Assembly: GCF_001509405.1 (NCBI RefSeq) | Contig: NZ_CP011502.1 | Span: 744,001-808,000 of the forward strand | DNA length: 64,000 nucleotides | DNA from: Aeromicrobium erythreum | GTDB lineage: Bacteria > Actinomycetota > Actinomycetes > Propionibacteriales > Nocardioidaceae | Direction: 5' to 3' | Shown here: positions 1 to 64,000 of the stretch, piece by piece | How positions within the stretch are numbered: the first letter of the stretch is position 1 | How the letters are laid out: each line of letters opens with the position of its first letter | Notes under the pieces: model-generated | What the model was told of the DNA's origin: nothing | The model's input: the letters and a program-made list of their open reading frames with translations, nothing else | Database searches by the model: none | Translations under genes and position numbers: made by a program

Positions 1-1569
1 TCCGGTGAGATGGAGAAGAAGTTCACCGCGAACGCCGACAACCCGATCTGGATGATGGTCCACTCGGGTGCGCGAGGCAACATGATGCAGGTCCGTCAGA
101 TCGCGGCCATGCGTGGTCTCGTGGCGAACCCGAAGGGCGAGATCATCCCCCGCCCGATCAAGGCGAACTTCCGTGAGGGCCTCAGCGTCGTCGAGTACTT
201 CATCGCGACGCACGGTGCCCGCAAGGGTCTGGCCGACACCGCCCTGCGCACCGCCGACTCCGGCTACCTGACGCGTCGACTCGTCGACGTCAGCCAGGAC
301 GTCATCATCCGCGAGGAGGACTGCGGCACCGAGCGTGGTCTGCCGAAGGTCATCGCGACCCGCCTGGACGACGGCACGTTCGTGCCGGCGGAGAACGTCG
401 AGACCTCGGCGTACTCGCGCAGCGCGGCCACCGACATCACCCACCCGGAGACGGGCGAGGTGCTGGTGGAGGCCGGCGGCGACCTCGGCGACGTCGAGAT
501 CGGCCAGCTCGTGACCGCCGGCGTGGAGACCATCCGCGTCCGCACGGTCCTGACCTGCGAGGCGGCAGCCGGTACGTGCGCCAAGTGCTACGGCCGCTCG
601 CTGGCCACCGGCAAGCTCGTCGACATCGGCGAGGCGGTCGGCACCATCGCCGCCCAGTCGATCGGTGAGCCCGGGACCCAGCTGACGATGCGTACCTTCC
701 ACACCGGTGGTGTGGCCGGTGACGACATCACGCACGGTCTGCCGCGCGTGGTCGAGCTCTTCGAGGCTCGTCAGCCCAAGGGTCGTGCGCCGATCACCGA
801 GTCCGCCGGTCGCGTCGCGATCGACGACACGGACAAGACGCGCAAGCTCGTCGTCACCCCCGACGACGGCTCGGAGGTGCAGGAGTACCCCGTCAGCAAG
901 CGTTCGCGCCTGCTCGTCGAGGACGGCTCGCACGTCGAGGTCGGCCAGCAGCTCACCCACGGCACGCCGGACCCGCAGGAGGTCCTGCGCATCCTCGGTG
1001 TCCGTCGGGCGCAGGAGCACCTCGTGGACGAGGTCCAGGAGGTCTACCGCAGCCAAGGCGTGGCGATCCACGACAAGCACATCGAGATCATCGTGCGGCA
1101 GATGCTGCGTCGGGTCACGGTCATCGAGCAGGGTGACTCCCACCTGATCCCCGGTGACCTCGCGGACCGGGCGACGTTCGAGTCGGAGAACCGACGCGTC
1201 GTCGCCGAGGGCGGCACCCCCGCCTCGGGCCGTCCGGTGCTCATGGGCATCACGAAGGCCTCGCTGGCCGTCGAGTCGTGGCTGTCGGCCGCCTCCTTCC
1301 AGGAGACGACCCGCGTCCTCACGGACGCCGCCATCCACGGCAAGTCGGACTCGCTGCGCGGTCTGAAGGAGAACATCATCATCGGCAAGCTCATCCCGGC
1401 GGGCACCGGTCTCGACCGGTACCGCAACATCCGGGTCGAGCCCACCGAGGAGGCCCGCCAGGCCGCCTACGCCGTCACGGGCTACGAGTCCTACGACTAC
1501 GGCTTCGGCTCGCCCGACGGCCCCGCCGTCCAGCTGGAGGACTACGACTTCACGTCGTACGAGCCCTGA
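1..1569 (+). CDS. rpoC: RNA polymerase beta-prime subunit, C-terminal part (partial at window edge)
   Basis: This is the C-terminal portion of the catalytic beta-prime subunit of RNA polymerase. The frame is open at base 1, so the N-terminal part lies outside the window; 522 residues remain, about 40% of a usual actinobacterial subunit. Visible landmarks are the bridge helix (around [19 protein letters not shown]), the second zinc site (EEDCGTE plus [11 protein letters not shown]) and the trigger loop ([20 protein letters not shown]). The acidic tail ending DYDFTSYEP is usual for the family. A strong hairpin follows the stop codon. Ribosomal protein genes such as rpsL, often found soon after rpoC in actinobacteria, are absent here. 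The identification is certain. Confidence 0.98.
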
Positions 1570-1581
1570 CGGACTGAACGC

Positions 1582-1617
1582 ACGACGGCCCCGGACCTGT
1601 TGGTCCGGGGCCGTCGT
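1582..1617 (+). terminator. rpoC terminator hairpin
   Basis: A 16-bp perfect inverted repeat (1582-1597 and 1602-1617; arm ACGACGGCCCCGGACC) with the 4-base loop TGTT starts 13 bases after the rpoC stop. There is no clear U-tract, as is common in high-GC actinobacteria. It very probably ends the rpoBC transcript. Confidence 0.85.
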
Positions 1618-1634
1618 CGTGTATGGGTGCGGTC

Positions 1635-2065
1635 GTCGTGACGTCGCTGGTGCGCTGCCGTAGGGGATCTGGGGTTGCTGGTGCGCTGCCGCGGCTGGCG
1701 CTGGGGGTGGTCTCCGCAAGGGCCTCGACCGGGCGGCCGGGTGGCGCCGTGGCTCGGGTTCTCGGGCTGTGGCCTTCGGTGGACACAAGAACCTGCGTTC
1801 GTGCGCTGGGACGTCAAGGATGCTGCGATTGCTACGGGATCCCGTCGTGAACGCAGAAGCGTTCGGCCTCGCACGCGCGAAGGAAGAAGCGTGGGTGTGC
1901 TTGGGGGTGGGGTGGGCAGCGCTTCTCCCTTCGCGTGGCACGGTCCGCGAGAAGGAAGCATCGTTGCCACGCTCAGCCCCGTCGGCGGTGGAACATCAAC
2001 CGCACGAGCGCTCCTGCGGTTGGAGATCCACCGATGGAGCGCGCGAACGCAGCATTGTGCGTCCC
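1635..2065. repeat. Intergenic mosaic inverted-repeat element A (right-truncated)
   Basis: This is the first of five related intergenic elements. The left arm has two copies of GGTGCGCTGCCG (1649, 1680), the conserved module around GGGCCTCGACCGGGCGG (1711-1738) and TCTCGGGCTGTGG (1760). Palindromes follow: one centred on GGATCC (1820-1859), one at 1921-1959 and an imperfect one at 1981-2035. The mirrored right arm seen in B, D and E is missing: the acyltransferase stop codon lies at 2077. Open frames across this stretch code only for Arg/Gly-rich low-complexity peptides and are not credible genes. This element accounts for the 507-base gap between rpoC and the acyltransferase. Confidence 0.75.
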
Positions 2066-2076
2066 GGCAGAAGGCC

Positions 2077-3159
2077 TCAGGCGGTGGGGGCGGGGGCCTT
2101 CGACGACTCCGGCTTGGTCTCGGGGTCGGGGCGGAACAGCCAGCGGAGGCGGGGCTCGAAGACCGGGCGGAAGACGGTGGCGACCAGCTGCGTCATGAGC
2201 AGGTTCGCGACCACCGTGGCGACGACCATGGTCAGCACCACCGCGGGTGCGCCGTACTTCTCGAGGGAGTCGAACACGCCGAACTGGTAGCGCAGCAGCA
2301 GGATCACGTAGCCGTGCAGCAGGTAGCAGTAGAACGTGCGCCCGCCGAGACGCGTCGTCCACGACCGACGGCGGGGGACGAGCGAGAGCGCGGCGAAGGT
2401 GAGCACCAGGCCGATGACGAGCAGCTCCGCGCGCTGCGTGATGCCCTCCAGGGGCGAGGCGCCGAGCGGGTCCTCGTCGTAGCGCTGCTTCCACAGCAGC
2501 CAGTCGAGCGTCCAGTTCGCCGAGTAGAGGTAGCAGATGACGAAGCTGCCGGCGAGCAGCAGCGCCGAGCCGACCCGGATGCGGGGGTCCGCGAGCCGCT
2601 CGAAGCGCTCACGGCTCATGTGCAGACCGATCACGTAGAACGGCAGGAAGCCGAGGATCTTCGGCAGCGCCAGCACGTTCGGCACCTCGATGAGCCCGAC
2701 CAGCAACGAGATCGCGATCGACGTCGTGATCGGGTAGCGCAGCGCACGCCAGATCGGGGTGGTCAGCCGCCACACGAACAGCGCCGCCATGAACCAGCCC
2801 AGCCACTGCGGCGACAGGAACTTGTACGGCTCCGGCTCACCCGTGTAGTGGCGGGTGATCATCTGCATCGAGATCTCGATGATCAGGTACGGGACCACCA
2901 GGGTGCTGACGATGCGGCGCACCTGCCGCGCGTCGCCCATGTAGCGCCGAGCCGTGTAGCCGGAGATCAGGATGAAGAACGGCATGTGGAACGCGTAGAT
3001 CCACACGTACACGCCGCGCGCGGAGTCCATCGCCACGAACTGCGTGAGGGAGTGCCCGATCACGACGAGCAGCATCACCCAGTACCGTGCGTTGTCGAGA
3101 TAGGCCACGCGCTCCTTCGGGGCGGCGGTCGTCACGGGCAACGGGTCGAGGGCACTCAT
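2077..3159 (-). CDS. Acyltransferase family 3 membrane protein
   Basis: A 360-residue integral membrane protein of the acyltransferase-3 family, which moves acyl groups (often acetyl or succinyl) onto envelope glycans, lipids or antibiotics. The N-terminus has the family signature YLDNARYWVMLLVVIGHS with the conserved His, followed by FHMPFFILISGYTARR. About ten hydrophobic segments run to residue ~340, and the basic C-terminal tail is cytoplasmic. A -10 box TAGAGT lies 9 bases before the ATG on the minus strand. It is transcribed towards element A and away from the NUDIX gene. The substrate cannot be inferred. The family call is firm; a distant OpgC-like role is the main alternative. Confidence 0.85.
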   Translation of the reverse strand: MSALDPLPVTTAAPKERVAYLDNARYWVMLLVVIGHSLTQFVAMDSARGVYVWIYAFHMPFFILISGYTARRYMGDARQVRRIVSTLVVPYLIIEISMQMITRHYTGEPEPYKFLSPQWLGWFMAALFVWRLTTPIWRALRYPITTSIAISLLVGLIEVPNVLALPKILGFLPFYVIGLHMSRERFERLADPRIRVGSALLLAGSFVICYLYSANWTLDWLLWKQRYDEDPLGASPLEGITQRAELLVIGLVLTFAALSLVPRRRSWTTRLGGRTFYCYLLHGYVILLLRYQFGVFDSLEKYGAPAVVLTMVVATVVANLLMTQLVATVFRPVFEPRLRWLFRPDPETKPESSKAPAPTA

Positions 3160-3198
3160 CGTCCACCGACTCTAGTGGAGCGCACCGAAGGGAGCCCG

Positions 3199-3693
3199 AT
3201 GAACGAGCACCGCGAGACGCGCCGCACGCAGCGGCTCGGCGCGTACGGCGTCGTCGTCGCCGACGACGAGACCGGCACGCCCCGGCTGCTGCTCACCCGC
3301 ATCTCCCCGACCGGCTACCCGGCGGGCTGGTGGGCGTTGCCGGGCGGCGGTGTCGACCACGGCGAGTCCCCGCACGACGCCGTCGTCCGCGAGGTGTACG
3401 AGGAGACCGGGCTGACGGTACTGGAGAAGCGCCTCGTCGACGTCCACCACGTGCACACCGTGGCGCCGGGCCGCGACGACCGCTTCGAGGACTATCACGG
3501 CGTCCACCTGCTCTACGCCGTCCGCGTCGCGGGCGTGGAGCCCGGAGCGCCGCTGCCCACCCCGCACGTCGTCGAGGTCGACGGCACCACCGACGTGGCC
3601 ACCTGGCTGCCGCTCGACCAGGTCGACGACGGCGTCCGGCAGCTCCTGCCGGCCGCGCAGCACGCGCTCGCGCACCTCACCGACTACCGCTGA
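3199..3693 (+). CDS. NUDIX hydrolase
   Basis: A 164-residue NUDIX-fold pyrophosphohydrolase, which cleaves nucleoside diphosphates linked to another moiety. The complete NUDIX box spans residues 50-72 (G50, E56, R64-E65, E68-E69, G71), so the metal-binding catalytic helix looks intact. The segment TPRLLLTRISPTGYPAGWW before the box resembles MutT/ADP-sugar type members. The start at 3199 follows a GAAGGGA ribosome site. The frame stays open far upstream through element A, but that extension is low-complexity repeat DNA and is not part of the gene. The substrate is unknown. Confidence 0.88.
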   Translation: MNEHRETRRTQRLGAYGVVVADDETGTPRLLLTRISPTGYPAGWWALPGGGVDHGESPHDAVVREVYEETGLTVLEKRLVDVHHVHTVAPGRDDRFEDYHGVHLLYAVRVAGVEPGAPLPTPHVVEVDGTTDVATWLPLDQVDDGVRQLLPAAQHALAHLTDYR

Positions 3694-3733
3694 GCCCGTC
3701 CTGCGGGAGAGCCGCCCGGTGCGACGCGCAGGG

Positions 3734-4855
3734 TCAGGAGCGTGGTGGCGTGTAGAACAGCATCGCGTAGCTGCCCCGCGCCGAGAGCACGAAGGTCGCG
3801 CGGGCCACGCCGCCGTCCTTGCCGCGGGCGGTGTAGGTCGTGCTGATCTCGTTGAGGTCCTCGACGACGTCCTTCGTCGGCGTGCCGATGCTCGAGGCGA
3901 AGTCCTCCGCGATCGCGTCGGCCTCGCGGACGCGGTCGGCGACGACCGCCGCGAACCGGGGCCGCTCGCCGCTGAGCAGCAGGGTGCCGGTGGCCGGCAC
4001 GCGCCACTTCCCGTCGAGCAGGGGCGAGTCGCGCGGCGCGGACACGTCCATGCTCGGCCAGATCAGCCCCGACGTGTCCTTGCCCTCGACGTCGCGCGGC
4101 ACCTGCGCCGTCGACGCCCGCGGCTCGAGCTGGCCGCTGCGTGGGTCGCCCACGTACTGCGCCCGCACCGTCATGACCGGTCGCTTCTGCGCCGCCGGGT
4201 AGCCCGTGCGGGTCGTGACGTCGCCGGGGTCGGCGGTGATCGTGATGCGGATGTCGCGCTGGTCGGCGGTCTTGCCCTCGGCGTCGACGGTGCAGCCCGT
4301 GATCCGACGGTCCTGCGACTGGCAGTACGTCGAGAGGTCGTCCTCGTCGAGCTTGGCGTCGGGGATGACGGCATTCACCTGGGCGATCAGACGGCGCAGC
4401 ACCTGCGTGGGTGAGCCGTCGACGCGCAGCAGCGAGATCGTGACGTCGGGGCGAGGGGCGTCGTCGATGAGCGAGAAGGTGTCGTCGCTGGGGCGGGTGG
4501 CGGGCGTGGTGGTCTCGGTCGGGGTCGGCTCGACGCCCTCGGGCAGCTCGCCGTCCTCCTCGCCCGACTGCTGCGCCGCCTTCGCAGCGTCGAGCTCGGG
4601 CTGGAAGGCCTCGATCAGCGCAGCGCTGCGGTAGCGCACCAGCGGCCCCAGCTGCGTGGCGCCCGACGGGACCTCGAGCCCGTAGATGATGGGGCTCTGC
4701 GGCCCCGACTCGTGCTCGGTCACGTCGGCGTCCGACGCCCCCGCCGCCGAGGAGGAGGCGCCGGCGCTGGGCCGCGGATCGGCCTGGGTGCGCGTCTCGC
4801 AGGCACCCAGCGCGAGCACGCCGACGAGCAGGAGCGGGGTCGCGATCCGTCTCAT
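3734..4855 (-). CDS. Lipoprotein of unknown function
   Basis: A 373-residue secreted lipoprotein. The signal peptide MRRIATPLLLVGVLALGAC has a lipobox with the lipidated cysteine at residue 19, followed by a Ser/Ala-rich linker. The mature part is predicted soluble and extracytoplasmic, with alternating segments such as PIIYGLEVPSGATQLGPLV and a C-terminus ending in ARGSYAMLFYTPP. An acidic Thr/Pro stretch ([18 protein letters not shown]) may be a linker. The start was chosen because ATG 4855 follows a GAGGAG ribosome site and gives a perfect signal peptide; an in-frame upstream extension would bury it. I do not recognise the family. Confidence 0.85.
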   Translation of the reverse strand: MRRIATPLLLVGVLALGACETRTQADPRPSAGASSSAAGASDADVTEHESGPQSPIIYGLEVPSGATQLGPLVRYRSAALIEAFQPELDAAKAAQQSGEEDGELPEGVEPTPTETTTPATRPSDDTFSLIDDAPRPDVTISLLRVDGSPTQVLRRLIAQVNAVIPDAKLDEDDLSTYCQSQDRRITGCTVDAEGKTADQRDIRITITADPGDVTTRTGYPAAQKRPVMTVRAQYVGDPRSGQLEPRASTAQVPRDVEGKDTSGLIWPSMDVSAPRDSPLLDGKWRVPATGTLLLSGERPRFAAVVADRVREADAIAEDFASSIGTPTKDVVEDLNEISTTYTARGKDGGVARATFVLSARGSYAMLFYTPPRS

Positions 4856-5019
4856 GGGTCTCCTCGGGGAGGTCGTGCGGTCCCCGGGCCGGGGTGGTCG
4901 GTCGACCGGGCCGAGCGGACCGATCGGCCCCATCCTGCCGCAGCCAGACAAGGTCGTGCGGCACCGGGCGCGGTAGGTTGCGAGCACCGGACGGTCCGAC
5001 GGGGCGAGGAGGCGCGGCG

Positions 5020-5760
5020 ATGGCAGGACGGACGACGGCTGCCGAGCGCGTCTTCGCCCGACTGCGCGAGGACATCCTCACCGGTCGTCTCGAACCGGGT
5101 TCCCAGCACTCGATCTACCGGCTGGCCGAGGAGCTCGGCACGTCGCGCACGCCCGTCCGCGAGGCGGTGCTGCGCCTCGCCGACGCCGGTCTGGTGGCCG
5201 TCGAGCGCAACCGCGGGGTGCGCGTCCGGGGCGTGACCGTGCAGGACGTGCTCGAGGTCTTCGAGCTGCGCCTGCTGCTCGAGGTGCCCGCCGCCGCGTA
5301 CGCCGCGCTGCACGCCGACGCAGCAGAGCGCGACGAGCTGCGCGCCCTGCTGCGGGCCATGGCGGCCGACGCGGCCGCCGACGACGAGCGAGCCTTCGAG
5401 GAGCACGACCGGGCGCTCCACGCGGTGCTGCACGCGGCGAGCGGCAACGGTCGGCTGGGCGAGGAGGTGCTCGCTTTGCGCGCGTCGATCCAGGCGCGTG
5501 GCGCGGTGACCCTGCACCGCTCCCGCGGGGCCCACGAGATCCTCGAGGAGCACGAGCCGATCGTGCAGGCCGTCCTCGACCAGGACGCCGGCCGGGCCGC
5601 TGCGCTCATGCGCGAGCACCTCCAGCACACCGCGGAGCTGCTGGCGCGCCAGCTCGACCCCGCCGTCGACGTCGACGTCTGGCGCTCCCGAGCGCAGGCG
5701 CTCACTGCCAGTAGCATGCTACTGTCGTCGTCGTCCTCGACACGTCTGGAACCGAGCTGA
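5020..5760 (+). CDS. GntR-family regulator, FCD (FadR-type) subfamily
   Basis: A 246-residue transcription factor. Residues ~5-72 form the winged helix of the GntR family (LREDILTGRLEPGSQHSIYR, then ELGTSRTPVREAVLRLADAG). Residues ~85-215 form an all-helical FCD ligand domain with the expected metal ligands in FEEHDRALH, EEHEPIVQA and MREHLQHTAEL. Such proteins sense small carboxylates or their CoA esters. The start at 5020 follows GAGGAGG; an upstream GTG is in frame but gives no domain sequence. The gene ends 10 bases before the transhydrogenase gene, so it most likely controls that operon. A 16-bp palindrome inside its 3' end is a candidate operator. Confidence 0.9.
   Translation: MAGRTTAAERVFARLREDILTGRLEPGSQHSIYRLAEELGTSRTPVREAVLRLADAGLVAVERNRGVRVRGVTVQDVLEVFELRLLLEVPAAAYAALHADAAERDELRALLRAMAADAAADDERAFEEHDRALHAVLHAASGNGRLGEEVLALRASIQARGAVTLHRSRGAHEILEEHEPIVQAVLDQDAGRAAALMREHLQHTAELLARQLDPAVDVDVWRSRAQALTASSMLLSSSSSTRLEPS
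5709..5724. promoter_or_regulatory. Perfect 16-bp palindrome, candidate GntR operator overlapping a -10 box
   Basis: CAGTAGCATGCTACTG is a perfect, AT-richer palindrome in the last codons of the GntR gene, 46 bases before the transhydrogenase start. The -10-like box TACTGT (5720-5725) overlaps its right half. Binding there would block a promoter for the two downstream genes. The palindrome is seen directly; the regulator assignment is inference from position. Confidence 0.55.
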
Positions 5761-5770
5761 CAGGAGCGGC

Positions 5771-7078
5771 ATGTCCGGCTTCGCCCCCCACCACCCCGAG
5801 ACCGTCTTCACCTACGGCGCCCCGCGCCTGAAGCTCGGCGTCGGCGCCCGGCACGAGCTCGGGCACGACCTCGCCGAGCTCGGCGCCCGCCGCGTCCTGC
5901 TCGTCACCGACGCCGGCGTCGCCGCGACCGGTCGACCGGCCGAGATCGCCGACCGCCTGGCCGCCGACGGCCTCGACGTCGTCGTCTTCGACGGCGCCCG
6001 GGTCGAGCCGACCGACGGCAGTCTCGAGGACGCGGTCGCCTTCGCCCGCGACGCCGGCCCCGTCGACGCCGTCCTGGCGGTCGGCGGCGGCAGCAGCATC
6101 GACACCGCCAAGGCCGTCGCGCTCCTGCTCACCAACGACGGCGAGCTGATGGACTACGTCAACGCGCCGGTCGGCAAGGGGCGTGCCCCGAGCCAGCCGC
6201 TCCTGCCACTCGTGGCCGTGCCCACGACCACGGGGACCGGCAGCGAGAGCACCACCATCTGCGTGCTCGACGTCGTCGACCAGCACGTGAAGACCGGCAT
6301 CTCGCACCCGCGGCTGCGCCCGGTCCTGGCCGTCGTCGACCCCGAGCTGACGCTCACCCAGCCTGCGTCGGTGACGGCCGCGTCGGGCCTGGACATCCTG
6401 TGCCACGCGCTCGAGAGCTACACGGCACGCCCCTACACGTCGTACGAGGCGAAGCAGGCCGGTGAGCGCGTGCCCTACTGCGGGTCGAACCCGATCTCCG
6501 ACGTCTGGTCCGAGCGCGCGCTGGCGCTCATGGCAGGGTCCTTCCGCCGCGCGGTCAGCCACGGCGACGACCTCGACGCGCGCACCGAGGTGGCCACGGC
6601 CGCCACCTTCGCCGGACTGGGCTTCGGCAACGCGGGCGTGCATATCCCGCACGCCAACGCCTATCCGATCGCCGGCCAGGTGCGGGAGTTCCGGCCCGAG
6701 GGGTACCCGGGCGACGACGGCGCCTCCGGGCACGCGGGGCTCGTGCCGCACGGCATGGCCGTCTCGCTCACCGCGCCCGCCGCCTTCCGGTTCACCTTCG
6801 AGGCCGCGCCCGAGCGTCACGTGCGCGCCGCGCGTCTGCTCGACCCCGACGCGAGCATGCCCGCGGACCCCGCCGACCTGCTCCCGCAGGTGCTCACCGC
6901 GATCATGCGCGACGTCGGCATCCCCGCCGGGCTCTCCGCCGTCGGCTTCGGCAGCAACGACCTCGACCCGCTCGTCGACGGAGCCATGAAGCAGCAGCGA
7001 CTCCTGGCCACCGCCCCCCGCGACGTCACCGAGGACGACGTCGCCGGCATCCTCGACGCCTCGCTCGAGCTCTGGTGA
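5771..7078 (+). CDS. Hydroxyacid-oxoacid transhydrogenase-like iron alcohol dehydrogenase (ADHFE1 type)
   Basis: A 435-residue member of the iron-containing alcohol dehydrogenase family. The mitochondrial ADHFE1 enzymes it resembles oxidise 4-hydroxybutyrate to succinic semialdehyde while reducing 2-oxoglutarate to D-2-hydroxyglutarate. The nucleotide-binding GGGSSIDTAK lies at residues 105-114. Probable metal ligands are D208 and H212 (GLDILCHALESYTARPY), H294 and H327 (GLVPHGMAV). The segments CGSNPISDVW and NAGVHIPHANAYPI are typical of ADHFE1 rather than of simple alcohol dehydrogenases. An AGGAG ribosome site precedes the ATG. The stop overlaps the next start by 4 bases (GTGA), so the two proteins are translationally coupled. 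Specificity is inferred from similarity and context. Confidence 0.82.
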   Translation: MSGFAPHHPETVFTYGAPRLKLGVGARHELGHDLAELGARRVLLVTDAGVAATGRPAEIADRLAADGLDVVVFDGARVEPTDGSLEDAVAFARDAGPVDAVLAVGGGSSIDTAKAVALLLTNDGELMDYVNAPVGKGRAPSQPLLPLVAVPTTTGTGSESTTICVLDVVDQHVKTGISHPRLRPVLAVVDPELTLTQPASVTAASGLDILCHALESYTARPYTSYEAKQAGERVPYCGSNPISDVWSERALALMAGSFRRAVSHGDDLDARTEVATAATFAGLGFGNAGVHIPHANAYPIAGQVREFRPEGYPGDDGASGHAGLVPHGMAVSLTAPAAFRFTFEAAPERHVRAARLLDPDASMPADPADLLPQVLTAIMRDVGIPAGLSAVGFGSNDLDPLVDGAMKQQRLLATAPRDVTEDDVAGILDASLELW

Positions 7079-9981
7079 GCGTCGACACCGTCGGCCCCGA
7101 CGTGGCCGCATCCCCGGCCGACGTCGTCGCCGAGCTCCGCCGCCGCGAGGTCGTCGACGTCGACGACTCCAGCACCACCCGCGCGCTCTACAGCACCGAC
7201 GCGTCGCTGTACCGCGTCGTGCCGCAGGTCGTGGTCCGGCCACGGTCGGTCGAGGAGGTGCTCGCCGTGCTCGACGCGTCGCGCGCCACCGGGGTGCCCG
7301 TCACCTCACGCGGCGCAGGTACCTCCATCGCCGGCAACGCGGTCGGCACCGGGATCGTCGTCGACTTCGCGAAGCACCTGAACCGGGTCCACGAGGTCGA
7401 CGTCGAGCGGCGGGTGGCGCGGGTCGACCCGGGCATCGTGCACGCCGCGCTGCAGAAGGTCGCCGCGCCGCAGGGACTGCGCTTCGGCCCCGACCCGTCG
7501 ACGCACACGCGCTGCACGGTCGGCGGCATGATCGGCAACAACGCCTGCGGGAACCGCGCCCTCGGGTACGGCCGCAGCTCCGACAACGTCGCGGCCCTCG
7601 ACGTCGTCACCGGCACGGGCGAGCGGCTGACGATCGGACGCGACGTCGCCACGACGTCGCCGACGCTCGACCGGCTGCGCGACGTCGTCGCGGCCGACCT
7701 GGGGACCGTCCGCACCGAGCTCGGCCGCTTCGGCCGCCAGGTGTCGGGCTACAGCCTCGAGCACCTGCTCCCCGAGCGCGGCTTCGACGTCGCGTCGTTC
7801 ATGGCCGGCACCGAGGGGACGCTGGGCGTCCTGCTCGGCGCCACCGTCGACCTCGTGCAGACCCCGCGGCACGTGCACCTCGTGGTCCTCGGCTACGGCT
7901 CGATGGCCGAGGCCGGCGACGACGTGCCCACGATGCTCCCGCACGGCCCGATCGCCTGCGAGGGCCTCGGCGAGCGGATCATCGAGGTGTACCGCGCCGC
8001 CAAGGGGGCTGCCGGCGTGCCCGACTACCCGCGCGGCGGCGGCTACCTCTACGTCGAGCTCGCCGGCGACGACCCCGCCGAGCTCGCGGCCCAGGCCGAG
8101 CGCGTCGTCGCGGACTCCGCCTCGCTGTCGCACCGGCACGTGACGTCGGTGGCCGAGCAGGCCGCGTTCTGGCGGATCCGCGAGGAGGGTGCGGGCCTGG
8201 CGTCGCGCATCTGGGACCGACCGGCCCTGTCGGGCTGGGAGGACGCGGCCGTGCCGCCCGAGCGGGTCGGGCAGTACCTGCGCGACTTCGACGCCCTCCT
8301 CCAGCAGCACGGCCTGAACGGCGAGCCGTACGGCCACCTCGGCGACGGCTGCGTGCACGTGCGCATCGACTTCCCGCTGTCCGAGCCCGGGGGACACGCC
8401 GGCTACCGCGCGTTCATCGAGGACGCCGCCCGGCTCACCGCCACCCACGGCGGCTCGTTCTCGGGCGAGCACGGCGACGGTCGCGCCCGGTCGGAGCTGC
8501 TGCCGCTCATGTACTCCGAGCAGGCCATCGCGCTGTTCCGGGGCGTCAAGCACGTCCTCGACCCCGACGACCTGCTCAACCCCGGCGTGCTCGTCGCCCC
8601 CGCTGCTCTGCCGTCCGCCGCGCAGGGGCGGGCACCCGTGCCGGGTGTCCGTGCGCTGGACGCCGATCTGCGGACGCAGGGTCGAGGGTGGGCGCCCGGC
8701 CTGCAGGGATCGCGCCGCGGCCTGCGGCTGCTGCACGACGACGGCGACCTCGGCGCGGCCGTGCACCGGTGCACGGGCGTCGGCAAGTGCCTCGCCGACA
8801 ACAAGGCGTCGCACGGCGTCATGTGTCCCTCCTTCCAGGCCACCCGCGACGAGAAGGACTCCACCCGCGGACGCGCGCGCGTGCTGCAGGAGATGGTCGA
8901 CGGGCGGCTGGTGACCGGCGGCTACCGCGCGCCGGAGGTGCACGAGGCGCTCGACCTCTGCCTGTCGTGCAAGGGCTGCCTCAACGACTGCCCGACGGGC
9001 ATCGACATGGCGACCTACAAGTCCGAGGTGCTGCACCAGACCTACAAGGGTCGGATGCGGCCGCGCAGCCACTACGTCCTCGGGAAGCTGCCGTTCTGGG
9101 CACGGCTGACGTCGCCCGTCGCGGCCCTTGCGAACCTGGCCCTGCGGGTGCCGGGGCTTGCCCACGTCGCACGCTGGGTGGCTGGCGTCGACCAGCGTCG
9201 CAGCCTGCCGTCGTTCGCGACGCGTCGGTTCAGCCGGGCCGCTCGGCCGGCCCTCGAGGCGTCCGCGACGCGCACCGACCGGCCCCGGGTCGCGATCTGG
9301 GCGGACTCGTTCACGGAGTACTTCTCGACGTCGGGCGGTCACGCCGCGGTGCGGCTGCTCGAGTCGGCCGGCTACCGGGTCGAGGTCGTCCAGAAGCAGG
9401 CATGCTGCGGACTCACGTGGATCACGACCGGCCAGCTCGACACCGCCCGCTCGCTCGTCGAGCGCACGGTCGGGGTGCTGCACGAGTACGTCGCGGACGG
9501 GGTGCCGGTCGTGGGCCTCGAGCCGTCGTGCCTCGCGGTGCTGCGCTCCGACGCCGTGGAGCTCACCGACGATCCGCGTGCAGCCGAGGTCGCGCAGGGG
9601 GTCTTCACGCTCGCGGAGCTGCTCGCCCGTACCGAGGGCTGGCAGGCCCCCGACCTCAGCGGCACCGAGGTGGTCGTGCAGCCGCACTGCCACCAGTCGT
9701 CGGTGCTCGGCTTCGCCGCCGACCTCGACGTCCTCGGCCGCACCGGCGCGACCGTCACCCGACTCTCCGGCTGCTGCGGACTCGCCGGCAACTTCGGCGT
9801 CGAGCGCGGCCACTACGAAGTGTCCGTCGCCGTCGCCGAGCAGCAGCTCATGCCAGCCGTCCGCGCCATGGGCGAGGGTGCCGTCGTCCTCGCCGACGGC
9901 TTCTCCTGCCGCACCCAGCTCGACGACCTCGCCGACGTCCCGGCCCTTCACCTCGCGGAGCTGCTCGCGCCGGGGGAGTAG
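7075..9981 (+). CDS. FAD-linked oxidase fused to Fe-S/CCG domains, probable D-2-hydroxyglutarate dehydrogenase
   Basis: A 968-residue multidomain flavoprotein of the YdiJ type. Residues ~45-220 are the FAD-binding PCMH domain (SRGAGTSIAGNAVGTGIVVD) and ~270-515 the FAD-oxidase C-terminal domain (SGEHGDGRARSELLPLMY). A dicluster ferredoxin module follows at ~565-645 (CTGVGKC, then CLSCKGCLNDCPTG). A cysteine-rich CCG region at ~776-910 (QACCGLTW, SGCCGLAGNFG) passes electrons to a membrane acceptor. The family oxidises 2-hydroxyacids. Translational coupling to the transhydrogenase, which yields D-2-hydroxyglutarate, makes that the best substrate; D-lactate or glycolate remain possible. The start is GTG within the GTGA overlap. 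No terminator follows; element B begins about 40 bases later. Confidence 0.85.
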   Translation: MSVDTVGPDVAASPADVVAELRRREVVDVDDSSTTRALYSTDASLYRVVPQVVVRPRSVEEVLAVLDASRATGVPVTSRGAGTSIAGNAVGTGIVVDFAKHLNRVHEVDVERRVARVDPGIVHAALQKVAAPQGLRFGPDPSTHTRCTVGGMIGNNACGNRALGYGRSSDNVAALDVVTGTGERLTIGRDVATTSPTLDRLRDVVAADLGTVRTELGRFGRQVSGYSLEHLLPERGFDVASFMAGTEGTLGVLLGATVDLVQTPRHVHLVVLGYGSMAEAGDDVPTMLPHGPIACEGLGERIIEVYRAAKGAAGVPDYPRGGGYLYVELAGDDPAELAAQAERVVADSASLSHRHVTSVAEQAAFWRIREEGAGLASRIWDRPALSGWEDAAVPPERVGQYLRDFDALLQQHGLNGEPYGHLGDGCVHVRIDFPLSEPGGHAGYRAFIEDAARLTATHGGSFSGEHGDGRARSELLPLMYSEQAIALFRGVKHVLDPDDLLNPGVLVAPAALPSAAQGRAPVPGVRALDADLRTQGRGWAPGLQGSRRGLRLLHDDGDLGAAVHRCTGVGKCLADNKASHGVMCPSFQATRDEKDSTRGRARVLQEMVDGRLVTGGYRAPEVHEALDLCLSCKGCLNDCPTGIDMATYKSEVLHQTYKGRMRPRSHYVLGKLPFWARLTSPVAALANLALRVPGLAHVARWVAGVDQRRSLPSFATRRFSRAARPALEASATRTDRPRVAIWADSFTEYFSTSGGHAAVRLLESAGYRVEVVQKQACCGLTWITTGQLDTARSLVERTVGVLHEYVADGVPVVGLEPSCLAVLRSDAVELTDDPRAAEVAQGVFTLAELLARTEGWQAPDLSGTEVVVQPHCHQSSVLGFAADLDVLGRTGATVTRLSGCCGLAGNFGVERGHYEVSVAVAEQQLMPAVRAMGEGAVVLADGFSCRTQLDDLADVPALHLAELLAPGE

Positions 9982-10229
9982 GGGTACTGGCTCGTCGTGC
10001 GGTTGCGGTCTTGACGACTTGCCGGTGCGCTGTCGCAGGGGTCTCGTCGTGCTGCTGCGCTGCCGCGGGGAGTCTCGTCGTGCTGCTGCGCCGCCTCGAC
10101 TCGCGCTCGGTCTGGTCTCCGAAAAGGCCTCGACCGGGCGGCTGGCGTCAGCGGTGGGTCGAGCACTCGGGCTGTGGCTTCGGCACGGGTGAACACAAGA
10201 ATCTGCGTTCGGGTGCGGGAGTGCCAAGG

Positions 10230-10269
10230 CTTCTGCGTTTGCTACGGGATCCCCTCGCGAACGCAGAAG
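10230..10269. repeat. Palindrome P1 in element B
   Basis: Two 20-base arms meet at the GGGATCCC centre, with 17 of 20 positions complementary. The outer ends are CTTCTGCGTT and AACGCAGAAG. The same unit recurs in elements A, C and D. Confidence 0.75.
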
Positions 10270-10470
10270 CCCTGCCAGGCCTGACCACGTCGGCGGTGGA
10301 TTCTCCACCTGTACAGCGCTGAGAAGGTGACAGATCCACCGCCGAGGGCGATGCGGTGGCAAATCCACCGCTCAGGACGCGCCAACGCAAACTCCTGCGT
10401 CCCAAGCAGGCCACAGCCCGAGAACCCGAGCCGCCGCCGCTGCCAGCCGCCCGGTCGAGGCCCTTTCGGA

Positions 10471-10660
10471 GCGCAGGACGAGTCGAAACCGCGCCGACGC
10501 AGCCCCACCCGAGGACGAAGCCGCGCCGACGCACCCCCACCCGAGCACGAAACCGCGCGGACGCAGCCCCACCCGAGCGCGAAGCCGCGCCGGCGCAGCC
10601 CCACCCCAACACGAGCCACACCGGCGCAGCCGCAGGTCGAGGGAGAAGCCGCATCGACGC
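10471..10660 (+). repeat. Tandem array of 32-bp units (right end of element B)
   Basis: A partial unit is followed by units at 10497, 10529, 10561, 10593 and 10624, with a period of 31-33 bp. The core is ACGCAGCCCCACCCGAG followed by a variable pair and CGAAGCCGCGCC. Identity falls towards the right end. The copies are contiguous with no unique spacers. The array ends just before the -10 box of the DUF3151 gene. A shorter copy of this array type forms the right end of element C. Confidence 0.8.
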
Positions 10661-10678
10661 ACCCGCTGGCGCGGTGCG

Positions 10679-10684
10679 TAGGGT
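10679..10684 (+). promoter_or_regulatory. Leaderless -10 box of the DUF3151 gene
   Basis: TAGGGT ends 7 bases before ATG 10692 and no ribosome site lies between, so transcription probably starts at or next to the start codon. Confidence 0.6.
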
Positions 10685-10691
10685 TCACGGC

Positions 10692-11093
10692 ATGACGAAC
10701 TTGCTGGGTGAGCCGCCGGAGACGTTCCTTCCCGAGGACCCGGGCGCGCAGGAGCTGGCGTCGGGCACGTCGGCGCGGACCGTGGCCTCGGAGCACCCCG
10801 ACTCGGTGCTGGCGTGGGCGCTGCTGGCGCAGGAGGCTCTGGACGCCGGTGACGACCTGGAGGGCTATGCGTTCGCGCGCACGGCCTACCACCGCTCGCT
10901 CGACGCGCTGCGTCGCAACGGCTGGAAGGGCTTCGGGCCCGTGCCGTGGTCGCACGCGCCGAACCAGGGCTTCCTGCGCTCCCTCGCGGCGCTCGCCACC
11001 GGATCCGAGCGGCTCGGCGACGACGCCGAGGCGCACCGCTGCCGCGAGTTCCTGCACGAGTCGAGCCCCGAGGCGTACGCGCAGCTCGTCTGA
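10692..11093 (+). CDS. DUF3151 family protein
   Basis: A 133-residue soluble protein matching the actinobacterial DUF3151 family over its full length. It opens MTNLLGEPPETFLPEDPGA and carries the family core AYHRSLDALRRNGWKGFGPV followed by PWSHAPNQGFLRSLAALA. It looks all-helical and TPR-like. Its biochemical role is unknown. The gene sits close to purA, a neighbour relationship I recall from other actinobacteria. The start was chosen at the family's usual N-terminus, preceded by a leaderless TAGGGT box; the in-frame upstream extension is tandem repeat DNA of element B. Confidence 0.88.
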   Translation: MTNLLGEPPETFLPEDPGAQELASGTSARTVASEHPDSVLAWALLAQEALDAGDDLEGYAFARTAYHRSLDALRRNGWKGFGPVPWSHAPNQGFLRSLAALATGSERLGDDAEAHRCREFLHESSPEAYAQLV

Positions 11094-11136
11094 GCCGCTC
11101 CGCCCAGATCGTCGGCCCCTTCGTTCGTCGACGCTG

Positions 11137-12051
11137 TCAGTCCTCCAGCGGCGGGGGCGCGTCGGCGGGGGCGCGCAGCCTCAGCCGACCCGGCTCGACC
11201 ACCCAGTGGTGCCGGGGGCTCGCGTCGCAGATCTCGCCGTCGAGGTTGGCCTGCAGTGCCTCGCCCTGCACCACGACCTCGCGACCCTTGAGGTAGACGA
11301 CGTCGTCGCGCATCGGGTGGCGGCCGCGACGCAGGCGGTACGCGTACCCGAGCCGCTTCCACCGGGCGTGCGCCCACACGACCGCGACGTCGAGGCTCCC
11401 GTCGAACGGGTCCGCGGCGGGGAGCAGCGGCGCGCCGCCCCCGACGTAGCGTCCGTTGCCGACGGCCACCTGGATGAGTCGGCGGGGCGAGTCGATGCGC
11501 TGGCCGTCGACGTGCACCGTCGCGCGGAAGCCCTTGCCCACCACGCCCGTGATCGCCGCGCCGATGGCGTACCCGACGGGGCCGAACGCCTTCTTCCACG
11601 GGGTCGCCTTCACGTTCGCCTCGGCGCCCAGACCCACGTGCGCGGCGTTGACCACGAGCCGGTCCTGGCCGTCGCGGATCACGTCGGCAGGGCGGGCCAC
11701 GCAGTCGACGGCCTGACGGGCCGCCTCGACCGGGTCGTCGCTCAGGCCGAGCGTGCGCACGAAGTCGTTGCCGGTGCCGAGCGGCACGATCGCCACCTCG
11801 ACGTCGTCGAAGAGGTCGAGGTCGTCGACCGCCGTGACGACGGCGTGGATGCTGCCGTCGCCACCGACCGCCACCACGACGCCACCGCGCGCTGCGGCCA
11901 CCGCGTCCTGCAGGTCGTCGCGGTCCTCGGTGCGCCGCACCTCCAGCGGGGCGTGCGCGCGCAGCACGTCGAGCGCCTCCTCGAGGCGCGGGTCGTCGCT
12001 GCTGCCCGCCTGGGCGTTCACCACCGCCACCCACGGCCTGCTGTCGGTCAT
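11137..12051 (-). CDS. Diacylglycerol kinase-type lipid kinase (YegS/DagK family)
   Basis: A 304-residue lipid kinase with the diacylglycerol kinase catalytic fold. The N-terminal part has the nucleotide-binding blocks VVNAQAG, VVAVGGDGSIHAV (residues ~56-68) and IVPLGTGNDFVRTLGL. The C-terminal beta-sandwich carries AVGNGRYVGGGAPLLPAADP and QANLDGEICDASP, typical of YegS-like enzymes. It would phosphorylate diacylglycerol or a related lipid at the inner membrane face, for lipid recycling or mannosylated phospholipid supply. A GAGGGAG ribosome site precedes ATG 12051. It is convergent with the DUF3151 gene and divergent from purA. Confidence 0.88.
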   Translation of the reverse strand: MTDSRPWVAVVNAQAGSSDDPRLEEALDVLRAHAPLEVRRTEDRDDLQDAVAAARGGVVVAVGGDGSIHAVVTAVDDLDLFDDVEVAIVPLGTGNDFVRTLGLSDDPVEAARQAVDCVARPADVIRDGQDRLVVNAAHVGLGAEANVKATPWKKAFGPVGYAIGAAITGVVGKGFRATVHVDGQRIDSPRRLIQVAVGNGRYVGGGAPLLPAADPFDGSLDVAVVWAHARWKRLGYAYRLRRGRHPMRDDVVYLKGREVVVQGEALQANLDGEICDASPRHHWVVEPGRLRLRAPADAPPPLED

Positions 12052-12112
12052 GGCGCTCCCTCTGCGTGCGGCCCCGAGAGCACCGTCGACGACGGCGCCC
12101 CTGCGAGCCTAG

Positions 12113-13561
<1,449 letters not shown>

Positions 13562-13600
13562 GCGGGGCGGTCGTCGGTCCGGGCGTGGTCGTCGGGGCGA

Positions 13601-13606
13601 TAGGGT
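13601..13606 (+). promoter_or_regulatory. Leaderless -10 box of purD
   Basis: TAGGGT lies 8 bases before GTG 13615 with no Shine-Dalgarno sequence between, suggesting purD has its own leaderless promoter despite following purA closely. Confidence 0.6.
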
Positions 13607-13614
13607 CGGGCAGC

Positions 13615-14886
13615 GTGAAGACTCTGGTGATCGGTACCGGCGGACGCGAGCACGCCCTGGCCCTGGCCCTGTCCCGCGACCCGCAGGTCACCGAGGTGCA
13701 CGCGGCACCCGGCAACCCTGGCATCGCCGACGTCGCGACGCTGCACGAGGTCGACCCGCTCGACGGTGCCGCCGTCGCCGCGCTCGCCACGTCGATCGGT
13801 GCCGACCTCGTCGTCGTCGGCCCGGAGGCGCCGCTCGTCGCCGGGGTCGCCGACGCCGTGCGCGACGCCGGGATCGCCTGCTTCGGGCCGAGTCGGGCCG
13901 CCGCGCAGCTTGAGGGCTCGAAGGCCTTCGCGAAGCAGGTGATGGCCGCCGCCGAGGTGCCCACCGCGATGGCGCACGTGTGCGAGACCGCCGAGGAGGT
14001 GGCCGCCGCGCTCGACGCCTTCGGTCCGCCCTACGTCGTCAAGGACGACGCGCTCGCCGCCGGGAAGGGCGTCGTCGTCACCGAGGACCGCCAGGAGGCC
14101 GTGGACCACGCGGCCGGCTGCGACCGGGTGGTCATCGAGGAGTTTCTCGACGGCCCGGAGGTGTCGCTGTTCGCCATCACCGACGGCGAGACCGTCCTCC
14201 CGCTCCAGCCGGCGCAGGACTTCAAGCGAGCCCTCGACGGCGACGCCGGCCCCAACACCGGCGGCATGGGCGCGTACACGCCCCTCACGTGGGCGCCCGA
14301 CGACCTGGTGGCCGAGGTGACCCGCCGCGTGCTCGTGCCCACCGTGCAGGAGATGGCCCGCCGGGGCTCCCCGTTCCAGGGCCTCCTCTACGCAGGCCTC
14401 GCCCTGACGTCGAGGGGCGTGCGCGTCGTCGAGTTCAACGCCCGCTTCGGCGACCCCGAGACGCAGGCGATCCTGGCCCTGCTGCGCACCCCGCTCGCCT
14501 CGCTGCTGCACGGCGCCGCCACCGGCACCCTCGACGCCGTCGGGCTGCCCGCGTGGCACGACGGCACGGCCGTCACGGTGGTCATGTCGTCGGCCGGCTA
14601 CCCGGCGTCGTCGCGGTCGGGCGACGTGATCCTCGGCGTCGGTGCCGCGAACGCCATCGAGGGGGTCGACGTCATCCACGCCGGCACCGCCCTCGACGAC
14701 AGCGTCGAGGGTGGGGGCCGGCTCGTGACGAGCGGCGGACGCGTCCTGGCGGTCACCGCCGTCGGCGAGGACCTCGAGCACGCCCGCGACCGGGCCTACG
14801 CCGGGGTCGACGCGATCTCCTTCGACGGAGCCCAGTTCCGCAGCGACATCGCGCTGGCGGCGCAGCGCGGGGAGATCGAGGTCTGA
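13615..14886 (+). CDS. purD: Phosphoribosylamine--glycine ligase
   Basis: A 423-residue ATP-grasp enzyme forming glycinamide ribonucleotide from phosphoribosylamine, glycine and ATP, the second step of IMP synthesis. The N-terminus KTLVIGTGGREHALALAL is the GARS_N signature. The ATP-grasp core shows PYVVKDDALAAGKGVVV and NTGGMGAYTPL, and metal ligands lie in VVEFNARFGDPETQ. The GTG start at 13615 gives the canonical N-terminus directly after a -10 box. The last base of the stop codon is the first base of the next ATG, so the DUF6891-like gene is coupled to it. Confidence 0.97.
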   Translation: MKTLVIGTGGREHALALALSRDPQVTEVHAAPGNPGIADVATLHEVDPLDGAAVAALATSIGADLVVVGPEAPLVAGVADAVRDAGIACFGPSRAAAQLEGSKAFAKQVMAAAEVPTAMAHVCETAEEVAAALDAFGPPYVVKDDALAAGKGVVVTEDRQEAVDHAAGCDRVVIEEFLDGPEVSLFAITDGETVLPLQPAQDFKRALDGDAGPNTGGMGAYTPLTWAPDDLVAEVTRRVLVPTVQEMARRGSPFQGLLYAGLALTSRGVRVVEFNARFGDPETQAILALLRTPLASLLHGAATGTLDAVGLPAWHDGTAVTVVMSSAGYPASSRSGDVILGVGAANAIEGVDVIHAGTALDDSVEGGGRLVTSGGRVLAVTAVGEDLEHARDRAYAGVDAISFDGAQFRSDIALAAQRGEIEV

Positions 14887-15641
14887 TGTCCGGGTCGGGG
14901 CAGCGTCGAGGGTTCTGGTCGCGGTTGCGTGGCCGCAGCCCGCAGCAGGCCACCTCGACCGCGCCGGCGCCGGCGGGAGGGCTCAACGACCAGCCGCCCG
15001 GGCTGGTCCTGCCGTCGTCGCTGCGCCTGCCCGCCGACGTCGAGGAGGCGCTGCGCGAGCTGCTGTGGCAGGACGTGGTCCTGGGGCGGACCGAGGTCGA
15101 GGACCTGCTCGAGGTGCGCGAGGACGAGCTCGACGAGCTCGACGTCACTCCCGAGCAGACCACCGAGGCCTTCCGGCACCTGGTGCGGGCCCGGCGCGAG
15201 CAGCAGGCGGCGTGGACCGACGACGTCACCCGCACGCCCCTGCGGGCCGCGTTCGACGACCTCGAGACCGCCGGCGTGCTGGCCCGACCCGACTTCACGT
15301 GCTGCGCCAGCTGCGCGTCCGACGAGATCGGCGCCGAGCGGGACGACTCCCGACGCTGGCGCGGCTACGTCTACTTCCACCAGCAGGACACCGAGACGCT
15401 GCTGGAGACCCGGCAGACCTACGTCGGCTACGGCGTCTTCCTCAGCGCGCACCTGCCGCGCGACGCGTGGGAGGCGCTCGACTCCGCGCAGCAGGACGCC
15501 ACCTACGCCGAGCTCGTCACCACCCTCGTGCGCGACGACGTGCTGCCGGTGCTCGAGCGACACGGCATCCGCGCGTCGTGGGACGGCGACACCGGCACGC
15601 GGATCCTCCTCGAGGACGTCGACCACTACGTCGCCGTCTGA
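14886..15641 (+). CDS. DUF6891-like protein of unknown function
   Basis: A 251-residue soluble protein. Residues 1-45 are basic and then low-complexity. A helical middle part (LPADVEEALRELLWQDVVLG) leads to a C-terminal domain with a CC-x2-C cluster (FTCCASCASDEIG) and the segment RGYVYFHQQDTETLLETR. This resembles the DUF6891 family as I recall it; the cysteines could bind a metal. Its start overlaps the purD stop by one base, and purB follows 49 bases later, so it is co-transcribed with purine genes although no purine step is missing at this point. The function is unknown. Confidence 0.75.
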   Translation: MSGSGQRRGFWSRLRGRSPQQATSTAPAPAGGLNDQPPGLVLPSSLRLPADVEEALRELLWQDVVLGRTEVEDLLEVREDELDELDVTPEQTTEAFRHLVRARREQQAAWTDDVTRTPLRAAFDDLETAGVLARPDFTCCASCASDEIGAERDDSRRWRGYVYFHQQDTETLLETRQTYVGYGVFLSAHLPRDAWEALDSAQQDATYAELVTTLVRDDVLPVLERHGIRASWDGDTGTRILLEDVDHYVAV

Positions 15642-15689
15642 CCCGGACGGCCGTCCGCCTGCCGTGGCACGAGTGGGATGATGTGCGGC

Positions 15690-17147
15690 GTGACGACGCC
15701 CAACGTTCTGGCCCACCGCTACGCCTCGCCCGAGATCGCGCGCATCTGGTCGCCCGAGCACAAGATCGTGCTCGAGCGGCAGCTGTGGATCGCCGTGCTG
15801 AAGGCCCAGCGTGACCTCGGGGTCGAGACGCCCGACGGCGTGATCGAGGCGTACGAGGCCGTCGTGGACCAGGTGGACCTCGCGTCGATCGCCGAGCGCG
15901 AGCGCGTGACCCGGCACGACGTGAAGGCACGGATCGAGGAGTTCGCCGCGCTCGCGGGCAGCGAGCACATCCACAAGGGCATGACGTCGCGCGACCTCAC
16001 GGAGAACGTCGAGCAGCTGCAGGTGCGGGCTTCGCTGCAGGTGCTGCGCTCGCGGGCCGTCGCGGCGCTCGCGCGGCTCGGACGCCTCGCCGCCGAGCAC
16101 GCCGAGCTCGTCATGGCGGGCCGCAGCCACAACGTCGCGGCGCAGGCGACCACGCTCGGCAAGCGGTTCGCGACCGTCGCCGACGAGCTGCTGACCGGCG
16201 TCGGCCGGCTCGACGACCTCCTCGCCCGGTACCCGCTGCGCGGCATCAAGGGCCCCGTCGGCACCGCGCAGGACCAGCTGGACCTCCTGGGTGGTGCACC
16301 CGGCGGGGGTGCCGGGCCGGGGGCGGCAGACGGCTTCGCCAAGCTGGCCGAGCTGGAGCAACGCGTGGCCGAGCACCTCGGGTTCGAGCGGGTGCTCACC
16401 AGCGTCGGCCAGGTGTACCCCCGCTCCCTCGACTACGACGTCGTCACGTCGCTCGCGCAGCTGGTGGCGGCGCCGTCGAACCTGGCGACCACCATCCGGC
16501 TGATGGCCGGCAACGAGCTGGTGACCGAGGGGTTCAAGCCCGGCCAGGTCGGCTCGAGCGCCATGCCGCACAAGATGAACACGCGCTCGTGCGAGCGGGT
16601 CAACGGGCTCGCCGTCATCGTCCGCGGCTACGTGTCGATGGTGGGCGAGCTGGCCGGCGACCAGTGGAACGAGGGCGACGTGTCGTGCTCCGTCGTGCGC
16701 CGCGTGGCCCTGCCCGACGCGTTCTACGCCGCGGACGGGCTGTTCGAGACGTTCCTGACCGTCCTCGACGAGTTCGGGGTGTTCCCGGCCGTCGTGCAGC
16801 GTGAGCTCGACCGGTACCTGCCGTTCCTGGCGACGACCAAGGTGCTGATGTCCGCCGTCCGCGCGGGGGTGGGTCGCGAGGCCGCCCACGAGGCGATCAA
16901 GGAGCACGCGGTCGCCGTCGCGTTGGAGATGCGCGAGCAGGGCTCGGCCGGCAACGACCTCTTCGCGCGCCTCGCGGCCGACGAGCGACTCGCCCTCACC
17001 GAGGCCGACCTCGCCTCCCTCGTCGCCGCCCCCCTCGAGTTCACCGGCGCCGCCACCGCCCAGGTCGCCGCCGTCGTCGCCCAGGTCGACGAGATCGTCA
17101 CCGCCGACCCGGCCGCCGCCGCGTACACGCCGGGCGCGATCCTCTGA
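15690..17147 (+). CDS. purB: Adenylosuccinate lyase
   Basis: A 485-residue fumarase/aspartase superfamily enzyme. It cleaves SAICAR to AICAR and adenylosuccinate to AMP, each releasing fumarate. The superfamily signature GSSAMPHKMNTRSCER is intact, and TSRDLTENVEQLQ and AGRSHNVAAQATTLGKR supply active-site residues. GTG 15690 (TTPNVLAHRYASPE) gives the usual N-terminus; ATG codons at 15678 and 15681 are in frame and would add four or three residues. A short Gly/Pro-rich insert (GGAPGGGAGPGAA) near residue 205 is unusual. Element C starts about 10 bases after the stop. Confidence 0.96.
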   Translation: MTTPNVLAHRYASPEIARIWSPEHKIVLERQLWIAVLKAQRDLGVETPDGVIEAYEAVVDQVDLASIAERERVTRHDVKARIEEFAALAGSEHIHKGMTSRDLTENVEQLQVRASLQVLRSRAVAALARLGRLAAEHAELVMAGRSHNVAAQATTLGKRFATVADELLTGVGRLDDLLARYPLRGIKGPVGTAQDQLDLLGGAPGGGAGPGAADGFAKLAELEQRVAEHLGFERVLTSVGQVYPRSLDYDVVTSLAQLVAAPSNLATTIRLMAGNELVTEGFKPGQVGSSAMPHKMNTRSCERVNGLAVIVRGYVSMVGELAGDQWNEGDVSCSVVRRVALPDAFYAADGLFETFLTVLDEFGVFPAVVQRELDRYLPFLATTKVLMSAVRAGVGREAAHEAIKEHAVAVALEMREQGSAGNDLFARLAADERLALTEADLASLVAAPLEFTGAATAQVAAVVAQVDEIVTADPAAAAYTPGAIL

Positions 17148-17157
17148 CGTCCTGACC

Positions 17158-17612
17158 TCGCTGGTGCGCTGCCGTAGGGGCTCTGTGCCTGCTCGTTGAC
17201 TGCCGCGGGGCGTCTGGGCTTGGTGGTGCGCTGCCTGCGGGGGTCTCGCCCTGCTGGTGCGCTGCCTCGGCTGGCGCTGGGGATGGGCTCCGAAAGGGCC
17301 TCGACCGGCAGCGGGCCTGGGGGCGGCTCGGGGTCTCGGGGTCTGGTCTGGGCTCGTGGGTGACGTAGGAATCTTCGTTTCTGCGTTCTGGGGCCACGGT
17401 TCTGCGTTGGCGACGGGATCCCGTCGCAAACGCAGAAGCTTTGGCCGTCAGTGCACCAACGCACAGTCTTGCGTCCACCCCGAGCGCAACCCGCAGCCCG
17501 AGACCCCAGACCAGCGCGGGTGCCAGCCGCCCGGTCGAGGCTTCTTTCGGAGCGCAGGACGAGACGAAGCCACGCCGACGCAGCCGCAGCACGAGACGAA
17601 CCTGACCGACGC
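17158..17612. repeat. Intergenic mosaic inverted-repeat element C (inverted orientation)
   Basis: The left arm has four tandem units around GGTGCGCTGCC, then CTCCGAAAGGGCCTCGACC continuing as GGCAGCGGGCC (17289-17312). That continuation is found on the right arms of D and E. The right arm (17521-17552) has the other variant, ending GGGCGGCTGGC when read inverted. Element C is therefore flipped relative to D and E. It keeps the GGATCC palindrome but lacks the two central hairpins. Together with the purC promoter it fills the 546-base gap between purB and purC. No gene is visible in it. Confidence 0.78.
17399..17438. repeat. Palindrome P1 in element C
   Basis: Two 20-base arms around GGATCC with 18 of 20 pairs. 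The inner 18 bases GCGACGGGATCCCGTCGC form a perfect palindrome. Confidence 0.8.
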
Positions 17613-17680
17613 ACAGGACCCACCCACCCGAGGAGCGAGACGTTCGGACGCCGGTGGGCGGGGGAGGGGGGCGGACCTCC

Positions 17681-17686
17681 TAGGCT
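17681..17686 (+). promoter_or_regulatory. Leaderless -10 box of purC
   Basis: TAGGCT ends 7 bases before GTG 17694, with no ribosome site between. Confidence 0.65.
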
Positions 17687-17693
17687 GTCGGTC

Positions 17694-18557
17694 GTGCCTC
17701 TTGACGTCCCCGGTGCCGTGCACCTGCACTCCGGCAAGGTCCGTGACCTCTACGAGCTCGAGTCGGGCCGGCTGCTGATGGTGGCGTCGGACCGGATCTC
17801 GGCGTACGACTTCGTGCTCAGCCCCGGCATCCCCGACAAGGGGGAGCTGCTGACGCGGATGTCGCTGTGGTGGTTCGACCAGCTGACCGACGTCGTGTCC
17901 CACCACGTCGTGTCGACCCAGGTGCCCGAGCGGGTGCGGGGGCGTGCGCTCGTCGTCGAGAAGCTCGACATGTACCCCGTCGAGTGCGTCGTGCGCGGCT
18001 ACCTGACCGGGTCGGGGCTCGCCGACTACCAGGCGACGGGCGAGGTGTGCGGCGTGCCGCTGCCCGACGGGCTCGTCGACGGGTCGCGGCTGCCGGAGCC
18101 GATCTTCACGCCCGCCACCAAGGCGGCCGTGGGCGACCACGACGAGAACATCGACTTCGACGCCGTCGTCGAGCTGGTCGGCTCCGAGGTGGCGGAGCGT
18201 CTGCGGTCGCTGACCCTCGAGGTGTACGCCCGCGCCGAGCGGATCGCCCGCACGCGCGGCATCATCCTGGCCGACACGAAGCTGGAGTTCGGTGCCCGTC
18301 CGGACGGCACGATCGTGCTGGCCGACGAGGTGCTCACTCCCGACTCGTCCCGCTTCTGGCCGGCCGAGACGTACCAGCCCGGACGGCCGCAGCCGTCGTT
18401 CGACAAGCAGCCGGTGCGCGACTGGCTCACCTCGTCCGCGTCCGGGTGGGACAAGGCCTCCGACACGCCCCCGCCGAGCCTGCCCGCGGACGTCGTCGAG
18501 GCCACGCGCGAGCGCTACGTGCGCGCCTACGAGCAGCTCACCGGCTCCACCTTCTGA
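17694..18557 (+). CDS. purC: SAICAR synthetase (phosphoribosylaminoimidazole-succinocarboxamide synthase)
   Basis: A 287-residue ATP-dependent enzyme condensing CAIR with aspartate to SAICAR in IMP synthesis. The signatures [12 protein letters not shown] near the N-terminus, [22 protein letters not shown] and [13 protein letters not shown] are all present in the usual order. The GTG start was selected because it directly follows a -10 box and yields the usual N-terminus; the long upstream open frame lies inside element C. An acyl-CoA ligase with its own promoter follows 86 bases later. Confidence 0.97.
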
Positions 18558-18569
18558 GACTGTCCGGGA

Positions 18570-18592
18570 CTCGCGTACCGACGGTATCCGAG
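18570..18592. promoter_or_regulatory. 23-bp hyphenated dyad upstream of the acyl-CoA ligase gene
   Basis: Half-sites CTCG and TACCG face CGGTA and CGAG around a single central A, with two-base mismatched hyphens at matching positions on both sides. It lies just upstream of the -10 box TAGGGT (18600-18605), where a repressor would block the polymerase. The size and symmetry fit a TetR-family operator, a common regulator type for fatty-acid genes. Confidence 0.5.
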
Positions 18593-18643
18593 ACGTGGGT
18601 AGGGTGGTGACGCCGCCCACACCCTCGTCTGAAGGAGCCCGCG

Positions 18644-20212
18644 ATGGCCAACCTCGCCGCCCTGCTGGAGAAGTCCGCCTCGACGTACGCCGACCGCACC
18701 GCCATCGTCTTCGGTGACACCCGACTCTCGTACGCGCAGGTCGACGGCGCCGCGAACCAGGTGGCCAACCTGCTCGTCTCGCGCGGGGTCCAGCCCGGCG
18801 ACAAGGTCGCGCTGTCGTGCCCGAACCTGCCGTACTTCACGATCGTCTACTACGGCATCCTCAAGGCCGGCGCGACGGTCGTCCCGCTCAACGTCCTGCT
18901 GAAGGGCCGCGAGGTCGCCTACCACCTCGACGACTCCGACGCGGTCGCCTACTTCGCGTTCGAGGGCACCCCCGACCTGCCCATCGGCGAGGCCGCGTGG
19001 GAGGGCTTCCAGGCCGTCGACGGCTGCAAGGACTTCTTCCTCATCAAGCTCGACTCCGCCGCGCCGGAGCCGCTGGAGCCGCCGGAGTACTACGCGCCGC
19101 TCGTCGCCCAGCAGCCGCCCACGTTCGAGACGGTCGAGACCGACGACGACGACACCGCCGTCATCCTCTACACCTCGGGCACGACGGGTCAGCCGAAGGG
19201 CGCGGAGCTGCGCCACCGCAACATGCGCGACAACGCGCTCGCCGGGGCCGACCTGTTCGGCGCCGACGCCGACCGCCCCGACACCTACCTGTGCGTGCTG
19301 CCGCTGTTCCACTCCTTCGGCCAGACCTGCATCCAGAACGGCTCGATGGCCTTCGGCGGCACCGTGGTCATGCTGCCGCGCTTCGAGGCGCAGGCCGCCC
19401 TCGGCCTCATGCTGAAGGAGAAGGTCACCTACTTCGCGGGCGTGCCCACCATGTACTGGGGCCTGCTCGGCGCGCTGGACGACAGCGTCGACGTCGAGGC
19501 GATCGCGGCCAGCCTGCGCGTCGCCGCGGCCGGCGGCTCCGCCCTCCCGGTCGACATCCACCGCCAGTTCAAGGACCGCTTCGGCGTCACCATCCTCGAG
19601 GGCTACGGCCTGTCGGAGACCTCCCCGGTGGCCTCGTTCTCCGTGTACGGGCAGGAGCCGAAGGTCGGCTCGATCGGCGTGCCGATCCCTGGCGTCGAGA
19701 TGAAGCTCATCGATGCGGAGTGGAACGACGTGCCCGACGACCTCGAGGAGGACGGCAAGACCGCCGTCGGCGAGATCGCGATCAAGGGCCACAACGTCAT
19801 GAAGGGCTACTACGACCGTCCCGAGGCGACGGCGGAGGCCATCCGCGACGGCTGGTTCCGCTCCGGCGACCTCGGCCGCAAGGACGCCGACGGCTTCTAC
19901 TACATCGTCGACCGCAGCAAGGACATGATCATCCGCGGCGGCTACAACGTGTACCCGCGCGAGCTCGAGGAGGTGCTGATCACGCACCCGGCCGTCTCGC
20001 TGGTCGCCGTCATCGGCGTGCCGCACGAGAGCCACGGCGAGGAGATCAAGGCCGTCGTCGTGAAGAACAAGGACCACGACGACGTGTCCGAGGCCGACCT
20101 GGTGGCCTGGGGCAAGGAGCAGTTCGCGGCGTACAAGTACCCGCGCATCGTGGAGTTCCGCGACGAGCTGCCCATGACGGCCACCGGCAAGATCCTCAAG
20201 CGCGAGATCTGA
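18644..20212 (+). CDS. AMP-forming acyl-CoA ligase (long-chain fatty acid type)
   Basis: A 522-residue acyl-adenylate-forming enzyme that activates a carboxylic acid with ATP and transfers it to CoA. The phosphate loop YTSGTTGQPKGAE lies around residues 177-189. EGYGLSETSP, then GWFRSGDLG and RGGYNVYPRELEE follow, and the catalytic lysine is in PMTATGKILKREI at the C-terminus. The overall sequence resembles FadD-type long-chain ligases, but chain-length preference is not readable. GAAGGAG lies 6 bases before the start. A dyad operator candidate and a -10 box lie upstream; a 15-bp inverted repeat terminates it. Confidence 0.9.
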   Translation: MANLAALLEKSASTYADRTAIVFGDTRLSYAQVDGAANQVANLLVSRGVQPGDKVALSCPNLPYFTIVYYGILKAGATVVPLNVLLKGREVAYHLDDSDAVAYFAFEGTPDLPIGEAAWEGFQAVDGCKDFFLIKLDSAAPEPLEPPEYYAPLVAQQPPTFETVETDDDDTAVILYTSGTTGQPKGAELRHRNMRDNALAGADLFGADADRPDTYLCVLPLFHSFGQTCIQNGSMAFGGTVVMLPRFEAQAALGLMLKEKVTYFAGVPTMYWGLLGALDDSVDVEAIAASLRVAAAGGSALPVDIHRQFKDRFGVTILEGYGLSETSPVASFSVYGQEPKVGSIGVPIPGVEMKLIDAEWNDVPDDLEEDGKTAVGEIAIKGHNVMKGYYDRPEATAEAIRDGWFRSGDLGRKDADGFYYIVDRSKDMIIRGGYNVYPRELEEVLITHPAVSLVAVIGVPHESHGEEIKAVVVKNKDHDDVSEADLVAWGKEQFAAYKYPRIVEFRDELPMTATGKILKREI

Positions 20213-20232
20213 GCGCCAGCCCGACGTCCGAC

Positions 20233-20262
20233 GGCCGGGTCCAGGAGCTCCTGGGCCCGGCC
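20233..20262. terminator. Bidirectional terminator between the acyl-CoA ligase and CPBP genes
   Basis: A loopless 15+15 inverted repeat (left arm GGCCGGGTCCAGGAG, one G-T pair) between convergent genes. It could end transcripts from both sides. Confidence 0.75.
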
Positions 20263-20290
20263 TCGTCGTGTCTGCGCCGGCCGGGAGCGG

Positions 20291-21016
20291 CTAGCGCAGC
20301 CCGAAGATCGGGGGCAGGGCGAGCAGCATCGTCAGCGACCACGTGCAGTGGGTGAGCACGGGCGCGAGGATGCCGCCCGACGCGCGACGCTGCAGCCCCA
20401 CGACGACGCCGAGCAGGACCGCGGCGAACGCGAGCATGACGTTGCCCGTGGCAAGCGTGGCGGCGGTGTAGGCCACCGTCGTCCAGACGACCGGGTGCCG
20501 GGGGATCGCGGCGTACGCGGCGCCGCGGAAGAACAGCTCCTCGGCCACGCCGTTGACCGCGGTGATGACGACCAGCAGGGGCAGCGTCCCCTCCGTCGCG
20601 AACCCCAGGACCTTCTCGACCTGGTCGGACAGCACGGGGATCTCGCGCACGACGAGCGCCCCGACGACGAACAGACCGGCGAGCGCCAGCCCGATGGCGA
20701 TGGGCTGCACGACGGGGCGCACGAGGCCGTCCTCGTCGTCGGGGTCGTCGGTGGCGATGTGTCCGAGATAGAGCCGACCGGACGCGAAGGCGCCGACCGT
20801 CCAGACCGCCGCGAGCCCGAACGTGAGCGGGTAGAACCACGGGCTGCCGGGCTCCACGCGCAGCGAGACGCCGAGCACGACGGCACCCAGCACGACGAAG
20901 CCGGCGGTCACCCACTGGCGACGTCGGAACGCCGCAGGTGACATGCGGTGGTCGCGGGACACGACGTCCCGCAGCGAGCGGTCGAGCCAACGGCGGCCCG
21001 GGTAGCGGCGCGTCAT
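20291..21016 (-). CDS. CPBP-family intramembrane protein (Rce1-like)
   Basis: A 241-residue protein with about six hydrophobic segments. The first CPBP motif is clear (NGVAEELFFRGAAYA, E159-E160 and R164) and the late histidine is in LTHCTWSLTM (H223). The family's middle motif normally has a histidine in a segment matching AYTAATLATGNVM here, and none is present, so peptidase activity is doubtful. CPBP proteins are glutamate intramembrane proteases or protective scaffolds, often linked to bacteriocin resistance. The gene lies 7 bases downstream of the dehydrogenase gene on the same strand, with a poor ribosome site. Confidence 0.8.
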   Translation of the reverse strand: MTRRYPGRRWLDRSLRDVVSRDHRMSPAAFRRRQWVTAGFVVLGAVVLGVSLRVEPGSPWFYPLTFGLAAVWTVGAFASGRLYLGHIATDDPDDEDGLVRPVVQPIAIGLALAGLFVVGALVVREIPVLSDQVEKVLGFATEGTLPLLVVITAVNGVAEELFFRGAAYAAIPRHPVVWTTVAYTAATLATGNVMLAFAAVLLGVVVGLQRRASGGILAPVLTHCTWSLTMLLALPPIFGLR

Positions 21017-21023
21017 GCCAGGC

Positions 21024-21881
21024 TCAGTCGCGAGGCTCGAAGCCCACGACGACGGCGGCCATGTCGTCGGCGCCGTGCCCGGCTGCAGAGGCCGCCGCGA
21101 ACCGGTCGCGCACCGACTGCAGCAGCGAGGTGTCCATGACGTCGGCGCCGGCGTCGAGCATCAGCGAGAGGTCCTTCAGGACGCCGTCGACGCCGAACGA
21201 CGGCGTGAGGTCGTCGTCGAGGATCGCGCGACCCTTGAGGTGGGCGTAGGGGGTGTCGACGGCCGAGCCCTCGATCGCCTCCAGGAAGAGGCCGGGGTCG
21301 ACGCCCTGGACCCGCGCCAGGGTCAGCGCCTGCGCCGCCGCGGCGGTGACCGACGCGACCCAGGAGTTGCAGGCCAGCTTGAGGGCACTGGCCGGCCCGG
21401 CGGAGTCGCCGACGACGAGGGTCCGCGAGCCGATCGCCTCGAGCACGGGTCGCGCGGTCGCGAGCGCGTCGTCGGGGCCGGAGGCGAGCACGGTCAGCGC
21501 TCCGTCGGCGGCTGGCTTCTTCGTGCCGAGGACGGGGGAGTCGACGAGCACCCGGTCGTGCCGCTCGGCGAGGTCGTGCAGCCGGCGTGCGGCCTCGGGG
21601 CCGACGGTCGCGGTCTGCAGCCACACCGCGGACGGCGGTGACGCCGCCAGCGCCTGCTCCAGCACCTCCTGCACCGACGCCTCGTCGAACAGCGAGACGA
21701 CGACCACGTCGGCGTCGGCGACCGCCTCGGCAGCGGTCGCGCCCACCTCGGCCCCGGCGTCACGCAGCGGCTCGGACTTCTCCGGGCTGCGGTTCCAGAC
21801 GGTGGTCGCGAGGCCGGCTCGCAGGGTCGACGTGGCCATCCCGGCGCCCATGGCGCCCAGCCCGATCACACTCACGCGCAT
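21024..21881 (-). CDS. NAD(P)-dependent beta-hydroxyacid dehydrogenase family protein
   Basis: A 285-residue member of the 6-phosphogluconate / 3-hydroxyisobutyrate dehydrogenase family. The N-terminal Rossmann motif is [39 protein letters not shown] matches the substrate-binding signature, though LGTKK replaces the more usual [19 protein letters not shown] contains the catalytic-type lysine. These proteins reduce or oxidise short beta-hydroxyacids; glyoxylate or succinic semialdehyde reductases and imine reductases share this fold. ATG 21881 is preceded by a leaderless TACCGT box. The substrate is unknown. Confidence 0.85.
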
Positions 21882-21887
21882 GCTCCG

Positions 21888-21893
21888 ACGGTA
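21888..21893 (-). promoter_or_regulatory. Leaderless -10 box of the beta-hydroxyacid dehydrogenase gene
   Basis: Read on the minus strand, TACCGT ends 6 bases before ATG 21881. Confidence 0.6.
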
Positions 21894-21958
21894 CGTCGAC
21901 CGACGCGGACGCGCCGGGTGAAGGGGGCCGGAGTGCAGAGGTCGGCCCGGCACGCCGA

Positions 21959-21964
21959 TAGGAT
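21959..21964 (+). promoter_or_regulatory. Leaderless -10 box of the purS-purQ operon
   Basis: TAGGAT ends 6 bases before ATG 21971 with no ribosome site between. Confidence 0.65.
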
Positions 21965-21970
21965 GCGGCC

Positions 21971-22213
21971 ATGGCCCGCATCATCGTCGACGTCATGCCC
22001 AAGCCCGAGATCCTCGACCCGCAGGGCAAGGCCGTCCATGGCGCCCTCCCGCGACTCGGGTTCGAGAGCGTCTCCGACGTGCGTCAGGGCAAGCGGTTCG
22101 AGCTGCAGGTGGCGCTGGCCGACGAGTCGACGCTCGCCGAGGTGCACCAGATCGCCGAGACGCTGCTGTCGAACCCGGTCATCGAGGACTTCACCGTCCG
22201 CGTCGAAGCGTGA
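21971..22213 (+). CDS. purS: FGAM synthase subunit PurS
   Basis: An 80-residue small subunit of formylglycinamidine ribonucleotide synthase. It bridges the PurL synthase and the PurQ amidotransferase so that ammonia can pass between them. The sequence [20 protein letters not shown] and [17 protein letters not shown] is canonical, as is the length. It is preceded by a leaderless box and followed 10 bases later by purQ. purL is not the next gene, unlike in many relatives. Confidence 0.97.
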
Positions 22214-22223
22214 GGACACGGCC

Positions 22224-22895
22224 ATGAAGATCGGCATCGTGACCTTCCCCGGCTCGCTCGACGACGTCGACGCGCAGCGCGCGGTGCGACTCGCCGGCGG
22301 CGAGCCGGTCGCGCTGTGGCACGGCGACCACGACCTCAAGGGCGTCGACGCGGTCATCCTGCCCGGCGGCTTCTCCTACGGCGACTACCTGCGCTGCGGT
22401 GCGATCGCCCGCTTCGCGCCGGTCATGACCGAGGTCGTCACGGCCGCGCAGGGGGGCATGCCCGTGCTGGGCATCTGCAACGGCTTCCAGATCCTCTGCG
22501 AGTCGCACCTGCTGCCCGGTGCACTCATCCGCAACGACCACCGCACGTTCGTGTGCCGCGACCAGGTGCTCGTCGTCGAGAACCCCGACACCGCCTGGAC
22601 GAGCGACTACGCGGAGGGCCAGCGGATCACCATCCCGCTGAAGAACGGCGAGGGCGGCTTCATCGCCGACGAGCCCACGCTCGACCGGCTCGAGGGCGAG
22701 GGACAGGTCGTCTTCCGCTACGTCGGCTCCAACCCGAACGGGTCGCTGCGCGACATCGCCGGCATCACGAACGAGCGCGGCAACGTCGTCGGGCTCATGC
22801 CGCACCCCGAGCACGCCGTCGAGGACCTCTGCGGACCCGGCACCGACGGGCTCGCGTTCTTCACCTCCGCCGTCCGCCAGCTCACCTCGGTCTGA
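22224..22895 (+). CDS. purQ: FGAM synthase subunit PurQ (glutamine amidotransferase)
   Basis: A 223-residue class I glutamine amidotransferase that releases ammonia for PurL. The nucleophile cysteine is in [11 protein letters not shown] (residues ~87-97) and the His/Glu pair is in [12 protein letters not shown] near the C-terminus. [16 protein letters not shown] is the usual oxyanion region. The gene starts 10 bases after purS and ends one base before a small membrane protein gene, so all three form one transcript. Confidence 0.97.
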
Positions 22896-22896
22896 C

Positions 22897-23115
22897 GTGA
22901 CGCTGCCCCTCGGCTGGTCGGTCCTGCTGCTCGTGACCGGCGCCTGGAACCTGCTCATCTGGCCGCGCTTCTGGCAGCGGATCGCCAAGGACGACCGGTC
23001 CCGCGACGCCGACGGACGCACCACCACGTTCTACCGCGTGCACGCCGTGCTGATCGGCGTCTCGCTGGCGCTCGGTCTCGCGGTCGGCGCGCTGGGCCTG
23101 CTCACCCTGCTCTGA
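22897..23115 (+). CDS. SCO4848-family small membrane protein
   Basis: A 72-residue protein with two transmembrane helices (WSVLLLVTGAWNLLIWPRFW and the C-terminal HAVLIGVSLALGLAVGALGL) separated by a charged loop (RIAKDDRSRDADG). It resembles the actinobacterial family named after Streptomyces SCO4848. The GTG start lies one base after the purQ stop, so it is translated with purQ. The function is unknown. Confidence 0.75.
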   Translation: MTLPLGWSVLLLVTGAWNLLIWPRFWQRIAKDDRSRDADGRTTTFYRVHAVLIGVSLALGLAVGALGLLTLL

Positions 23116-23148
23116 GGCGCGTCCGCCCGAGCGAGGGCGGGATCGCAC

Positions 23149-23154
23149 TAGGGT
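23149..23154 (+). promoter_or_regulatory. Leaderless -10 box of the NYN-domain gene
   Basis: TAGGGT ends 6 bases before ATG 23161 with no ribosome site. Confidence 0.65.
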
Positions 23155-23160
23155 GGGCGC

Positions 23161-23712
23161 ATGGAACGCCGCACCTACGTGCTCGTCGACGGCGAGAACA
23201 TCGACGCGACCCTCGGCCAGTCGATCCTCGGTCGTCGCCCGCACCCGCACGAGCGACCGCGCTGGGACCGCGTGCTGTCCTTCGTCGCGTCGGAGTGGGA
23301 CCAGCCGACGCAGGGCCTGTTCTTCATCGCCGCCAACGGCGAGGTGCCGATGTCGTTCGTGCAGGCGCTGACCGCCATGGACTTCCGCCCCGTGCTGCTC
23401 TCCGGCACGCCGGACCAGAAGGTCGTCGACATCGCCATCCAGCGCACGCTGGAGGCGCTCGCCGAGCGCGAGGACGACGTGGTCCTCGCCAGCAACGACG
23501 GCGACTTCGTGCCCCAGCTGGGCGCCCTCGTCGGTACCCGACGCACCGCGCTCCTGGCGTTCCGCGAGATGCGCAGCAGCGCCTTCGTGCCCCTCGTGGA
23601 GCGAGGCCTGGAGTTCTACGACCTGGAGTACGACGTGCGGGCCTTCAACGAGGAGCTGCCTCGCATCCGCGTCGTGCCGATCGAGGAGTTCGACCCGCTG
23701 CAGTTCCTGTAG
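23161..23712 (+). CDS. NYN-domain (PIN-like) predicted ribonuclease
   Basis: A 183-residue protein with an NYN domain, a PIN-like nuclease fold that usually cuts RNA. The N-terminal acidic residue and asparagine lie in YVLVDGENIDATLG (D10, N13). DQKVVDIAIQRTLEAL and VVLASNDGDFVPQLGAL supply the remaining acidic pocket, so the active site looks complete. No other domain is present. It stands alone between the purQ operon and a DEAD-box helicase; a joint RNA role is possible but not shown. The RNA target is unknown. Confidence 0.85.
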   Translation: MERRTYVLVDGENIDATLGQSILGRRPHPHERPRWDRVLSFVASEWDQPTQGLFFIAANGEVPMSFVQALTAMDFRPVLLSGTPDQKVVDIAIQRTLEALAEREDDVVLASNDGDFVPQLGALVGTRRTALLAFREMRSSAFVPLVERGLEFYDLEYDVRAFNEELPRIRVVPIEEFDPLQFL

Positions 23713-23781
23713 CTGGCGGCCCGCGTGGGGTCGTGACGGGACGCACGCAGCGACGATGCGGGGTTCGGGGTGGTCGACTGC

Positions 23782-23831
23782 TAGGCTGGAGCTTCCATGG
23801 GAGCCCCGGATCATCTTCGGTAGGGCCTCCC
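23782..23831 (+). promoter_or_regulatory. Promoter with mini-ORF and hairpin in the DEAD-box helicase leader
   Basis: TAGGCT (23782-23787) is followed 9 bases later by ATG 23797, opening an eight-codon frame (MGAPDHLR, stop TAG 23821-23823). Overlapping it, GGGAG-C-CCCC (23799-23807) can pair with GGG-C-CTCCC (23823-23831), with one C-C mismatch. The helicase start is 73 bases further on. This looks like a leader whose translation or folding could affect helicase expression. Confidence 0.4.
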
Positions 23832-23895
23832 CCTCCCGCCCGAGCAGGCCGCGTCGCCTCGTCACGAGAGCGCCGCAGAGCGGCCCGGGCCCACG

Positions 23896-25425
23896 ATGTC
23901 TGAGAGCTCTGTGAACCAGCCTGCCGGCGGCCGTGTGCTGCCCACCCCTTCCTCCTCCCACCCCACCTCCTCGTCCGCGGATGCCGCGTCGGGCGGTCCG
24001 CGCGCGTCGGGCTTCGCCGACCTCGGCCTGCCGAAGACGCTCGTCAAGGCCCTCGCCCGTGAGGGCATCGTCGAGCCGACCCCGATCCAGCAGGCCGTGC
24101 TGCCGTCGGCGCTCGCCGGCCGCAACGTGCTGGGCCGCGCCCGCACCGGCTCGGGCAAGACGCTGTCGTTCGGCCTGCCCGTGCTCGACCAGCTCGCCGG
24201 CGGGACCCGTCGTCCCAAGGCGCCGCGCGGGCTCATCCTCGTGCCCACGCGTGAGCTCGCCACGCAGGTCCAGCGTGCGCTCGCGCCGCTCGCGGCCCCG
24301 TTGCACCTGCGCATCATGACGGTGCTCGGCGGCACCCCGATCAACAAGCAGATCCACCAGCTGCGCGACGGCGTCGACCTCGTCGTCGCCACGCCCGGTC
24401 GGCTCGCCGACCTCGTCGACCGCCGTGCCTGCACACTCCAGCACGTCGAGATCACCGTCCTCGACGAGGCCGACCACCTCTGCGACCTCGGCTTCTTCAA
24501 GCCGGTCGACGCGCTCGTCGCGATGACGCCCTCGACCAGCCAGCGGCTGCTGCTCTCGGCGACGCTCGACGGCGACGTCGACCGCCTCGTGCGGCGTCAC
24601 CTGCCCCAGCACGACCTCCACGAGATCGAGTCGGCGCAGGAGCCGGAGTCGCGCATGGAGCACCACGTGCTCGTGACGCCCCGCACCGAGAAGCTGGCCA
24701 CGGCCTCGCGGCTCCTGGCCCACAACCCGCGCACCATCGTGTTCGCCCGCACCCGCCGGGGCGCCACGCGCCTGGCGCGTCAGCTCACCACCGCCGGCAT
24801 CGAGGCGGTCGACCTGCACGGCGACCTCAACCAGGCCAAGCGCGAGCGGAACCTGGCGGCCTTCAGCAAGGGTGCGGCCGACGTCATCGTCGCGACCGAC
24901 ATCGCGGCGCGCGGCATCCACGTCGACGACGTCAAGCTCGTCGTCCACTACGACGCGCCCGCCGAGCACAAGGCCTACACCCACCGCTCGGGACGCACCG
25001 CCCGCGCGGGCGAGGCGGGCACCGTCGTCACGATGACGACGCGCGAGGACCTGCGCGACGTCATGGCGCTGCAGGCCAAGGCCGGCGTCACCGCCCGCCA
25101 GCACGACGCGGCGACGGCGCCGTCGCCGCTCACCCCGGAGGCCCTGGCGGCCAGCGGCACGCTCCCCGAGCCGGGCTCGGCCGGTGGACGCGGCGGTCAG
25201 CGCTCCGGCGGCGGTCAGCGCTCCGGCGGTGGCCAGCGGTCGGGCGGTCAGCGCTCGGGTGCCGGCCAGCGGTCCGGTGCCGGTCAGCGCTCGGGCGGTC
25301 AGCGTTCGGGCGGCGGCCAGGGTCGCGGCACCGGCGGCGGCCAGGGTCGCCCCGCTGGTCAGGGCGGCAACCGCAACCGCAACCGTCGTCGTAGCGGGGG
25401 AGGCCAGGCGCGTCCCGTCGCCTGA
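23896..25425 (+). CDS. DEAD-box ATP-dependent RNA helicase
   Basis: A 509-residue RNA helicase. After a Ser/Thr/Pro-rich start, residues ~37-395 hold the two RecA domains: Q motif (EPTPIQQAVLPSALAG), Walker A (ARTGSGKT), DEAD box (VLDEADHLCDLG), SAT, and HRSGRTARAG. The C-terminal ~75 residues are a Gly/Arg/Gln-rich tail with repeated GGQRSG units ending in NRNRNRRRSGGGQ, which should bind RNA nonspecifically. This plan fits RhlE/CsdA-like helicases in ribosome assembly and cold adaptation. ATG 23896 was chosen; alternatives downstream would only shorten the disordered start. Confidence 0.92.
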   Translation: MSESSVNQPAGGRVLPTPSSSHPTSSSADAASGGPRASGFADLGLPKTLVKALAREGIVEPTPIQQAVLPSALAGRNVLGRARTGSGKTLSFGLPVLDQLAGGTRRPKAPRGLILVPTRELATQVQRALAPLAAPLHLRIMTVLGGTPINKQIHQLRDGVDLVVATPGRLADLVDRRACTLQHVEITVLDEADHLCDLGFFKPVDALVAMTPSTSQRLLLSATLDGDVDRLVRRHLPQHDLHEIESAQEPESRMEHHVLVTPRTEKLATASRLLAHNPRTIVFARTRRGATRLARQLTTAGIEAVDLHGDLNQAKRERNLAAFSKGAADVIVATDIAARGIHVDDVKLVVHYDAPAEHKAYTHRSGRTARAGEAGTVVTMTTREDLRDVMALQAKAGVTARQHDAATAPSPLTPEALAASGTLPEPGSAGGRGGQRSGGGQRSGGGQRSGGQRSGAGQRSGAGQRSGGQRSGGGQGRGTGGGQGRPAGQGGNRNRNRRRSGGGQARPVA

Positions 25426-25473
25426 CCCCAGCACCGGACCTCCTCGTCCGAGCGGCCCGAGCGGCCTCGCAGC

Positions 25474-25479
25474 TAGGCT
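25474..25479 (+). promoter_or_regulatory. Leaderless -10 box of the Nramp gene
   Basis: TAGGCT ends 6 bases before ATG 25486. I see no obvious MntR or DtxR dyad next to it. Confidence 0.65.
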
Positions 25480-25485
25480 GCGGGG

Positions 25486-26703
25486 ATGCTCGGGCCGACG
25501 TCGTTGCGCCGCCGCGCCGTCCTCCTCGGTCCGGCCTTCGTCGCCGCCGTGGCCTACGTCGACCCGGGCAACGTCGCCACGAACGTGACAGCGGGCGCGC
25601 GGTTCGGCTACGCACTGGTGTGGGTGGTCGTGCTGGCCAACGTGATGGCCGTGCTCGTCCAGTACCTGTCGGCGAAGCTCGGCCTCGTGACGCGCACGTC
25701 GCTGGCGTCGCACCTGGGCGGCCGGCTGCGCCGCGGACCGAGGGTCGCGTTCTGGCTGCAGGCGGAGGCCGTCGCCGTGGCCACCGACCTCGCGGAGGTC
25801 GTCGGCGGCGCGATCGCGTTGTCGCTGCTGTTCGACCTTCCCCTCGTCCTCGGGGCCGTCGTGACCGCGGCCGTGTCGCTGCTGGTGCTGCGCATCGGCG
25901 ACGTCCGCGGCCAGAGCGCCCTCGAGCGCACCATCCTGGGCTTCCTGGCGCTGATCGCCGTCGGCTTCGTGGCCGGGCTGGTGGTGAACCCACCGGCCGC
26001 GGGCGACGTGGCTGGCGGCCTCGTGCCGACGTTCGACGGGGCGGAGAGCGTGCTGCTCGCGTCGGGCATCATCGGGGCGACCGTGATGCCGCACGTCATC
26101 TACCTGCACTCGGGCCTGACGTCGGGACGGCTCGGTGGCCGAGGTCGCGGCACGTCGGTGCGCGACCTGCTCGGCGCCACCCGCACCGACGTGGTGCTCG
26201 CGCTGGCGCTGGCCGGCTTGCTGAACCTCTCGCTCCTGCTCGTGGCCGCCGCCGGGCTGCAGGGCCTCCCGGGCACCGACACGTTGACCGGTGTGCACGC
26301 GCTCGTGACGTCCGAGCTCGGCGCGGGCGTGGCGCTGCTCTTCGCGGTGGCGCTGCTCGGGTCGGGGCTGGCCTCGACGGCCGTGGGAGCGGCCGCCGGC
26401 GCCGAGGTGATGCACGGCCTGCTAGGCGTCCGCGTCCCGCTGCTGCTGCGCCGCGTGGTCACCGTCGTGCCGGCCCTCGTCGTCCTCGCGCTCGGGGTCG
26501 AGCCGAGCCGCGCCCTCGTCGTCTCGCAGGTGGTGCTGTCGCTCGGCATCCCGTTCGCGCTCGTCCCGCTCGTCCGCCTCACCGCCAGCCGCGCGGTGAT
26601 GGGCGAGCACGTGAACCGCCCCGCCACCACCGCCGCCGCCTGCGTCGTCGCCGCCGTCGTCATCGCACTGAACGTGTCGCTGCTGGTGCTGACGTTCGGG
26701 TGA
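25486..26703 (+). CDS. mntH: Nramp-family divalent metal (manganese/iron) transporter
   Basis: A 405-residue proton-coupled metal importer with about eleven membrane helices. The metal-site motif in helix 1 is present (AAVAYVDPGNVATN), as is the helix 6 motif (GIIGATVMPHVIYLHSG). QAEAVAVATDLAEVVGGAIAL matches helix 3. The usual substrates are Mn2+ and Fe2+. The gene has its own leaderless promoter and no terminator hairpin before element D, which begins about 50 bases after the stop. The family is certain; the symbol assumes manganese as the main substrate. Confidence 0.92.
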   Translation: MLGPTSLRRRAVLLGPAFVAAVAYVDPGNVATNVTAGARFGYALVWVVVLANVMAVLVQYLSAKLGLVTRTSLASHLGGRLRRGPRVAFWLQAEAVAVATDLAEVVGGAIALSLLFDLPLVLGAVVTAAVSLLVLRIGDVRGQSALERTILGFLALIAVGFVAGLVVNPPAAGDVAGGLVPTFDGAESVLLASGIIGATVMPHVIYLHSGLTSGRLGGRGRGTSVRDLLGATRTDVVLALALAGLLNLSLLLVAAAGLQGLPGTDTLTGVHALVTSELGAGVALLFAVALLGSGLASTAVGAAAGAEVMHGLLGVRVPLLLRRVVTVVPALVVLALGVEPSRALVVSQVVLSLGIPFALVPLVRLTASRAVMGEHVNRPATTAAACVVAAVVIALNVSLLVLTFG

Positions 26704-26967
26704 GGTGGGCGGGGCTCGTCCTGCTGCTGGGCTTCTCTGGGGGGGGTCTGGGGTTGGTGGTGCGCTGACTGCGGTGGTCGTGACCTTGCTGGTGCGCTGC
26801 CGCAGGGGGTCTGGGCGTAGGGCTGCGCTGCCTCGGCGTTCGCTGAGGTTGGTCTCCGAAAGGGCCTCGACCGGGCGGCTGGCGGCCACGCTGGTCTGGG
26901 GTCTCGGGCTGTGGGTTGGTTCTGGGGTGGACGCAAGCTTCTGCGTTCGTGTGCGGGAGGGCAAGGA

Positions 26968-27005
26968 TTCTGCGTTGCCTACGGGATCCCGTCGCGAACG
27001 CAGAA
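26968..27005. repeat. Palindrome P1 in element D
   Basis: Two 19-base arms (TTCTGCGTT outer, ACGGGATCCCGT centre) with 16 of 19 pairs. Confidence 0.78.
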
Positions 27006-27067
27006 GCGTTCGGCTTCGAACGCACGAATGCAGAGTCGTGAGTGCTCTTTGCGTTGGGGGGACGCAA

Positions 27068-27109
27068 GATTCTGCGTTCGCGTGGAACGGTCCACGCAAA
27101 GGCAGAATC
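27068..27109. repeat. Palindrome P2 in element D
   Basis: GATTCTGCGTTCGCGTGGA faces TCCACGCAAAGGCAGAATC around a short ACGG centre, with three mismatches. Related hairpins lie at 43453-43492 and 1921-1959. Confidence 0.75.
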
Positions 27110-27129
27110 CTTCCAGCGCGACGCCTGCC

Positions 27130-27181
27130 ATCGGTGGATCTGCAACCGTAGAAGCGCTCCTGCGGTTGCAGATCCACCGAT
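27130..27181. repeat. Hairpin P3 in element D
   Basis: ATCGGTGGATCTGCAACCG (27130-27148) is the exact inverted complement of 27163-27181, leaving a 14-base loop that contains AGCGCT. A close copy with 23-base arms lies in element E. Confidence 0.85.
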
Positions 27182-27463
27182 AGGACGCGCGAACGCAGAA
27201 CGGTGGGCCAAGAACGCAGAAACGAAGAACCTTGGGTCGAGGGCAGGCTCAGACCGGACCCCGAGACCCGGAACCGGCCCCAGACCCGCTGCCGGTCGAG
27301 GCCCTTTCGGAGACCACCTCCAGCGAAGGCCGCGGCAGCGCACCAGCAAGCACAAGCCGTCTGCGGCAGCGCGCCAGCAAGCACAGACTCCCTGCGACGA
27401 CGCAGCACCCCTCAGCCCCGCCAGCCCGGCGGGGGGAGGGCGCGTCTGGCATCATCCGGAACC

Positions 27464-28543
27464 ATGCCCCTCCCGCTCGTCCCGCGACCGCACGTCCCGC
27501 ACGACCTGGGCGCTGCGGTGGGGAACCTGCGCGACGTGGTGCAGGGGCGGCGGATCGCCGACCTGCGGACGACGCCGCGCACGCTGGTCAAGGTCACCGA
27601 GCACGCGAGCCTGTTCCGGTACGACCCGTACCCGGGCACGGAGCAGCACGGCGACCCGCTGCTGCTCGTGCCGCCGCTCGCCGCGCCTGCGCTCGCGTTC
27701 GACCTGCGGCGCGGGTGCAGCGTGGTCGAGTACTTCGTGCAGCAGGGACGGCCGGTGTACCTCGTCGACTACGGGCCGGTGAGCTTCGAGCACCGCGACC
27801 TCGGCATCGAGCACTGGACCGGGCGGGTGATCCCGCAGGCCGTCCGGCACGTGCACGACGACGCGGGGGAGCGGCCCGTGCACCTGGCCGGCTGGTCGCT
27901 GGGTGGGATCTTCACGATCTTCACCGCCGCGTCCGACCCGACGCTGCCGCTCGCGTCGGCGACGGCCGTGGCGTCGCCGTTCGACCTGACGCAGGTGCCG
28001 CTGATCGCGATCACCCGCCCGGTCAACGCCGTGGCGAGCGGCCTGGTGAGCGCCGCCTACCGCACCCTCGGCGGCGTCCCCGCGCCGCTCACCCGGCTCG
28101 GGTTCCAGATCTCGGCGCTCGACAAGTACCTCACCAAGCCGTTGGCGATCCTCGCGCACGCCGACGACCGCGACTTCCTCGCGCAGCTGGAGGCCGTCGA
28201 CCGCTTCACCGACAACATGTACGCCTACCCGGGCCGCACGTTCGGGCAGCTGTACCACGTCGTCGTGCGCAGCAACGCGCTCGCGACGGGGGTGGTGGAG
28301 CTGGGCGGACGCGAGCTGCGGCTCGCCGACATCGACGTGCCCGTGCTGGTGGTGGCCGGGCTCGACGACACCCTCGCGCCGGTGGGTGCGGTCAGCCACC
28401 TCGTCGACCTGCTGACGGGTGCACCGGACGTCCAGCTCGTCCAGGCTCCCGGCGGCCACCTCGGGGTGCTCACCGGCCGCGCGGCCCGCCGCACCACCTG
28501 GCCGGCCATGGAGGGCTTCTACGCCCGCCACGACACGCCCTGA
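27464..28543 (+). CDS. Alpha/beta-hydrolase related to class III PHA synthases
   Basis: A 359-residue alpha/beta-hydrolase resembling PhaC-like proteins. The nucleophile elbow is HLAGWSLGGIFTIF with Ser145; true polyhydroxyalkanoate synthases use cysteine there, so it more likely hydrolyses or transfers esters. The acid and histidine of the triad are in VAGLDDTLAPVGA and APGGHLGVLTG. The N-terminal PLLLVPPLAAPALAFDL and SVVEYFVQQGRPVYLVDYG match the PhaC core. ATG 27464 is just beyond element D; the long upstream open frame is repeat sequence. A role in storage polyester or acyl-ester turnover is possible but unproven. Confidence 0.8.
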   Translation: MPLPLVPRPHVPHDLGAAVGNLRDVVQGRRIADLRTTPRTLVKVTEHASLFRYDPYPGTEQHGDPLLLVPPLAAPALAFDLRRGCSVVEYFVQQGRPVYLVDYGPVSFEHRDLGIEHWTGRVIPQAVRHVHDDAGERPVHLAGWSLGGIFTIFTAASDPTLPLASATAVASPFDLTQVPLIAITRPVNAVASGLVSAAYRTLGGVPAPLTRLGFQISALDKYLTKPLAILAHADDRDFLAQLEAVDRFTDNMYAYPGRTFGQLYHVVVRSNALATGVVELGGRELRLADIDVPVLVVAGLDDTLAPVGAVSHLVDLLTGAPDVQLVQAPGGHLGVLTGRAARRTTWPAMEGFYARHDTP

Positions 28544-28563
28544 CGTCCGCAGGCGTCTCGGAC

Positions 28564-28569
28564 TACGCT
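28564..28569 (+). promoter_or_regulatory. Leaderless -10 box of the Fpg/Nei glycosylase gene
   Basis: TACGCT ends 6 bases before GTG 28576; there is no ribosome site. Confidence 0.65.
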
Positions 28570-28575
28570 CGTGAC

Positions 28576-29439
28576 GTGCCCGAGATGCCGGAGGTCGACG
28601 CGCTTGCCGCGTTCCTGCGCGAGCGTGCCGTCGGTGCCGTCGTGGCCGACGTCGAGCTGGCGTCGTTCGCGGTGCTCAAGACCTACGACCCGCCGGTGTC
28701 GTCGTTGGCGGGCCTGCAGGTCACCGACGTGCGGCGGCACGGGAAGTTCCTCGACCTCGACGTCGACGGTCTGCACCTCGTCGTGCACCTCGCGAAGGCC
28801 GGGTGGCTGCGCTGGTCGGACCAGCTCACCGACAAGCGGCTGAAGATGGGCAACGGCCCGCTCGCCGCGCGGGTCCGGCTCGACCACGGCGACGGCCCGC
28901 ACGTCGGGTTCGACCTCACGGAGGCCGGGACGCGCAAGGGCCTGGCCGTCTACGTCGTGCGCGACCCGCAGGACGTCGAGGGGATCGCCGCCCTCGGCCC
29001 GGACCCCATGGTCGACGGCTTCACCGTGGCGCCGCTGCTCGAGGGTCGACGCATGCAGGTCAAGCGGTTCCTGCGCGACCAGAAGATCGTCGCCGGCATC
29101 GGCAACGCCTACAGCGACGAGATCCTGCACGCGGCCCGACTGTCGCCGTTCGCGCTCGCGTCCGAGCTCGACGCCGAGCAGGTCGAGCGGCTCGACGTGG
29201 CGATCCGCACCGTGCTGGGCGAGGCGATGGCCGAGGCGCACGGCAAGCCCGCGTCGGAGCTGAAGGACGGCAAGCGCTCGCGGATGCGGGTGCACGGCCG
29301 CGCGGGCGAGGCGTGCCCCGTCTGCGGCGACACGGTCGCCGAGGTGGTCTTCGCCGACTCCTCCCTGCAGTACTGCCCGACGTGCCAGACGGGCGGGAAG
29401 CCGCTGAAGGACCGCTCGACGAGCAAGTTCCTCAAGTAG
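28576..29439 (+). CDS. Formamidopyrimidine-DNA glycosylase / endonuclease VIII family protein
   Basis: A 287-residue base-excision repair glycosylase/AP lyase that removes oxidised bases. The GTG start gives the needed N-terminus M-P-E-M-P-E-V, with catalytic Pro2 and Glu3 after Met removal. The helix-two-turn-helix is around KIVAGIGNAYSDEILHAARL. The C-terminal zinc finger is intact, with CPVC and CPTC pairs in EACPVCGD and YCPTCQTGGK. The finger ends in KDRSTSKFLK rather than the classical TYFCP-R tail, so an Fpg/Nei family name is safer than mutM. It has its own leaderless promoter. Confidence 0.88.
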   Translation: MPEMPEVDALAAFLRERAVGAVVADVELASFAVLKTYDPPVSSLAGLQVTDVRRHGKFLDLDVDGLHLVVHLAKAGWLRWSDQLTDKRLKMGNGPLAARVRLDHGDGPHVGFDLTEAGTRKGLAVYVVRDPQDVEGIAALGPDPMVDGFTVAPLLEGRRMQVKRFLRDQKIVAGIGNAYSDEILHAARLSPFALASELDAEQVERLDVAIRTVLGEAMAEAHGKPASELKDGKRSRMRVHGRAGEACPVCGDTVAEVVFADSSLQYCPTCQTGGKPLKDRSTSKFLK

Positions 29440-29459
29440 CCCGCTCGACGGCTGCTCGG

Positions 29460-29501
29460 CCCAGTGCCATCAGCCCAGTGTCATCAACCCAGTGCCACGA
29501 G
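29460..29501. repeat. Three tandem 14-bp repeats
   Basis: CCCAGTGCCATCAG, CCCAGTGTCATCAA and CCCAGTGCCACGAG follow each other directly. The second and third cover the stop and last codons of the EamA gene, which is read on the minus strand. Confidence 0.7.
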
Positions 29502-30323
29502 CGTCACGGCCGACGCGGCGAGCGCGAGCCCGACGCCCTGCCATGCCTGGATGCGCTCCTTGAGCACGAGCGTCGCGAGCAGGACGGTTGTCGCGGGGTA
29601 GAGGGAGGAGATCACCGACACGACCGACAGCAGGCCCTCGCGCGTCGCCAGCAGGAACGCGGTCGTCGCGGTGGCTCCGAGCGGCCCCATGAGCACGGCG
29701 CGCCAGGCGAGCCGGTCGCGCGGCACCCACGCCTCGCGCAGCGCCAGGGCCAGCAGCACGACGACGACGGCGGCGGCACCCTGCGCGACGGCCAGCGGCC
29801 ACAGGCCCGCGTCGTCGCGCACCTGGCCGAGGGCGACGAACAGCACGCCGAACCCGAGCCCTGCCAGCACGCCGTCGACCACGCCGCCGCGGTGCGCGGC
29901 CTGCGCTGCGGCGTCCTCCTCGACGACGCGCGACACGAGCGCGATCGCCGGGAACGCGACGACGATCCCCGCGAGGGCCAGCGCGCTCGGCCGGTCGCCG
30001 GTGACGAGCCCGACGGCCACGGGCAGCAGCGCGCAGACGACCGCCGACAGCGGTGCGACGACGCTCATCCGCCCGCCGGCGAGCCCGCGGTAGAGGAACG
30101 CGGCACCGACGCCCGACCCGGCCCCGCCGACGACGCCCCACACCCAGTCGGCCCCGACCGGGTCGCCGGCGATGAAGAGCGCCACGGCGACGGTGCAGAC
30201 CGTCGACGACGTCTGCCCGACCACGGCCGTCTGCCACGGTCCGGAGCGCTTGGAGAAGAGCCCGCCGAGGAAGTCGGAGACCCCGTACGACAGGGCGGAG
30301 AGCAGGGAGAGGAGGACGGCCAC
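29484..30323 (-). CDS. EamA/DMT-superfamily transporter
   Basis: A 279-residue membrane protein with about ten helices in two EamA repeats. The N-terminal repeat begins LLSLLSALSYGVSDFLGGLF and the second ends SVVSVISSLYPATTVLLATL with LKERIQAWQGVGLALAASAV, the classical repeat endings. Family members export amino acids, nucleotides or other metabolites. It starts with GTG 30323 after a leaderless TAGGGT box, 29 bases downstream of eutC on the same strand, so it may be separately transcribed. The substrate is unknown. Confidence 0.88.
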   Translation of the reverse strand: MAVLLSLLSALSYGVSDFLGGLFSKRSGPWQTAVVGQTSSTVCTVAVALFIAGDPVGADWVWGVVGGAGSGVGAAFLYRGLAGGRMSVVAPLSAVVCALLPVAVGLVTGDRPSALALAGIVVAFPAIALVSRVVEEDAAAQAAHRGGVVDGVLAGLGFGVLFVALGQVRDDAGLWPLAVAQGAAAVVVVLLALALREAWVPRDRLAWRAVLMGPLGATATTAFLLATREGLLSVVSVISSLYPATTVLLATLVLKERIQAWQGVGLALAASAVTLVALG

Positions 30324-30329
30324 GCGTGC

Positions 30330-30335
30330 ACCCTA
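30330..30335 (-). promoter_or_regulatory. Leaderless -10 box of the EamA gene
   Basis: TAGGGT on the minus strand ends 6 bases before GTG 30323, between eutC and the transporter. Confidence 0.6.
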
Positions 30336-30352
30336 GTGGGACGGGACGGACC

Positions 30353-31144
30353 TCACGGTCCGGTGTCCAGGGCCTCGGCCGTGGCGTCGTCGAGGGCCGA
30401 GGAGTCCTTGAGCGCGACGCCGGAGCGGCCCAGACGCCGGGAGCCGTCGACGAGCGCGGCAGCCACCCGCGCCGCCGCCGCGTAGCCCAGACCGTCGGGC
30501 GGGTGGATGTTGGAGATGCAGTTCCGCTCGGCGTCGGTGCGCCCGGGGCGAGGGTCGTGCGTCAGGTAGACCCCGAGGCTGTCGGCGACCGACAGGCCCG
30601 GGCGCTCGCCGATGACGACGAGCAGCGTCTGCACGCCCAGCGCGGCGCCGACGTGGTCGCCCAGCGCCACCCGTGCCTGGGTGGCGACCACCGGGGCGGC
30701 GACGCGCAACCCCGTGCCGAGCGCGTCGACGAGGGCCGTCACGAGCGCGACGCCGTGCTCGGCGACCGCCCGCGGCGACAGGCCGTCGGCCAGCACGACG
30801 GCGACGTCGGCGTCGCCGCTCGCGTCGAGGCCGTCGAGCGACGCGGGGCGCCGCCCGAGGTCGGGACGTCGGAGGTACTCGCCGCGACCCTCGGCCAGGC
30901 TGCGCACCCGTAGCGTGGCACCGAGACCGAGTGCATCGAGGCCAGGGACGAGCGCGTCGACGTCGAGCGGCTCGTGCACGGCGTCACGAGCAGCGGCGTG
31001 CGCCGCCCGGAACTCCAGCTCGCGCCGCGTCGGCAAGGAGCTGCCGGCCCGCCCCAGCCCGATCCGCGCCTGCGTGGTGCGGCGCAGGCCCGACCACGGG
31101 TCGCTCGCCGCGACGTCGGGCGTGCGGGCGTCGCCGCCGCTCAC
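30353..31144 (-). CDS. eutC: Ethanolamine ammonia-lyase small subunit
   Basis: A 263-residue small subunit of adenosylcobalamin-dependent ethanolamine ammonia-lyase, which with EutB turns ethanolamine into acetaldehyde and ammonia. Recognisable segments are TQARIGLGRAGSSLPTRREL near the N-terminus, ADGLSPRAVAEHG, TLLVVIGERPGLSVADSLG and the C-terminal ERNCISNIHPPDGLGY with YAAAARVAAAL. The GTG start at 31144 overlaps the eutB stop by 4 bases. There is no EutA reactivase, aldehyde dehydrogenase or shell protein gene nearby. Confidence 0.95.
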   Translation of the reverse strand: MSGGDARTPDVAASDPWSGLRRTTQARIGLGRAGSSLPTRRELEFRAAHAAARDAVHEPLDVDALVPGLDALGLGATLRVRSLAEGRGEYLRRPDLGRRPASLDGLDASGDADVAVVLADGLSPRAVAEHGVALVTALVDALGTGLRVAAPVVATQARVALGDHVGAALGVQTLLVVIGERPGLSVADSLGVYLTHDPRPGRTDAERNCISNIHPPDGLGYAAAARVAAALVDGSRRLGRSGVALKDSSALDDATAEALDTGP

Positions 31145-32550
31145 GCCCCGCTCGCGATCGACAGCAGGGGCGAGGCGTCGAGGTCGACGGGCAGCACACG
31201 ACCCTGCGGGTCGGCCATGCCGAGACCGGCGAGCCACGCCTCGAACTCCGGTGCCGGCCTGAGCCCGAGGACCTGCCGCACGTAGAGCGCGTCGTGGAAG
31301 GACAGGCTCTGGTAGCCGAGCATCACGTCGTCGGCGCCGGGCACGGCGATGACGAACGCCGCGCCGGCCACGCCGAGCAGCGTCAGCAGCGTGTCCATGT
31401 CGTCGGAGTCGGCCTCGGCGTGGTTGGTGTAGCAGACGTCGACCCCCATGGGCAGGCCGAGCAGCTTGCCGCAGAAGTGGTCCTCGAGGCCGGCCCGCAC
31501 GATCTGCTTCCCGTCGTAGAGGTACTCCGGCCCGATGAAGCCGACCACCGTGTTGACGAGCAGCGGGTCGAGAGCGCGGGCAAGTCCGTAGGCCCTGGTC
31601 TCGAGCGTCTGCTGGTCGACCGGACGACCACCCGTGCCGAGGTGGGCGCCGGCCGAGAGGGCCGAACCCTGCCCCGTCTCGAGGTACATCACCTGGTCGC
31701 CGACAGTGCCGCGTCCGAGGGAGCGACCCGCCTCGTTGGCCTCCAGCAACAGGCGCACGTCGACCCCGAACGACGCGTTGGCGCCCTCGGTGCCCGCCAC
31801 CGACTGGAACACCAGGTCGACGGGCGCGCCCTGCTCGATCAGGTCGACCGTCGTCGTCACGTGCGAGAGCACGCACGACTGCATCGGGATGTCGAAGCGC
31901 TGGCGCAGGTCGTCGAGGAGGTGCAGCAGCCGCGCCGTCGCCTGCGGTGAGTCCGTGGCCGGGTTGATGCCGATCACGGCGTCGCCGGAGCCCATGAGCA
32001 GACCGTCGAGGGTCGCCGCCGCGATGCCGGCCGGGTCGTCGGTGGGGTGGTTGGGCTGCAGTCGGGTCGCGATGCGTCCGGGCAGGCCGATCGTCGTCCG
32101 GAAGGCCGACGTGACGCGCGCGGCCTGCGCGACCAGCACGAGGTCCTGGTTGCGCATCAGCTTCGAGACGGCCGCCACCATCTCCGGCGTGAGCCCCGGG
32201 GCGACCGCCGTGAGCGTCGCGGCCGCATCGGGACGCGTCGCCGTCGCCAGCAGCCAGTCGCGGAACCCGCCCACGGTCAGGTGGGCCACCGGCGCGAAGG
32301 CCTCGGCGTCGTGGGTGTCGACGATGAGCCGGGTCACCTCGTCGCTCTCGTACGGCACCACCTGCTCCTGCAGGAACGTGGTGAGCGGCTCGTCGGCGAG
32401 GGCCCACGCGGCCGCCGCGCGCTCGGCGTCGGACTCGGCCGCGCAGCCGGCCAGCTGGTCGCCCGAGCGGACCGGCGTGGCCTTCGCCATCAGGTCGACG
32501 AGCCCGTCGAACGTGTAGGTCCGACCGGCGAGGGTGTGCCGCCGGATCAC
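31141..32550 (-). CDS. eutB: Ethanolamine ammonia-lyase large subunit
   Basis: A 469-residue TIM-barrel subunit carrying the active site and cobalamin interface. Diagnostic segments include GSGDAVIGINPATDSPQ, FGVDVRLLLEANEAGRSL, YLETGQGSALSAGAHLG and GVDVCYTNHAEADSDDMD. The length is normal. Start GTG 32550 overlaps the permease stop and its own stop overlaps eutC, so the three genes are translationally coupled. Acetaldehyde must be handled by enzymes encoded elsewhere. No cobalamin riboswitch is visible upstream of the operon. Confidence 0.96.
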   Translation of the reverse strand: MIRRHTLAGRTYTFDGLVDLMAKATPVRSGDQLAGCAAESDAERAAAAWALADEPLTTFLQEQVVPYESDEVTRLIVDTHDAEAFAPVAHLTVGGFRDWLLATATRPDAAATLTAVAPGLTPEMVAAVSKLMRNQDLVLVAQAARVTSAFRTTIGLPGRIATRLQPNHPTDDPAGIAAATLDGLLMGSGDAVIGINPATDSPQATARLLHLLDDLRQRFDIPMQSCVLSHVTTTVDLIEQGAPVDLVFQSVAGTEGANASFGVDVRLLLEANEAGRSLGRGTVGDQVMYLETGQGSALSAGAHLGTGGRPVDQQTLETRAYGLARALDPLLVNTVVGFIGPEYLYDGKQIVRAGLEDHFCGKLLGLPMGVDVCYTNHAEADSDDMDTLLTLLGVAGAAFVIAVPGADDVMLGYQSLSFHDALYVRQVLGLRPAPEFEAWLAGLGMADPQGRVLPVDLDASPLLSIASGA

Positions 32551-33977
32551 CCGAGGTCCTCCTCCGCGCGGGCCAGCGCGGCGAACTCCTCGTCGGGGGA
32601 GGCGGCCACCAGGTGGTGACGGCTGTAGAGGCCGAACCACGCCATGAAGGCGAGGAAGACGCCCACGCACCACAGCGCCGCGGTGCTGTCGACGAGGAAG
32701 GTCGCCACGACGGAGAGCGCCGCGACCATGAGCGCGAAGCCGGTCGTGAGGACGCCGCCCGGGGTCCGGTAGGGCCGGGGCATGTCGGGCTCGCGCACGC
32801 GGAGCACGACGTGGCTGACCATCATCAGCACGTAGCTGAGGGCCGCCCCGAACACCGCCATGTTGAGCAGCAGCGCGCCCTCGCCGGTCAGCGACAGGCC
32901 GAAGCCGATGACACCCGGCACCACGAGCGCGAGCGTCGGCGTCTTGCGTCGGTTGGTCACCGAGAGCGACGTGGGCAGGTAGCCCGCGCGGGAGAGGGCG
33001 AAGAGCTGACGGGAGTAGGCGTAGATGATGGAGAAGAAGCTGGCCACGAGCCCCGCCAGGCCGATGTAGTTCACGACCGTGGCGGCGGCGCCCCCGCCGA
33101 GGGCCTCCACCAGCGGGTTGCCCGACGACGCCATCGCCTCGGCGCCGCCGGCGCCCGGGACGAGGACGAGCACCAGCACGCACGTGAACAGCAGCACCGC
33201 CATCGCCGCGATGATGCCGCGCGGCACGTTCCGCTCGGCGTCGGCCGTCTCCTCGGCGGCCAGCGGCACGCCCTCGACCGCGAGGAAGAACCAGATCGCG
33301 AACGGGATCGCCGACCAGATGCCGAGGTAGCCGAAGGGGAGGAGCTCGGAGGCGCCGGCCGCGCCGGTCGGCGCGATGTCGGTCAGGCGCGAGACGTCGA
33401 AGTCGCCCAGGGCGGCGACGGCGAAGACCACGAGGCCGACGAGCGCGACCGAGGTGATGACGAACATGACCTTGAGCGCCTCGCCGACCCCTGCCAGGTG
33501 GATGCCGATGAACAGGGCGTAGACGGCCAGGTAGACCCACCAGCCGTCGGTGATGCCGAAGAGTCCGAGCGACTCGACGTAGGCGCCGATGAAGGTGGCG
33601 ATCGCCGCCGGGGCGATGGCGTACTCGATGAGGATGGCGGTCCCGGTGGCGAACCCGCCCCACGGGCCGAGGGCGCGTCGGGCGAACGTGTAGCCGCCGC
33701 CCGCCGCGGGCAGCGACGACGACAGCTCGGCCATGCCGAGCACGAGGGCCAGGTACATGGCCGCGACGACCACGGTCGCGATGGCGAGGCCGCCGAACCC
33801 GCCCTCGGCGAGCCCGAAGTTCCACCCGGAGTAGTCGCCCGACACGACGTAGCTGACGCCCAGCCCGGCGAGCAGGACCCAGCCTGCCGTGCCGCGTTGG
33901 AGCTGGCGCTTCTCGAGGTACTCCTGGGCGCTCGCGCCGGAGCCTGACGTCACCGGTGTCTCGTGCTGCTGTGTCAT
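32547..33977 (-). CDS. Ethanolamine permease (APC superfamily)
   Basis: A 476-residue amino acid/polyamine/organocation transporter with twelve predicted helices. VSYVVSGDYSGWNFGLAEGG near residue 50 is typical of the ethanolamine permease group, and GYTFARRALGPWGGFATG lies in helix 3. Its place as first gene of the eutBC operon supports ethanolamine uptake. ATG 33977 is preceded by GAGGGAG; an upstream in-frame start would lie over the ribosome site. It is regulated from the divergent gap with the 34103 gene, where a repeated TGTTGCC box is found. Confidence 0.92.
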   Translation of the reverse strand: MTQQHETPVTSGSGASAQEYLEKRQLQRGTAGWVLLAGLGVSYVVSGDYSGWNFGLAEGGFGGLAIATVVVAAMYLALVLGMAELSSSLPAAGGGYTFARRALGPWGGFATGTAILIEYAIAPAAIATFIGAYVESLGLFGITDGWWVYLAVYALFIGIHLAGVGEALKVMFVITSVALVGLVVFAVAALGDFDVSRLTDIAPTGAAGASELLPFGYLGIWSAIPFAIWFFLAVEGVPLAAEETADAERNVPRGIIAAMAVLLFTCVLVLVLVPGAGGAEAMASSGNPLVEALGGGAAATVVNYIGLAGLVASFFSIIYAYSRQLFALSRAGYLPTSLSVTNRRKTPTLALVVPGVIGFGLSLTGEGALLLNMAVFGAALSYVLMMVSHVVLRVREPDMPRPYRTPGGVLTTGFALMVAALSVVATFLVDSTAALWCVGVFLAFMAWFGLYSRHHLVAASPDEEFAALARAEEDLG

Positions 33978-34020
33978 GGGTGCTCCCTCGTCCCGCGCCG
34001 CGTCGTGCGACCGGAGCACG

Positions 34021-34053
34021 ACGCTAGTGAGGCCGTGTTGCCCGGATGTTGCC
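34021..34053 (-). promoter_or_regulatory. Promoter of the permease-eutB-eutC operon with GlnR-like box
   Basis: On the minus strand, TAGCGT (34026-34021) is a -10 box about 43 bases before ATG 33977. Over the -35 position lie two GCAAC blocks six bases apart (direct repeat TGTTGCC at 34036 and 34047 on the plus strand, 11-bp period). The spacing fits the AC-N9-AC pattern of GlnR boxes in actinobacterial nitrogen control, and ethanolamine is a nitrogen source. The repeat is seen; the regulator is inferred. Confidence 0.5.
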
Positions 34054-34090
34054 GCGCGCTTACGGGCGAGGCCCAGGTGGGACCGACGTC

Positions 34091-34096
34091 TAGGCT
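34091..34096 (+). promoter_or_regulatory. Leaderless -10 box of the 34103 gene
   Basis: TAGGCT ends 6 bases before ATG 34103. Confidence 0.65.
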
Positions 34097-34102
34097 GGGG
34101 GC

Positions 34103-34744
34103 ATGGCGACGCAGGAGGGACCCCGACGACGCAGCTGGCGCGACCGCACCAACCGCGCCGTGCACGGCGCGACCGCGCGGGTCGACGGCCAGACGGAGGA
34201 CGCGGCGCGGCGGGCCGTGACCGTCATCGTCCCGACCGTCCGGCTCCTGCGTGTCCCCTCGCTCGTGCTCGCCGTCGCACCCCTGCCCTTCCTCGTCGCC
34301 ACGGTCGTCCTCGGGCTGGCCGCCGGCGGCACCACGGGCACGATGCTCGCCGTCGTCGCGCTGGTGGTGGCCCTGGCTCCGGCTGCGTTCGCGGTCCGGC
34401 GTCTGCGCCTGCTGCGCGCGGTGGAGGAGCCGGAGCAGCTGGCCACCGAGCTCGGCATCGCGGTGAGCCTGTCCGACAGGGTCGAGGAGGCCCGCGGAGC
34501 GCTCACCAGCATCGCCGGGGGCGGCGGGCTCCGCTTCGTCTCACGGCTCAAGGGCGTGTGGTCCGGCGTGGGCATGACCGGCCGCTGGATCGACGGCGTC
34601 GACGACCTGCCTCGTGCCCGCTGGTTCGTGCCGCCGAAGATCGGCACGACGGTCTCGATCACGATCGCGACGCTGTGGTCGGTGCCGATCTCGGCGCTGC
34701 TCGCGTTCTTCACCGCGGTCGCCGCCATCGCCGGGTCGCTCTGA
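34103..34744 (+). CDS. Membrane protein of unknown function
   Basis: A 213-residue protein with a basic N-terminus (QEGPRRRSWRDRTNRAVHGA), two adjacent helices at residues ~49-95 (LRVPSLVLAVAPLPFLVATV and the following ATGTMLAVV-like stretch), a cytoplasmic middle with a Gly-rich loop (TSIAGGGGLRFVSRLKGVW) and a C-terminal helix (VSITIATLWSVPISALLAFF). I do not recognise the family. It is preceded by a leaderless box and followed 27 bases later by a glycerophosphodiesterase gene, so the two may share a transcript. Confidence 0.7.
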   Translation: MATQEGPRRRSWRDRTNRAVHGATARVDGQTEDAARRAVTVIVPTVRLLRVPSLVLAVAPLPFLVATVVLGLAAGGTTGTMLAVVALVVALAPAAFAVRRLRLLRAVEEPEQLATELGIAVSLSDRVEEARGALTSIAGGGGLRFVSRLKGVWSGVGMTGRWIDGVDDLPRARWFVPPKIGTTVSITIATLWSVPISALLAFFTAVAAIAGSL

Positions 34745-34771
34745 GCCCCGGCCCGCTGGAGCCTTGAGCCG

Positions 34772-35797
34772 ATGAGCGGTCCAGCCCCCTGGCCACCCGT
34801 CCCCACGGTCATCGGGCACCGCGGCGTGCCCGGCCACCGGCTCGAGCACACGCGCGGGTCGTACCTGCTCGCGATCGAGCAGGGCGCCGACTACCTCGAG
34901 CCCGACGTCGTGGCCACCCGCGACGGTCACCTGGTCGTGCGGCACGAGAACGAGATCGGCCACACCACCGACGTCGCCGACCACCCGGAGCTCGCCGACC
35001 GGCGCACCACCAAGCGGGTCGACGGCGTGTGGACGAGCGGCTGGTTCACCGAGGACCTCACGCTCGCCGAGGTCAAGACGCTCCGGGTCCGCGAGCGTCT
35101 TCCGCAGCTGCGGCCCCAGAACCTCGCCCTCGCCGGCACCGAGGAGGTGCTCACCCTCGAGGAGGTGGTCGACATCGCGCGGCAGGCGCCCCGCCGGGTC
35201 GGGGTGTACGTGGAGACCAAGCACCCGAGCTACTTCCGCGAGCGCGGGCTCGACCTCGACGACCTGCTGCTCGACGTGCTGGAGAGGGCCGACCTCAACC
35301 GCGCCGACGCCGACGTGCCGGTCGTCGTCCAGTCGATGGAGACCGGGAACCTGCGCGGTCTGCGCCCACGCACGCCGCTGACGCTCGTGCAGCTCATGGA
35401 CCGCAAGGGCGCACCCTGGGACCTCGAGTCCACCGGCGACCCGCGCAGCTACGCCGACCTGACGACCGGCGCGGCGTTGGCCGAGCTGGCCGAGCACGTC
35501 GACGGGATCGGCCCCAACAAGACCCTCGTGATCGCCCGGCGGACGGGCCACTGGCTCGACGGTGAGACCGGGCTCGTGGCCCGCGCCCACGCGGCCGGGC
35601 TGCTCGTGCACGTGTGGACGATGCGCGACGAGAACAACTTCCTGCCCGCGGACTTCCGCACCAGCACCGACCGTGCCGCCGCCGGCGACGCCGCGGCGGA
35701 GTACCGGGCGTTCTTCGACGCCGGGGTCGACGGGGTCTTCTCCGACTACGCCGCCACGGCCGTCGCGGCACGCCAGGCGTGGCTGGCGGGCCACTAG
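34772..35797 (+). CDS. Glycerophosphodiester phosphodiesterase
   Basis: A 341-residue TIM-barrel enzyme that cleaves glycerophosphodiesters to glycerol-3-phosphate and an alcohol such as choline or ethanolamine. The catalytic signature is GHRGVPGHRLEHT (H16, R17), with metal ligands in YLEPDVVATRDGHLVVRHE (E43, D45, H58). GVYVETKHPSYF and HVWTMRDENNFLP are further family motifs. There is no signal peptide, so it is probably cytosolic. A link to the ethanolamine operon 0.8 kb away is plausible but not shown. It ends 3 bases from the convergent small membrane protein gene. Confidence 0.92.
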   Translation: MSGPAPWPPVPTVIGHRGVPGHRLEHTRGSYLLAIEQGADYLEPDVVATRDGHLVVRHENEIGHTTDVADHPELADRRTTKRVDGVWTSGWFTEDLTLAEVKTLRVRERLPQLRPQNLALAGTEEVLTLEEVVDIARQAPRRVGVYVETKHPSYFRERGLDLDDLLLDVLERADLNRADADVPVVVQSMETGNLRGLRPRTPLTLVQLMDRKGAPWDLESTGDPRSYADLTTGAALAELAEHVDGIGPNKTLVIARRTGHWLDGETGLVARAHAAGLLVHVWTMRDENNFLPADFRTSTDRAAAGDAAAEYRAFFDAGVDGVFSDYAATAVAARQAWLAGH

Positions 35798-35800
35798 GTC

Positions 35801-36097
35801 TCAGAGGTCGTCCGGGACCGGCTCCTGGACCGGGTGGCGGCCTCGTCGTGCGCGACGTCCCACGACGATCGTGGCCAGCAGCCCGAGACCGCCGAGCACG
35901 ATCAGGACGACGGCCACCAACCGGCCCAGCTCGACGCCCTGGAGGTAGCCCTGGTCGTCGGCCAGCCACGAGCCGGCCGCCGCGAGGAACAGCAGCCCGA
36001 AGAACGTGTTGAACGGGTGGACGCGGCGGCGAGGGGAGCTGGTGGTCGTCGCGCTCGTCGCGCTCGTCGGGTCGAGGTCGGGCTCGGGGGCGCTCAT
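35801..36097 (-). CDS. Small two-helix membrane protein, unknown
   Basis: A 98-residue protein with a Ser/Thr/Asp-rich head, the helix NTFFGLLFLAAAGSWLAD, the helix LVAVVLIVLGGLGLLATIVV and a basic tail. ATG 36097 has a good AGGAG site 5 bases away. An in-frame ATG at 36142 overlaps the PspC gene stop (ATGA) and would add 15 residues; either could be used. It is probably co-transcribed with the PspC gene, so it may belong to the same envelope-stress unit. The family is not recognised. Confidence 0.7.
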   Translation of the reverse strand: MSAPEPDLDPTSATSATTTSSPRRRVHPFNTFFGLLFLAAAGSWLADDQGYLQGVELGRLVAVVLIVLGGLGLLATIVVGRRARRGRHPVQEPVPDDL

Positions 36098-36138
36098 GGT
36101 GCTCCTGTCGTGGGTCGTCGTACCGTGGGCGGGGCTGT

Positions 36139-37431
36139 TCATCGCGCGTCCACCACCACGCGGCCGAGGGACTGGTCGACGACGATGGTGAGGGCGTCGG
36201 GGTGGGAGCCGCCGGACGGTCCGACCCGCTGGCCGACGCCGCTGCGTCGAGTGTCGAGGATCTCGAGGTCCCCGGCGTCGACCGAGGCCCGGGCCACCAC
36301 CGGGGTGCCCTCGGGCACCCAGACGGACGTCTCGCCGATCCCGGCCCGCACGCGGATCGTGCGCCCCACGAGGTCGTCGGGGTCGGAGACCGCGTCGAGG
36401 TCGAGCTCGAACCGGCCGACGCCGTGCTCGTAGTCGCTCTGGACCTGGGCCGCCGAGGTGGGACGCACCACCTGCTCGCCGACCCGCAGGGTGGGCAGCA
36501 CCGATGCGAGCGCGAGCAGCGGGAGGAGGGCCACGCCGAGGACGACGAGCGGTCCGCCGCCGCGCGTGAAGGTGCTCAGCACGAGCACCGCGCCGAGCGT
36601 CGTGAGCGCGAGCGCCACGTACGCGGGCCAGTCCGGGGCGACGGTGAGGCGCAGGACGGCGAGGGCGATCGCCGTGAGCGAGAGGCCCAGCAGCGTCGGG
36701 ACCCAGCTGTAGGGCTCACGTGGGCGGCGGGGCGGCTCGGGCCGGACCTGGCGGCGCGGCTCGGTCGGCGGGGTCGGGGGCGACGTCGGGCCGAGGTCGA
36801 GACGAGCGGTCCCCGCAGGGTCACCCGGCCACTCGGCCGTCGAGGACGCGGCGCCGGGGGAGGAGACCGGTGCCGGTGGCGGCCCGTCGGGGCCGAGGGT
36901 GTCGTGGGTGTCGTCGGCGGCACCGCGGCGCACGAGCCAGACGACGAAGGCGACCGGCACGCCCACCACGACGAGCAGCCAGAACGGACCGCTGCTGCCG
37001 AGCCCCCAGCCGCCGTCGCCGACCACGGCCAGCAGCGCCAGGACGGCCGCGACGACCAGACCGAGGTCGCGCACCTGGGCCTCGGCCGACCCGAGCGAGA
37101 ACCAGTGGCCCACGAGGCTGCGCGGCTCGTCGTCGGACGGGAGCAGCAGCCAGCCGGCGAGGTAGAGGATCAGGCCGGCGAGACCCACGAAGCAGAGCAC
37201 GACGGCGAGCACGCGCACCAGGACGGGGTCGACGTCGAGGCGGCGGGCCACCCCGCCGCACACCCCGGCGACCAGACGTTCGTCGCTGGAGCGACGCACG
37301 GACGACACGGACTGCAGGCTGCGGCGCAACCGTGCGTCGGTGTCGTGGTCGGGACCGGTGCGGGCGTCGGTGCCGGAACCGGAGTCGACGTCGGGGCCGG
37401 TGGGTCCGCTGGACGGTGGTGTGGTGCTCAT
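36139..37431 (-). CDS. PspC-domain membrane protein with LiaF-like C-terminus
   Basis: A 430-residue membrane protein. Residues ~50-110 are a PspC domain (DERLVAGVCGGVARRLDVDP, then LAGLILYLAGWLLLP). A second helix pair, a Pro-rich cytoplasmic linker and four more helices follow. The C-terminal ~100 residues are predicted beta-rich (GIGETSVWVPEGTPVVARAS) and resemble the LiaF/DUF2154-type domain. Such proteins sense envelope stress and hold a LiaS-like kinase in check. It is divergent from exactly such a kinase-regulator pair, which strongly suggests a three-component system. Confidence 0.85.
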   Translation of the reverse strand: MSTTPPSSGPTGPDVDSGSGTDARTGPDHDTDARLRRSLQSVSSVRRSSDERLVAGVCGGVARRLDVDPVLVRVLAVVLCFVGLAGLILYLAGWLLLPSDDEPRSLVGHWFSLGSAEAQVRDLGLVVAAVLALLAVVGDGGWGLGSSGPFWLLVVVGVPVAFVVWLVRRGAADDTHDTLGPDGPPPAPVSSPGAASSTAEWPGDPAGTARLDLGPTSPPTPPTEPRRQVRPEPPRRPREPYSWVPTLLGLSLTAIALAVLRLTVAPDWPAYVALALTTLGAVLVLSTFTRGGGPLVVLGVALLPLLALASVLPTLRVGEQVVRPTSAAQVQSDYEHGVGRFELDLDAVSDPDDLVGRTIRVRAGIGETSVWVPEGTPVVARASVDAGDLEILDTRRSGVGQRVGPSGGSHPDALTIVVDQSLGRVVVDAR

Positions 37432-37476
37432 GGACCCATCGTCGGTCGGAGGCCGCGCCCACCACCATCGGGCGAG

Positions 37477-37495
37477 ACCCTGGTCCGACCCTGGT
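37477..37495. promoter_or_regulatory. Direct-repeat box between the divergent PspC and kinase genes
   Basis: ACCCTGGT occurs at 37477 and 37488, exactly 11 bp apart, with degenerate copies further right (ACCCGGGT 37502, CACCTGGT 37523). One-helix-turn spacing is typical of NarL/LuxR-type response regulator sites, so the 38813 regulator may control both directions from here. Confidence 0.5.
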
Positions 37496-37565
37496 GCGCG
37501 GACCCGGGTGGAGCGAGGGTGTCACCTGGTGGCGGCGGCTCACGCGCGCGTGTGACGATGCCGAG

Positions 37566-38816
37566 GTGAGCCAGACCGTCGCGCCGTCGCGCCCCGCCCG
37601 CCGAGCGTTCCGCCCGGCCGACCGGCGCGTCGTCGGCGGGGTCGCCGCGGGCGTGGCCGAGCACCTCGACGTGCCGGTGCTGTGGGTGCGGGTCGGGTTC
37701 GTCGTGACCACCTGGCTGAACGGGGCCGGGGTGGTCGCCTACCTGCTGCTCTGGAGGTTCCTGCCGCTGCGCCGGCCCGAGCTGTCGCCCGGCCTGGAGT
37801 CGGCCACCCGACGTGGGCTGCGTCCCGTCGGCCGTCCCGGACCGGTCGAGGTGCTGCAGACGGTGGCCGTCGTCGCCGTGGGTGCCGGGGTGCTGCTGCT
37901 CGTGCACGGCGGTGGTCCCTTCGGCCTGTCGCCCGTGCTGCCGCTGCTCGTCGTGGTGGTCGGCGTGGCCGTCGTGTGGCGGCAGATCGACGACGCGTCG
38001 TGGCAGTCGTGGTTCACGCGCACCACCGGTGCTGGGTTCGTGCTGCGCGTCGCTGCCGGCCTCGCCCTGGTCGGCTTCGGCGTCCTCTACCTCATCACGC
38101 AGGAGCGGGGCCTGTCCGGCGTCGGCGACGTCGGCGTCGCGCTGCTCGTCGCCGTCCTCGGCTTCCTGCTGCTGCTCGGCCCGTGGATCGTCTCGCTCGT
38201 CACCGACCTCGGCAGCGAGCGTCGCGAGCGGATCCGCTCGCAGGAGCGTGCCGACGTCGCCGCCCACCTGCACGACTCGGTGCTGCAGACCCTCGCGCTC
38301 CTGCAGAAGAACGCGTCCGACCCGGCCGCGGTCGCGACCCTCGCCCGGCGCCAGGAGCGCGAGCTGCGGTCGTGGCTGTACGGCGAGGAGGAGCTGCCCG
38401 GCGACTCGTGGGCGGCGGCGCTGCGCGACGTGCGGGCCGACGTCGAGGAGACGCACCGGATCGCCGTCGAGCTGGTCGTCGTCGGCGACGTGCCGCTCGA
38501 CGCCGGCCTGGTCGCGGTGGTCCGCGCCGCGCGGGAGGCGGTCGTCAACGCGGCCAAGCACGCCGGCGTCGACCGGGTCGACGTGTACGCCGAGGTCGGG
38601 CGGGGCGTGGTCGAGGTCTACGTCCGCGACCGCGGGACGGGCTTCGACCCCGACGCGATCGCCGACGACCGGATGGGCGTGCGCGGCTCGATCATCGGTC
38701 GCGTCGAGAACCACGGCGGGACCGCCCGCGTGCGCAGCGGCCCCGACGGCACCGAGGTCGCGCTCACCATGCCCCTGTCCCCCCCGCCCGCCGCCGGCCC
38801 CGAGGAGCCCCGATGA
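37566..38816 (+). CDS. PspC-domain sensor histidine kinase (NarL/LiaS-type)
   Basis: A 416-residue kinase. Residues ~14-70 form a second PspC domain (DRRVVGGVAAGVAEHLDVPV), followed by helices to ~residue 220. The HisKA_3 box AAHLHDSVLQTLALLQ carries the phosphorylated His236, and the ATPase domain shows AREAVVNAAKHAGV (N box) and VRDRGTGFDPDAI (G box). It would autophosphorylate in response to membrane stress and pass phosphate to the coupled regulator. The GTG start follows GACGAT at 6 bases, a leaderless-type arrangement. The stop overlaps the regulator start (ATGA). Confidence 0.92.
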   Translation: MSQTVAPSRPARRAFRPADRRVVGGVAAGVAEHLDVPVLWVRVGFVVTTWLNGAGVVAYLLLWRFLPLRRPELSPGLESATRRGLRPVGRPGPVEVLQTVAVVAVGAGVLLLVHGGGPFGLSPVLPLLVVVVGVAVVWRQIDDASWQSWFTRTTGAGFVLRVAAGLALVGFGVLYLITQERGLSGVGDVGVALLVAVLGFLLLLGPWIVSLVTDLGSERRERIRSQERADVAAHLHDSVLQTLALLQKNASDPAAVATLARRQERELRSWLYGEEELPGDSWAAALRDVRADVEETHRIAVELVVVGDVPLDAGLVAVVRAAREAVVNAAKHAGVDRVDVYAEVGRGVVEVYVRDRGTGFDPDAIADDRMGVRGSIIGRVENHGGTARVRSGPDGTEVALTMPLSPPPAAGPEEPR

Positions 38817-39460
38817 GTCCCCTGCACGTCCTGGTGGTCGACGACCACGCCATGTTCCGCACGGGCGTGCGCGCCGAGCTCCAGAAGGACCCGGGCGTCG
38901 TCGTGGTGGGCGAGGCCGAGGACGTCGACACGGCCGTGCCCGCCGTGCTGGCCGCGCGTCCCGACGTGGTGCTGCTCGACGTGCACATGCCGGGCGGCGG
39001 CGGGGCCGAGGTGATCCGCCGCGTGCTGCCGCAGGCGCCCGAGGTGCGCTTCCTGGCCCTGTCGGTCAGCGACGCCGCGGAGGACGTCATCGGCGTCATC
39101 CGCGCCGGCGCCCGCGGGTACGTGACCAAGACGATCTCCGGCGCCGAGCTCGTCGACGCCCTGCACCGGGTGGCGTCCGGCGACGCCGTGTTCAGCCCAC
39201 GGCTCGCCGGCTTCGTGCTCGACGCGTTCGCCGGCACCATCGAGGTCGCGCAGGTCGACGAGGACCTCGACCGCCTCACCGAGCGCGAGCGTGAGGTGAT
39301 GCGCCTGATCGCCCGCGGCTACGCCTACAAGGAGGTCGCGAAGGAGCTGTTCATCTCCGTCAAGACCGTCGAGACCCACGTGTCGAGCGTGCTGCGCAAG
39401 CTGCAGCTCTCGAGCCGGCACGAGCTCACGAAGTGGGCGAGCGACCGACGACTGATCTGA
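38813..39460 (+). CDS. LuxR/NarL-family response regulator
   Basis: A 215-residue two-component regulator. The receiver domain has the acidic pair D10-D11, the phosphoacceptor D56 (VVLLDVHMPGGGG) and the switch lysine in GARGYVTKTISG. The C-terminal LuxR-type helix-turn-helix is LTEREREVMRLIARGYAYKE with KTVETHVSSVLRKLQ. Its start lies within the kinase stop, so the pair is stoichiometrically coupled. A likely target is the ACCCTGGT direct repeat upstream of the kinase and PspC genes. It resembles LiaR-like envelope-stress regulators. It ends 9 bases from the convergent lipoprotein gene. Confidence 0.93.
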   Translation: MSPLHVLVVDDHAMFRTGVRAELQKDPGVVVVGEAEDVDTAVPAVLAARPDVVLLDVHMPGGGGAEVIRRVLPQAPEVRFLALSVSDAAEDVIGVIRAGARGYVTKTISGAELVDALHRVASGDAVFSPRLAGFVLDAFAGTIEVAQVDEDLDRLTEREREVMRLIARGYAYKEVAKELFISVKTVETHVSSVLRKLQLSSRHELTKWASDRRLI

Positions 39461-39469
39461 GGGACGGCG

Positions 39470-39886
39470 TCACGGAACGATGTCGGCCGCGTCCCCCGCG
39501 TTCACGGTCACGGCGACGGACCAGCGAACTCCGTCGGGGGCGTCCACGCGAACGGGGAGGGCGCCTGCAGGGTAGGGCTCGGTCGCCTCGTCCAGGCTCT
39601 GGCTGATCGATCCGTCCCGCGAGGTGTTGGGGCACGGTTGTCCAGCCGTGCCGAGCGGTGTCGTGACCGTCAGCTCTTGGTCGCCGCTGTCGCCCGTGCA
39701 GGCCAGCTGCACGCTGACGACGCGCACCGGCTCGTTGGTCCTGGCGGTCTCGCTGACCGAGCCCGTGCCGTCGAAGCGCTGCCACACGCGCTCGCCGATC
39801 GGGGGGAAGGAGCGCGGCGGCTCGGGGTCCTGCGCGCAGGCTCCGAGCAGGAGGCCGACCACGAGCAGCACAGTGAGGCGACGCAT
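39470..39886 (-). CDS. Small lipoprotein of unknown function
   Basis: A 138-residue lipoprotein. The signal peptide MRRLTVLLVVGLLLGAC has its lipidated cysteine at residue 17. The mature domain is predicted beta-rich with two cysteines (VSVQLACTGDSGDQ and AGQPCPNTSRDGS) that could form a disulfide. No known domain is recognised. It is convergent with the response regulator gene, so co-regulation with that system is not implied. Confidence 0.78.
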   Translation of the reverse strand: MRRLTVLLVVGLLLGACAQDPEPPRSFPPIGERVWQRFDGTGSVSETARTNEPVRVVSVQLACTGDSGDQELTVTTPLGTAGQPCPNTSRDGSISQSLDEATEPYPAGALPVRVDAPDGVRWSVAVTVNAGDAADIVP

Positions 39887-39892
39887 GGTCGG

Positions 39893-39898
39893 ATCGTA
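39893..39898 (-). promoter_or_regulatory. Leaderless -10 box of the small lipoprotein gene
   Basis: On the minus strand TACGAT ends 6 bases before ATG 39886. Confidence 0.65.
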
Positions 39899-39964
39899 GG
39901 CCCACACCGCGGGTCCGGTCCTGGGAACCGTGCGCCATGGGTCGCCGGTGTCACGATGGTCCGC

Positions 39965-41683
39965 ATGGACCTCCTGCTCCTCGCCGTCGCCGGTGTCCTC
40001 GTCATCGTCACGGTCACGTCGGTCGCGGGGCGGATCGGGGTCGCGGCGCCGCTGCTGCTCGTCGTCGCGGGCGTCGGCATCTCCTTCCTGCCCGGCATGC
40101 CGCGCATCGAGGTGCCCCCCGAGGCGATCCTCGCGGGCGTGCTGCCGCCGCTGCTGTACGCGGCGTCGGTGAACATGCCGGCCATGGACTTCCGGCGCGA
40201 CTTCAAGGCCATCAGCGGCCTGTCGGTGGTGCTGGTCCTGGTGTCCGCGCTGTCGCTGGGCTGGCTGCTGCCGCGGCTCATCCCCGGCATCGGGTTCGCC
40301 GAGGCGTTCGCGCTGGGTGCGATCGTCAGCCCGACCGACGCCGTCGCGACGTCGATCGTCCGCCGGACGGGGGTCGCGCCCCGGCTCGTCACCGTGCTCG
40401 ACGGCGAGAGCCTGCTCAACGACGCGACCGCGCTCGTGCTGCTGCGCACCGCCGTGGCCGCCACCGGCGCCTCGGTGTCGTTCTGGCACGTGGGCCTCGA
40501 CTTCGTGCAGGCCGTCGGCGTGGCCGTCGTCGTCGGAGTGCTCGTGGCGGTCGTCAGCCTGTTCGTCCGTTCGCTCGTCGAGGACGCCACCGTCGCCACC
40601 TCCATCTCGTTCGTGGTGCCGTTCCTCGCGTACGCGCCGTCGGAGCACCTGGGCGGGTCGGGCCTGGTCGCCGTGGTGGTCGCCGGGCTCGTGATCGGGT
40701 CGCGCTCGCTCGTGGAGCTGCGCGCCGACGACCGCATCGCCGAGGCCGTGAACTGGCGCACCATCGCGTTCCTCCTCGAGGGCGCGGTCTTCCTGGTGAT
40801 GGGCCTGGAGCTGCGTCCGCTCCTCGCCGACTTCGACGACTCGGGGCAGCCGTGGAGCCGGCTCGCGGTCGTGACCGTCGCGACGCTCGCCGTGCTGTGG
40901 GTCGGACGCGCCCTCTGGGTGGCCCTGCTGCTGCTCGAGCTGCGCCGGGGACGCCGCGCGGTGCAACGGCACGCACCACGCCTGGCCTCGTTCCGGGAGT
41001 ACCTCGCCTCCGAGCAGGCCCAGACCCTGTCGCGGCGACGTCGCGAACGGGCCCTGCAGCTCGTCCGGCGTCGCGAGGCCGACGTCAGCTTCTACACCGA
41101 GCAGCCGCTCGGAGCCCGCGACGGCGTCGTGCTCGTGTGGGCGGGCATGCGCGGCGTCATCACGCTCGCGGCGGCGCAGACCCTCCCGCCCGACACCGCC
41201 CAGCGCAGCCTGCTGGTGCTCGCCGCGTTCTGCGTCGCGGGAGTGTCGCTGCTGCTCCAGGGCGGGACGTTGGCCTGGGTGGTGCGCGGTCTCGGTGCGG
41301 AGTCCGACCGGACCCCGCAGCGTCGGGCCCAGCTGCGCGCGCTCCTCGAGGCGATGGGCGAGGTCGCCGACGCCCGCTGCACCGAGGCGGCCGAGGAGGG
41401 GCTCGACGGCCGCGCGCTTGACCCGCTGGCCGTCGAGCAGGTCCGTCGCCGCCGCACCCCCGCCGCGGAGTGGGAGTGGGCGGGGGAGGACGGCGAGGAC
41501 CGCGAGCGTCGGATCCGCGACTTCGTCCGCCTGCGGCGGGCCGTGCTGGAGGAGCAGCGCGAGGCGCTCCTCGACCTGCGGTCCGAGGGACGCTTCGACT
41601 CCCAGGTGCTCGACACCGTGCTCGGCCGTCTCGACGTCACCGAGTACGCCGCGACCCGACGCGGTCCGCAGCCCCCGCGCTGA
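39965..41683 (+). CDS. Na+/H+ antiporter (CPA1/NhaP family)
   Basis: A 572-residue cation/proton antiporter. About twelve helices cover residues 1-410, with the ion-site motifs ALGAIVSPTDAVATSIV and LDGESLLNDATALVLLRTAV typical of CPA1. A long charged cytoplasmic region follows helix 10 (RRRRERALQLVRRREADVSF), and the hydrophilic C-terminal ~150 residues are Arg/Glu-rich and probably regulatory. It would extrude Na+ or K+ for pH and salt balance. ATG 39965 follows CACGAT at 7 bases; ATG 39956 is in frame and would add three residues. Confidence 0.9.
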   Translation: MDLLLLAVAGVLVIVTVTSVAGRIGVAAPLLLVVAGVGISFLPGMPRIEVPPEAILAGVLPPLLYAASVNMPAMDFRRDFKAISGLSVVLVLVSALSLGWLLPRLIPGIGFAEAFALGAIVSPTDAVATSIVRRTGVAPRLVTVLDGESLLNDATALVLLRTAVAATGASVSFWHVGLDFVQAVGVAVVVGVLVAVVSLFVRSLVEDATVATSISFVVPFLAYAPSEHLGGSGLVAVVVAGLVIGSRSLVELRADDRIAEAVNWRTIAFLLEGAVFLVMGLELRPLLADFDDSGQPWSRLAVVTVATLAVLWVGRALWVALLLLELRRGRRAVQRHAPRLASFREYLASEQAQTLSRRRRERALQLVRRREADVSFYTEQPLGARDGVVLVWAGMRGVITLAAAQTLPPDTAQRSLLVLAAFCVAGVSLLLQGGTLAWVVRGLGAESDRTPQRRAQLRALLEAMGEVADARCTEAAEEGLDGRALDPLAVEQVRRRRTPAAEWEWAGEDGEDRERRIRDFVRLRRAVLEEQREALLDLRSEGRFDSQVLDTVLGRLDVTEYAATRRGPQPPR

Positions 41684-41730
41684 GCGTCGCAGGAGGTCGC
41701 GGAGTTCACCCGGGCGCAACGCGACGGGTC

Positions 41731-41736
41731 TAGCCT
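41731..41736 (+). promoter_or_regulatory. Leaderless -10 box of zwf
   Basis: TAGCCT ends 6 bases before ATG 41743. Confidence 0.6.
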
Positions 41737-41742
41737 CGGCCC

Positions 41743-43176
41743 ATGAGCGACCCGCACCTGATCGTGCTCTTCGGCGCGACGGGGGACCTGGCCCGCCGCA
41801 AGCTGCTGCCCGGCATCCTGCACCTGCTGCGCTCGAGGCTGGCAGCGGACTCGCGGATCGTCGCCGTCTCGATGGACGACCTCGACGACGACGGCTTCCG
41901 TCGCTTCGCCCAGGACGCCTGCCGCGAGTTCGGACGGCCGGTGCCCGAGGAGGAGTGGGACGACTTCGCGCCCAAGCTGCACTACGTGAACGTCGCCGAC
42001 GGGCCCGCGCGGCTCGCGGAGGTCGCGGGCCGGCTGGAGGAGGAGCTGGGTGGTGCCCCGCGCCGGCTTCACTACCTGAGCGTGCCGCCGAGGGCCGCGG
42101 TCGACGTCGTCCGCACCCTCGACGAGGCGGGCCTGGTCGAGCGGTCGCGGATCATCATGGAGAAGCCGTTCGGCACCGACCTCGAGAGCGCCCGAGCCCT
42201 GAACGCCCGCATCCACGAGGTGTTCGACGAGGACCAGATCTTCCGCATCGACCACTTCCTCGGCAAGGAGGCCGCGCTCAACATCCTGGCGTTCCGGTTC
42301 GCGAACGGGCTGTTCGAGCCGATCTGGAACCGCACCTTCATCGACCACGTGCAGATCGACGTGCCGGAGACGCTGTCGGTGTCGGGGCGGGCCGGGTTCT
42401 ACGAGGGCACGGGCGCGTTCAAGGACATGGTGGTGACCCACCTGTTCCAGATCCTCGCGTTCATGGCGATGGAGCCGCCCACGTCGCTGGACTCCAGCTC
42501 GATCAGCGAGGAGAAGAACAAGGTCTTCCGCTCGATGCTGCCGCTGCGCCCCTCCGACGTCGTGCGAGGCCAGTACCAGGGGTACCGCGAGGAGGAGGGC
42601 GTCTCCCACGACTCCGAGACGGAGACGTTCGTGGCGCTGCGCGCGCAGATCGACAACTGGCGCTGGGCGGGCGTGCCGTTCTACCTGCGCACCGGGAAGC
42701 AGATGGCCCAGGGCGCGCGGATCATCTCCATCGCCTTCCGCGAGCCGCCGAAGTCGATGTTCCCGGCCGGGTCGGGCGTCGGGCTGTCGGGCCCGGACCA
42801 CCTCACCTTCGACCTCGCCGACTCCTCCCGCCTGTCGCTGTCGTTCTACGGCAAGCGCCCCGGCCCCGGCCTGCGGCTGGACAAGCTGTCGATGCAGTTC
42901 GCGATGCAGGACACCGCACGGGCGGGGGAGGTGCTGGAGGCCTACGAGCGGCTCATCCTCGACGCGATGAAGGGGGAGCGGACGCTGTTCACCACCGCGG
43001 AGGGCATCGAGCGGCTCTGGGAGGTCTCCCAGCCCCTCCTCGACGACCCACCGCCCGTCCGCCCCTACCCCGTCGGCACGTGGGGTCCCAACGCCGTGCA
43101 CCAGCTCATCGCCCCCCGCGCGTGGCGCCTGCCCTTCGAGCGCACCTGGCGCGACCCGAACGAGTCGGGGCAGTAG
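41743..43176 (+). CDS. zwf: Glucose-6-phosphate 1-dehydrogenase
   Basis: A 477-residue enzyme oxidising glucose-6-phosphate to 6-phosphogluconolactone and supplying NADPH through the pentose phosphate pathway. The nucleotide-binding loop is LIVLFGATGDLARRKLLPG and the catalytic signature RIDHFLGKEAALNI (residues ~166-179). IIMEKPFGTDLESA and PFYLRTGKQMAQGA are further diagnostic segments. The usual partners (tkt, tal, opcA, pgl) are not adjacent, so this may be a second or stand-alone copy. It is transcribed from its own leaderless promoter and ends about 20 bases before element E, with no separate terminator. Confidence 0.95.
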   Translation: MSDPHLIVLFGATGDLARRKLLPGILHLLRSRLAADSRIVAVSMDDLDDDGFRRFAQDACREFGRPVPEEEWDDFAPKLHYVNVADGPARLAEVAGRLEEELGGAPRRLHYLSVPPRAAVDVVRTLDEAGLVERSRIIMEKPFGTDLESARALNARIHEVFDEDQIFRIDHFLGKEAALNILAFRFANGLFEPIWNRTFIDHVQIDVPETLSVSGRAGFYEGTGAFKDMVVTHLFQILAFMAMEPPTSLDSSSISEEKNKVFRSMLPLRPSDVVRGQYQGYREEEGVSHDSETETFVALRAQIDNWRWAGVPFYLRTGKQMAQGARIISIAFREPPKSMFPAGSGVGLSGPDHLTFDLADSSRLSLSFYGKRPGPGLRLDKLSMQFAMQDTARAGEVLEAYERLILDAMKGERTLFTTAEGIERLWEVSQPLLDDPPPVRPYPVGTWGPNAVHQLIAPRAWRLPFERTWRDPNESGQ

Positions 43177-43452
43177 GGGAGAGTTCGGGCTGGTCCCGCT
43201 GGTGCGCTGGCTGCGGTCGTCGCGACCTTGCTGGTGCGCTGCCGTAGGGGGCCTCGACCTGCTGGTGCGCCGCCGCAGGAGGTCTCGACCCGCTGGTGCG
43301 CTACCTCAGCGTTCGCTGGGGGTGGTCTCCGAAAGGGCCTCGACCGGGCGGCTGGCATCCGCGCTGGTCTGGGGTCTCGGGCTGCGGGTTGGTGCCGGGG
43401 TGGACGCACGAATGCAGAATCTTGGGTGCCCTTTGCGTTGGGGGGACGCAAG

Positions 43453-43492
43453 ATTCTGCCTTTGCGCGGACCGTTCCACACAAAGGCAGCAT
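43453..43492. repeat. Palindrome P2 in element E
   Basis: ATTCTGCCTTTGCGCGGA faces TTCCACACAAAGGCAGCAT, a near-palindrome related to 27068-27109 in element D. Confidence 0.72.
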
Positions 43493-43512
43493 CCTTCTGA
43501 CGCTCAGCCCTC

Positions 43513-43566
43513 TATCGGTGGATCATCAACCGCAGAGGCGCTCCTGCGGTTGCAGATCCACCGATA
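43513..43566. repeat. Hairpin P3 in element E
   Basis: Arms 43513-43535 and 43544-43566 are 23 bases each with two mismatches and an 8-base loop; the arms begin TATCGGTGGAT and end ATCCACCGATA. Confidence 0.85.
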
Positions 43567-43839
43567 GGACGCGCCAACGCAGAACCCTGGCCCGAGAACG
43601 CAGAAACGAAGAATCGTGCGCCACCCGAGAGCCCAGACCAGACCCCGAGACCCCAGACCACCTCCAGGCCCGCTGCCGGTCGAGGCCCTTTCGGAGCCCA
43701 CCCCCAGCGAAGGCCGAGGCAGCGCACCGGCAAGCACAGACCTCCTGCGGCGGCGCACCACCGAGCCCAGACCCCCTGCGGCAGCGCACCAGCAAGGTCA
43801 CGACCCCCGCAGCCACCGCACCAGCAAGGTCACGCAGGC

Positions 43840-44283
43840 TCAGGACAGCTCGCGCACCAGGTGCACGACGGGGAAGGGGCGGCCGAAGGCGTCGGTGGTG
43901 TGGGTGCGCAGGGTGCGGAAGCCGTGTGACGTGTAGAAGCCGAGGCCGTGCGCGTTGCCGGCGTACACCTCGACGCTGGTGGGGGCGACGTGGTCGAGCA
44001 GGAGGGTGCCGATGCCCGTGCCGTGCACCTCGGGCTCGACGTACAGCAGCTCCAGGTGGGTGCCCCGGCACCCGGCGAGGCCGAGGGGGCGGCCGGCGCG
44101 CTCGGCGACCCAGACGTCCATCGACGGCAGCAGCGCGTCGCGCAGGTAGGGGTGGGCGTCGGTGAAGTCGTGGTCGGCCATGAAGCCGTGGCTCGTCCGA
44201 GCCGCCCGCTCCCAGAGGTCGGTCAGCTCGTCGAGGTCCCGTTCGCGGGCGAGCCTGATGGTCACGTCGGCCAGGTCGCTCAC
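43840..44283 (-). CDS. GNAT-family N-acetyltransferase
   Basis: A 147-residue acetyltransferase. The acetyl-CoA pyrophosphate loop is LLYVEPEVHGTGIGTLLLDH, and the C-terminal part (SVEVYAGNAHGLGFYTSHGF) is the usual beta-5/alpha-4 region. The N-terminus TIRLARERDLDELTDLWERA is typical of small-molecule GNATs. The GTG start overlaps the YtrA-type regulator stop by 4 bases, so both are coupled, and the regulator may control it. Its stop codon is 15 bases from the right end of element E. The substrate is unknown. Confidence 0.85.
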   Translation of the reverse strand: MSDLADVTIRLARERDLDELTDLWERAARTSHGFMADHDFTDAHPYLRDALLPSMDVWVAERAGRPLGLAGCRGTHLELLYVEPEVHGTGIGTLLLDHVAPTSVEVYAGNAHGLGFYTSHGFRTLRTHTTDAFGRPFPVVHLVRELS

Positions 44284-44636
44284 GCGCCCCACACCTCCTC
44301 GACCAGGCGGACCACCTGGTCGCGCGAGAGGCCGGCGCGCCGTGCGTCCGCGACCACCTGCTCGACCGCCGCGCGGGTGGCGCCGTCGAGGGCGACCGGT
44401 GCCGTCACGAACGTGCCGCGCCGACCTTGCGTCTCCACGACCCCGTCGGCCTCCAGCTCGCGGTAGGCCCGGGCGACGGTGTTGACGGCCAGACCCAGGT
44501 CGGCGGCGAGCGCGCGCACGGTCGGCAGCCGGTGCCCCGGCGGCAGCGAGCCGTCGGCGGCGGCTGCGGCCACCTGCCGCCGCACCTGCTCGAACGGCGG
44601 TTCGGTGGCGTCGGGGTCGATCTCGAGCGCGATCAC
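44280..44636 (-). CDS. GntR-family regulator, YtrA subfamily
   Basis: A 118-residue short GntR protein: a winged helix (PPFEQVRRQVAAAAADGSLP, then DLGLAVNTVARAYRELEADG) and only a ~35-residue C-terminal helical tail (GATRAAVEQVVADARRAGLS), the layout of the YtrA subfamily. Such regulators usually control the gene beside them, often an ABC transporter; here the partner is an acetyltransferase. GTG 44636 is preceded by CAGGAT at 6 bases on the minus strand, a weaker leaderless-type box. Confidence 0.88.
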   Translation of the reverse strand: MIALEIDPDATEPPFEQVRRQVAAAAADGSLPPGHRLPTVRALAADLGLAVNTVARAYRELEADGVVETQGRRGTFVTAPVALDGATRAAVEQVVADARRAGLSRDQVVRLVEEVWGA

Positions 44637-44769
44637 GTCGGCATCCTGCCACGCGCACCCGCACCCGACATCGCCCCGACGAGGTCCCCGACGGCGTCCC
44701 GTGGCACGGGCATGCGGGTGACGTGCAACTGGTTGTGACAGTTTCGGCCCGCCGCCGCGCCGCGACCCC

Positions 44770-44775
44770 TACGCT
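44770..44775 (+). promoter_or_regulatory. Leaderless -10 box of the 44782 lipoprotein gene
   Basis: TACGCT ends 6 bases before ATG 44782. Confidence 0.6.
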
Positions 44776-44781
44776 CACGCC

Positions 44782-45585
44782 ATGACCAGGACCGCGTTGC
44801 TCGCCCGTCCCGCCGTCGCGCTCGCCGCGGTCCTGCTCGCCGGGTGCGGCGCGGAGACCGACGCGGAGGACGAGCGCTCCGCCGCTCCCTCCGCCCCGCC
44901 CCAGGCCGAGCAGGCCCAGGCTGTGCTCGACGCTGCCGTCCGGAAGCAGCTGGCGCTCAACGAGGGCGCGTTCGCGGTGCGGGTGCTCGACGGGGAGCCC
45001 AAGGCCAACGAAGGGGTGGTCACGGCGGTCCTCTGGGACCGGTCGCTGGGCGTGGCCGCTGCGACGTTCACGACAGAGGCCGACGGTCCCACGCAGGTGC
45101 GGGTCGTGGACGACGCCGTGTGGACCACGGTGCTCTCCGAGGGCGGGAGAGTCAGTGGCTGCTGGAGCCGGACCGACGCGGCGGGCACGTTCGCGGCACG
45201 TCCCGGCTCGGACGAGGTCGACCCCGGGTGGCCGCTCGCCGACCTGTTCGAGGCGTCCAAGGCCACCGAGCTCAGCAACGACGACGGCCAGGTCGTCACC
45301 GTGCAGGTGCCGGCTCGCGTGGCTGTGGCACTCGTGCTCGGCGCGGTCCGACCGATCGAGCTCGAGGGCGAGCGGGCCGACGAGCCGGTCGAGGCGCGGG
45401 TCGCGATCTACAGCGGCCGCCTGGACCACGTCGAGATCGACCCCGAGGTCCTCGGCGACACGGGGGACGCAGCCGTGGACCGACTGGCACGATCGGCCGC
45501 GGAGGACGGGCTCGACTTCCGGATCGAGATCAACCCGACGGCGGAGAACCTGCGGGTAGCCGCACCCCAGCCCGCCTGTCGGTAG
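44782..45585 (+). CDS. Lipoprotein of unknown function
   Basis: A 267-residue secreted lipoprotein. The signal peptide ends LAAVLLAGC with the lipidated cysteine at residue 22, followed by an acidic, Ala/Pro-rich linker. The mature part alternates predicted beta strands (VVTAVLWDRSLGVAAATF) and ends with GLDFRIEINPTAENLRVAAP, broadly reminiscent of LppX/LprG-like or DUF-type lipid-binding lipoproteins, but I cannot assign it. It has its own leaderless promoter and lies 65 bases before pcrA. Confidence 0.78.
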   Translation: MTRTALLARPAVALAAVLLAGCGAETDAEDERSAAPSAPPQAEQAQAVLDAAVRKQLALNEGAFAVRVLDGEPKANEGVVTAVLWDRSLGVAAATFTTEADGPTQVRVVDDAVWTTVLSEGGRVSGCWSRTDAAGTFAARPGSDEVDPGWPLADLFEASKATELSNDDGQVVTVQVPARVAVALVLGAVRPIELEGERADEPVEARVAIYSGRLDHVEIDPEVLGDTGDAAVDRLARSAAEDGLDFRIEINPTAENLRVAAPQPACR

Positions 45586-45635
45586 ACGCACAGCAGGACG
45601 TCGTCGCCGCGCGCGGCGCTGTCGGGCCCGCCGAC

Positions 45636-45641
45636 TAGGCT
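45636..45641 (+). promoter_or_regulatory. -10 box of pcrA
   Basis: TAGGCT ends 9 bases before ATG 45651; the leader would be at most a few bases. Confidence 0.55.
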
Positions 45642-45650
45642 GGACCGGTC

Positions 45651-48038
45651 ATGACGTCGCCCTTTCCCGTGCCCGCCGGTGCCCGCCCCTCGTCGTCCTC
45701 GGACGACTCCGACCCGAGCCCGGTGGCAGCGGCCCGCACCCGCCGCGCCGCCCGCTCCGAGACGCTCCTGGAGGGGCTGAACGACGCCCAACGGGCCGCG
45801 GTCTCCCACGAGCCGGGGCCGGTGCTGGTGGTCGCGGGAGCCGGGTCGGGCAAGACGCGGGTGCTCACGCGGCGCATCGCCTGGCTGATCTCCGCCCGCG
45901 GCGCCCACCCGGGCTCGATCCTGGCGATCACCTTCACCAACAAGGCGGCCGCCGAGATGCGCGAGCGTGTCGCCGAGCTCGTCGGCGGCCCGTCGCGTGC
46001 CATGTGGGTGAGCACGTTCCACTCCTCGTGCGTGCGCATCCTGAGGCGCGAGGCCAACCGGTTCGGCTACACCTCGACGTTCAGCATCTACGACGCCGCC
46101 GACTCCCGACGTCTCATGACCCTGGTCTGCAAGGACATGGGGTTGGACCCCAAGCAGGTCAACCCGCGCGCCGTGCTGCACTGGGTCTCGAACCTCAAGA
46201 ACGAGCTCGTCGACCACGAGTCGGCCGGCGGTCGCGCCACCAACGGCACCGAGGAGCTCTACGCCGAGGCCTACCGGCTCTACCAGCAGCGACTCCGGGC
46301 GGCCAACGCCATGGACTTCGACGACCTCATCATGCAGACCGTCCACCTGTTCCAGGCCTTCCCCGAGGTGCGCGAGACGTACCGGCGTCGGTTCCGGCAC
46401 GTGCTCGTCGACGAGTACCAGGACACCAACCACGCCCAGTACGCGCTCGTGCGGGAGCTCTGCGACCCCGAGACCGACCCCGACCTCGACCTCATGGTCG
46501 TCGGCGACTCCGACCAGTCCATCTACGCCTTCCGCGGCGCGAACATCCGCAACATCCTGGAGTTCGAGCAGGACTACCCCGCCGCGTCCACCGTCCTGCT
46601 GGAGCAGAACTACCGCTCGACGCAGACCATCCTCAACGCCGCCAACGCGGTCATCAGCCGCAACGAGGGCCGCAAGGACAAGAAGCTGTGGTCGGCGGCC
46701 GGCGACGGCGAGCGGGTCGTCGGCTACGTCGGCGACGACGAGCGCGACGAGGCGCAGTTCATCGCCGACGAGGTCGACCGGCTCACCGACGCCGGCGACG
46801 CGAAGCCGTCCGACGTCGCCATCTTCTACCGCACCAACGCCCAGTCCCGGGTGTTCGAGGAGGTCTTCATCCGCGTGGGGCTGCCCTACCGGGTGGTCGG
46901 CGGTGTGCGCTTCTACGAGCGCAAGGAGATCAAGGACGCCCTCGCCTACGTCCGGGCGCTGGTCAACCCGCGCGACGCCGTGTCGCTGCGGCGCATCGTC
47001 AACGAGCCGAAGCGTGGCATCGGCGACGGCGCGCAGGCCGCCGTCGAGCGGTTCGCCGCACGCGAGCAGATCTCCTTCTGGGACGCCCTCCAGCGCGCCG
47101 AGGAGACCGGCGACCTCGCCCCCCGCTCCCTCAAGGCCGTGCAGGCCTTCGCCGCCACGATGGCCGAGCTCCGCGAGCTCGCGCTCTCGGGCGAGCCCGC
47201 CGACGTCGTGCTCGAGGCCGCCCTCACCCGCAGCGGCTACCTCTCCGCGCTCGAGGACAGCAAGGACCCGCAGGACGAGACCCGCGTGGAGAACCTCGCC
47301 GAGCTCGTCGCCGTCGCGCGCGAGTACGTCGTCAACGCGTCCACCGTCTCCGACGAGGAGAGCGGCCGCGAGGAGGCCGACCTGACGAGCGGCTCCCTCG
47401 AGGCGTTCCTCGAGCAGGTCGCGCTCGTCGCCGACGCCGACTCGATCCCCGACGAGGGCGACGGCATGGTCACGCTGATGACGCTGCACACCGCCAAGGG
47501 GCTGGAGTTCCCCGTCGTCTTCCTCACCGGGCTCGAGGACGGCGTGTTCCCCCACCTGCGCGCGCTCGGCGACGCGACCGAGCTGCAGGAGGAGCGACGC
47601 CTCGCCTACGTCGGCATCACCCGCGCCCGCGAACGGCTCTACGTCACCCGGGCGATGAGCCGTGCGGCCTGGGGTGCGCCGTCGTACAACCCGGCGTCGC
47701 GGTTCCTCGACGAGATCCCCGCCCACCTGCTCGACTGGCGCCGGGAGGGACAGTCGCCGACGGCGTGGACCCGCGCACCCTCCATCGGCGGTGGTGGCTC
47801 CTCCAGCGGCGGCGGTCGCGGTCAGGCGTTCACGGCCAAGGCGGCCGCGGCACGCTCGCAGCGCAAGCGCGCGGTGCCGTCGCTGACCCCGGGCGACCGG
47901 GTCACGCACGACAGCTTCGGCCTCGGCACCGTCGTCGCGCTCGACGGCCAGGGCGACAACGCGGTCGCCAGCGTCGACTTCGGCTCGCAGGGCGTCAAGC
48001 GCCTGCTGCTGCGCTACGCCCCGGTCGAGAAGCTGTAG
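45651..48038 (+). CDS. pcrA: ATP-dependent DNA helicase PcrA/UvrD
   Basis: A 795-residue superfamily 1A 3'-5' helicase for repair and removal of recombination intermediates. All motifs are present: Walker A VVAGAGSGKTRVLTRRIAWL, ITFTNKAAAEMRERV, Walker B VLVDEYQDTNHAQ, VVGDSDQSIYAFRGANIRN, EQNYRSTQTI, TLHTAKGLEFPVVFLTGLED and ERRLAYVGITRARERLYVTR. The C-terminus has a Gly-rich linker and a Tudor-like segment (TPGDRVTHDSFGLGTVVALD) as in PcrA proteins that touch RNA polymerase. A strong hairpin follows the stop. Confidence 0.96.
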   Translation: MTSPFPVPAGARPSSSSDDSDPSPVAAARTRRAARSETLLEGLNDAQRAAVSHEPGPVLVVAGAGSGKTRVLTRRIAWLISARGAHPGSILAITFTNKAAAEMRERVAELVGGPSRAMWVSTFHSSCVRILRREANRFGYTSTFSIYDAADSRRLMTLVCKDMGLDPKQVNPRAVLHWVSNLKNELVDHESAGGRATNGTEELYAEAYRLYQQRLRAANAMDFDDLIMQTVHLFQAFPEVRETYRRRFRHVLVDEYQDTNHAQYALVRELCDPETDPDLDLMVVGDSDQSIYAFRGANIRNILEFEQDYPAASTVLLEQNYRSTQTILNAANAVISRNEGRKDKKLWSAAGDGERVVGYVGDDERDEAQFIADEVDRLTDAGDAKPSDVAIFYRTNAQSRVFEEVFIRVGLPYRVVGGVRFYERKEIKDALAYVRALVNPRDAVSLRRIVNEPKRGIGDGAQAAVERFAAREQISFWDALQRAEETGDLAPRSLKAVQAFAATMAELRELALSGEPADVVLEAALTRSGYLSALEDSKDPQDETRVENLAELVAVAREYVVNASTVSDEESGREEADLTSGSLEAFLEQVALVADADSIPDEGDGMVTLMTLHTAKGLEFPVVFLTGLEDGVFPHLRALGDATELQEERRLAYVGITRARERLYVTRAMSRAAWGAPSYNPASRFLDEIPAHLLDWRREGQSPTAWTRAPSIGGGGSSSGGGRGQAFTAKAAAARSQRKRAVPSLTPGDRVTHDSFGLGTVVALDGQGDNAVASVDFGSQGVKRLLLRYAPVEKL

Positions 48039-48050
48039 CCGCCACGACGC

Positions 48051-48083
48051 ACGACGCCCCCGGCCGCTGGCCGGGGGCGTCGT
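48051..48083. terminator. Bidirectional terminator between pcrA and the M23 peptidase gene
   Basis: A perfect 15-bp inverted repeat (ACGACGCCCCCGGCC and its complement) with the 3-base loop GCT lies between two convergent genes. No U-tract is visible. Confidence 0.8.
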
Positions 48084-48098
48084 CAGGTCGGGGTGGGG

Positions 48099-48878
48099 CT
48101 ACGGCGTGACGCCGTGCTCGCGCAGCGCGATCTCGGGGTCGATCGGCTCGCCGCCACCGGGGCGCACCTCGAGGTGGAGGTGGGGGCCGGTCACGTTGCC
48201 GGTCGAGCCGGTGTAGCCGATCGTCTGACCGGCGCGCACGCGCTCACCGGGGGTGGCGACGATGCGGCTCTGGTGGCAGTACCAGATCTCGGTGCCGTCG
48301 TCGAGGGTGACGACGGTGCGGTTGCCGTAGGCGCCCGCGTAGCTCGTGTCGGTCACCGTACCGGCCGCGACCGAGACGATCGTCGAGCCCGACGGGCCCG
48401 CGAAGTCCAGGCCGGTGTGCACACGGGCCCACAGCGAGCTGGACTGGCCGAACCGCGCGGTCAGCGCGTAGCCGGTGACCGGCAGCACCCACTGGTTCGA
48501 CTTGTACTCATCGGCGACGTTCTGCGCCTTGTCGCGCAGCTCGCCGTCGACCTTCAGCTTCTGCGAGGCCTGCTGCTCGGTCTGGCGGGCCAGCGTCGCC
48601 TCGTCGATCTCGGGCGTCACGTCGACGCCCTGGGAGCCGGTGTAGCTCGCCGAGATCGTCTGGTAGCCGGAGTCGAGCGAGCCCTGGTCGGCACGCGGGG
48701 ACAGCGCTGCTGCGCCGATCCCGGCCATCACGAGGGCGACGGCACCCGCGGCAGCCGGCGTGAGACGCAGGCTGGTCTTGCGACGGCGGGGACGGACAGC
48801 CGCCCGACGGCCGCCGACGGAGTCGCGCGGCGTCTGCTGCCTGACGTCGAGTCGACGTTTGGGCGCAGGTGATGACAC
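48099..48878 (-). CDS. M23-family peptidoglycan endopeptidase
   Basis: A 259-residue membrane-anchored or secreted cell-wall peptidase. A basic N-terminus and one helix (TPAAAGAVALVMAGIGAAAL, ~residues 38-57) are followed by a helical linker and the LytM domain. The zinc ligands are HxxxD in RVHTGLDFAGPSG and HxH in GPHLHLEVRPGGG, so it should be active on peptide cross-links. GTG 48878 was chosen because GGAGG lies 8 bases upstream and the distance to a good promoter is right; an in-frame upstream extension is not convincing. Confidence 0.87.
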   Translation of the reverse strand: MSSPAPKRRLDVRQQTPRDSVGGRRAAVRPRRRKTSLRLTPAAAGAVALVMAGIGAAALSPRADQGSLDSGYQTISASYTGSQGVDVTPEIDEATLARQTEQQASQKLKVDGELRDKAQNVADEYKSNQWVLPVTGYALTARFGQSSSLWARVHTGLDFAGPSGSTIVSVAAGTVTDTSYAGAYGNRTVVTLDDGTEIWYCHQSRIVATPGERVRAGQTIGYTGSTGNVTGPHLHLEVRPGGGEPIDPEIALREHGVTP

Positions 48879-48916
48879 GCAGAGACCTCCAGCGATGCAC
48901 GGGGCGGGACCTGTCG

Positions 48917-48944
48917 AGTCTAGAGGACAGGAGGTCATGGTCAA
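48917..48944 (-). promoter_or_regulatory. Sigma-70 type promoter of the M23 peptidase gene
   Basis: On the minus strand TTGACC (48944-48939) and TAGACT (48922-48917) are 16 bases apart, the best -35/-10 pair in the window. The leader to GTG 48878 is about 30 bases and carries the GGAGG ribosome site. Confidence 0.7.
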
Positions 48945-49041
48945 GGAGGAACCTGGAGACCGACGACGCCCTCCCCGTCGTTCCGGGCGTGTCGCGGGGG
49001 TGGTTGTGAGGAGGAACACCGCCGTGCGGGACGATCTCGGG

Positions 49042-49308
49042 ATGCCGATCCCACGAGTCGTGGTTGCCGACCTGAGCGGTGCCTCCGAGGAGCTCGCGCT
49101 GCGCCACGCCCGAGCGGCGAGCGCGGACGGCGACGAGGTCGTCTACCTCGGCGGCAGCGAGCCCGTCGCGACCGCCTGGGTGGTGCGCGCCGAGGACGCC
49201 GGCCGGGTGGTCGTGGTCGCCGGCGACACGGCCGCGCAGGCACTCAGGGCCGCGCTCGCCGACCTCGGGATCGACGACGTCGCGCTCGAGGTGCTGCCGC
49301 CGCACTGA
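49042..49308 (+). CDS. Small Rossmann-like protein of unknown function
   Basis: An 88-residue protein with alternating strands and helices ([20 protein letters not shown], then [20 protein letters not shown] and [20 protein letters not shown]). The order resembles the cobalamin-binding domain of mutases (a VVVA strand, a helix, then EVVYLG), but the DxHxxG loop that binds cobalamin is absent, so B12 binding is unlikely. GACGAT ends 6 bases before ATG 49042, the same layout as for the PspC kinase gene. An upstream in-frame extension is Arg-rich and unconvincing. It lies before sucC and is divergent from the M23 gene. Confidence 0.65.
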
Positions 49309-49387
49309 TTGGCAGGACAGGCGCGTGGCCGCCGTCACCCCTGCCAGGTGTGACGCACCCCGCCGCCCGTTCCCCTCCCACAGAGGC

Positions 49388-49420
49388 TAGAGTCCCGAGA
49401 GGCTCTGACCTACCTCAGAG
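49388..49420 (+). promoter_or_regulatory. Promoter and leader hairpin of sucCD
   Basis: TAGAGT (49388-49393) is a -10 box giving a leader of about 50 bases. At its start CTCTGA and TCAGAG can pair around CCTACC (49403-49420). The hairpin may stabilise the transcript or affect initiation. Confidence 0.45.
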
Positions 49421-49451
49421 GACCCTGGACGAACCAAGGACGGTCATCACC

Positions 49452-50618
49452 GTGGATCTGATGGAATACCAGGCGAAGGAGCTCTTCGCCAAGCACGGCG
49501 TCGCGACGACGCTCGGCAAGGTCGTCACGACCGCCGACGAGGCCAAGGCTGCCGCCGAGGAGCTCGGCGGCGTCACCGTGATCAAGGCGCAGGTCAAGGC
49601 CGGCGGCCGCGGCAAGGCCGGCGGCGTCAAGATCGCCAAGACCGCCGACGAGGCCTACGAGCACGCGTCGAACATCCTCGGCATGGAGATCAAGGGCCTG
49701 ACGGTCAACCGCGTGCTCGTCACGCCGGCCACGCCCCCGGTCGAGGAGTACTACTTCTCCTTCCTGCTGGACCGCTCGAACCGCAGCTACCTGTGCATCG
49801 CGAGCGTCGAGGGTGGTGTGGAGATCGAGGAGGTCGCCAAGACCAACCCCGAGGCCGTCCGCCAGATCCCGATCGACGCCGGTGCCGGTGTCGACGAGGC
49901 CAAGGCCCGCGCGATCGTCGAGGAGGCCAAGTTCCCGGCCGAGCTCGCCGACCAGGCCGTCGCCATGGTCCAGTCGCTCTGGAAGGTCTTCGTCGAGGAG
50001 GACGCCACCCTCGTCGAGGTCAACCCGCTCGCCCGTCTCGAGGGCGACAAGCTCGAGGCTCTCGACGGCAAGGTGTCGCTCGACGACAACGCCTCGGAGG
50101 TGCGCCACGCCGAGCACGAGGAGTTCGTCATCCACGAGGAGGCGGACCCGCTCGAGGCGAAGGCCAAGGAGAAGGGCCTCAACTACGTCAAGCTCGACGG
50201 CGAGGTCGGCATCATCGGCAACGGCGCGGGCCTGGTCATGAGCACCCTCGACGTCGTCGCCTACGCCGGCGAGAAGCACGGCTCGGTCAAGCCGGCCAAC
50301 TTCCTCGACATCGGTGGCGGCGCCTCGGCGCAGGTCATGGCCGACGGTCTCGACGTCATCCTCGGCGACCCGCAGGTCAAGAGCGTGTTCGTCAACGTCT
50401 TCGGCGGCATCACGTCGTGCGACGCCGTGGCGAACGGCATCAAGGGCGCGCTCGAGCTGCTGGGCGACAACGCCACCAAGCCGCTCGTGGTCCGTCTCGA
50501 CGGCAACAACGTCGACGAGGGTCGCGCCATCCTGAACGAGCTGGACCACCCGCTCGTCACCCAGGTGGACACGATGGACGGAGCGGCCGACAAGGCCGCC
50601 GAGCTGGCGAACGGCTGA
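49452..50618 (+). CDS. sucC: Succinyl-CoA synthetase beta subunit
   Basis: A 388-residue ATP-grasp subunit of the TCA-cycle enzyme that interconverts succinyl-CoA and succinate with nucleotide phosphorylation. The N-terminus [16 protein letters not shown], the ATP-binding [39 protein letters not shown] and the C-terminal [17 protein letters not shown] are canonical. The GTG start at 49452 gives the usual N-terminus. sucD follows 10 bases later. The same neighbours (sucCD, perM, purN, purH) occur in mycobacteria. Confidence 0.97.
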
Positions 50619-50628
50619 AGGGGCTGAC

Positions 50629-51522
50629 ATGTCGATCTTCCTGACCAAGGACTCCAAGGTCATCGTCCAGGGCATCACCGGCGGCGAGGGCTCCAAGCAC
50701 ACCGCCCGCATGCTGGCGGCCGGCACGAACGTCGTGGGCGGTGTCAACGCCCGCAAGGCCGGTACGACCGTCACCCACACCGACGCCTCCGGCGCCGAGG
50801 TGGAGCTGCCCGTCTTCGGCTCGGTCGCCGAGGCCATCGAGAAGACGGGCGCCGACGTCTCCGTCGCGTTCGTCCCGCCGGCGTTCACCAAGGACGCCGT
50901 CATCGAGGCCATCGACGCCGAGATCGGTCTGCTCGTCATCATCACCGAGGGCGTGCCGGTCCAGGACTCCGCCGAGTTCTGGGCCTACGCCCAGGGTAAG
51001 AAGACGCGCATCATCGGCCCGAACTGCCCCGGCATCATCACGCCGGGCGAGGCGCTGGCCGGCATCACGCCCGCCAACATCGCCGGCAAGGGCCCGATCG
51101 GCCTGGTCTCGAAGTCGGGCACGCTGACCTACCAGATGATGTTCGAGCTGCGCGACTTCGGCTTCTCGACCGCCATCGGCATCGGCGGCGACCCGATCAT
51201 CGGCACCACGCACATCGACGCGCTCGAGGCCTTCGAGAACGACCCCGAGACGAAGGCGATCGTCATGATCGGCGAGATCGGTGGCGACGCGGAGGAGAAG
51301 GCGGCCGCCTACATCCAGGCGAACGTCACCAAGCCGGTCGTCGGCTACGTGGCCGGCTTCACCGCGCCGGAGGGCAAGACCATGGGCCACGCCGGCGCCA
51401 TCGTCTCCGACGGTGCGGGCACGGCCCAGGGCAAGAAGGAGGCCCTCGAGGCCGCCGGCGTCAAGGTCGGCAAGACGCCGTCCGAGACCGCCGCCCTGAT
51501 GCGCGAGATCCTCAACGGCTGA
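50629..51522 (+). CDS. sucD: Succinyl-CoA synthetase alpha subunit
   Basis: A 297-residue subunit that binds CoA and carries the phosphohistidine. The CoA site is [20 protein letters not shown] with [13 protein letters not shown]; the active histidine is in [20 protein letters not shown] near residue 250. [15 protein letters not shown] is also diagnostic. It is co-transcribed with sucC and followed by a strong hairpin. Confidence 0.98.
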
Positions 51523-51541
51523 CGTCCGCGTCCGCCCCGCC

Positions 51542-51574
51542 CGGGCCCCGACCTCCTCGTGAGGTCGGGGCCCG
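51542..51574 (+). terminator. sucCD terminator
   Basis: A 14-bp perfect stem (CGGGCCCCGACCTC and complement) with the loop CTCGT starts 20 bases after the sucD stop. Confidence 0.85.
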
Positions 51575-51693
51575 TGCACGTTGCGGGGCACCGTCCGGCC
51601 AGAGCTAGAGCCGGAGCCGGAGGCAGAGGCAGACGACGACGCAGCAGGGTCAGATCGCGATCACGAAGCCGCACCTGCGGGGGAGGAGACGGG

Positions 51694-53514
51694 TCAGCGG
51701 TCCTCGGCGTAGGCGAGGCGCTCGCCGGCGCGGCGCACGAGCGATTCCCAAGCCCGCTGGTCGACGTCGTAGTCGCCGACCGGCGTCATCGTCACCTGCG
51801 CGACCGACTTGCCGCGGCGCACGACGCCCGTGCGGATCACCTGGCGCTTGCCGTCGGAGACCTCGACGCTGATCCGCCAGGAGCGGCCCGAGAACCCGTC
51901 GCCCTTGATCGTGCTGCGCTGGCCGACCTTGGCCGAGAGGTTCTCGTCGGGGCAGTCGTCGATGTCCTGCGCGATGTCGTCGGCGAGGCTGCGGGCCTGG
52001 CCGTCCTCGTCGTAGGTGCCGACCGTCTCGGTCACGCCGAACTCGGCAGGGACGCCCACGGCGTCGGGGATGACGAACACGCGCGACGCGGTGCTGTCCA
52101 GCCCCTTGCGCCGGAAGCTGGCGTCGCCGCACTGGGTGGCCGCCGGGTTGTTGCGGGTCTGCAGCGGCTTGGTGCCCGACCAGACCTTGTCGATGTCGGC
52201 GACCGGTGGGAGGTCGACCGTGTCGAGGAACCCGGGCGCGCCCGACGTCTTCGGAGGCAGGGCGTCGACGACCTCGATGTCGTCGCTGCACCGGCCGCCG
52301 CTGTCGCGGCAGACGCGCTGGATCGAGGCGTTGAGGGTCGTCGCGAACGCGTCGATGTCGGGGCCCGCGTCGCCGGTGCGCTCGTGCACGAGCGTGCTCG
52401 TGACGCGGCCGGAGTGCGCGAGCCCGACGGTGAAGACCTTCTGCGGCGACCGGTGCGAGCGCAGCCGCAGGATCTGGAAGTCGCCGAACGGGCGCTTGAC
52501 CACGAACGACCCGACGAGCTGGACACGCGGATGGCTGCAGCCGGCGTACCAGCCGAGCGTCGTCTCGTACGCCCTCGCCGCGGCCGCGTCGTTGCGCGAG
52601 ACCTCGATCGACTCCGCGACGCGGTCGTCGTCGCCACCGCTGGCCGTGAAGGTGCGGACGAAGACGCGCAGCGGGTCGGGGTCGGCGTAGCGCTGCGGCG
52701 GGCAGGTCGCGTAGGGCGTGGTGTTGGTGGGGTCCTCGTCGGTGCCCTCGGAGGCCCAGCGTCGGGTCACGTCGATGCCGGCCACCTGACGGGTCGTCAG
52801 GAGGTTGTCGGCGGTGATCTCCCGGGCCTCGAGGACGAGGTCGGGCCGCTCGGCGCCGAGCTTCTCGCGGTACGGCAGCCGGGCCTGGGTCGCGAGCGCG
52901 TCGCCGTCGGTCGCGACGAGGCCGCCGGCCAGGACGGCGAGGACGGCGGCGGCCACCAGCAGCACCGTGTTGCGCTGACCGCCGCGGCGCGCGGTCGTGC
53001 GCACCTCGTCGGCCGCGGGCATGCTCAGCTGGCCGGTGACCGACCCGAGCGCCTTCAGGCGGGTCTCGAGCTCCTCCAGCGAGAGCCCCAGCCGCCGCTC
53101 GAGGCCGTCGAGAGCGGTCGTGACGACCTCGATGCCCTCCTCGGCGCCGACGCCCACCTCGCGCGAGGCCTGGTCGAGGTCGGTGTCGCCGAGGGTCAGC
53201 AGCACGATCAGCCGGCGGTCGTCGACGGGGAGGTCGTGCAGCGCGTCGAGCAGCGCGGTGTCGGCGTCCTCCTCGTGGCGACGGCGCAGCGGGTGGGTGC
53301 CGCGGCTGACGGCGGTGAGCTTCCACGCCTCCGTCCGCACGTAGGCGAGCGGGTCGCGCTGACGGATCTTCGTCCAGTTCCGCCAGGCCCGTCGGTAGGC
53401 GTCGACCGTGGCCTCCTGGGCCACCTGACGGTCGCCGGACATGGCGTACACGGCACGCAGGCAGGTGGCGGAGGTGGCCTCGTAGAAGCTCGTGAACTCG
53501 TCGGCGCGGGTCAT
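51694..53514 (-). CDS. Sigma-like N-terminus fused to a membrane helix and large extracytoplasmic domain
   Basis: A 606-residue single-pass protein. Residues ~5-65 look like ECF sigma region 2 (FYEATSATCLRAVYAMSGDR, then AWRNWTKIRQRDPLAYVRTE), and ~88-142 like region 4 (LLDALHDLPVDDRRLIVLL, DQASREVGVGAEEG). Residues 182-201 form one helix (NTVLLVAAAVLAVLAGGLVA), and ~400 residues with six cysteines follow outside the cell. No zinc-binding anti-sigma motif is present. A sigma factor held at the membrane by its own sensor domain is an attractive reading, but region 2 is divergent and promoter binding is unproven. GAGGAGG precedes the ATG. It is divergent from perM. Confidence 0.75.
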   Translation of the reverse strand: MTRADEFTSFYEATSATCLRAVYAMSGDRQVAQEATVDAYRRAWRNWTKIRQRDPLAYVRTEAWKLTAVSRGTHPLRRRHEEDADTALLDALHDLPVDDRRLIVLLTLGDTDLDQASREVGVGAEEGIEVVTTALDGLERRLGLSLEELETRLKALGSVTGQLSMPAADEVRTTARRGGQRNTVLLVAAAVLAVLAGGLVATDGDALATQARLPYREKLGAERPDLVLEAREITADNLLTTRQVAGIDVTRRWASEGTDEDPTNTTPYATCPPQRYADPDPLRVFVRTFTASGGDDDRVAESIEVSRNDAAAARAYETTLGWYAGCSHPRVQLVGSFVVKRPFGDFQILRLRSHRSPQKVFTVGLAHSGRVTSTLVHERTGDAGPDIDAFATTLNASIQRVCRDSGGRCSDDIEVVDALPPKTSGAPGFLDTVDLPPVADIDKVWSGTKPLQTRNNPAATQCGDASFRRKGLDSTASRVFVIPDAVGVPAEFGVTETVGTYDEDGQARSLADDIAQDIDDCPDENLSAKVGQRSTIKGDGFSGRSWRISVEVSDGKRQVIRTGVVRRGKSVAQVTMTPVGDYDVDQRAWESLVRRAGERLAYAEDR

Positions 53515-53583
53515 CGAGCTGCCTCCTCGGGGATGTCGGCGTGGCTGGTCGGAACGTCATGACCTTACCGGGAGGATGGTCGG

Positions 53584-54816
53584 GTGAACTCGACCGTCAC
53601 GACCCCACCCCTGCGTCCGGGTGTCCTCACCGCCGGGGTCTCGGCGCTCGTCGCGCTCGTCGTCGGGTCCGGCGTGGCCCTCCTGGCGGGGGTCGGGCTG
53701 GTGTCGGCGCTGCGCACCGGCGCCCGGTCGTGGCTCGTGCTGCAGGGTGCGGGCATCGAGCTGCAGGGCGCGACCCTGGGCCTCGTGCCGCTCGGCGGCG
53801 TGCTGCTCTGCGGTGCTCTCACGGCGCGGGTCGCGCGGGCGATGACCCCGGCACCCGTCGAGTCGCCGGGTGCCTTCGCGGCCACCGTCGCGGGGACGAG
53901 CGGCGTGGTGGCCGCAGTGCTCGCGAGCGTCTCGAGCACGCCGGAGATCGTCGTCAACCCGGCACGCGCCGCGGCCGCGGTCTTCGTCGTGACGGGGGTG
54001 TCGGCGGCGCTGGGCGCGACGATGCACCACGGACGGGCCGGCGACCTCTGGCCCGCGCCCTGGCGACGTCCGGAGGTGCGCGGCGCGGTCTCCGCCGGCG
54101 CGCGCGGCGCGGCCGTGCTGCTCGCCGCGGCGGGCGTCGTCGTGGTGACGCTGCTCGTGCGCCACGTCGAGCGCGCCGGACAGCTGTGGGCCCTGCTCGA
54201 CCCGGGCGCCTCGGGCACCCCCGCCCTGGCCGCGATCTGCCTGCTCGCGGTGCCGACGATGGTCGCCTGGACCGCCTCGGTGCTGCTCGGGCCCGGGTTC
54301 GTGCTGGGGACGCAGACGTCCGTCGACCTCGCGGGTGCCCAGCTCGGCCCCGTCCCGGGGCTGCCGGTCCTGGCCGCGCTGCCGTCTCCCGGCACCTTCG
54401 GCGACTGGGTCGTGGTGCTGGGACTCGTCCCGGTGCTCGCCGGTCTCGTCGCCGGCTGGACCGTGCGCGCCGGTGCCGAGGCGCCGTTCGGACTGTCCGA
54501 CCGGCCGGTGCTGGGCCGCAGCCTGCTCGGTCTCGCCGCAGGTGCGGCGGGTGGCGTCGTGGTCGGCGTGCTGGTCGGCGCGTCCGGCGGTGCCGTCGGT
54601 CCCGGACGACTGGCCGACGCAGGGCCGCCCGCCCTGACACCGCTGCTGGTCGCCGTGCCCGTGATGGCCGTGGGCGGTGCGCTCGGCGCGCTCGCGGCGC
54701 ACTATCGTGACGCCCGTGCCCTCCGCCCCGAGCCCGACGCCGACGCGCGCCCGACTCGTCGTCCTCGTCTCCGGCTCCGGCACCAACCTCCAGGCGCTGA
54801 TCGACGCGACGGCTGA
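53584..54816 (+). CDS. PerM/DUF6350-family membrane protein
   Basis: A 410-residue polytopic membrane protein with about nine helices, rich in Gly/Ala/Val. It occupies the place of mycobacterial PerM (DUF6350, a protein that supports cell division under stress), between sucCD and purN-purH, and its sequence style matches (GGVLLCGALTARVARAM, PTMVAWTASVLLGPGF). The assignment is from position and general similarity. GAGGAT lies 6 bases before GTG 53584. The hydrophilic C-terminal ~33 residues overlap the start of purN by 101 bases in another frame, an unusually long overlap. Confidence 0.8.
   Translation: MNSTVTTPPLRPGVLTAGVSALVALVVGSGVALLAGVGLVSALRTGARSWLVLQGAGIELQGATLGLVPLGGVLLCGALTARVARAMTPAPVESPGAFAATVAGTSGVVAAVLASVSSTPEIVVNPARAAAAVFVVTGVSAALGATMHHGRAGDLWPAPWRRPEVRGAVSAGARGAAVLLAAAGVVVVTLLVRHVERAGQLWALLDPGASGTPALAAICLLAVPTMVAWTASVLLGPGFVLGTQTSVDLAGAQLGPVPGLPVLAALPSPGTFGDWVVVLGLVPVLAGLVAGWTVRAGAEAPFGLSDRPVLGRSLLGLAAGAAGGVVVGVLVGASGGAVGPGRLADAGPPALTPLLVAVPVMAVGGALGALAAHYRDARALRPEPDADARPTRRPRLRLRHQPPGADRRDG
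54703..54708 (+). promoter_or_regulatory. Leaderless -10 box of purN inside perM
   Basis: TATCGT ends 7 bases before GTG 54716 and lies within the perM coding sequence, so purN-purH can be transcribed separately. Confidence 0.6.
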
Positions 54817-55353
54817 CCCGGCCTACGGCGCCGAGGTCGTCGCCGTCGGTGCCGACCGTGACGGCATCGAGGGCCTCGCGCGGGCGGAACGGGCCGCGAT
54901 CCCGACGTTCGTCGAGAAGCTCGCGGACCACCCGGACCGCGAGGCCTGGGACGCCGCCCTGACCGCCCAGGTGGCGGCGCACGAGCCCGACCTGGTCGTC
55001 CTCGCCGGGTTCATGAAGCTGGCCGGTCCGCACTTCCTCGGACGCTTCGGTGGCCGGACGCTGAACACCCACCCCGCGCTGTCGCCGTCGTTCCCCGGCA
55101 TGCACGGCCCGCGCGACGCCCTGGAGTACGGCGTCAAGATCACCGGCGCGACCCTGTTCGTCGTCGACGCGGGTGTCGACACCGGCCCGATCGTCGCGCA
55201 GGTGGCGGTGCAGGTGCTGCCCGACGACGACGTCGCCTCCCTCCACGAACGCATCAAGACCAGCGAGCGCCGCATGCTCGTCGACTCCGTCGGCGAGCTG
55301 GCCCGGCGCGGCTTCACCCTGACCGACCGCACCCTCACGCTCGGAGACCCCGC

Positions 55354-55357
<4 letters not shown>
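54716..55357 (+). CDS. purN: Phosphoribosylglycinamide formyltransferase
   Basis: A 213-residue enzyme adding the formyl group of 10-formyltetrahydrofolate to glycinamide ribonucleotide. The N-terminal phosphate-binding loop is [18 protein letters not shown], the catalytic region [20 protein letters not shown], and [17 protein letters not shown] the conserved C-terminal Asp segment. GTG 54716 is the only start that fits, since no usable start codon lies between it and the phosphate-binding loop. Its stop overlaps the purH start (ATGA). folD, which supplies formyltetrahydrofolate, is 3.6 kb downstream. Confidence 0.96.
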
Positions 55358-56910
<1,553 letters not shown>

Positions 56911-56916
56911 GCCTCT

Positions 56917-56958
56917 GCACGAGGGCCCCGTGACCAGTCGGTCGCGGGGCCCTCGTGC
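56917..56958 (+). terminator. purNH terminator
   Basis: A 14-bp perfect stem (GCACGAGGGCCCCG, 56917-56930, with 56945-56958). Inside the 14-base loop GACC and GGTC can pair as well. Confidence 0.85.
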
Positions 56959-57027
56959 GTCGAGACGCGGGGCGTGGCGTCCGGGCTCGGGCCTGGACGC
57001 TGCGGACGGCTGTGGCAGGGTCGGGCC

Positions 57028-57453
57028 ATGGACGACGTGAGCGTGCGGAACGCCACCGCGGCCGACGTGGACGACCTCCTCGAGCTCTGGTCGCGCGCAG
57101 GTGAGAACGCCTCGCGGCCGGACGACCGCCCCGACCTCGTGCACGCCCTGGTCGAGCACGACCCGGAGGCCGTCCTGCTCGCCGAGCTGGACGGCCGGGT
57201 CGTCGCCACGATCATCGGCGGTTGGGACGGCTGGCGCGCCAACCTCTACCGCCTCGCCGTCGACCCGGCGTGCCGTGGCCAGGGCCTGGGTCGTCGCATG
57301 GTCGAGCTCGCGGAGGAGCGCCTGCGCCGTCTCGGGGCCGAGCGCGTCTGCGCCATGGTCCTCGACGACAACGAGGAGGGCCGTGGCCTGTGGCGCGCGT
57401 GCGGCTACGCACCGCAGGACGACTGGAGCCGGTGGGTCAAGCAGGCGCGCTGA
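57028..57453 (+). CDS. GNAT-family N-acetyltransferase
   Basis: A 141-residue acetyltransferase with the full GNAT fold. The acetyl-CoA loop is LAVDPACRGQGLGRRMVELA and the C-terminal part reads RVCAMVLDDNEEGRGLWRAC. The preceding segment ATIIGGWDGWRANLYRLAV is like YpeA/RimI-related small-molecule acetyltransferases. CAGGGT ends 6 bases before ATG 57028, a weaker leaderless-type box; the in-frame extension upstream is not needed. It stands alone after the purNH terminator. The substrate is unknown. Confidence 0.88.
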   Translation: MDDVSVRNATAADVDDLLELWSRAGENASRPDDRPDLVHALVEHDPEAVLLAELDGRVVATIIGGWDGWRANLYRLAVDPACRGQGLGRRMVELAEERLRRLGAERVCAMVLDDNEEGRGLWRACGYAPQDDWSRWVKQAR

Positions 57454-57535
57454 CGTTTCCGGGCCACGGCGGGGCAGCCCCGCCGTGGCCCGAGACGCCG
57501 TCTCGACACAGCCGCGGGACGACCGGGTGAGCGGC

Positions 57536-58153
57536 TCAGTCCTGCTGCGGCAGCGCGCGTCGCACCAGCTCGACCACGTGGCCGTGCAGGAGCGCGAGGA
57601 CGCCGTCGAGACCGATCTCGCGGTCGGCGGCGGCCACGAGTGCCCCGGAGTAGAGCAGGCTGGCGCCGCGGGTCACCTCGACGGGGTCGGGCGCGCCCGT
57701 GGCGGCGACGATCGCGACCTGGCTGCCGAAGCACGCGTCGCGCATGGCGTGCACCGCCTCCCGCAGATGGGGTCGGGCGAGCGAGGCCAGGTAGACGTTC
57801 AGGTAGTGCGACGGGCGGTCGGGGGACAGCGTGCGCATCGGCGCGGTGAAGCGGTCCGCGGCCTCCTCGGGCGAGAGGCTCGTCCCGGCCTCGGGCACGA
57901 GTGCGGCCCACTCGTCGGTCCAGTGGGTGAGTGCCTCGCCGAACATGACGTCGACCAGCTGGTCGATCGAGGCGAAGTAGTACGACACCGTCGCGAGCGG
58001 CACCTGCGCGGCCTCGCTGACGGAACGGTGGGTGACGGCCTTGGTGCCGCCCTCCTCGAAGAGCTGTGCGGCGGCGGCGACGAGCTGGTCGCGGCGCACT
58101 CGGCTCCGCTCCTGGCTCAGACGTGCGCGGCCTCCGGGTACTGCCTCAGGCAT
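57536..58153 (-). CDS. TetR-family regulator
   Basis: A 205-residue TetR-type regulator. The helix-turn-helix lies at ~residues 14-68 (LSQERSRVRRDQLVAAAAQL, THRSVSEAAQVPLATVSYYF). The C-terminal ligand domain is typical in length, and the end RRALPQQD is unstructured. It lies 52 bases downstream of a second TetR gene on the same strand whose DNA-binding domain is very similar, suggesting duplication. The target and ligand are unknown. The ATG is preceded by an A-rich stretch rather than a clear ribosome site. Confidence 0.9.
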   Translation of the reverse strand: MPEAVPGGRARLSQERSRVRRDQLVAAAAQLFEEGGTKAVTHRSVSEAAQVPLATVSYYFASIDQLVDVMFGEALTHWTDEWAALVPEAGTSLSPEEAADRFTAPMRTLSPDRPSHYLNVYLASLARPHLREAVHAMRDACFGSQVAIVAATGAPDPVEVTRGASLLYSGALVAAADREIGLDGVLALLHGHVVELVRRALPQQD

Positions 58154-58205
58154 GATTCTCTGTCTTTCGCGTGCGGGGTCCCCCTGGTGAACCCGCCCAG
58201 CGTAG

Positions 58206-58850
58206 TCAAGGGTTCAACTTCTCGCTGATGATCTGGGCAACCCCGTCGGGCCCGGCCAGCTCGGCCGCGACGAGACCGCGGATCGCCCAGTCCAGCTGCG
58301 CCGCCTCCTCGGCCTCCGTGTAGAGCCGCGCCTGGCGTCGCATCGCCGTGCCGACGATCAGGGTGAGCACGGTCGGCGCCACCCTCGAGGTGTCGGTGAG
58401 ACCGAGGATCGACAGCCAGAGGGCGATCAGGCCCTCCAGGTCGCTCAGTGCCTCGCCGGCCTCCTCGCGCAGGGCGGGGTCGTGCGTGGAGGCCAGGTAG
58501 ATCGACAGCTCGACCGCGACGGCCTCCGGTCCGCGCGCCGCGAACACGGCCTCGAACGTGGGCGCGACGGAGTCGAGGTCGACGTTCTCGGGCGGCGTCT
58601 CGAGGCCCGCGAGCGCGGCCAGCGTGCTGCGCCAGCGCGCGATGTGCTCGCGGAGGGCGTCGCGCAGGAGCTCCTCGATGGAGGCGAAGTAGTAGGTGGT
58701 CGTGGCCGGCGGCAGCCCCGCCCGACGAGCCACGGCACGGTGCGTCACCGCCCGGGCGCCTCCCTCGGCGAAGAGCGAGATGGCCGCGGTCAGCAGCTCC
58801 TCCCTCCGCAGTCGACTGCGCTCCTGCGTCAGCTGCGCACGCGTCGTCAT
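58206..58850 (-). CDS. TetR-family regulator (paralogue of the downstream gene)
   Basis: A 214-residue TetR-type regulator. The N-terminal [20 protein letters not shown] and [20 protein letters not shown] align closely with the same region of the 57536-58153 protein, while the ligand domains differ. A GAGAGGTGG-like ribosome site precedes ATG 58850. It is divergent from folD with a 147-base gap. Candidate targets are folD-DUF3017 or the TetR pair itself, but I see no clear shared palindrome. Confidence 0.9.
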
Positions 58851-58997
58851 GTCCACCTCTCCACGTCGCGTCCCGCGACGCGAGTCCGATCGCCGCGACG
58901 TCGTCCGTCGTCGGGCCTCCCCGTGGCCGAGTGTAGGGGGCCCACGGGCGCCGGGCCTCCTGTCGACGTGGGCCCGCCGCGTGACAGACTCGGCGAC

Positions 58998-59861
58998 GTG
59001 ACGGCGCAGATCCTGGACGGCAAGGCGGTGGCCGCGGCCATCAAGACGGAGCTCACCGGTCGCGTCGCGGCCCTGCGGGAGCGTGGGCTGGTCCCCGGCC
59101 TCGGCACCATCCTCGTCGGCGACGACCCGGGCAGCCGCTGGTACGTCGACGCGAAGCACCGCGACTGCGCGGAGATCGGCATCGAGTCGATCCGGGTCGA
59201 CCTCCCGGCCACGGCCTCGCAGGCCGAGGTCGAGGCGGCCGTCGACCAGCTCAACGCCGACCCGGCCTGCACCCTCTACATCGTCCAGCTCCCGCTGCCC
59301 CGCGGCATCGACGAGAACGCCGTGATCGGACGCATCGACCCCGCGAAGGACGCCGACGGGCTGCACCCGACCAACCTCGGCTGGCTCGTCCTCGGCGAGC
59401 CGGCGCCTCTCCCGTGCACCCCGCGCGGCATCGTCGAGCTGCTGCGCCGCCACGACGTCGAGATCGCGGGCGCGCACGTCGTGGTCGTCGGACGAGGCAT
59501 CACCGTGGGTCGGCCCATGGGGCTGCTGCTCACCCGGCGCAGCGAGAACGCGACGGTCACCCTCTGCCACACCGGCACACGTGACCTCGCGGCCGAGGTT
59601 CGCCGGGCCGACATCGTCATCGCGGCCGCTGGCGTCCCCGGCATCATCACGCCCGACATGGTCAAGCCCGGTGCAGCGCTGCTCGACGTCGGCGTGAGCC
59701 GCGACGATGCCGGCAAGATCGTCGGCGACCTCCACCCCGGCGTCCACGACGTCGCCGGCTGGGTCGCCCCGAACCCCGGCGGGGTCGGTCCGATGACGCG
59801 CGCGATGCTGCTCAGCAACGTGGTCGACGAGGCCGAGAAGCGCGTCGCGGACGTCTCGTGA
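58998..59861 (+). CDS. folD: Bifunctional methylenetetrahydrofolate dehydrogenase/cyclohydrolase
   Basis: A 287-residue enzyme producing 10-formyltetrahydrofolate, the one-carbon donor used by PurN and PurH. The active-site Y49-x3-K53 is in [35 protein letters not shown] and [13 protein letters not shown] are canonical, the NADP loop is [17 protein letters not shown], and the C-terminal [16 protein letters not shown] is complete. GTG 58998 follows CAGACT at 7 bases. The stop overlaps the DUF3017 start (GTGA). Confidence 0.97.
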
Positions 59862-60142
59862 GCCCGGTGCTCCCGCGCAGCCGAGGGTCGCAGATCTACC
59901 TCTGCCTGCTCGTCGGGGTCGGGGTGGGGCTCGCGCTCGTGGGTGTCGGGCACTGGCGCGCCGGCCTGCTGGTCGTCGGCGTGACCTTCGGGCTCGGTGG
60001 TCTCGCCCGCGCGGTGGTGCCGCAGGACCACGTCGGCATGCTGCGCGTGCGCGGGCGCACCTTCGACATCGTCTGGCTGACGCTGCTCGGCGTGAGTCTG
60101 GCGGTCCTGGCGCTCGTCGTCCCGCCGGGCCCGCCGGCCTGA
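59858..60142 (+). CDS. DUF3017 family membrane protein
   Basis: A 94-residue protein with three predicted helices ([54 protein letters not shown]) and the segment [12 protein letters not shown] typical of DUF3017. The family commonly sits next to folD in actinobacteria, and here its GTG overlaps the folD stop by 4 bases. The function is unknown. Confidence 0.85.
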
Positions 60143-60200
60143 CCGCTCGGCCACCCCGGCGCGTCTGGTGCGTCGACGCGCGTCTCGGTCCGCGGGGGCC

Positions 60201-60206
60201 TACCGT
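60201..60206 (+). promoter_or_regulatory. Leaderless -10 box of the M14 carboxypeptidase gene
   Basis: TACCGT ends 6 bases before ATG 60213. Confidence 0.65.
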
Positions 60207-60212
60207 GGGGCG

Positions 60213-61196
60213 ATGAAGCACGTCGTCGGGCGCGTCCCGGTCCGGTCCCTGGTCCTCGTGACCGTCCTGTCGCTCGGCGGCACCGCACTCGCGACGTCGG
60301 CCGCGTCGGCCCTCGGGCGCGACGTGCCGGACCCGTCCGAGCCGGCGGTCGAGGCGACGTCGACGACCAGCCCCACACCGACGGTCTCGCCGACGCCGAC
60401 CGCGAGCCCCACCCCCAGCCCGACGGCCTCGCCGACGCCCACCGCGTCGCCCACGCCGAAGCCGACCGCCACGCCCAAGCCGACGCCCAAGCCCAAGCCG
60501 ACCCCGAAGCTCATCACGCGCAGCGCCGTCCTCGGGACGACCGTGCAGGGTCGCAGGATCATGGGGTACTACCGCGGCTGGTCGCACACGACGCAGAAGC
60601 GCACGCTGGTCGTGCTCGGGCAGATGCACGGCGACGAGAAGGCCGGCCTGCAGACCGCCGACTGGGTCCGGCGCAACGTGAAGCCCACCAAGGGCAGCGA
60701 GATCTGGGTCATCCCGACCATGAACCCCGACGGCAACGCCCGCGGCACGCGCACGAACGCTCGCGGCGTCGACCTCAACCGCAACTGGGGCACGAGCGGC
60801 TACCGATCGAGCGGCAAGGGCACGCGCACCTGGGGTGGCCCCCGGGCGGCGAGCGAACGGGAGACGAAGGCCGTCGCGGCGTTCCTGCGTCGTAAGCGAC
60901 CCGACTACATCGCCTCGGTCCACCAGCCGTTCGGCGTCGTCGTGCGCACCGACAAGGACCGCGGGTGGGAGCGACGCCTCGCCGACGCGCTCGGCCTGCC
61001 CATCCGCGAGGTCGGCGTCGGGACGCCGTCCGGCCTGACGAGTCCCACGCTCACGGGTTGGTACAACCGCTACTACGGCCGGCACGGCACGGCGACGACG
61101 CTGGAGTACCGGGCGTCGGTCAGCAGCGCCTACGCCGGACGCCGGGCCGGCCTGGCCATCACCGGTGCCGCGCGGGTGCGAGCCCGCCTGGGCTGA
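60213..61196 (+). CDS. Secreted M14-family zinc carboxypeptidase
   Basis: A 327-residue exported metallopeptidase. The signal peptide covers residues 1-~34 ([20 protein letters not shown]), and a Thr/Pro/Ser/Lys linker of PT-type repeats follows at ~50-99. The M14 domain has zinc ligands H139 and E142 ([10 protein letters not shown]) and H237 (ASVHQPFGV), and the catalytic glutamate E298 (TTLEYRAS). [16 protein letters not shown] is the usual NxxRxxxxNR-like region. It probably trims cell-wall peptides such as murein tripeptides, or external peptides. It is convergent with mdh across a hairpin. Confidence 0.88.
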
Positions 61197-61250
61197 CGGG
61201 TTGGGCTGACGGGCTGGTCTGAGACGGACTGGCCCGAGACGTGCTGGACT

Positions 61251-61291
61251 GAGCCGCGCCCCGCCGCGCGGACGAATGCGCGGTGCGGCTC
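61251..61291. terminator. Bidirectional hairpin between the M14 carboxypeptidase gene and mdh
   Basis: GAGCCGC (61251) pairs with GCGGCTC (61285-61291), and an inner CCGCGC/GCGCGG pair extends it. It lies between two convergent stop codons. Confidence 0.55.
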
Positions 61292-61293
61292 GG

Positions 61294-62280
61294 TCAGACG
61301 AGCCCGAGCGCCGTCACCGCGTCGCGCTCCTCGACGAGCTCGGCGGCGGTCGCGTCCATCCGGGACCGGCTGAAGTCGTCGATCTCGAGGTCCTGCACGA
61401 TCGACCAGTCGCCGTCGTGCGTGGTGACCGGGTAGGAGTACACGAGACCCTCGGGGATCCCGTAGGAGCCGTCCGAGCGCACCGCCATCGAGACCCAGTC
61501 GCCCTCGGGGGAGCCCTGCAGCCAGTCGCGGGCCGCGTCGATGGTCGCGGAGGCGGCACTCGCCGCGGACGACGCGCCGCGCGCCTCGATGATCGCGGCG
61601 CCGCGCTTGGCGACCGTGGGGATGAACGTGTCCTCGATCCACGCCTGGTCGTCGACGACCTCGGCCGCGTTGCGTCCGCCGATCTCGGCGTGGAACAGGT
61701 CGGGGTACTGGGTGGCGGAGTGGTTGCCCCAGATCGTCATGCGGCGGATGTCGGCCACGGCGCTGCCGGTCCGGGCTGCCAGCTGGCTGATGGCCCGGTT
61801 GTGGTCGAGCCGGGTGAGGGCGCTGAACCGCTCCGCGGGGATGTCGGGTGCGTTGCTCAGCGCGATCAGCGCGTTCGTGTTCGCCGGGTTGCCGGTGACC
61901 CCGATCCGCACGTCGTCGGCCGCGACGTCGTTGAGCGCCTTGCCCTGCGCCGTGAAGATCGCGCCGTTGGCCTCCAGAAGGTCGCCGCGCTCCATCCCCT
62001 TCGTCCGGGGGCGGGCCCCGACCAGCAGGGCCAGGTTCACGCCGTCGAACACCTCACGCGGGTCGTCGCCGATCTCGACCGAGTGCAGCGTGGGGAACGC
62101 GCAGTCGTCCAGCTCCATCACCACGCCCTCCAACGCCTTCAGCGCCGGCGTGATCTCGAGCAGTCGCAGCTGCACGGGCGTGTCGGGTCCGAGCAGGTCG
62201 CCCGAGGCGAGGCGGAAGAGCAGGCTGTAGCCGATCTGGCCGGCGGCGCCGGTGACGGCGACCTTGACGGGGTGGGTCAC
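61294..62280 (-). CDS. mdh: Malate dehydrogenase
   Basis: A 328-residue NAD-dependent enzyme oxidising malate to oxaloacetate in the TCA cycle. The nucleotide loop is [20 protein letters not shown] and the substrate arginines lie in [18 protein letters not shown]. The catalytic histidine is in [18 protein letters not shown], and [19 protein letters not shown] is also typical. It belongs to the cytosolic-type group common in actinobacteria. GTG 62280 follows AAGGAG at a good distance; the frame continues upstream but without homology. Confidence 0.96.
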
Positions 62281-62334
62281 GTCGGGGTGCTCCTTGTGGG
62301 AGAAGGGTGCGGCGGGGTCTGTGACGAACGTAAC

Positions 62335-62372
62335 GCAGCGGCCCACCCGTGCGCACGCGGGCGGGCCGCTGC
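62335..62372 (-). terminator. katA terminator
   Basis: Two 15-base arms (62335-62349 and 62358-62372) with a single A-C mismatch and an 8-base loop lie just past the katA stop and before the mdh ribosome site. Confidence 0.75.
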
Positions 62373-62389
62373 CGGCCGTCGGTCCTCGC

Positions 62390-63988
62390 TCAGCCGGCGT
62401 GCGTGCGCGTCTCCACGAGCGCGTTGGCCACGAGGTCCTTCGCCTGGTCGTCCTCGCCGCCCGGGTTGTCGCCACCCAGGCCCGCGCGCACGAGCTCCTC
62501 GATCTGCTTCGCCGTCGCCTCGTCCACGTGGCGCCAGTAGTCCAGGGCCCGCTCCAGCACCTCGCCGGTCACGCCGCCCAGCAGGTGGCCAGCGACCGTC
62601 TCGACGAACCGCTCGCGCTGCGCGTCGTCCCAGACCTCGCGCACGAGGGCCCCGGCCTGGCTGAAGTCGTCGTCGTCCGGGCGCAGCGTGTACGCCTGGC
62701 GGATCATCGGACCGTCGGCCTCCCACCCGTCCTCGACCACGCCCACCTCGTCGCTGTAGCCACGACCCTCGCTGTTCGGGGCGTACACCGGCTGGTCGCC
62801 GCTGTGGTCGTAGGCCATCGGACCGTCGAACGTGTACGTGTTGTGGTGCTGCACGTTCTTCGGCCGGTTCACCGGGAGCTGGTGGTAGTTCGGGCCGATC
62901 CGGTAGCGCTGCGTGTCGGAGTAGGAGAAGACGCGACCGAGCAGCATCTTGTCGGGGCTGAACCCGATGCCCGGCACCACCGCCGACGGCTCGAACGCCG
63001 CCTGCTCGATCTCGGCGAAGAAGTTCTGCGGGTTCCGGTCCAGCGTCATCGTGCCCACCTCGACGAGGGGGTAGTCCTCGTGCGGCCACACCTTCGTGAG
63101 GTCGAACGGGTTGAGCCGGTAGGTCTTCGCGTCCTCGTAGGGCATCAGCTGGACCGACAGGCGCCACGACGGGTAGTCGCCGGCCTCGATCGCCTCGAAC
63201 AGGTCGCGCCGGTGGAAGTCGGCGTCGTGGCCCGCGATGCGGTCGGCGTCCTCACCGGTCAGTCCCTGCACGCCCTGCTGGCTGTGGAAGTGGTACTTCA
63301 CCCAGTGCTTGTCGCCGGCGGCGTTGATCCACAGGAACGTGTGCGAGCCGTAGCCGTTCATGTGCCGGTACGAGCGCGGGATGCCGCGGTCGCCCATCAG
63401 GTACGTCACCTGGTGCGCCGACTCCGGGTTCAGCGACCAGAAGTCCCACTGCATGTGGTTGTCGCGCAGACCGTTCGCGCCGCGCCGCTTCTGGCTGCGG
63501 ATGAAGTGCTGGAACTTCATCGTGTCGCGCACGAAGAAGACCGGAGTGTTGTTGCCGACGAGGTTGTAGTTGCCCTCCGTCGTGTAGAACTTCAGCGCGA
63601 ACCCGCGCGGGTCGCGCCACGTGTCCGGCGAGCCGTGCTCGCCCGCGACGGTCGAGAACCGCGCGAGCATCTCGGTCTCGACGCCCGGCTGGAACAGCGC
63701 CGCCTTCGTGTACGCGGACACGTCCTCCGTCGTCACGAACGTGCCGAACGCACCCGAGCCCTTCGCGTGCACGTTGCGCTCCGGCACCCGCTCACGGTTG
63801 AAGTGCGCCATCTGCTCCAGCAGGTGACGGTCGTGCAGCAGGATCGGGCCATCCGCGCCGAGCGTCAGGCTGTTGCGGTCCGAGACCGCAGGTGCGCCGG
63901 TCTCCGTCGTCGAGCCCTTCTGCGCCTCGGGCGTCGGCGCGGTCGCGATGGCGGTGCCGTCGTCGGGCTGGGGGATCTCGTGCGTCAT
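62390..63988 (-). CDS. katA: Monofunctional heme catalase
   Basis: A 532-residue small-subunit clade catalase that dismutates hydrogen peroxide. The active-site histidine H74 is in [15 protein letters not shown], the asparagine in [15 protein letters not shown], and the proximal heme tyrosine in [23 protein letters not shown]-type catalases share this length. ATG 63988 has GAGGAG 5 bases upstream; a GTG six bases earlier is less likely. The upstream regulatory region lies outside the window. Confidence 0.97.
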
Positions 63989-64000
63989 GCTCACTCCTCG

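Follow-up and report, generated by a model that had tools for sequence, protein, structure and literature searches.

The window is a 64-kb stretch (bases 744001 to 808000) of the 3,629,239-bp, single-contig genome of Aeromicrobium erythreum (G000 below); the published genome of strain NRRL B-3381 is described as circular in its announcement (PMC4841140). Genes were called with our own ORF scorer, a non-standard annotator. A glucose-6-phosphate dehydrogenase family gene and a GNAT acetyltransferase family gene converge on a gap occupied by element E, a 628-bp mirror. E had been predicted from the letters alone to consist of four units of 31 to 32 bp facing four inverted ones, and this plan held: the inverted arms (43198-43347 and 43676-43825) span 150 nt at 86% complementarity, and the unit steps are those claimed (32 and 31 on the left, with a fourth left unit at 43292, and 31, 31 and 32 on the right). 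Of the nested hairpins described inside the arms, an H2 type and H3 are present, but the H1 hairpin of fuller copies is missing from E. Folded as DNA, E reaches -268.9 kcal/mol compared to -145.8 ± 5.3 kcal/mol for 20 dinucleotide shuffles (z = -23). The same modules were recognized in all five stretches originally named, with best BLAST E-values for E of 4e-27, 1e-33, 1e-70 and 6e-113 against A, B, C and D, respectively; A and C proved to be partial, with one R module each, rather than full copies. Rfam 15 gave no match above gathering score in the 64-kb window, which ruled out a known structured RNA family there.

41743-43176, + strand: left neighbor of E, glucose-6-phosphate dehydrogenase family
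43177..43839, no strand: element E, entire gap between convergent genes; a gap of ~48 bp, empty, in G018
43198..43321, + strand: left array, four 31-32 bp units starting at 43198, 43230, 43261 and 43292, the first three fitting GnnGnTGCGnnGnnnnnG
43326..43347, + strand: left R module, exact 22-mer
43372..43384, + strand: left Q motif, GGTCTCGGGCTG type, low divergence
43405..43493, no strand: H2-type core hairpins with two overlapping, competing stems, 43405-43468 and 43452-43493 (inverted-repeat search, H2 covariation)
43512..43567, no strand: core hairpin H3, 24-bp stem, kin to the ~50-bp REP-like hairpin of G021
43621..43653, - strand: right Q motifs, two matches
43676..43697, - strand: right R module, one mismatch
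43714..43825, - strand: right array, inverted units with the motif at 43714, 43745, 43776 and 43808 and an overlapping match at 43799
43840-44283, - strand: right neighbor of E, GNAT acetyltransferase family
1635..2065, no strand: element A (partial), units at 1646 and 1677, R at 1711-1732, H3-type hairpin at 2008-2042; convergent gap 1570-2076
10021..10666, no strand: element B, R at 10116-10137 (+) and 10451-10472 (-); inversion breakpoint relative to G018; right array of ~32-bp period with a different unit sequence and the same motif
17158..17612, no strand: element C (partial), R at 17287-17308 (+), H1-type hairpin at 17398-17439
26753..27410, no strand: element D, R at 26853-26874 (+) and 27292-27313 (-), hairpins H1 26968-27005, H2 27068-27109 and H3 27130-27181; gap empty in G018

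Relatives are labeled G018, G026, G039 and G021; A. erythreum, G026 and G039 form a sibling group, and G018 is another Aeromicrobium species. Wider sets comprised 49 Aeromicrobium genomes and 341 genomes of the taxonomic family.

Anatomy of the elements

From the outside inward, an element comprises an array of 31-32 bp units (0 to 7 per side), an R module, a Q motif (GGTCTCGGGCTG) and the hairpins H1 (centered on CGGGATCCCG), H2 and H3, any of which is absent from some copies. In paired elements the units point consistently inward, with 96 on the plus and 2 on the minus strand at the left and 91 on the minus and 1 on the plus strand at the right. Their spacing (n = 133) is 31 bp in 81 cases, 32 bp in 37 and 30 bp in 8, near three helical turns. 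In five G018 elements (3268896, 3287564, 1764296, 1972888 and 1630191) the R module is doubled on one side.

Compensatory changes had been expected in the arms and were found in the hairpins: across 39 aligned cores, H2 and H3 hold 24 and 52 compensatory cells, and 95.2% of all cells are paired versus 37-41% when the pairing is slid. R-R and Q-Q pairs, by contrast, hardly covary, and are uninformative on pairing because their sequence hardly varies. An MFE-based test on syntenic pairs gave 99 compensated double changes in short stems (26-45 when slid) and 99 in long stems (32-56 when slid), alongside 794 and 1063 single pair-breaking changes, respectively.

A palindrome related to H3, CGGTGGATCNNCCACC, occurs in 22 of the 49 Aeromicrobium genomes (control, 0). 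At 12 fetched loci of G021, the H3-type palindrome forms simple hairpins of ~50 bp without arms; these REP-like hairpins comprise 47 half-sites genome-wide, with coordinated arm changes and a third half-site 38-40 bp away in 7 of the 12 loci. In G000, three GGTGGACGATCCACCG half-sites lie at 70-bp steps outside the large elements (1978607-1978762). A decayed further element at ~2,590.9 kb of G000 has, by eye, kept its right R and array and had its left half and core replaced. There, a hairpin repeat, GGTAGGTGACGCGCG, stands in place of the core between the arms (~2590882-2591083), and a related GGTAGG form occurs in G018 (locus L237, ~11.1-11.3 kb); this repeat may represent either a different kind of core or a separate repeat family.

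Copy number and taxonomic range

Allowing up to three mismatches, the R 22-mer TCTCCGAAAGGGCCTCGACCGG has 99 matches in A. erythreum (50 on the plus and 49 on the minus strand), 79 in G018, 88 in G026, 100 in G039 and 0 in G021; read backwards, it has none in any of these five genomes. Grouping modules at up to four mismatches within fetched stretches yielded ~58 elements in A. erythreum, the window's five among them, in agreement with the dozens predicted. A facing R pair is present in 43 of the 58 and one detectable R in the other 15; the pair at 714352 is doubtful, as its second R has four mismatches and lies inside a gene.

The family is narrowly distributed. At up to two mismatches, R matched 7 of the 341 family genomes: 93 times in G000, 76 in G018, 80 in G026, 97 in G039 and once in each of three others. 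Such lone matches are at chance level, since the reversed pattern also matches 2 of the 341 genomes once. BLAST with E at 1e-6 retrieved 5 of the 49 Aeromicrobium genomes, the fifth (G021) by one weak match, so that four species carry the element in numbers. In a wider genome scan, paired matches occurred only in two Aeromicrobium-like genomes among the matches listed, and single R matches in other taxa look like chance. Element E matched none of 72,556 plasmid and 50,697 phage records, and the exact 21-base R was absent from viral contigs; a phage or plasmid origin was ruled out on these grounds.

Genomic placement

The elements had been expected always to be intergenic, and by our gene calls all 58 lie between genes, 30 in tandem, 19 in convergent and 9 in divergent gaps. 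Among 129 other gaps of at least 50 bp in the same stretches, 66 are tandem, 15 convergent and 48 divergent, giving a convergent excess (19/58 versus 15/129; P = 0.0009) and a divergent deficit (9/58 versus 48/129; P = 0.0033). The median distance of the outermost motif is 44.5 bp to 3' gene ends (n = 60), as against 92 bp to 5' starts (n = 41). Cores are not clearly oriented with respect to the direction of tandem genes (6/4 for plus-strand genes and 8/7 for minus-strand genes, 5 unscored), and a replichore polarity was rejected (15/7 for one replichore and 9/13 for the other, with 14 unscored; P = 0.13).

Around coordinate 1, in 21% of the G000 chromosome (6.5-534 kb and 3385-3629 kb, bounds set post hoc), there is 1 of the 58 elements. 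Origin exclusion as a macrodomain rule was ruled out by G018 copies beside its origin. One G000 copy lies between DciA and PAP2 genes, beside RecF-type and gyrB genes, a neighborhood that we take to be that of oriC.

Positional history

Absence at orthologous gaps of close relatives, which the original prediction had anticipated, depends on the relative. D, E and the oriC-proximal copy (5981) are empty in G018, but positions are common to the three siblings. Element C is also missing from G018, where its site is rearranged. Conversely, two G018 elements face empty G000 gaps of ~103 and 107 bp, absence in G000 being scored solely where the G000 site was read. Both flanks lie at a G000 element in 13 of 49 G018 elements; most flanks of the remaining 36 had no match in the G000 stretches compared.

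Within the sibling group, the fetched syntenic stretches of the window in G026 and G039 carry modules at A, B, C, D and E only (5/5 shared). Elsewhere, all 34 element entries in the fetched loci of G026 have a flank matching beside a G000 element, as do 47 of 53 entries in G039, some of which are two contig ends of one element. Of the remaining G039 entries, three have flanks that are too short and three lie off detected G000 elements, one of them being the decayed remnant at ~2,590.9 kb. Because these loci were chosen for R, they do not count absences, and the window serves as the unbiased check. No target-site duplication or fixed terminus was seen by eye at empty-site flanks, which are highly diverged, or at arrays of 0 to 7 units; exact element ends cannot be fixed, since the relative with empty sites is too diverged.

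The simplest reading is that the element spread both before and after the G018 split and has since held stable positions in the three siblings. Present mobility is therefore not supported. Parallel insertion at the same gaps is conceivable in the strict sense, but 25 of 28 syntenic pairs have their cores in the same orientation.

Element B also marks one end of an inversion relative to G018. The junctions join the sequence left of B to that left of 2883044 and the sequence right of B to that right of 2883044. One of these junctions carries an element in G018, and the other what looks by eye like a remnant. The two breakpoints are ~754 and 746 kb away from coordinate 1, which makes the inversion almost symmetrical around the origin region.

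Sequence exchange between copies

The flanks of 56 syntenic pairs share a mean identity of 95.3%. Cores of 370-470 bp at the same locus (n = 28) average 77.1% (78.1% for G000-G026, 77.2% for G000-G039 and 75.3% for G026-G039), which barely exceeds the value for cores at different loci (74.1-74.9%). Within species, core identity is 85.1% in G039, 84.0% in G018, 74.6% in G000 and 75.4% in G026; between G018 and G000 it is 61%. In a nearest-relative test of 73 cores of 370-470 bp, the same-locus copy was, unexpectedly, nearest in only 2 of the 41 cores having such a partner. The nearest core was in the same species for 20/21 cores in G039, 14/14 in G018, 16/23 in G000 and 6/15 in G026, the other 9 of the 15 G026 cores having their nearest relative in G000. 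Cores are alike species-wide in G039 and G018 and mixed across loci in G000 and G026; R and the arm motif remain constant.

A residual locus signal is nonetheless present: of 56 cross-species rankings, 11 placed the syntenic copy at the top (median rank, 8 of 15-23). Summed BLAST scores did so in 19/56 and a local score that favors long cores in 6/37; our conclusions rest on the length-restricted set of 73 cores. The residual signal, together with the closeness of G026 cores to G000, indicates that exchange has not been complete or in part predates the species. Since core orientation is largely kept, overwriting from other copies fits better than fresh insertion.

Constraint on the arm motif and R

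Between syntenic copies, unit positions 1, 4, 6-9, 12 and 18 are the least divergent. They differ at 4.8% (54/1121) versus 15.7% (217/1383) for the other positions between G000 and G026, and at 7.3% (62/846) versus 24.3% (250/1028) between G000 and G039; the GCG of the motif diverges by 2-6% and adjoining positions by 10-32%. The motif GnnGnTGCGnnGnnnnnG is strongly oriented, with 240 matches toward the core and 3 away in 101 arms of G000, 193 and 2 in 58 arms of G039 (30 of 53 fetched loci), and 135 and 1 in 80 arms of G018; shuffled arms hold a mean of 3.8-5.2 matches. As the motif was derived from G000 versus G026 and G039, G018 is an independent check, and its unit consensus differs from that of G000 outside the motif. 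The TGCG/CGCA control was unclean (9.4% differing in loosely defined units versus 10.8% elsewhere in the same gaps), so that only the register-specific comparison separates unit positions.

Within R, the last 13 bp differ at 25 of 1272 sites (2.0%) compared to 10.4% for the first 9 bp. Unchanged R modules number 27 of 98, against 10.7% of random 22-mers from the same gaps. In 108 G018 modules (up to six mismatches), agreement with the R consensus is 92-99% per base over GGGCCTCGACC and 87% at the last two bases. For comparison, the parts of the gap that lie outside the element diverge by 11.3%, the arms by 17.0%, the R-to-R stretch by 16.3%, and third codon positions of flanking genes by 12.4% (87.6% identity).

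A putative DNA-binding protein is the simplest reading of the arm motif. Low divergence at R and at the key unit positions shows constraint at the level of the family, whether through host selection or through the element's own spread. Because syntenic cores are mostly not closest relatives, the notion that low R divergence proves selection at each site is weakened.

Transposases and a passenger insertion sequence

The original prediction saw no transposase gene, which holds for the five window copies but not for three others, in which an insertion sequence with an rve integrase core splits the core hairpins (3/58 elements):

G000 642200-643740: element split by the insertion sequence, whose 219-aa 3' reading frame does not differ among the three copies
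G000 2337233-2338748: element split by the insertion sequence; same 219-aa frame
G000 2825902-2827440: element split by the insertion sequence; same 219-aa frame

Two of these copies are identical over 1081 bp and the third over at least 689 bp; the insertion sequence is presumably IS30-like. It is absent from 39 paired elements of normal length and is therefore a passenger, and the idea of an element encoded by it was rejected. Inside G000 elements, no autonomous relative with a transposase was found apart from this one insertion sequence. Y1_Tnp (PF01797, E ≤ 1e-5) was detected in 0 of the 49 Aeromicrobium genomes and in 5 of 14 control genomes, which leaves RAYT-driven REP spread unsupported.

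Comparison with known repeat families

Literature searches found no paper on this family, and the main text of the A. erythreum genome announcement contains no word beginning "repeat" or "palindrom" (PMC4841140). REP/BIME sequences are described as intergenic palindromic mosaics, present many times per genome and favoring convergent and unidirectional gaps (PMC3733652, PMC2817692, PMC1525189), and REP palindromes as known targets of insertion sequences (PMC1525189). The Aeromicrobium family resembles them in its inverted palindromic units, intergenic placement and high copy number, in its REP-like H3 and the simple REP-like hairpin family of G021, and in being split by an insertion sequence. 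As for the GT(A/G)G or CGTC tag at one end of REP palindromes, inspection by eye showed candidates only: many copies have CGTC next after the H1 palindrome, and GTGG lies inside the H3 stem. The family differs in its outer phased arrays and near-invariant R pair, which have no counterpart in the available text of these descriptions, and in that the 49 Aeromicrobium genomes have no Y1_Tnp (RAYT-type) gene.

Foldback and Galileo elements of Drosophila are described as modular, with long inverted arms of tandem repeats, and Tetris as non-autonomous; Galileo is reported to carry extra transposase-binding sites in its arms, and foldback-type copies occur at inversion breakpoints (PMC3688188, PMC4079207). 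The Aeromicrobium elements share the long inverted arms of tandem units around a middle domain and the association with inversion breakpoints. They differ in being bacterial, in their stable positions, and in that neither target duplication nor transposase was seen; no sequence kinship is claimed. As in MITEs, copies are present or absent at orthologous sites (three empty in G018, two empty in G000). Pneumococcal BOX elements are modular, with a variable tandem unit, up to 637 bp long and in excess in convergent gaps, with past spread and present slowness (PMC3049150). They are organized as boxA - boxB(n) - boxC with target duplications and an internal, unmirrored tandem unit (PMC3049150), and are set apart from our elements by this description alone. 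As far as the available text goes, modularity, a variable tandem unit, convergent excess and an old spread that is now slow are common to both. Tn7- and Mu-type ends carry inverted arrays of transposase-binding sites, few in number and with fixed terminal bases, unlike the Aeromicrobium elements, in which no fixed terminus was seen. We found no match for the mirrored plan among the described repeat families encountered.

Function and origin

The original prediction offered a mobile element, a REP/BIME-like structure or a protein-binding array, and each has partial support, apart from the RAYT version of REP. Our preferred reading, which we hold tentatively at close to an even chance, is that these are clade-specific, non-autonomous, foldback- or BIME-like intergenic DNA elements whose arms bind a putative protein, and which spread once and are now stable and exchanging sequence. 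The elements would work most like foldback or BIME, short of established membership in either. We speculate that a putative sequence-specific protein binds the array units, one per approximately three helical turns, and that R is recognized by a different factor or a further domain. Once bound, the two arms could pair and extrude the core as a cruciform. In an ancestor, this complex may have let copies spread into gaps without promoter damage; since then, the copies would have been stationary, with gene-conversion-like recombination moving sequence between them, perhaps triggered when the long palindrome breaks. Such breakage could also explain the inversion with breakpoints at two copies.

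The main alternative hypothesis is that the elements are host-selected chromosome sites between transcription units, their arrays and R binding a nucleoid or supercoil-handling protein and insulating or relaxing converging genes, in the manner reported for gyrase and IHF at E. coli BIMEs. Helical phasing of the units, constraint on the motif and R in copies with unchanging positions, the excess in convergent and deficit in divergent gaps, and the lack of clear polarity relative to tandem genes are all consistent with such a role. We nevertheless consider it somewhat unlikely, as only 4 of 49 Aeromicrobium species carry the elements in numbers, just 13 of the 49 G018 elements sit with both flanks beside a G000 element, and no shared chromosomal rule was seen, with an origin gap in G000 and copies near the origin in G018; a convergent excess would also arise from the loss of insertions into promoters.

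The hairpins may instead act in RNA, transcribed from the flanking genes and terminating transcription or protecting 3' ends like REP/BIME attenuators. The folding of E (as DNA) far beyond its shuffles, the covariation of H2 and H3, and the closer distance to 3' gene ends than to 5' starts would suit this role, but 9 of 58 elements sit in divergent gaps, cores point almost equally often either way along tandem genes, and a simple consensus scan of the E region gave one terminator-like and no promoter-like site. The strongest constraint, moreover, falls on sparse arm-unit positions and on R, whose R-R pairs do not covary, and we regard an RNA-level element as improbable. Neutral debris, accreted from duplicated REP-like palindromes and kept alike by recombination alone, would account for the mosaic modules, the whole hairpins absent from some copies and the exchange between loci. 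Exchange by tracts alone, however, would not leave the GCG of the motif at 2-6% divergence next to positions at 10-32%, or only 2.0% divergence in the last 13 bp of R, nor is it expected that G018 would keep the same motif despite cores 61% identical to those of G000, which makes this origin quite improbable.

A bolder reading, which we judge fairly unlikely, is that the mirrored arrays form a chromosome-wide set with a dedicated putative DNA-binding protein that brings copies together and transfers sequence between them, as either a conversion-spread foldback-type element or a new class of chromosome-structuring site. If true, this would combine fixed positions with a shared sequence pool and constant recognition sites. 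The family offers a compact, testable case for how giant intergenic mosaics arise, whether the host or the elements themselves benefit, and by what means dispersed copies swap sequence at only ~75% identity. The phased 31-32 bp motif and the 13-bp core of R could be used as bait for a DNA-binding protein in this erythromycin-producing soil bacterium.

Two further repeats were noted in the window. A near-perfect 33-bp palindrome lies in a convergent gap at 57460-57492 and is probably an ordinary terminator hairpin, and a direct repeat of ~165 bp with 69% identity occupies 57957-58120 and 58669-58832.
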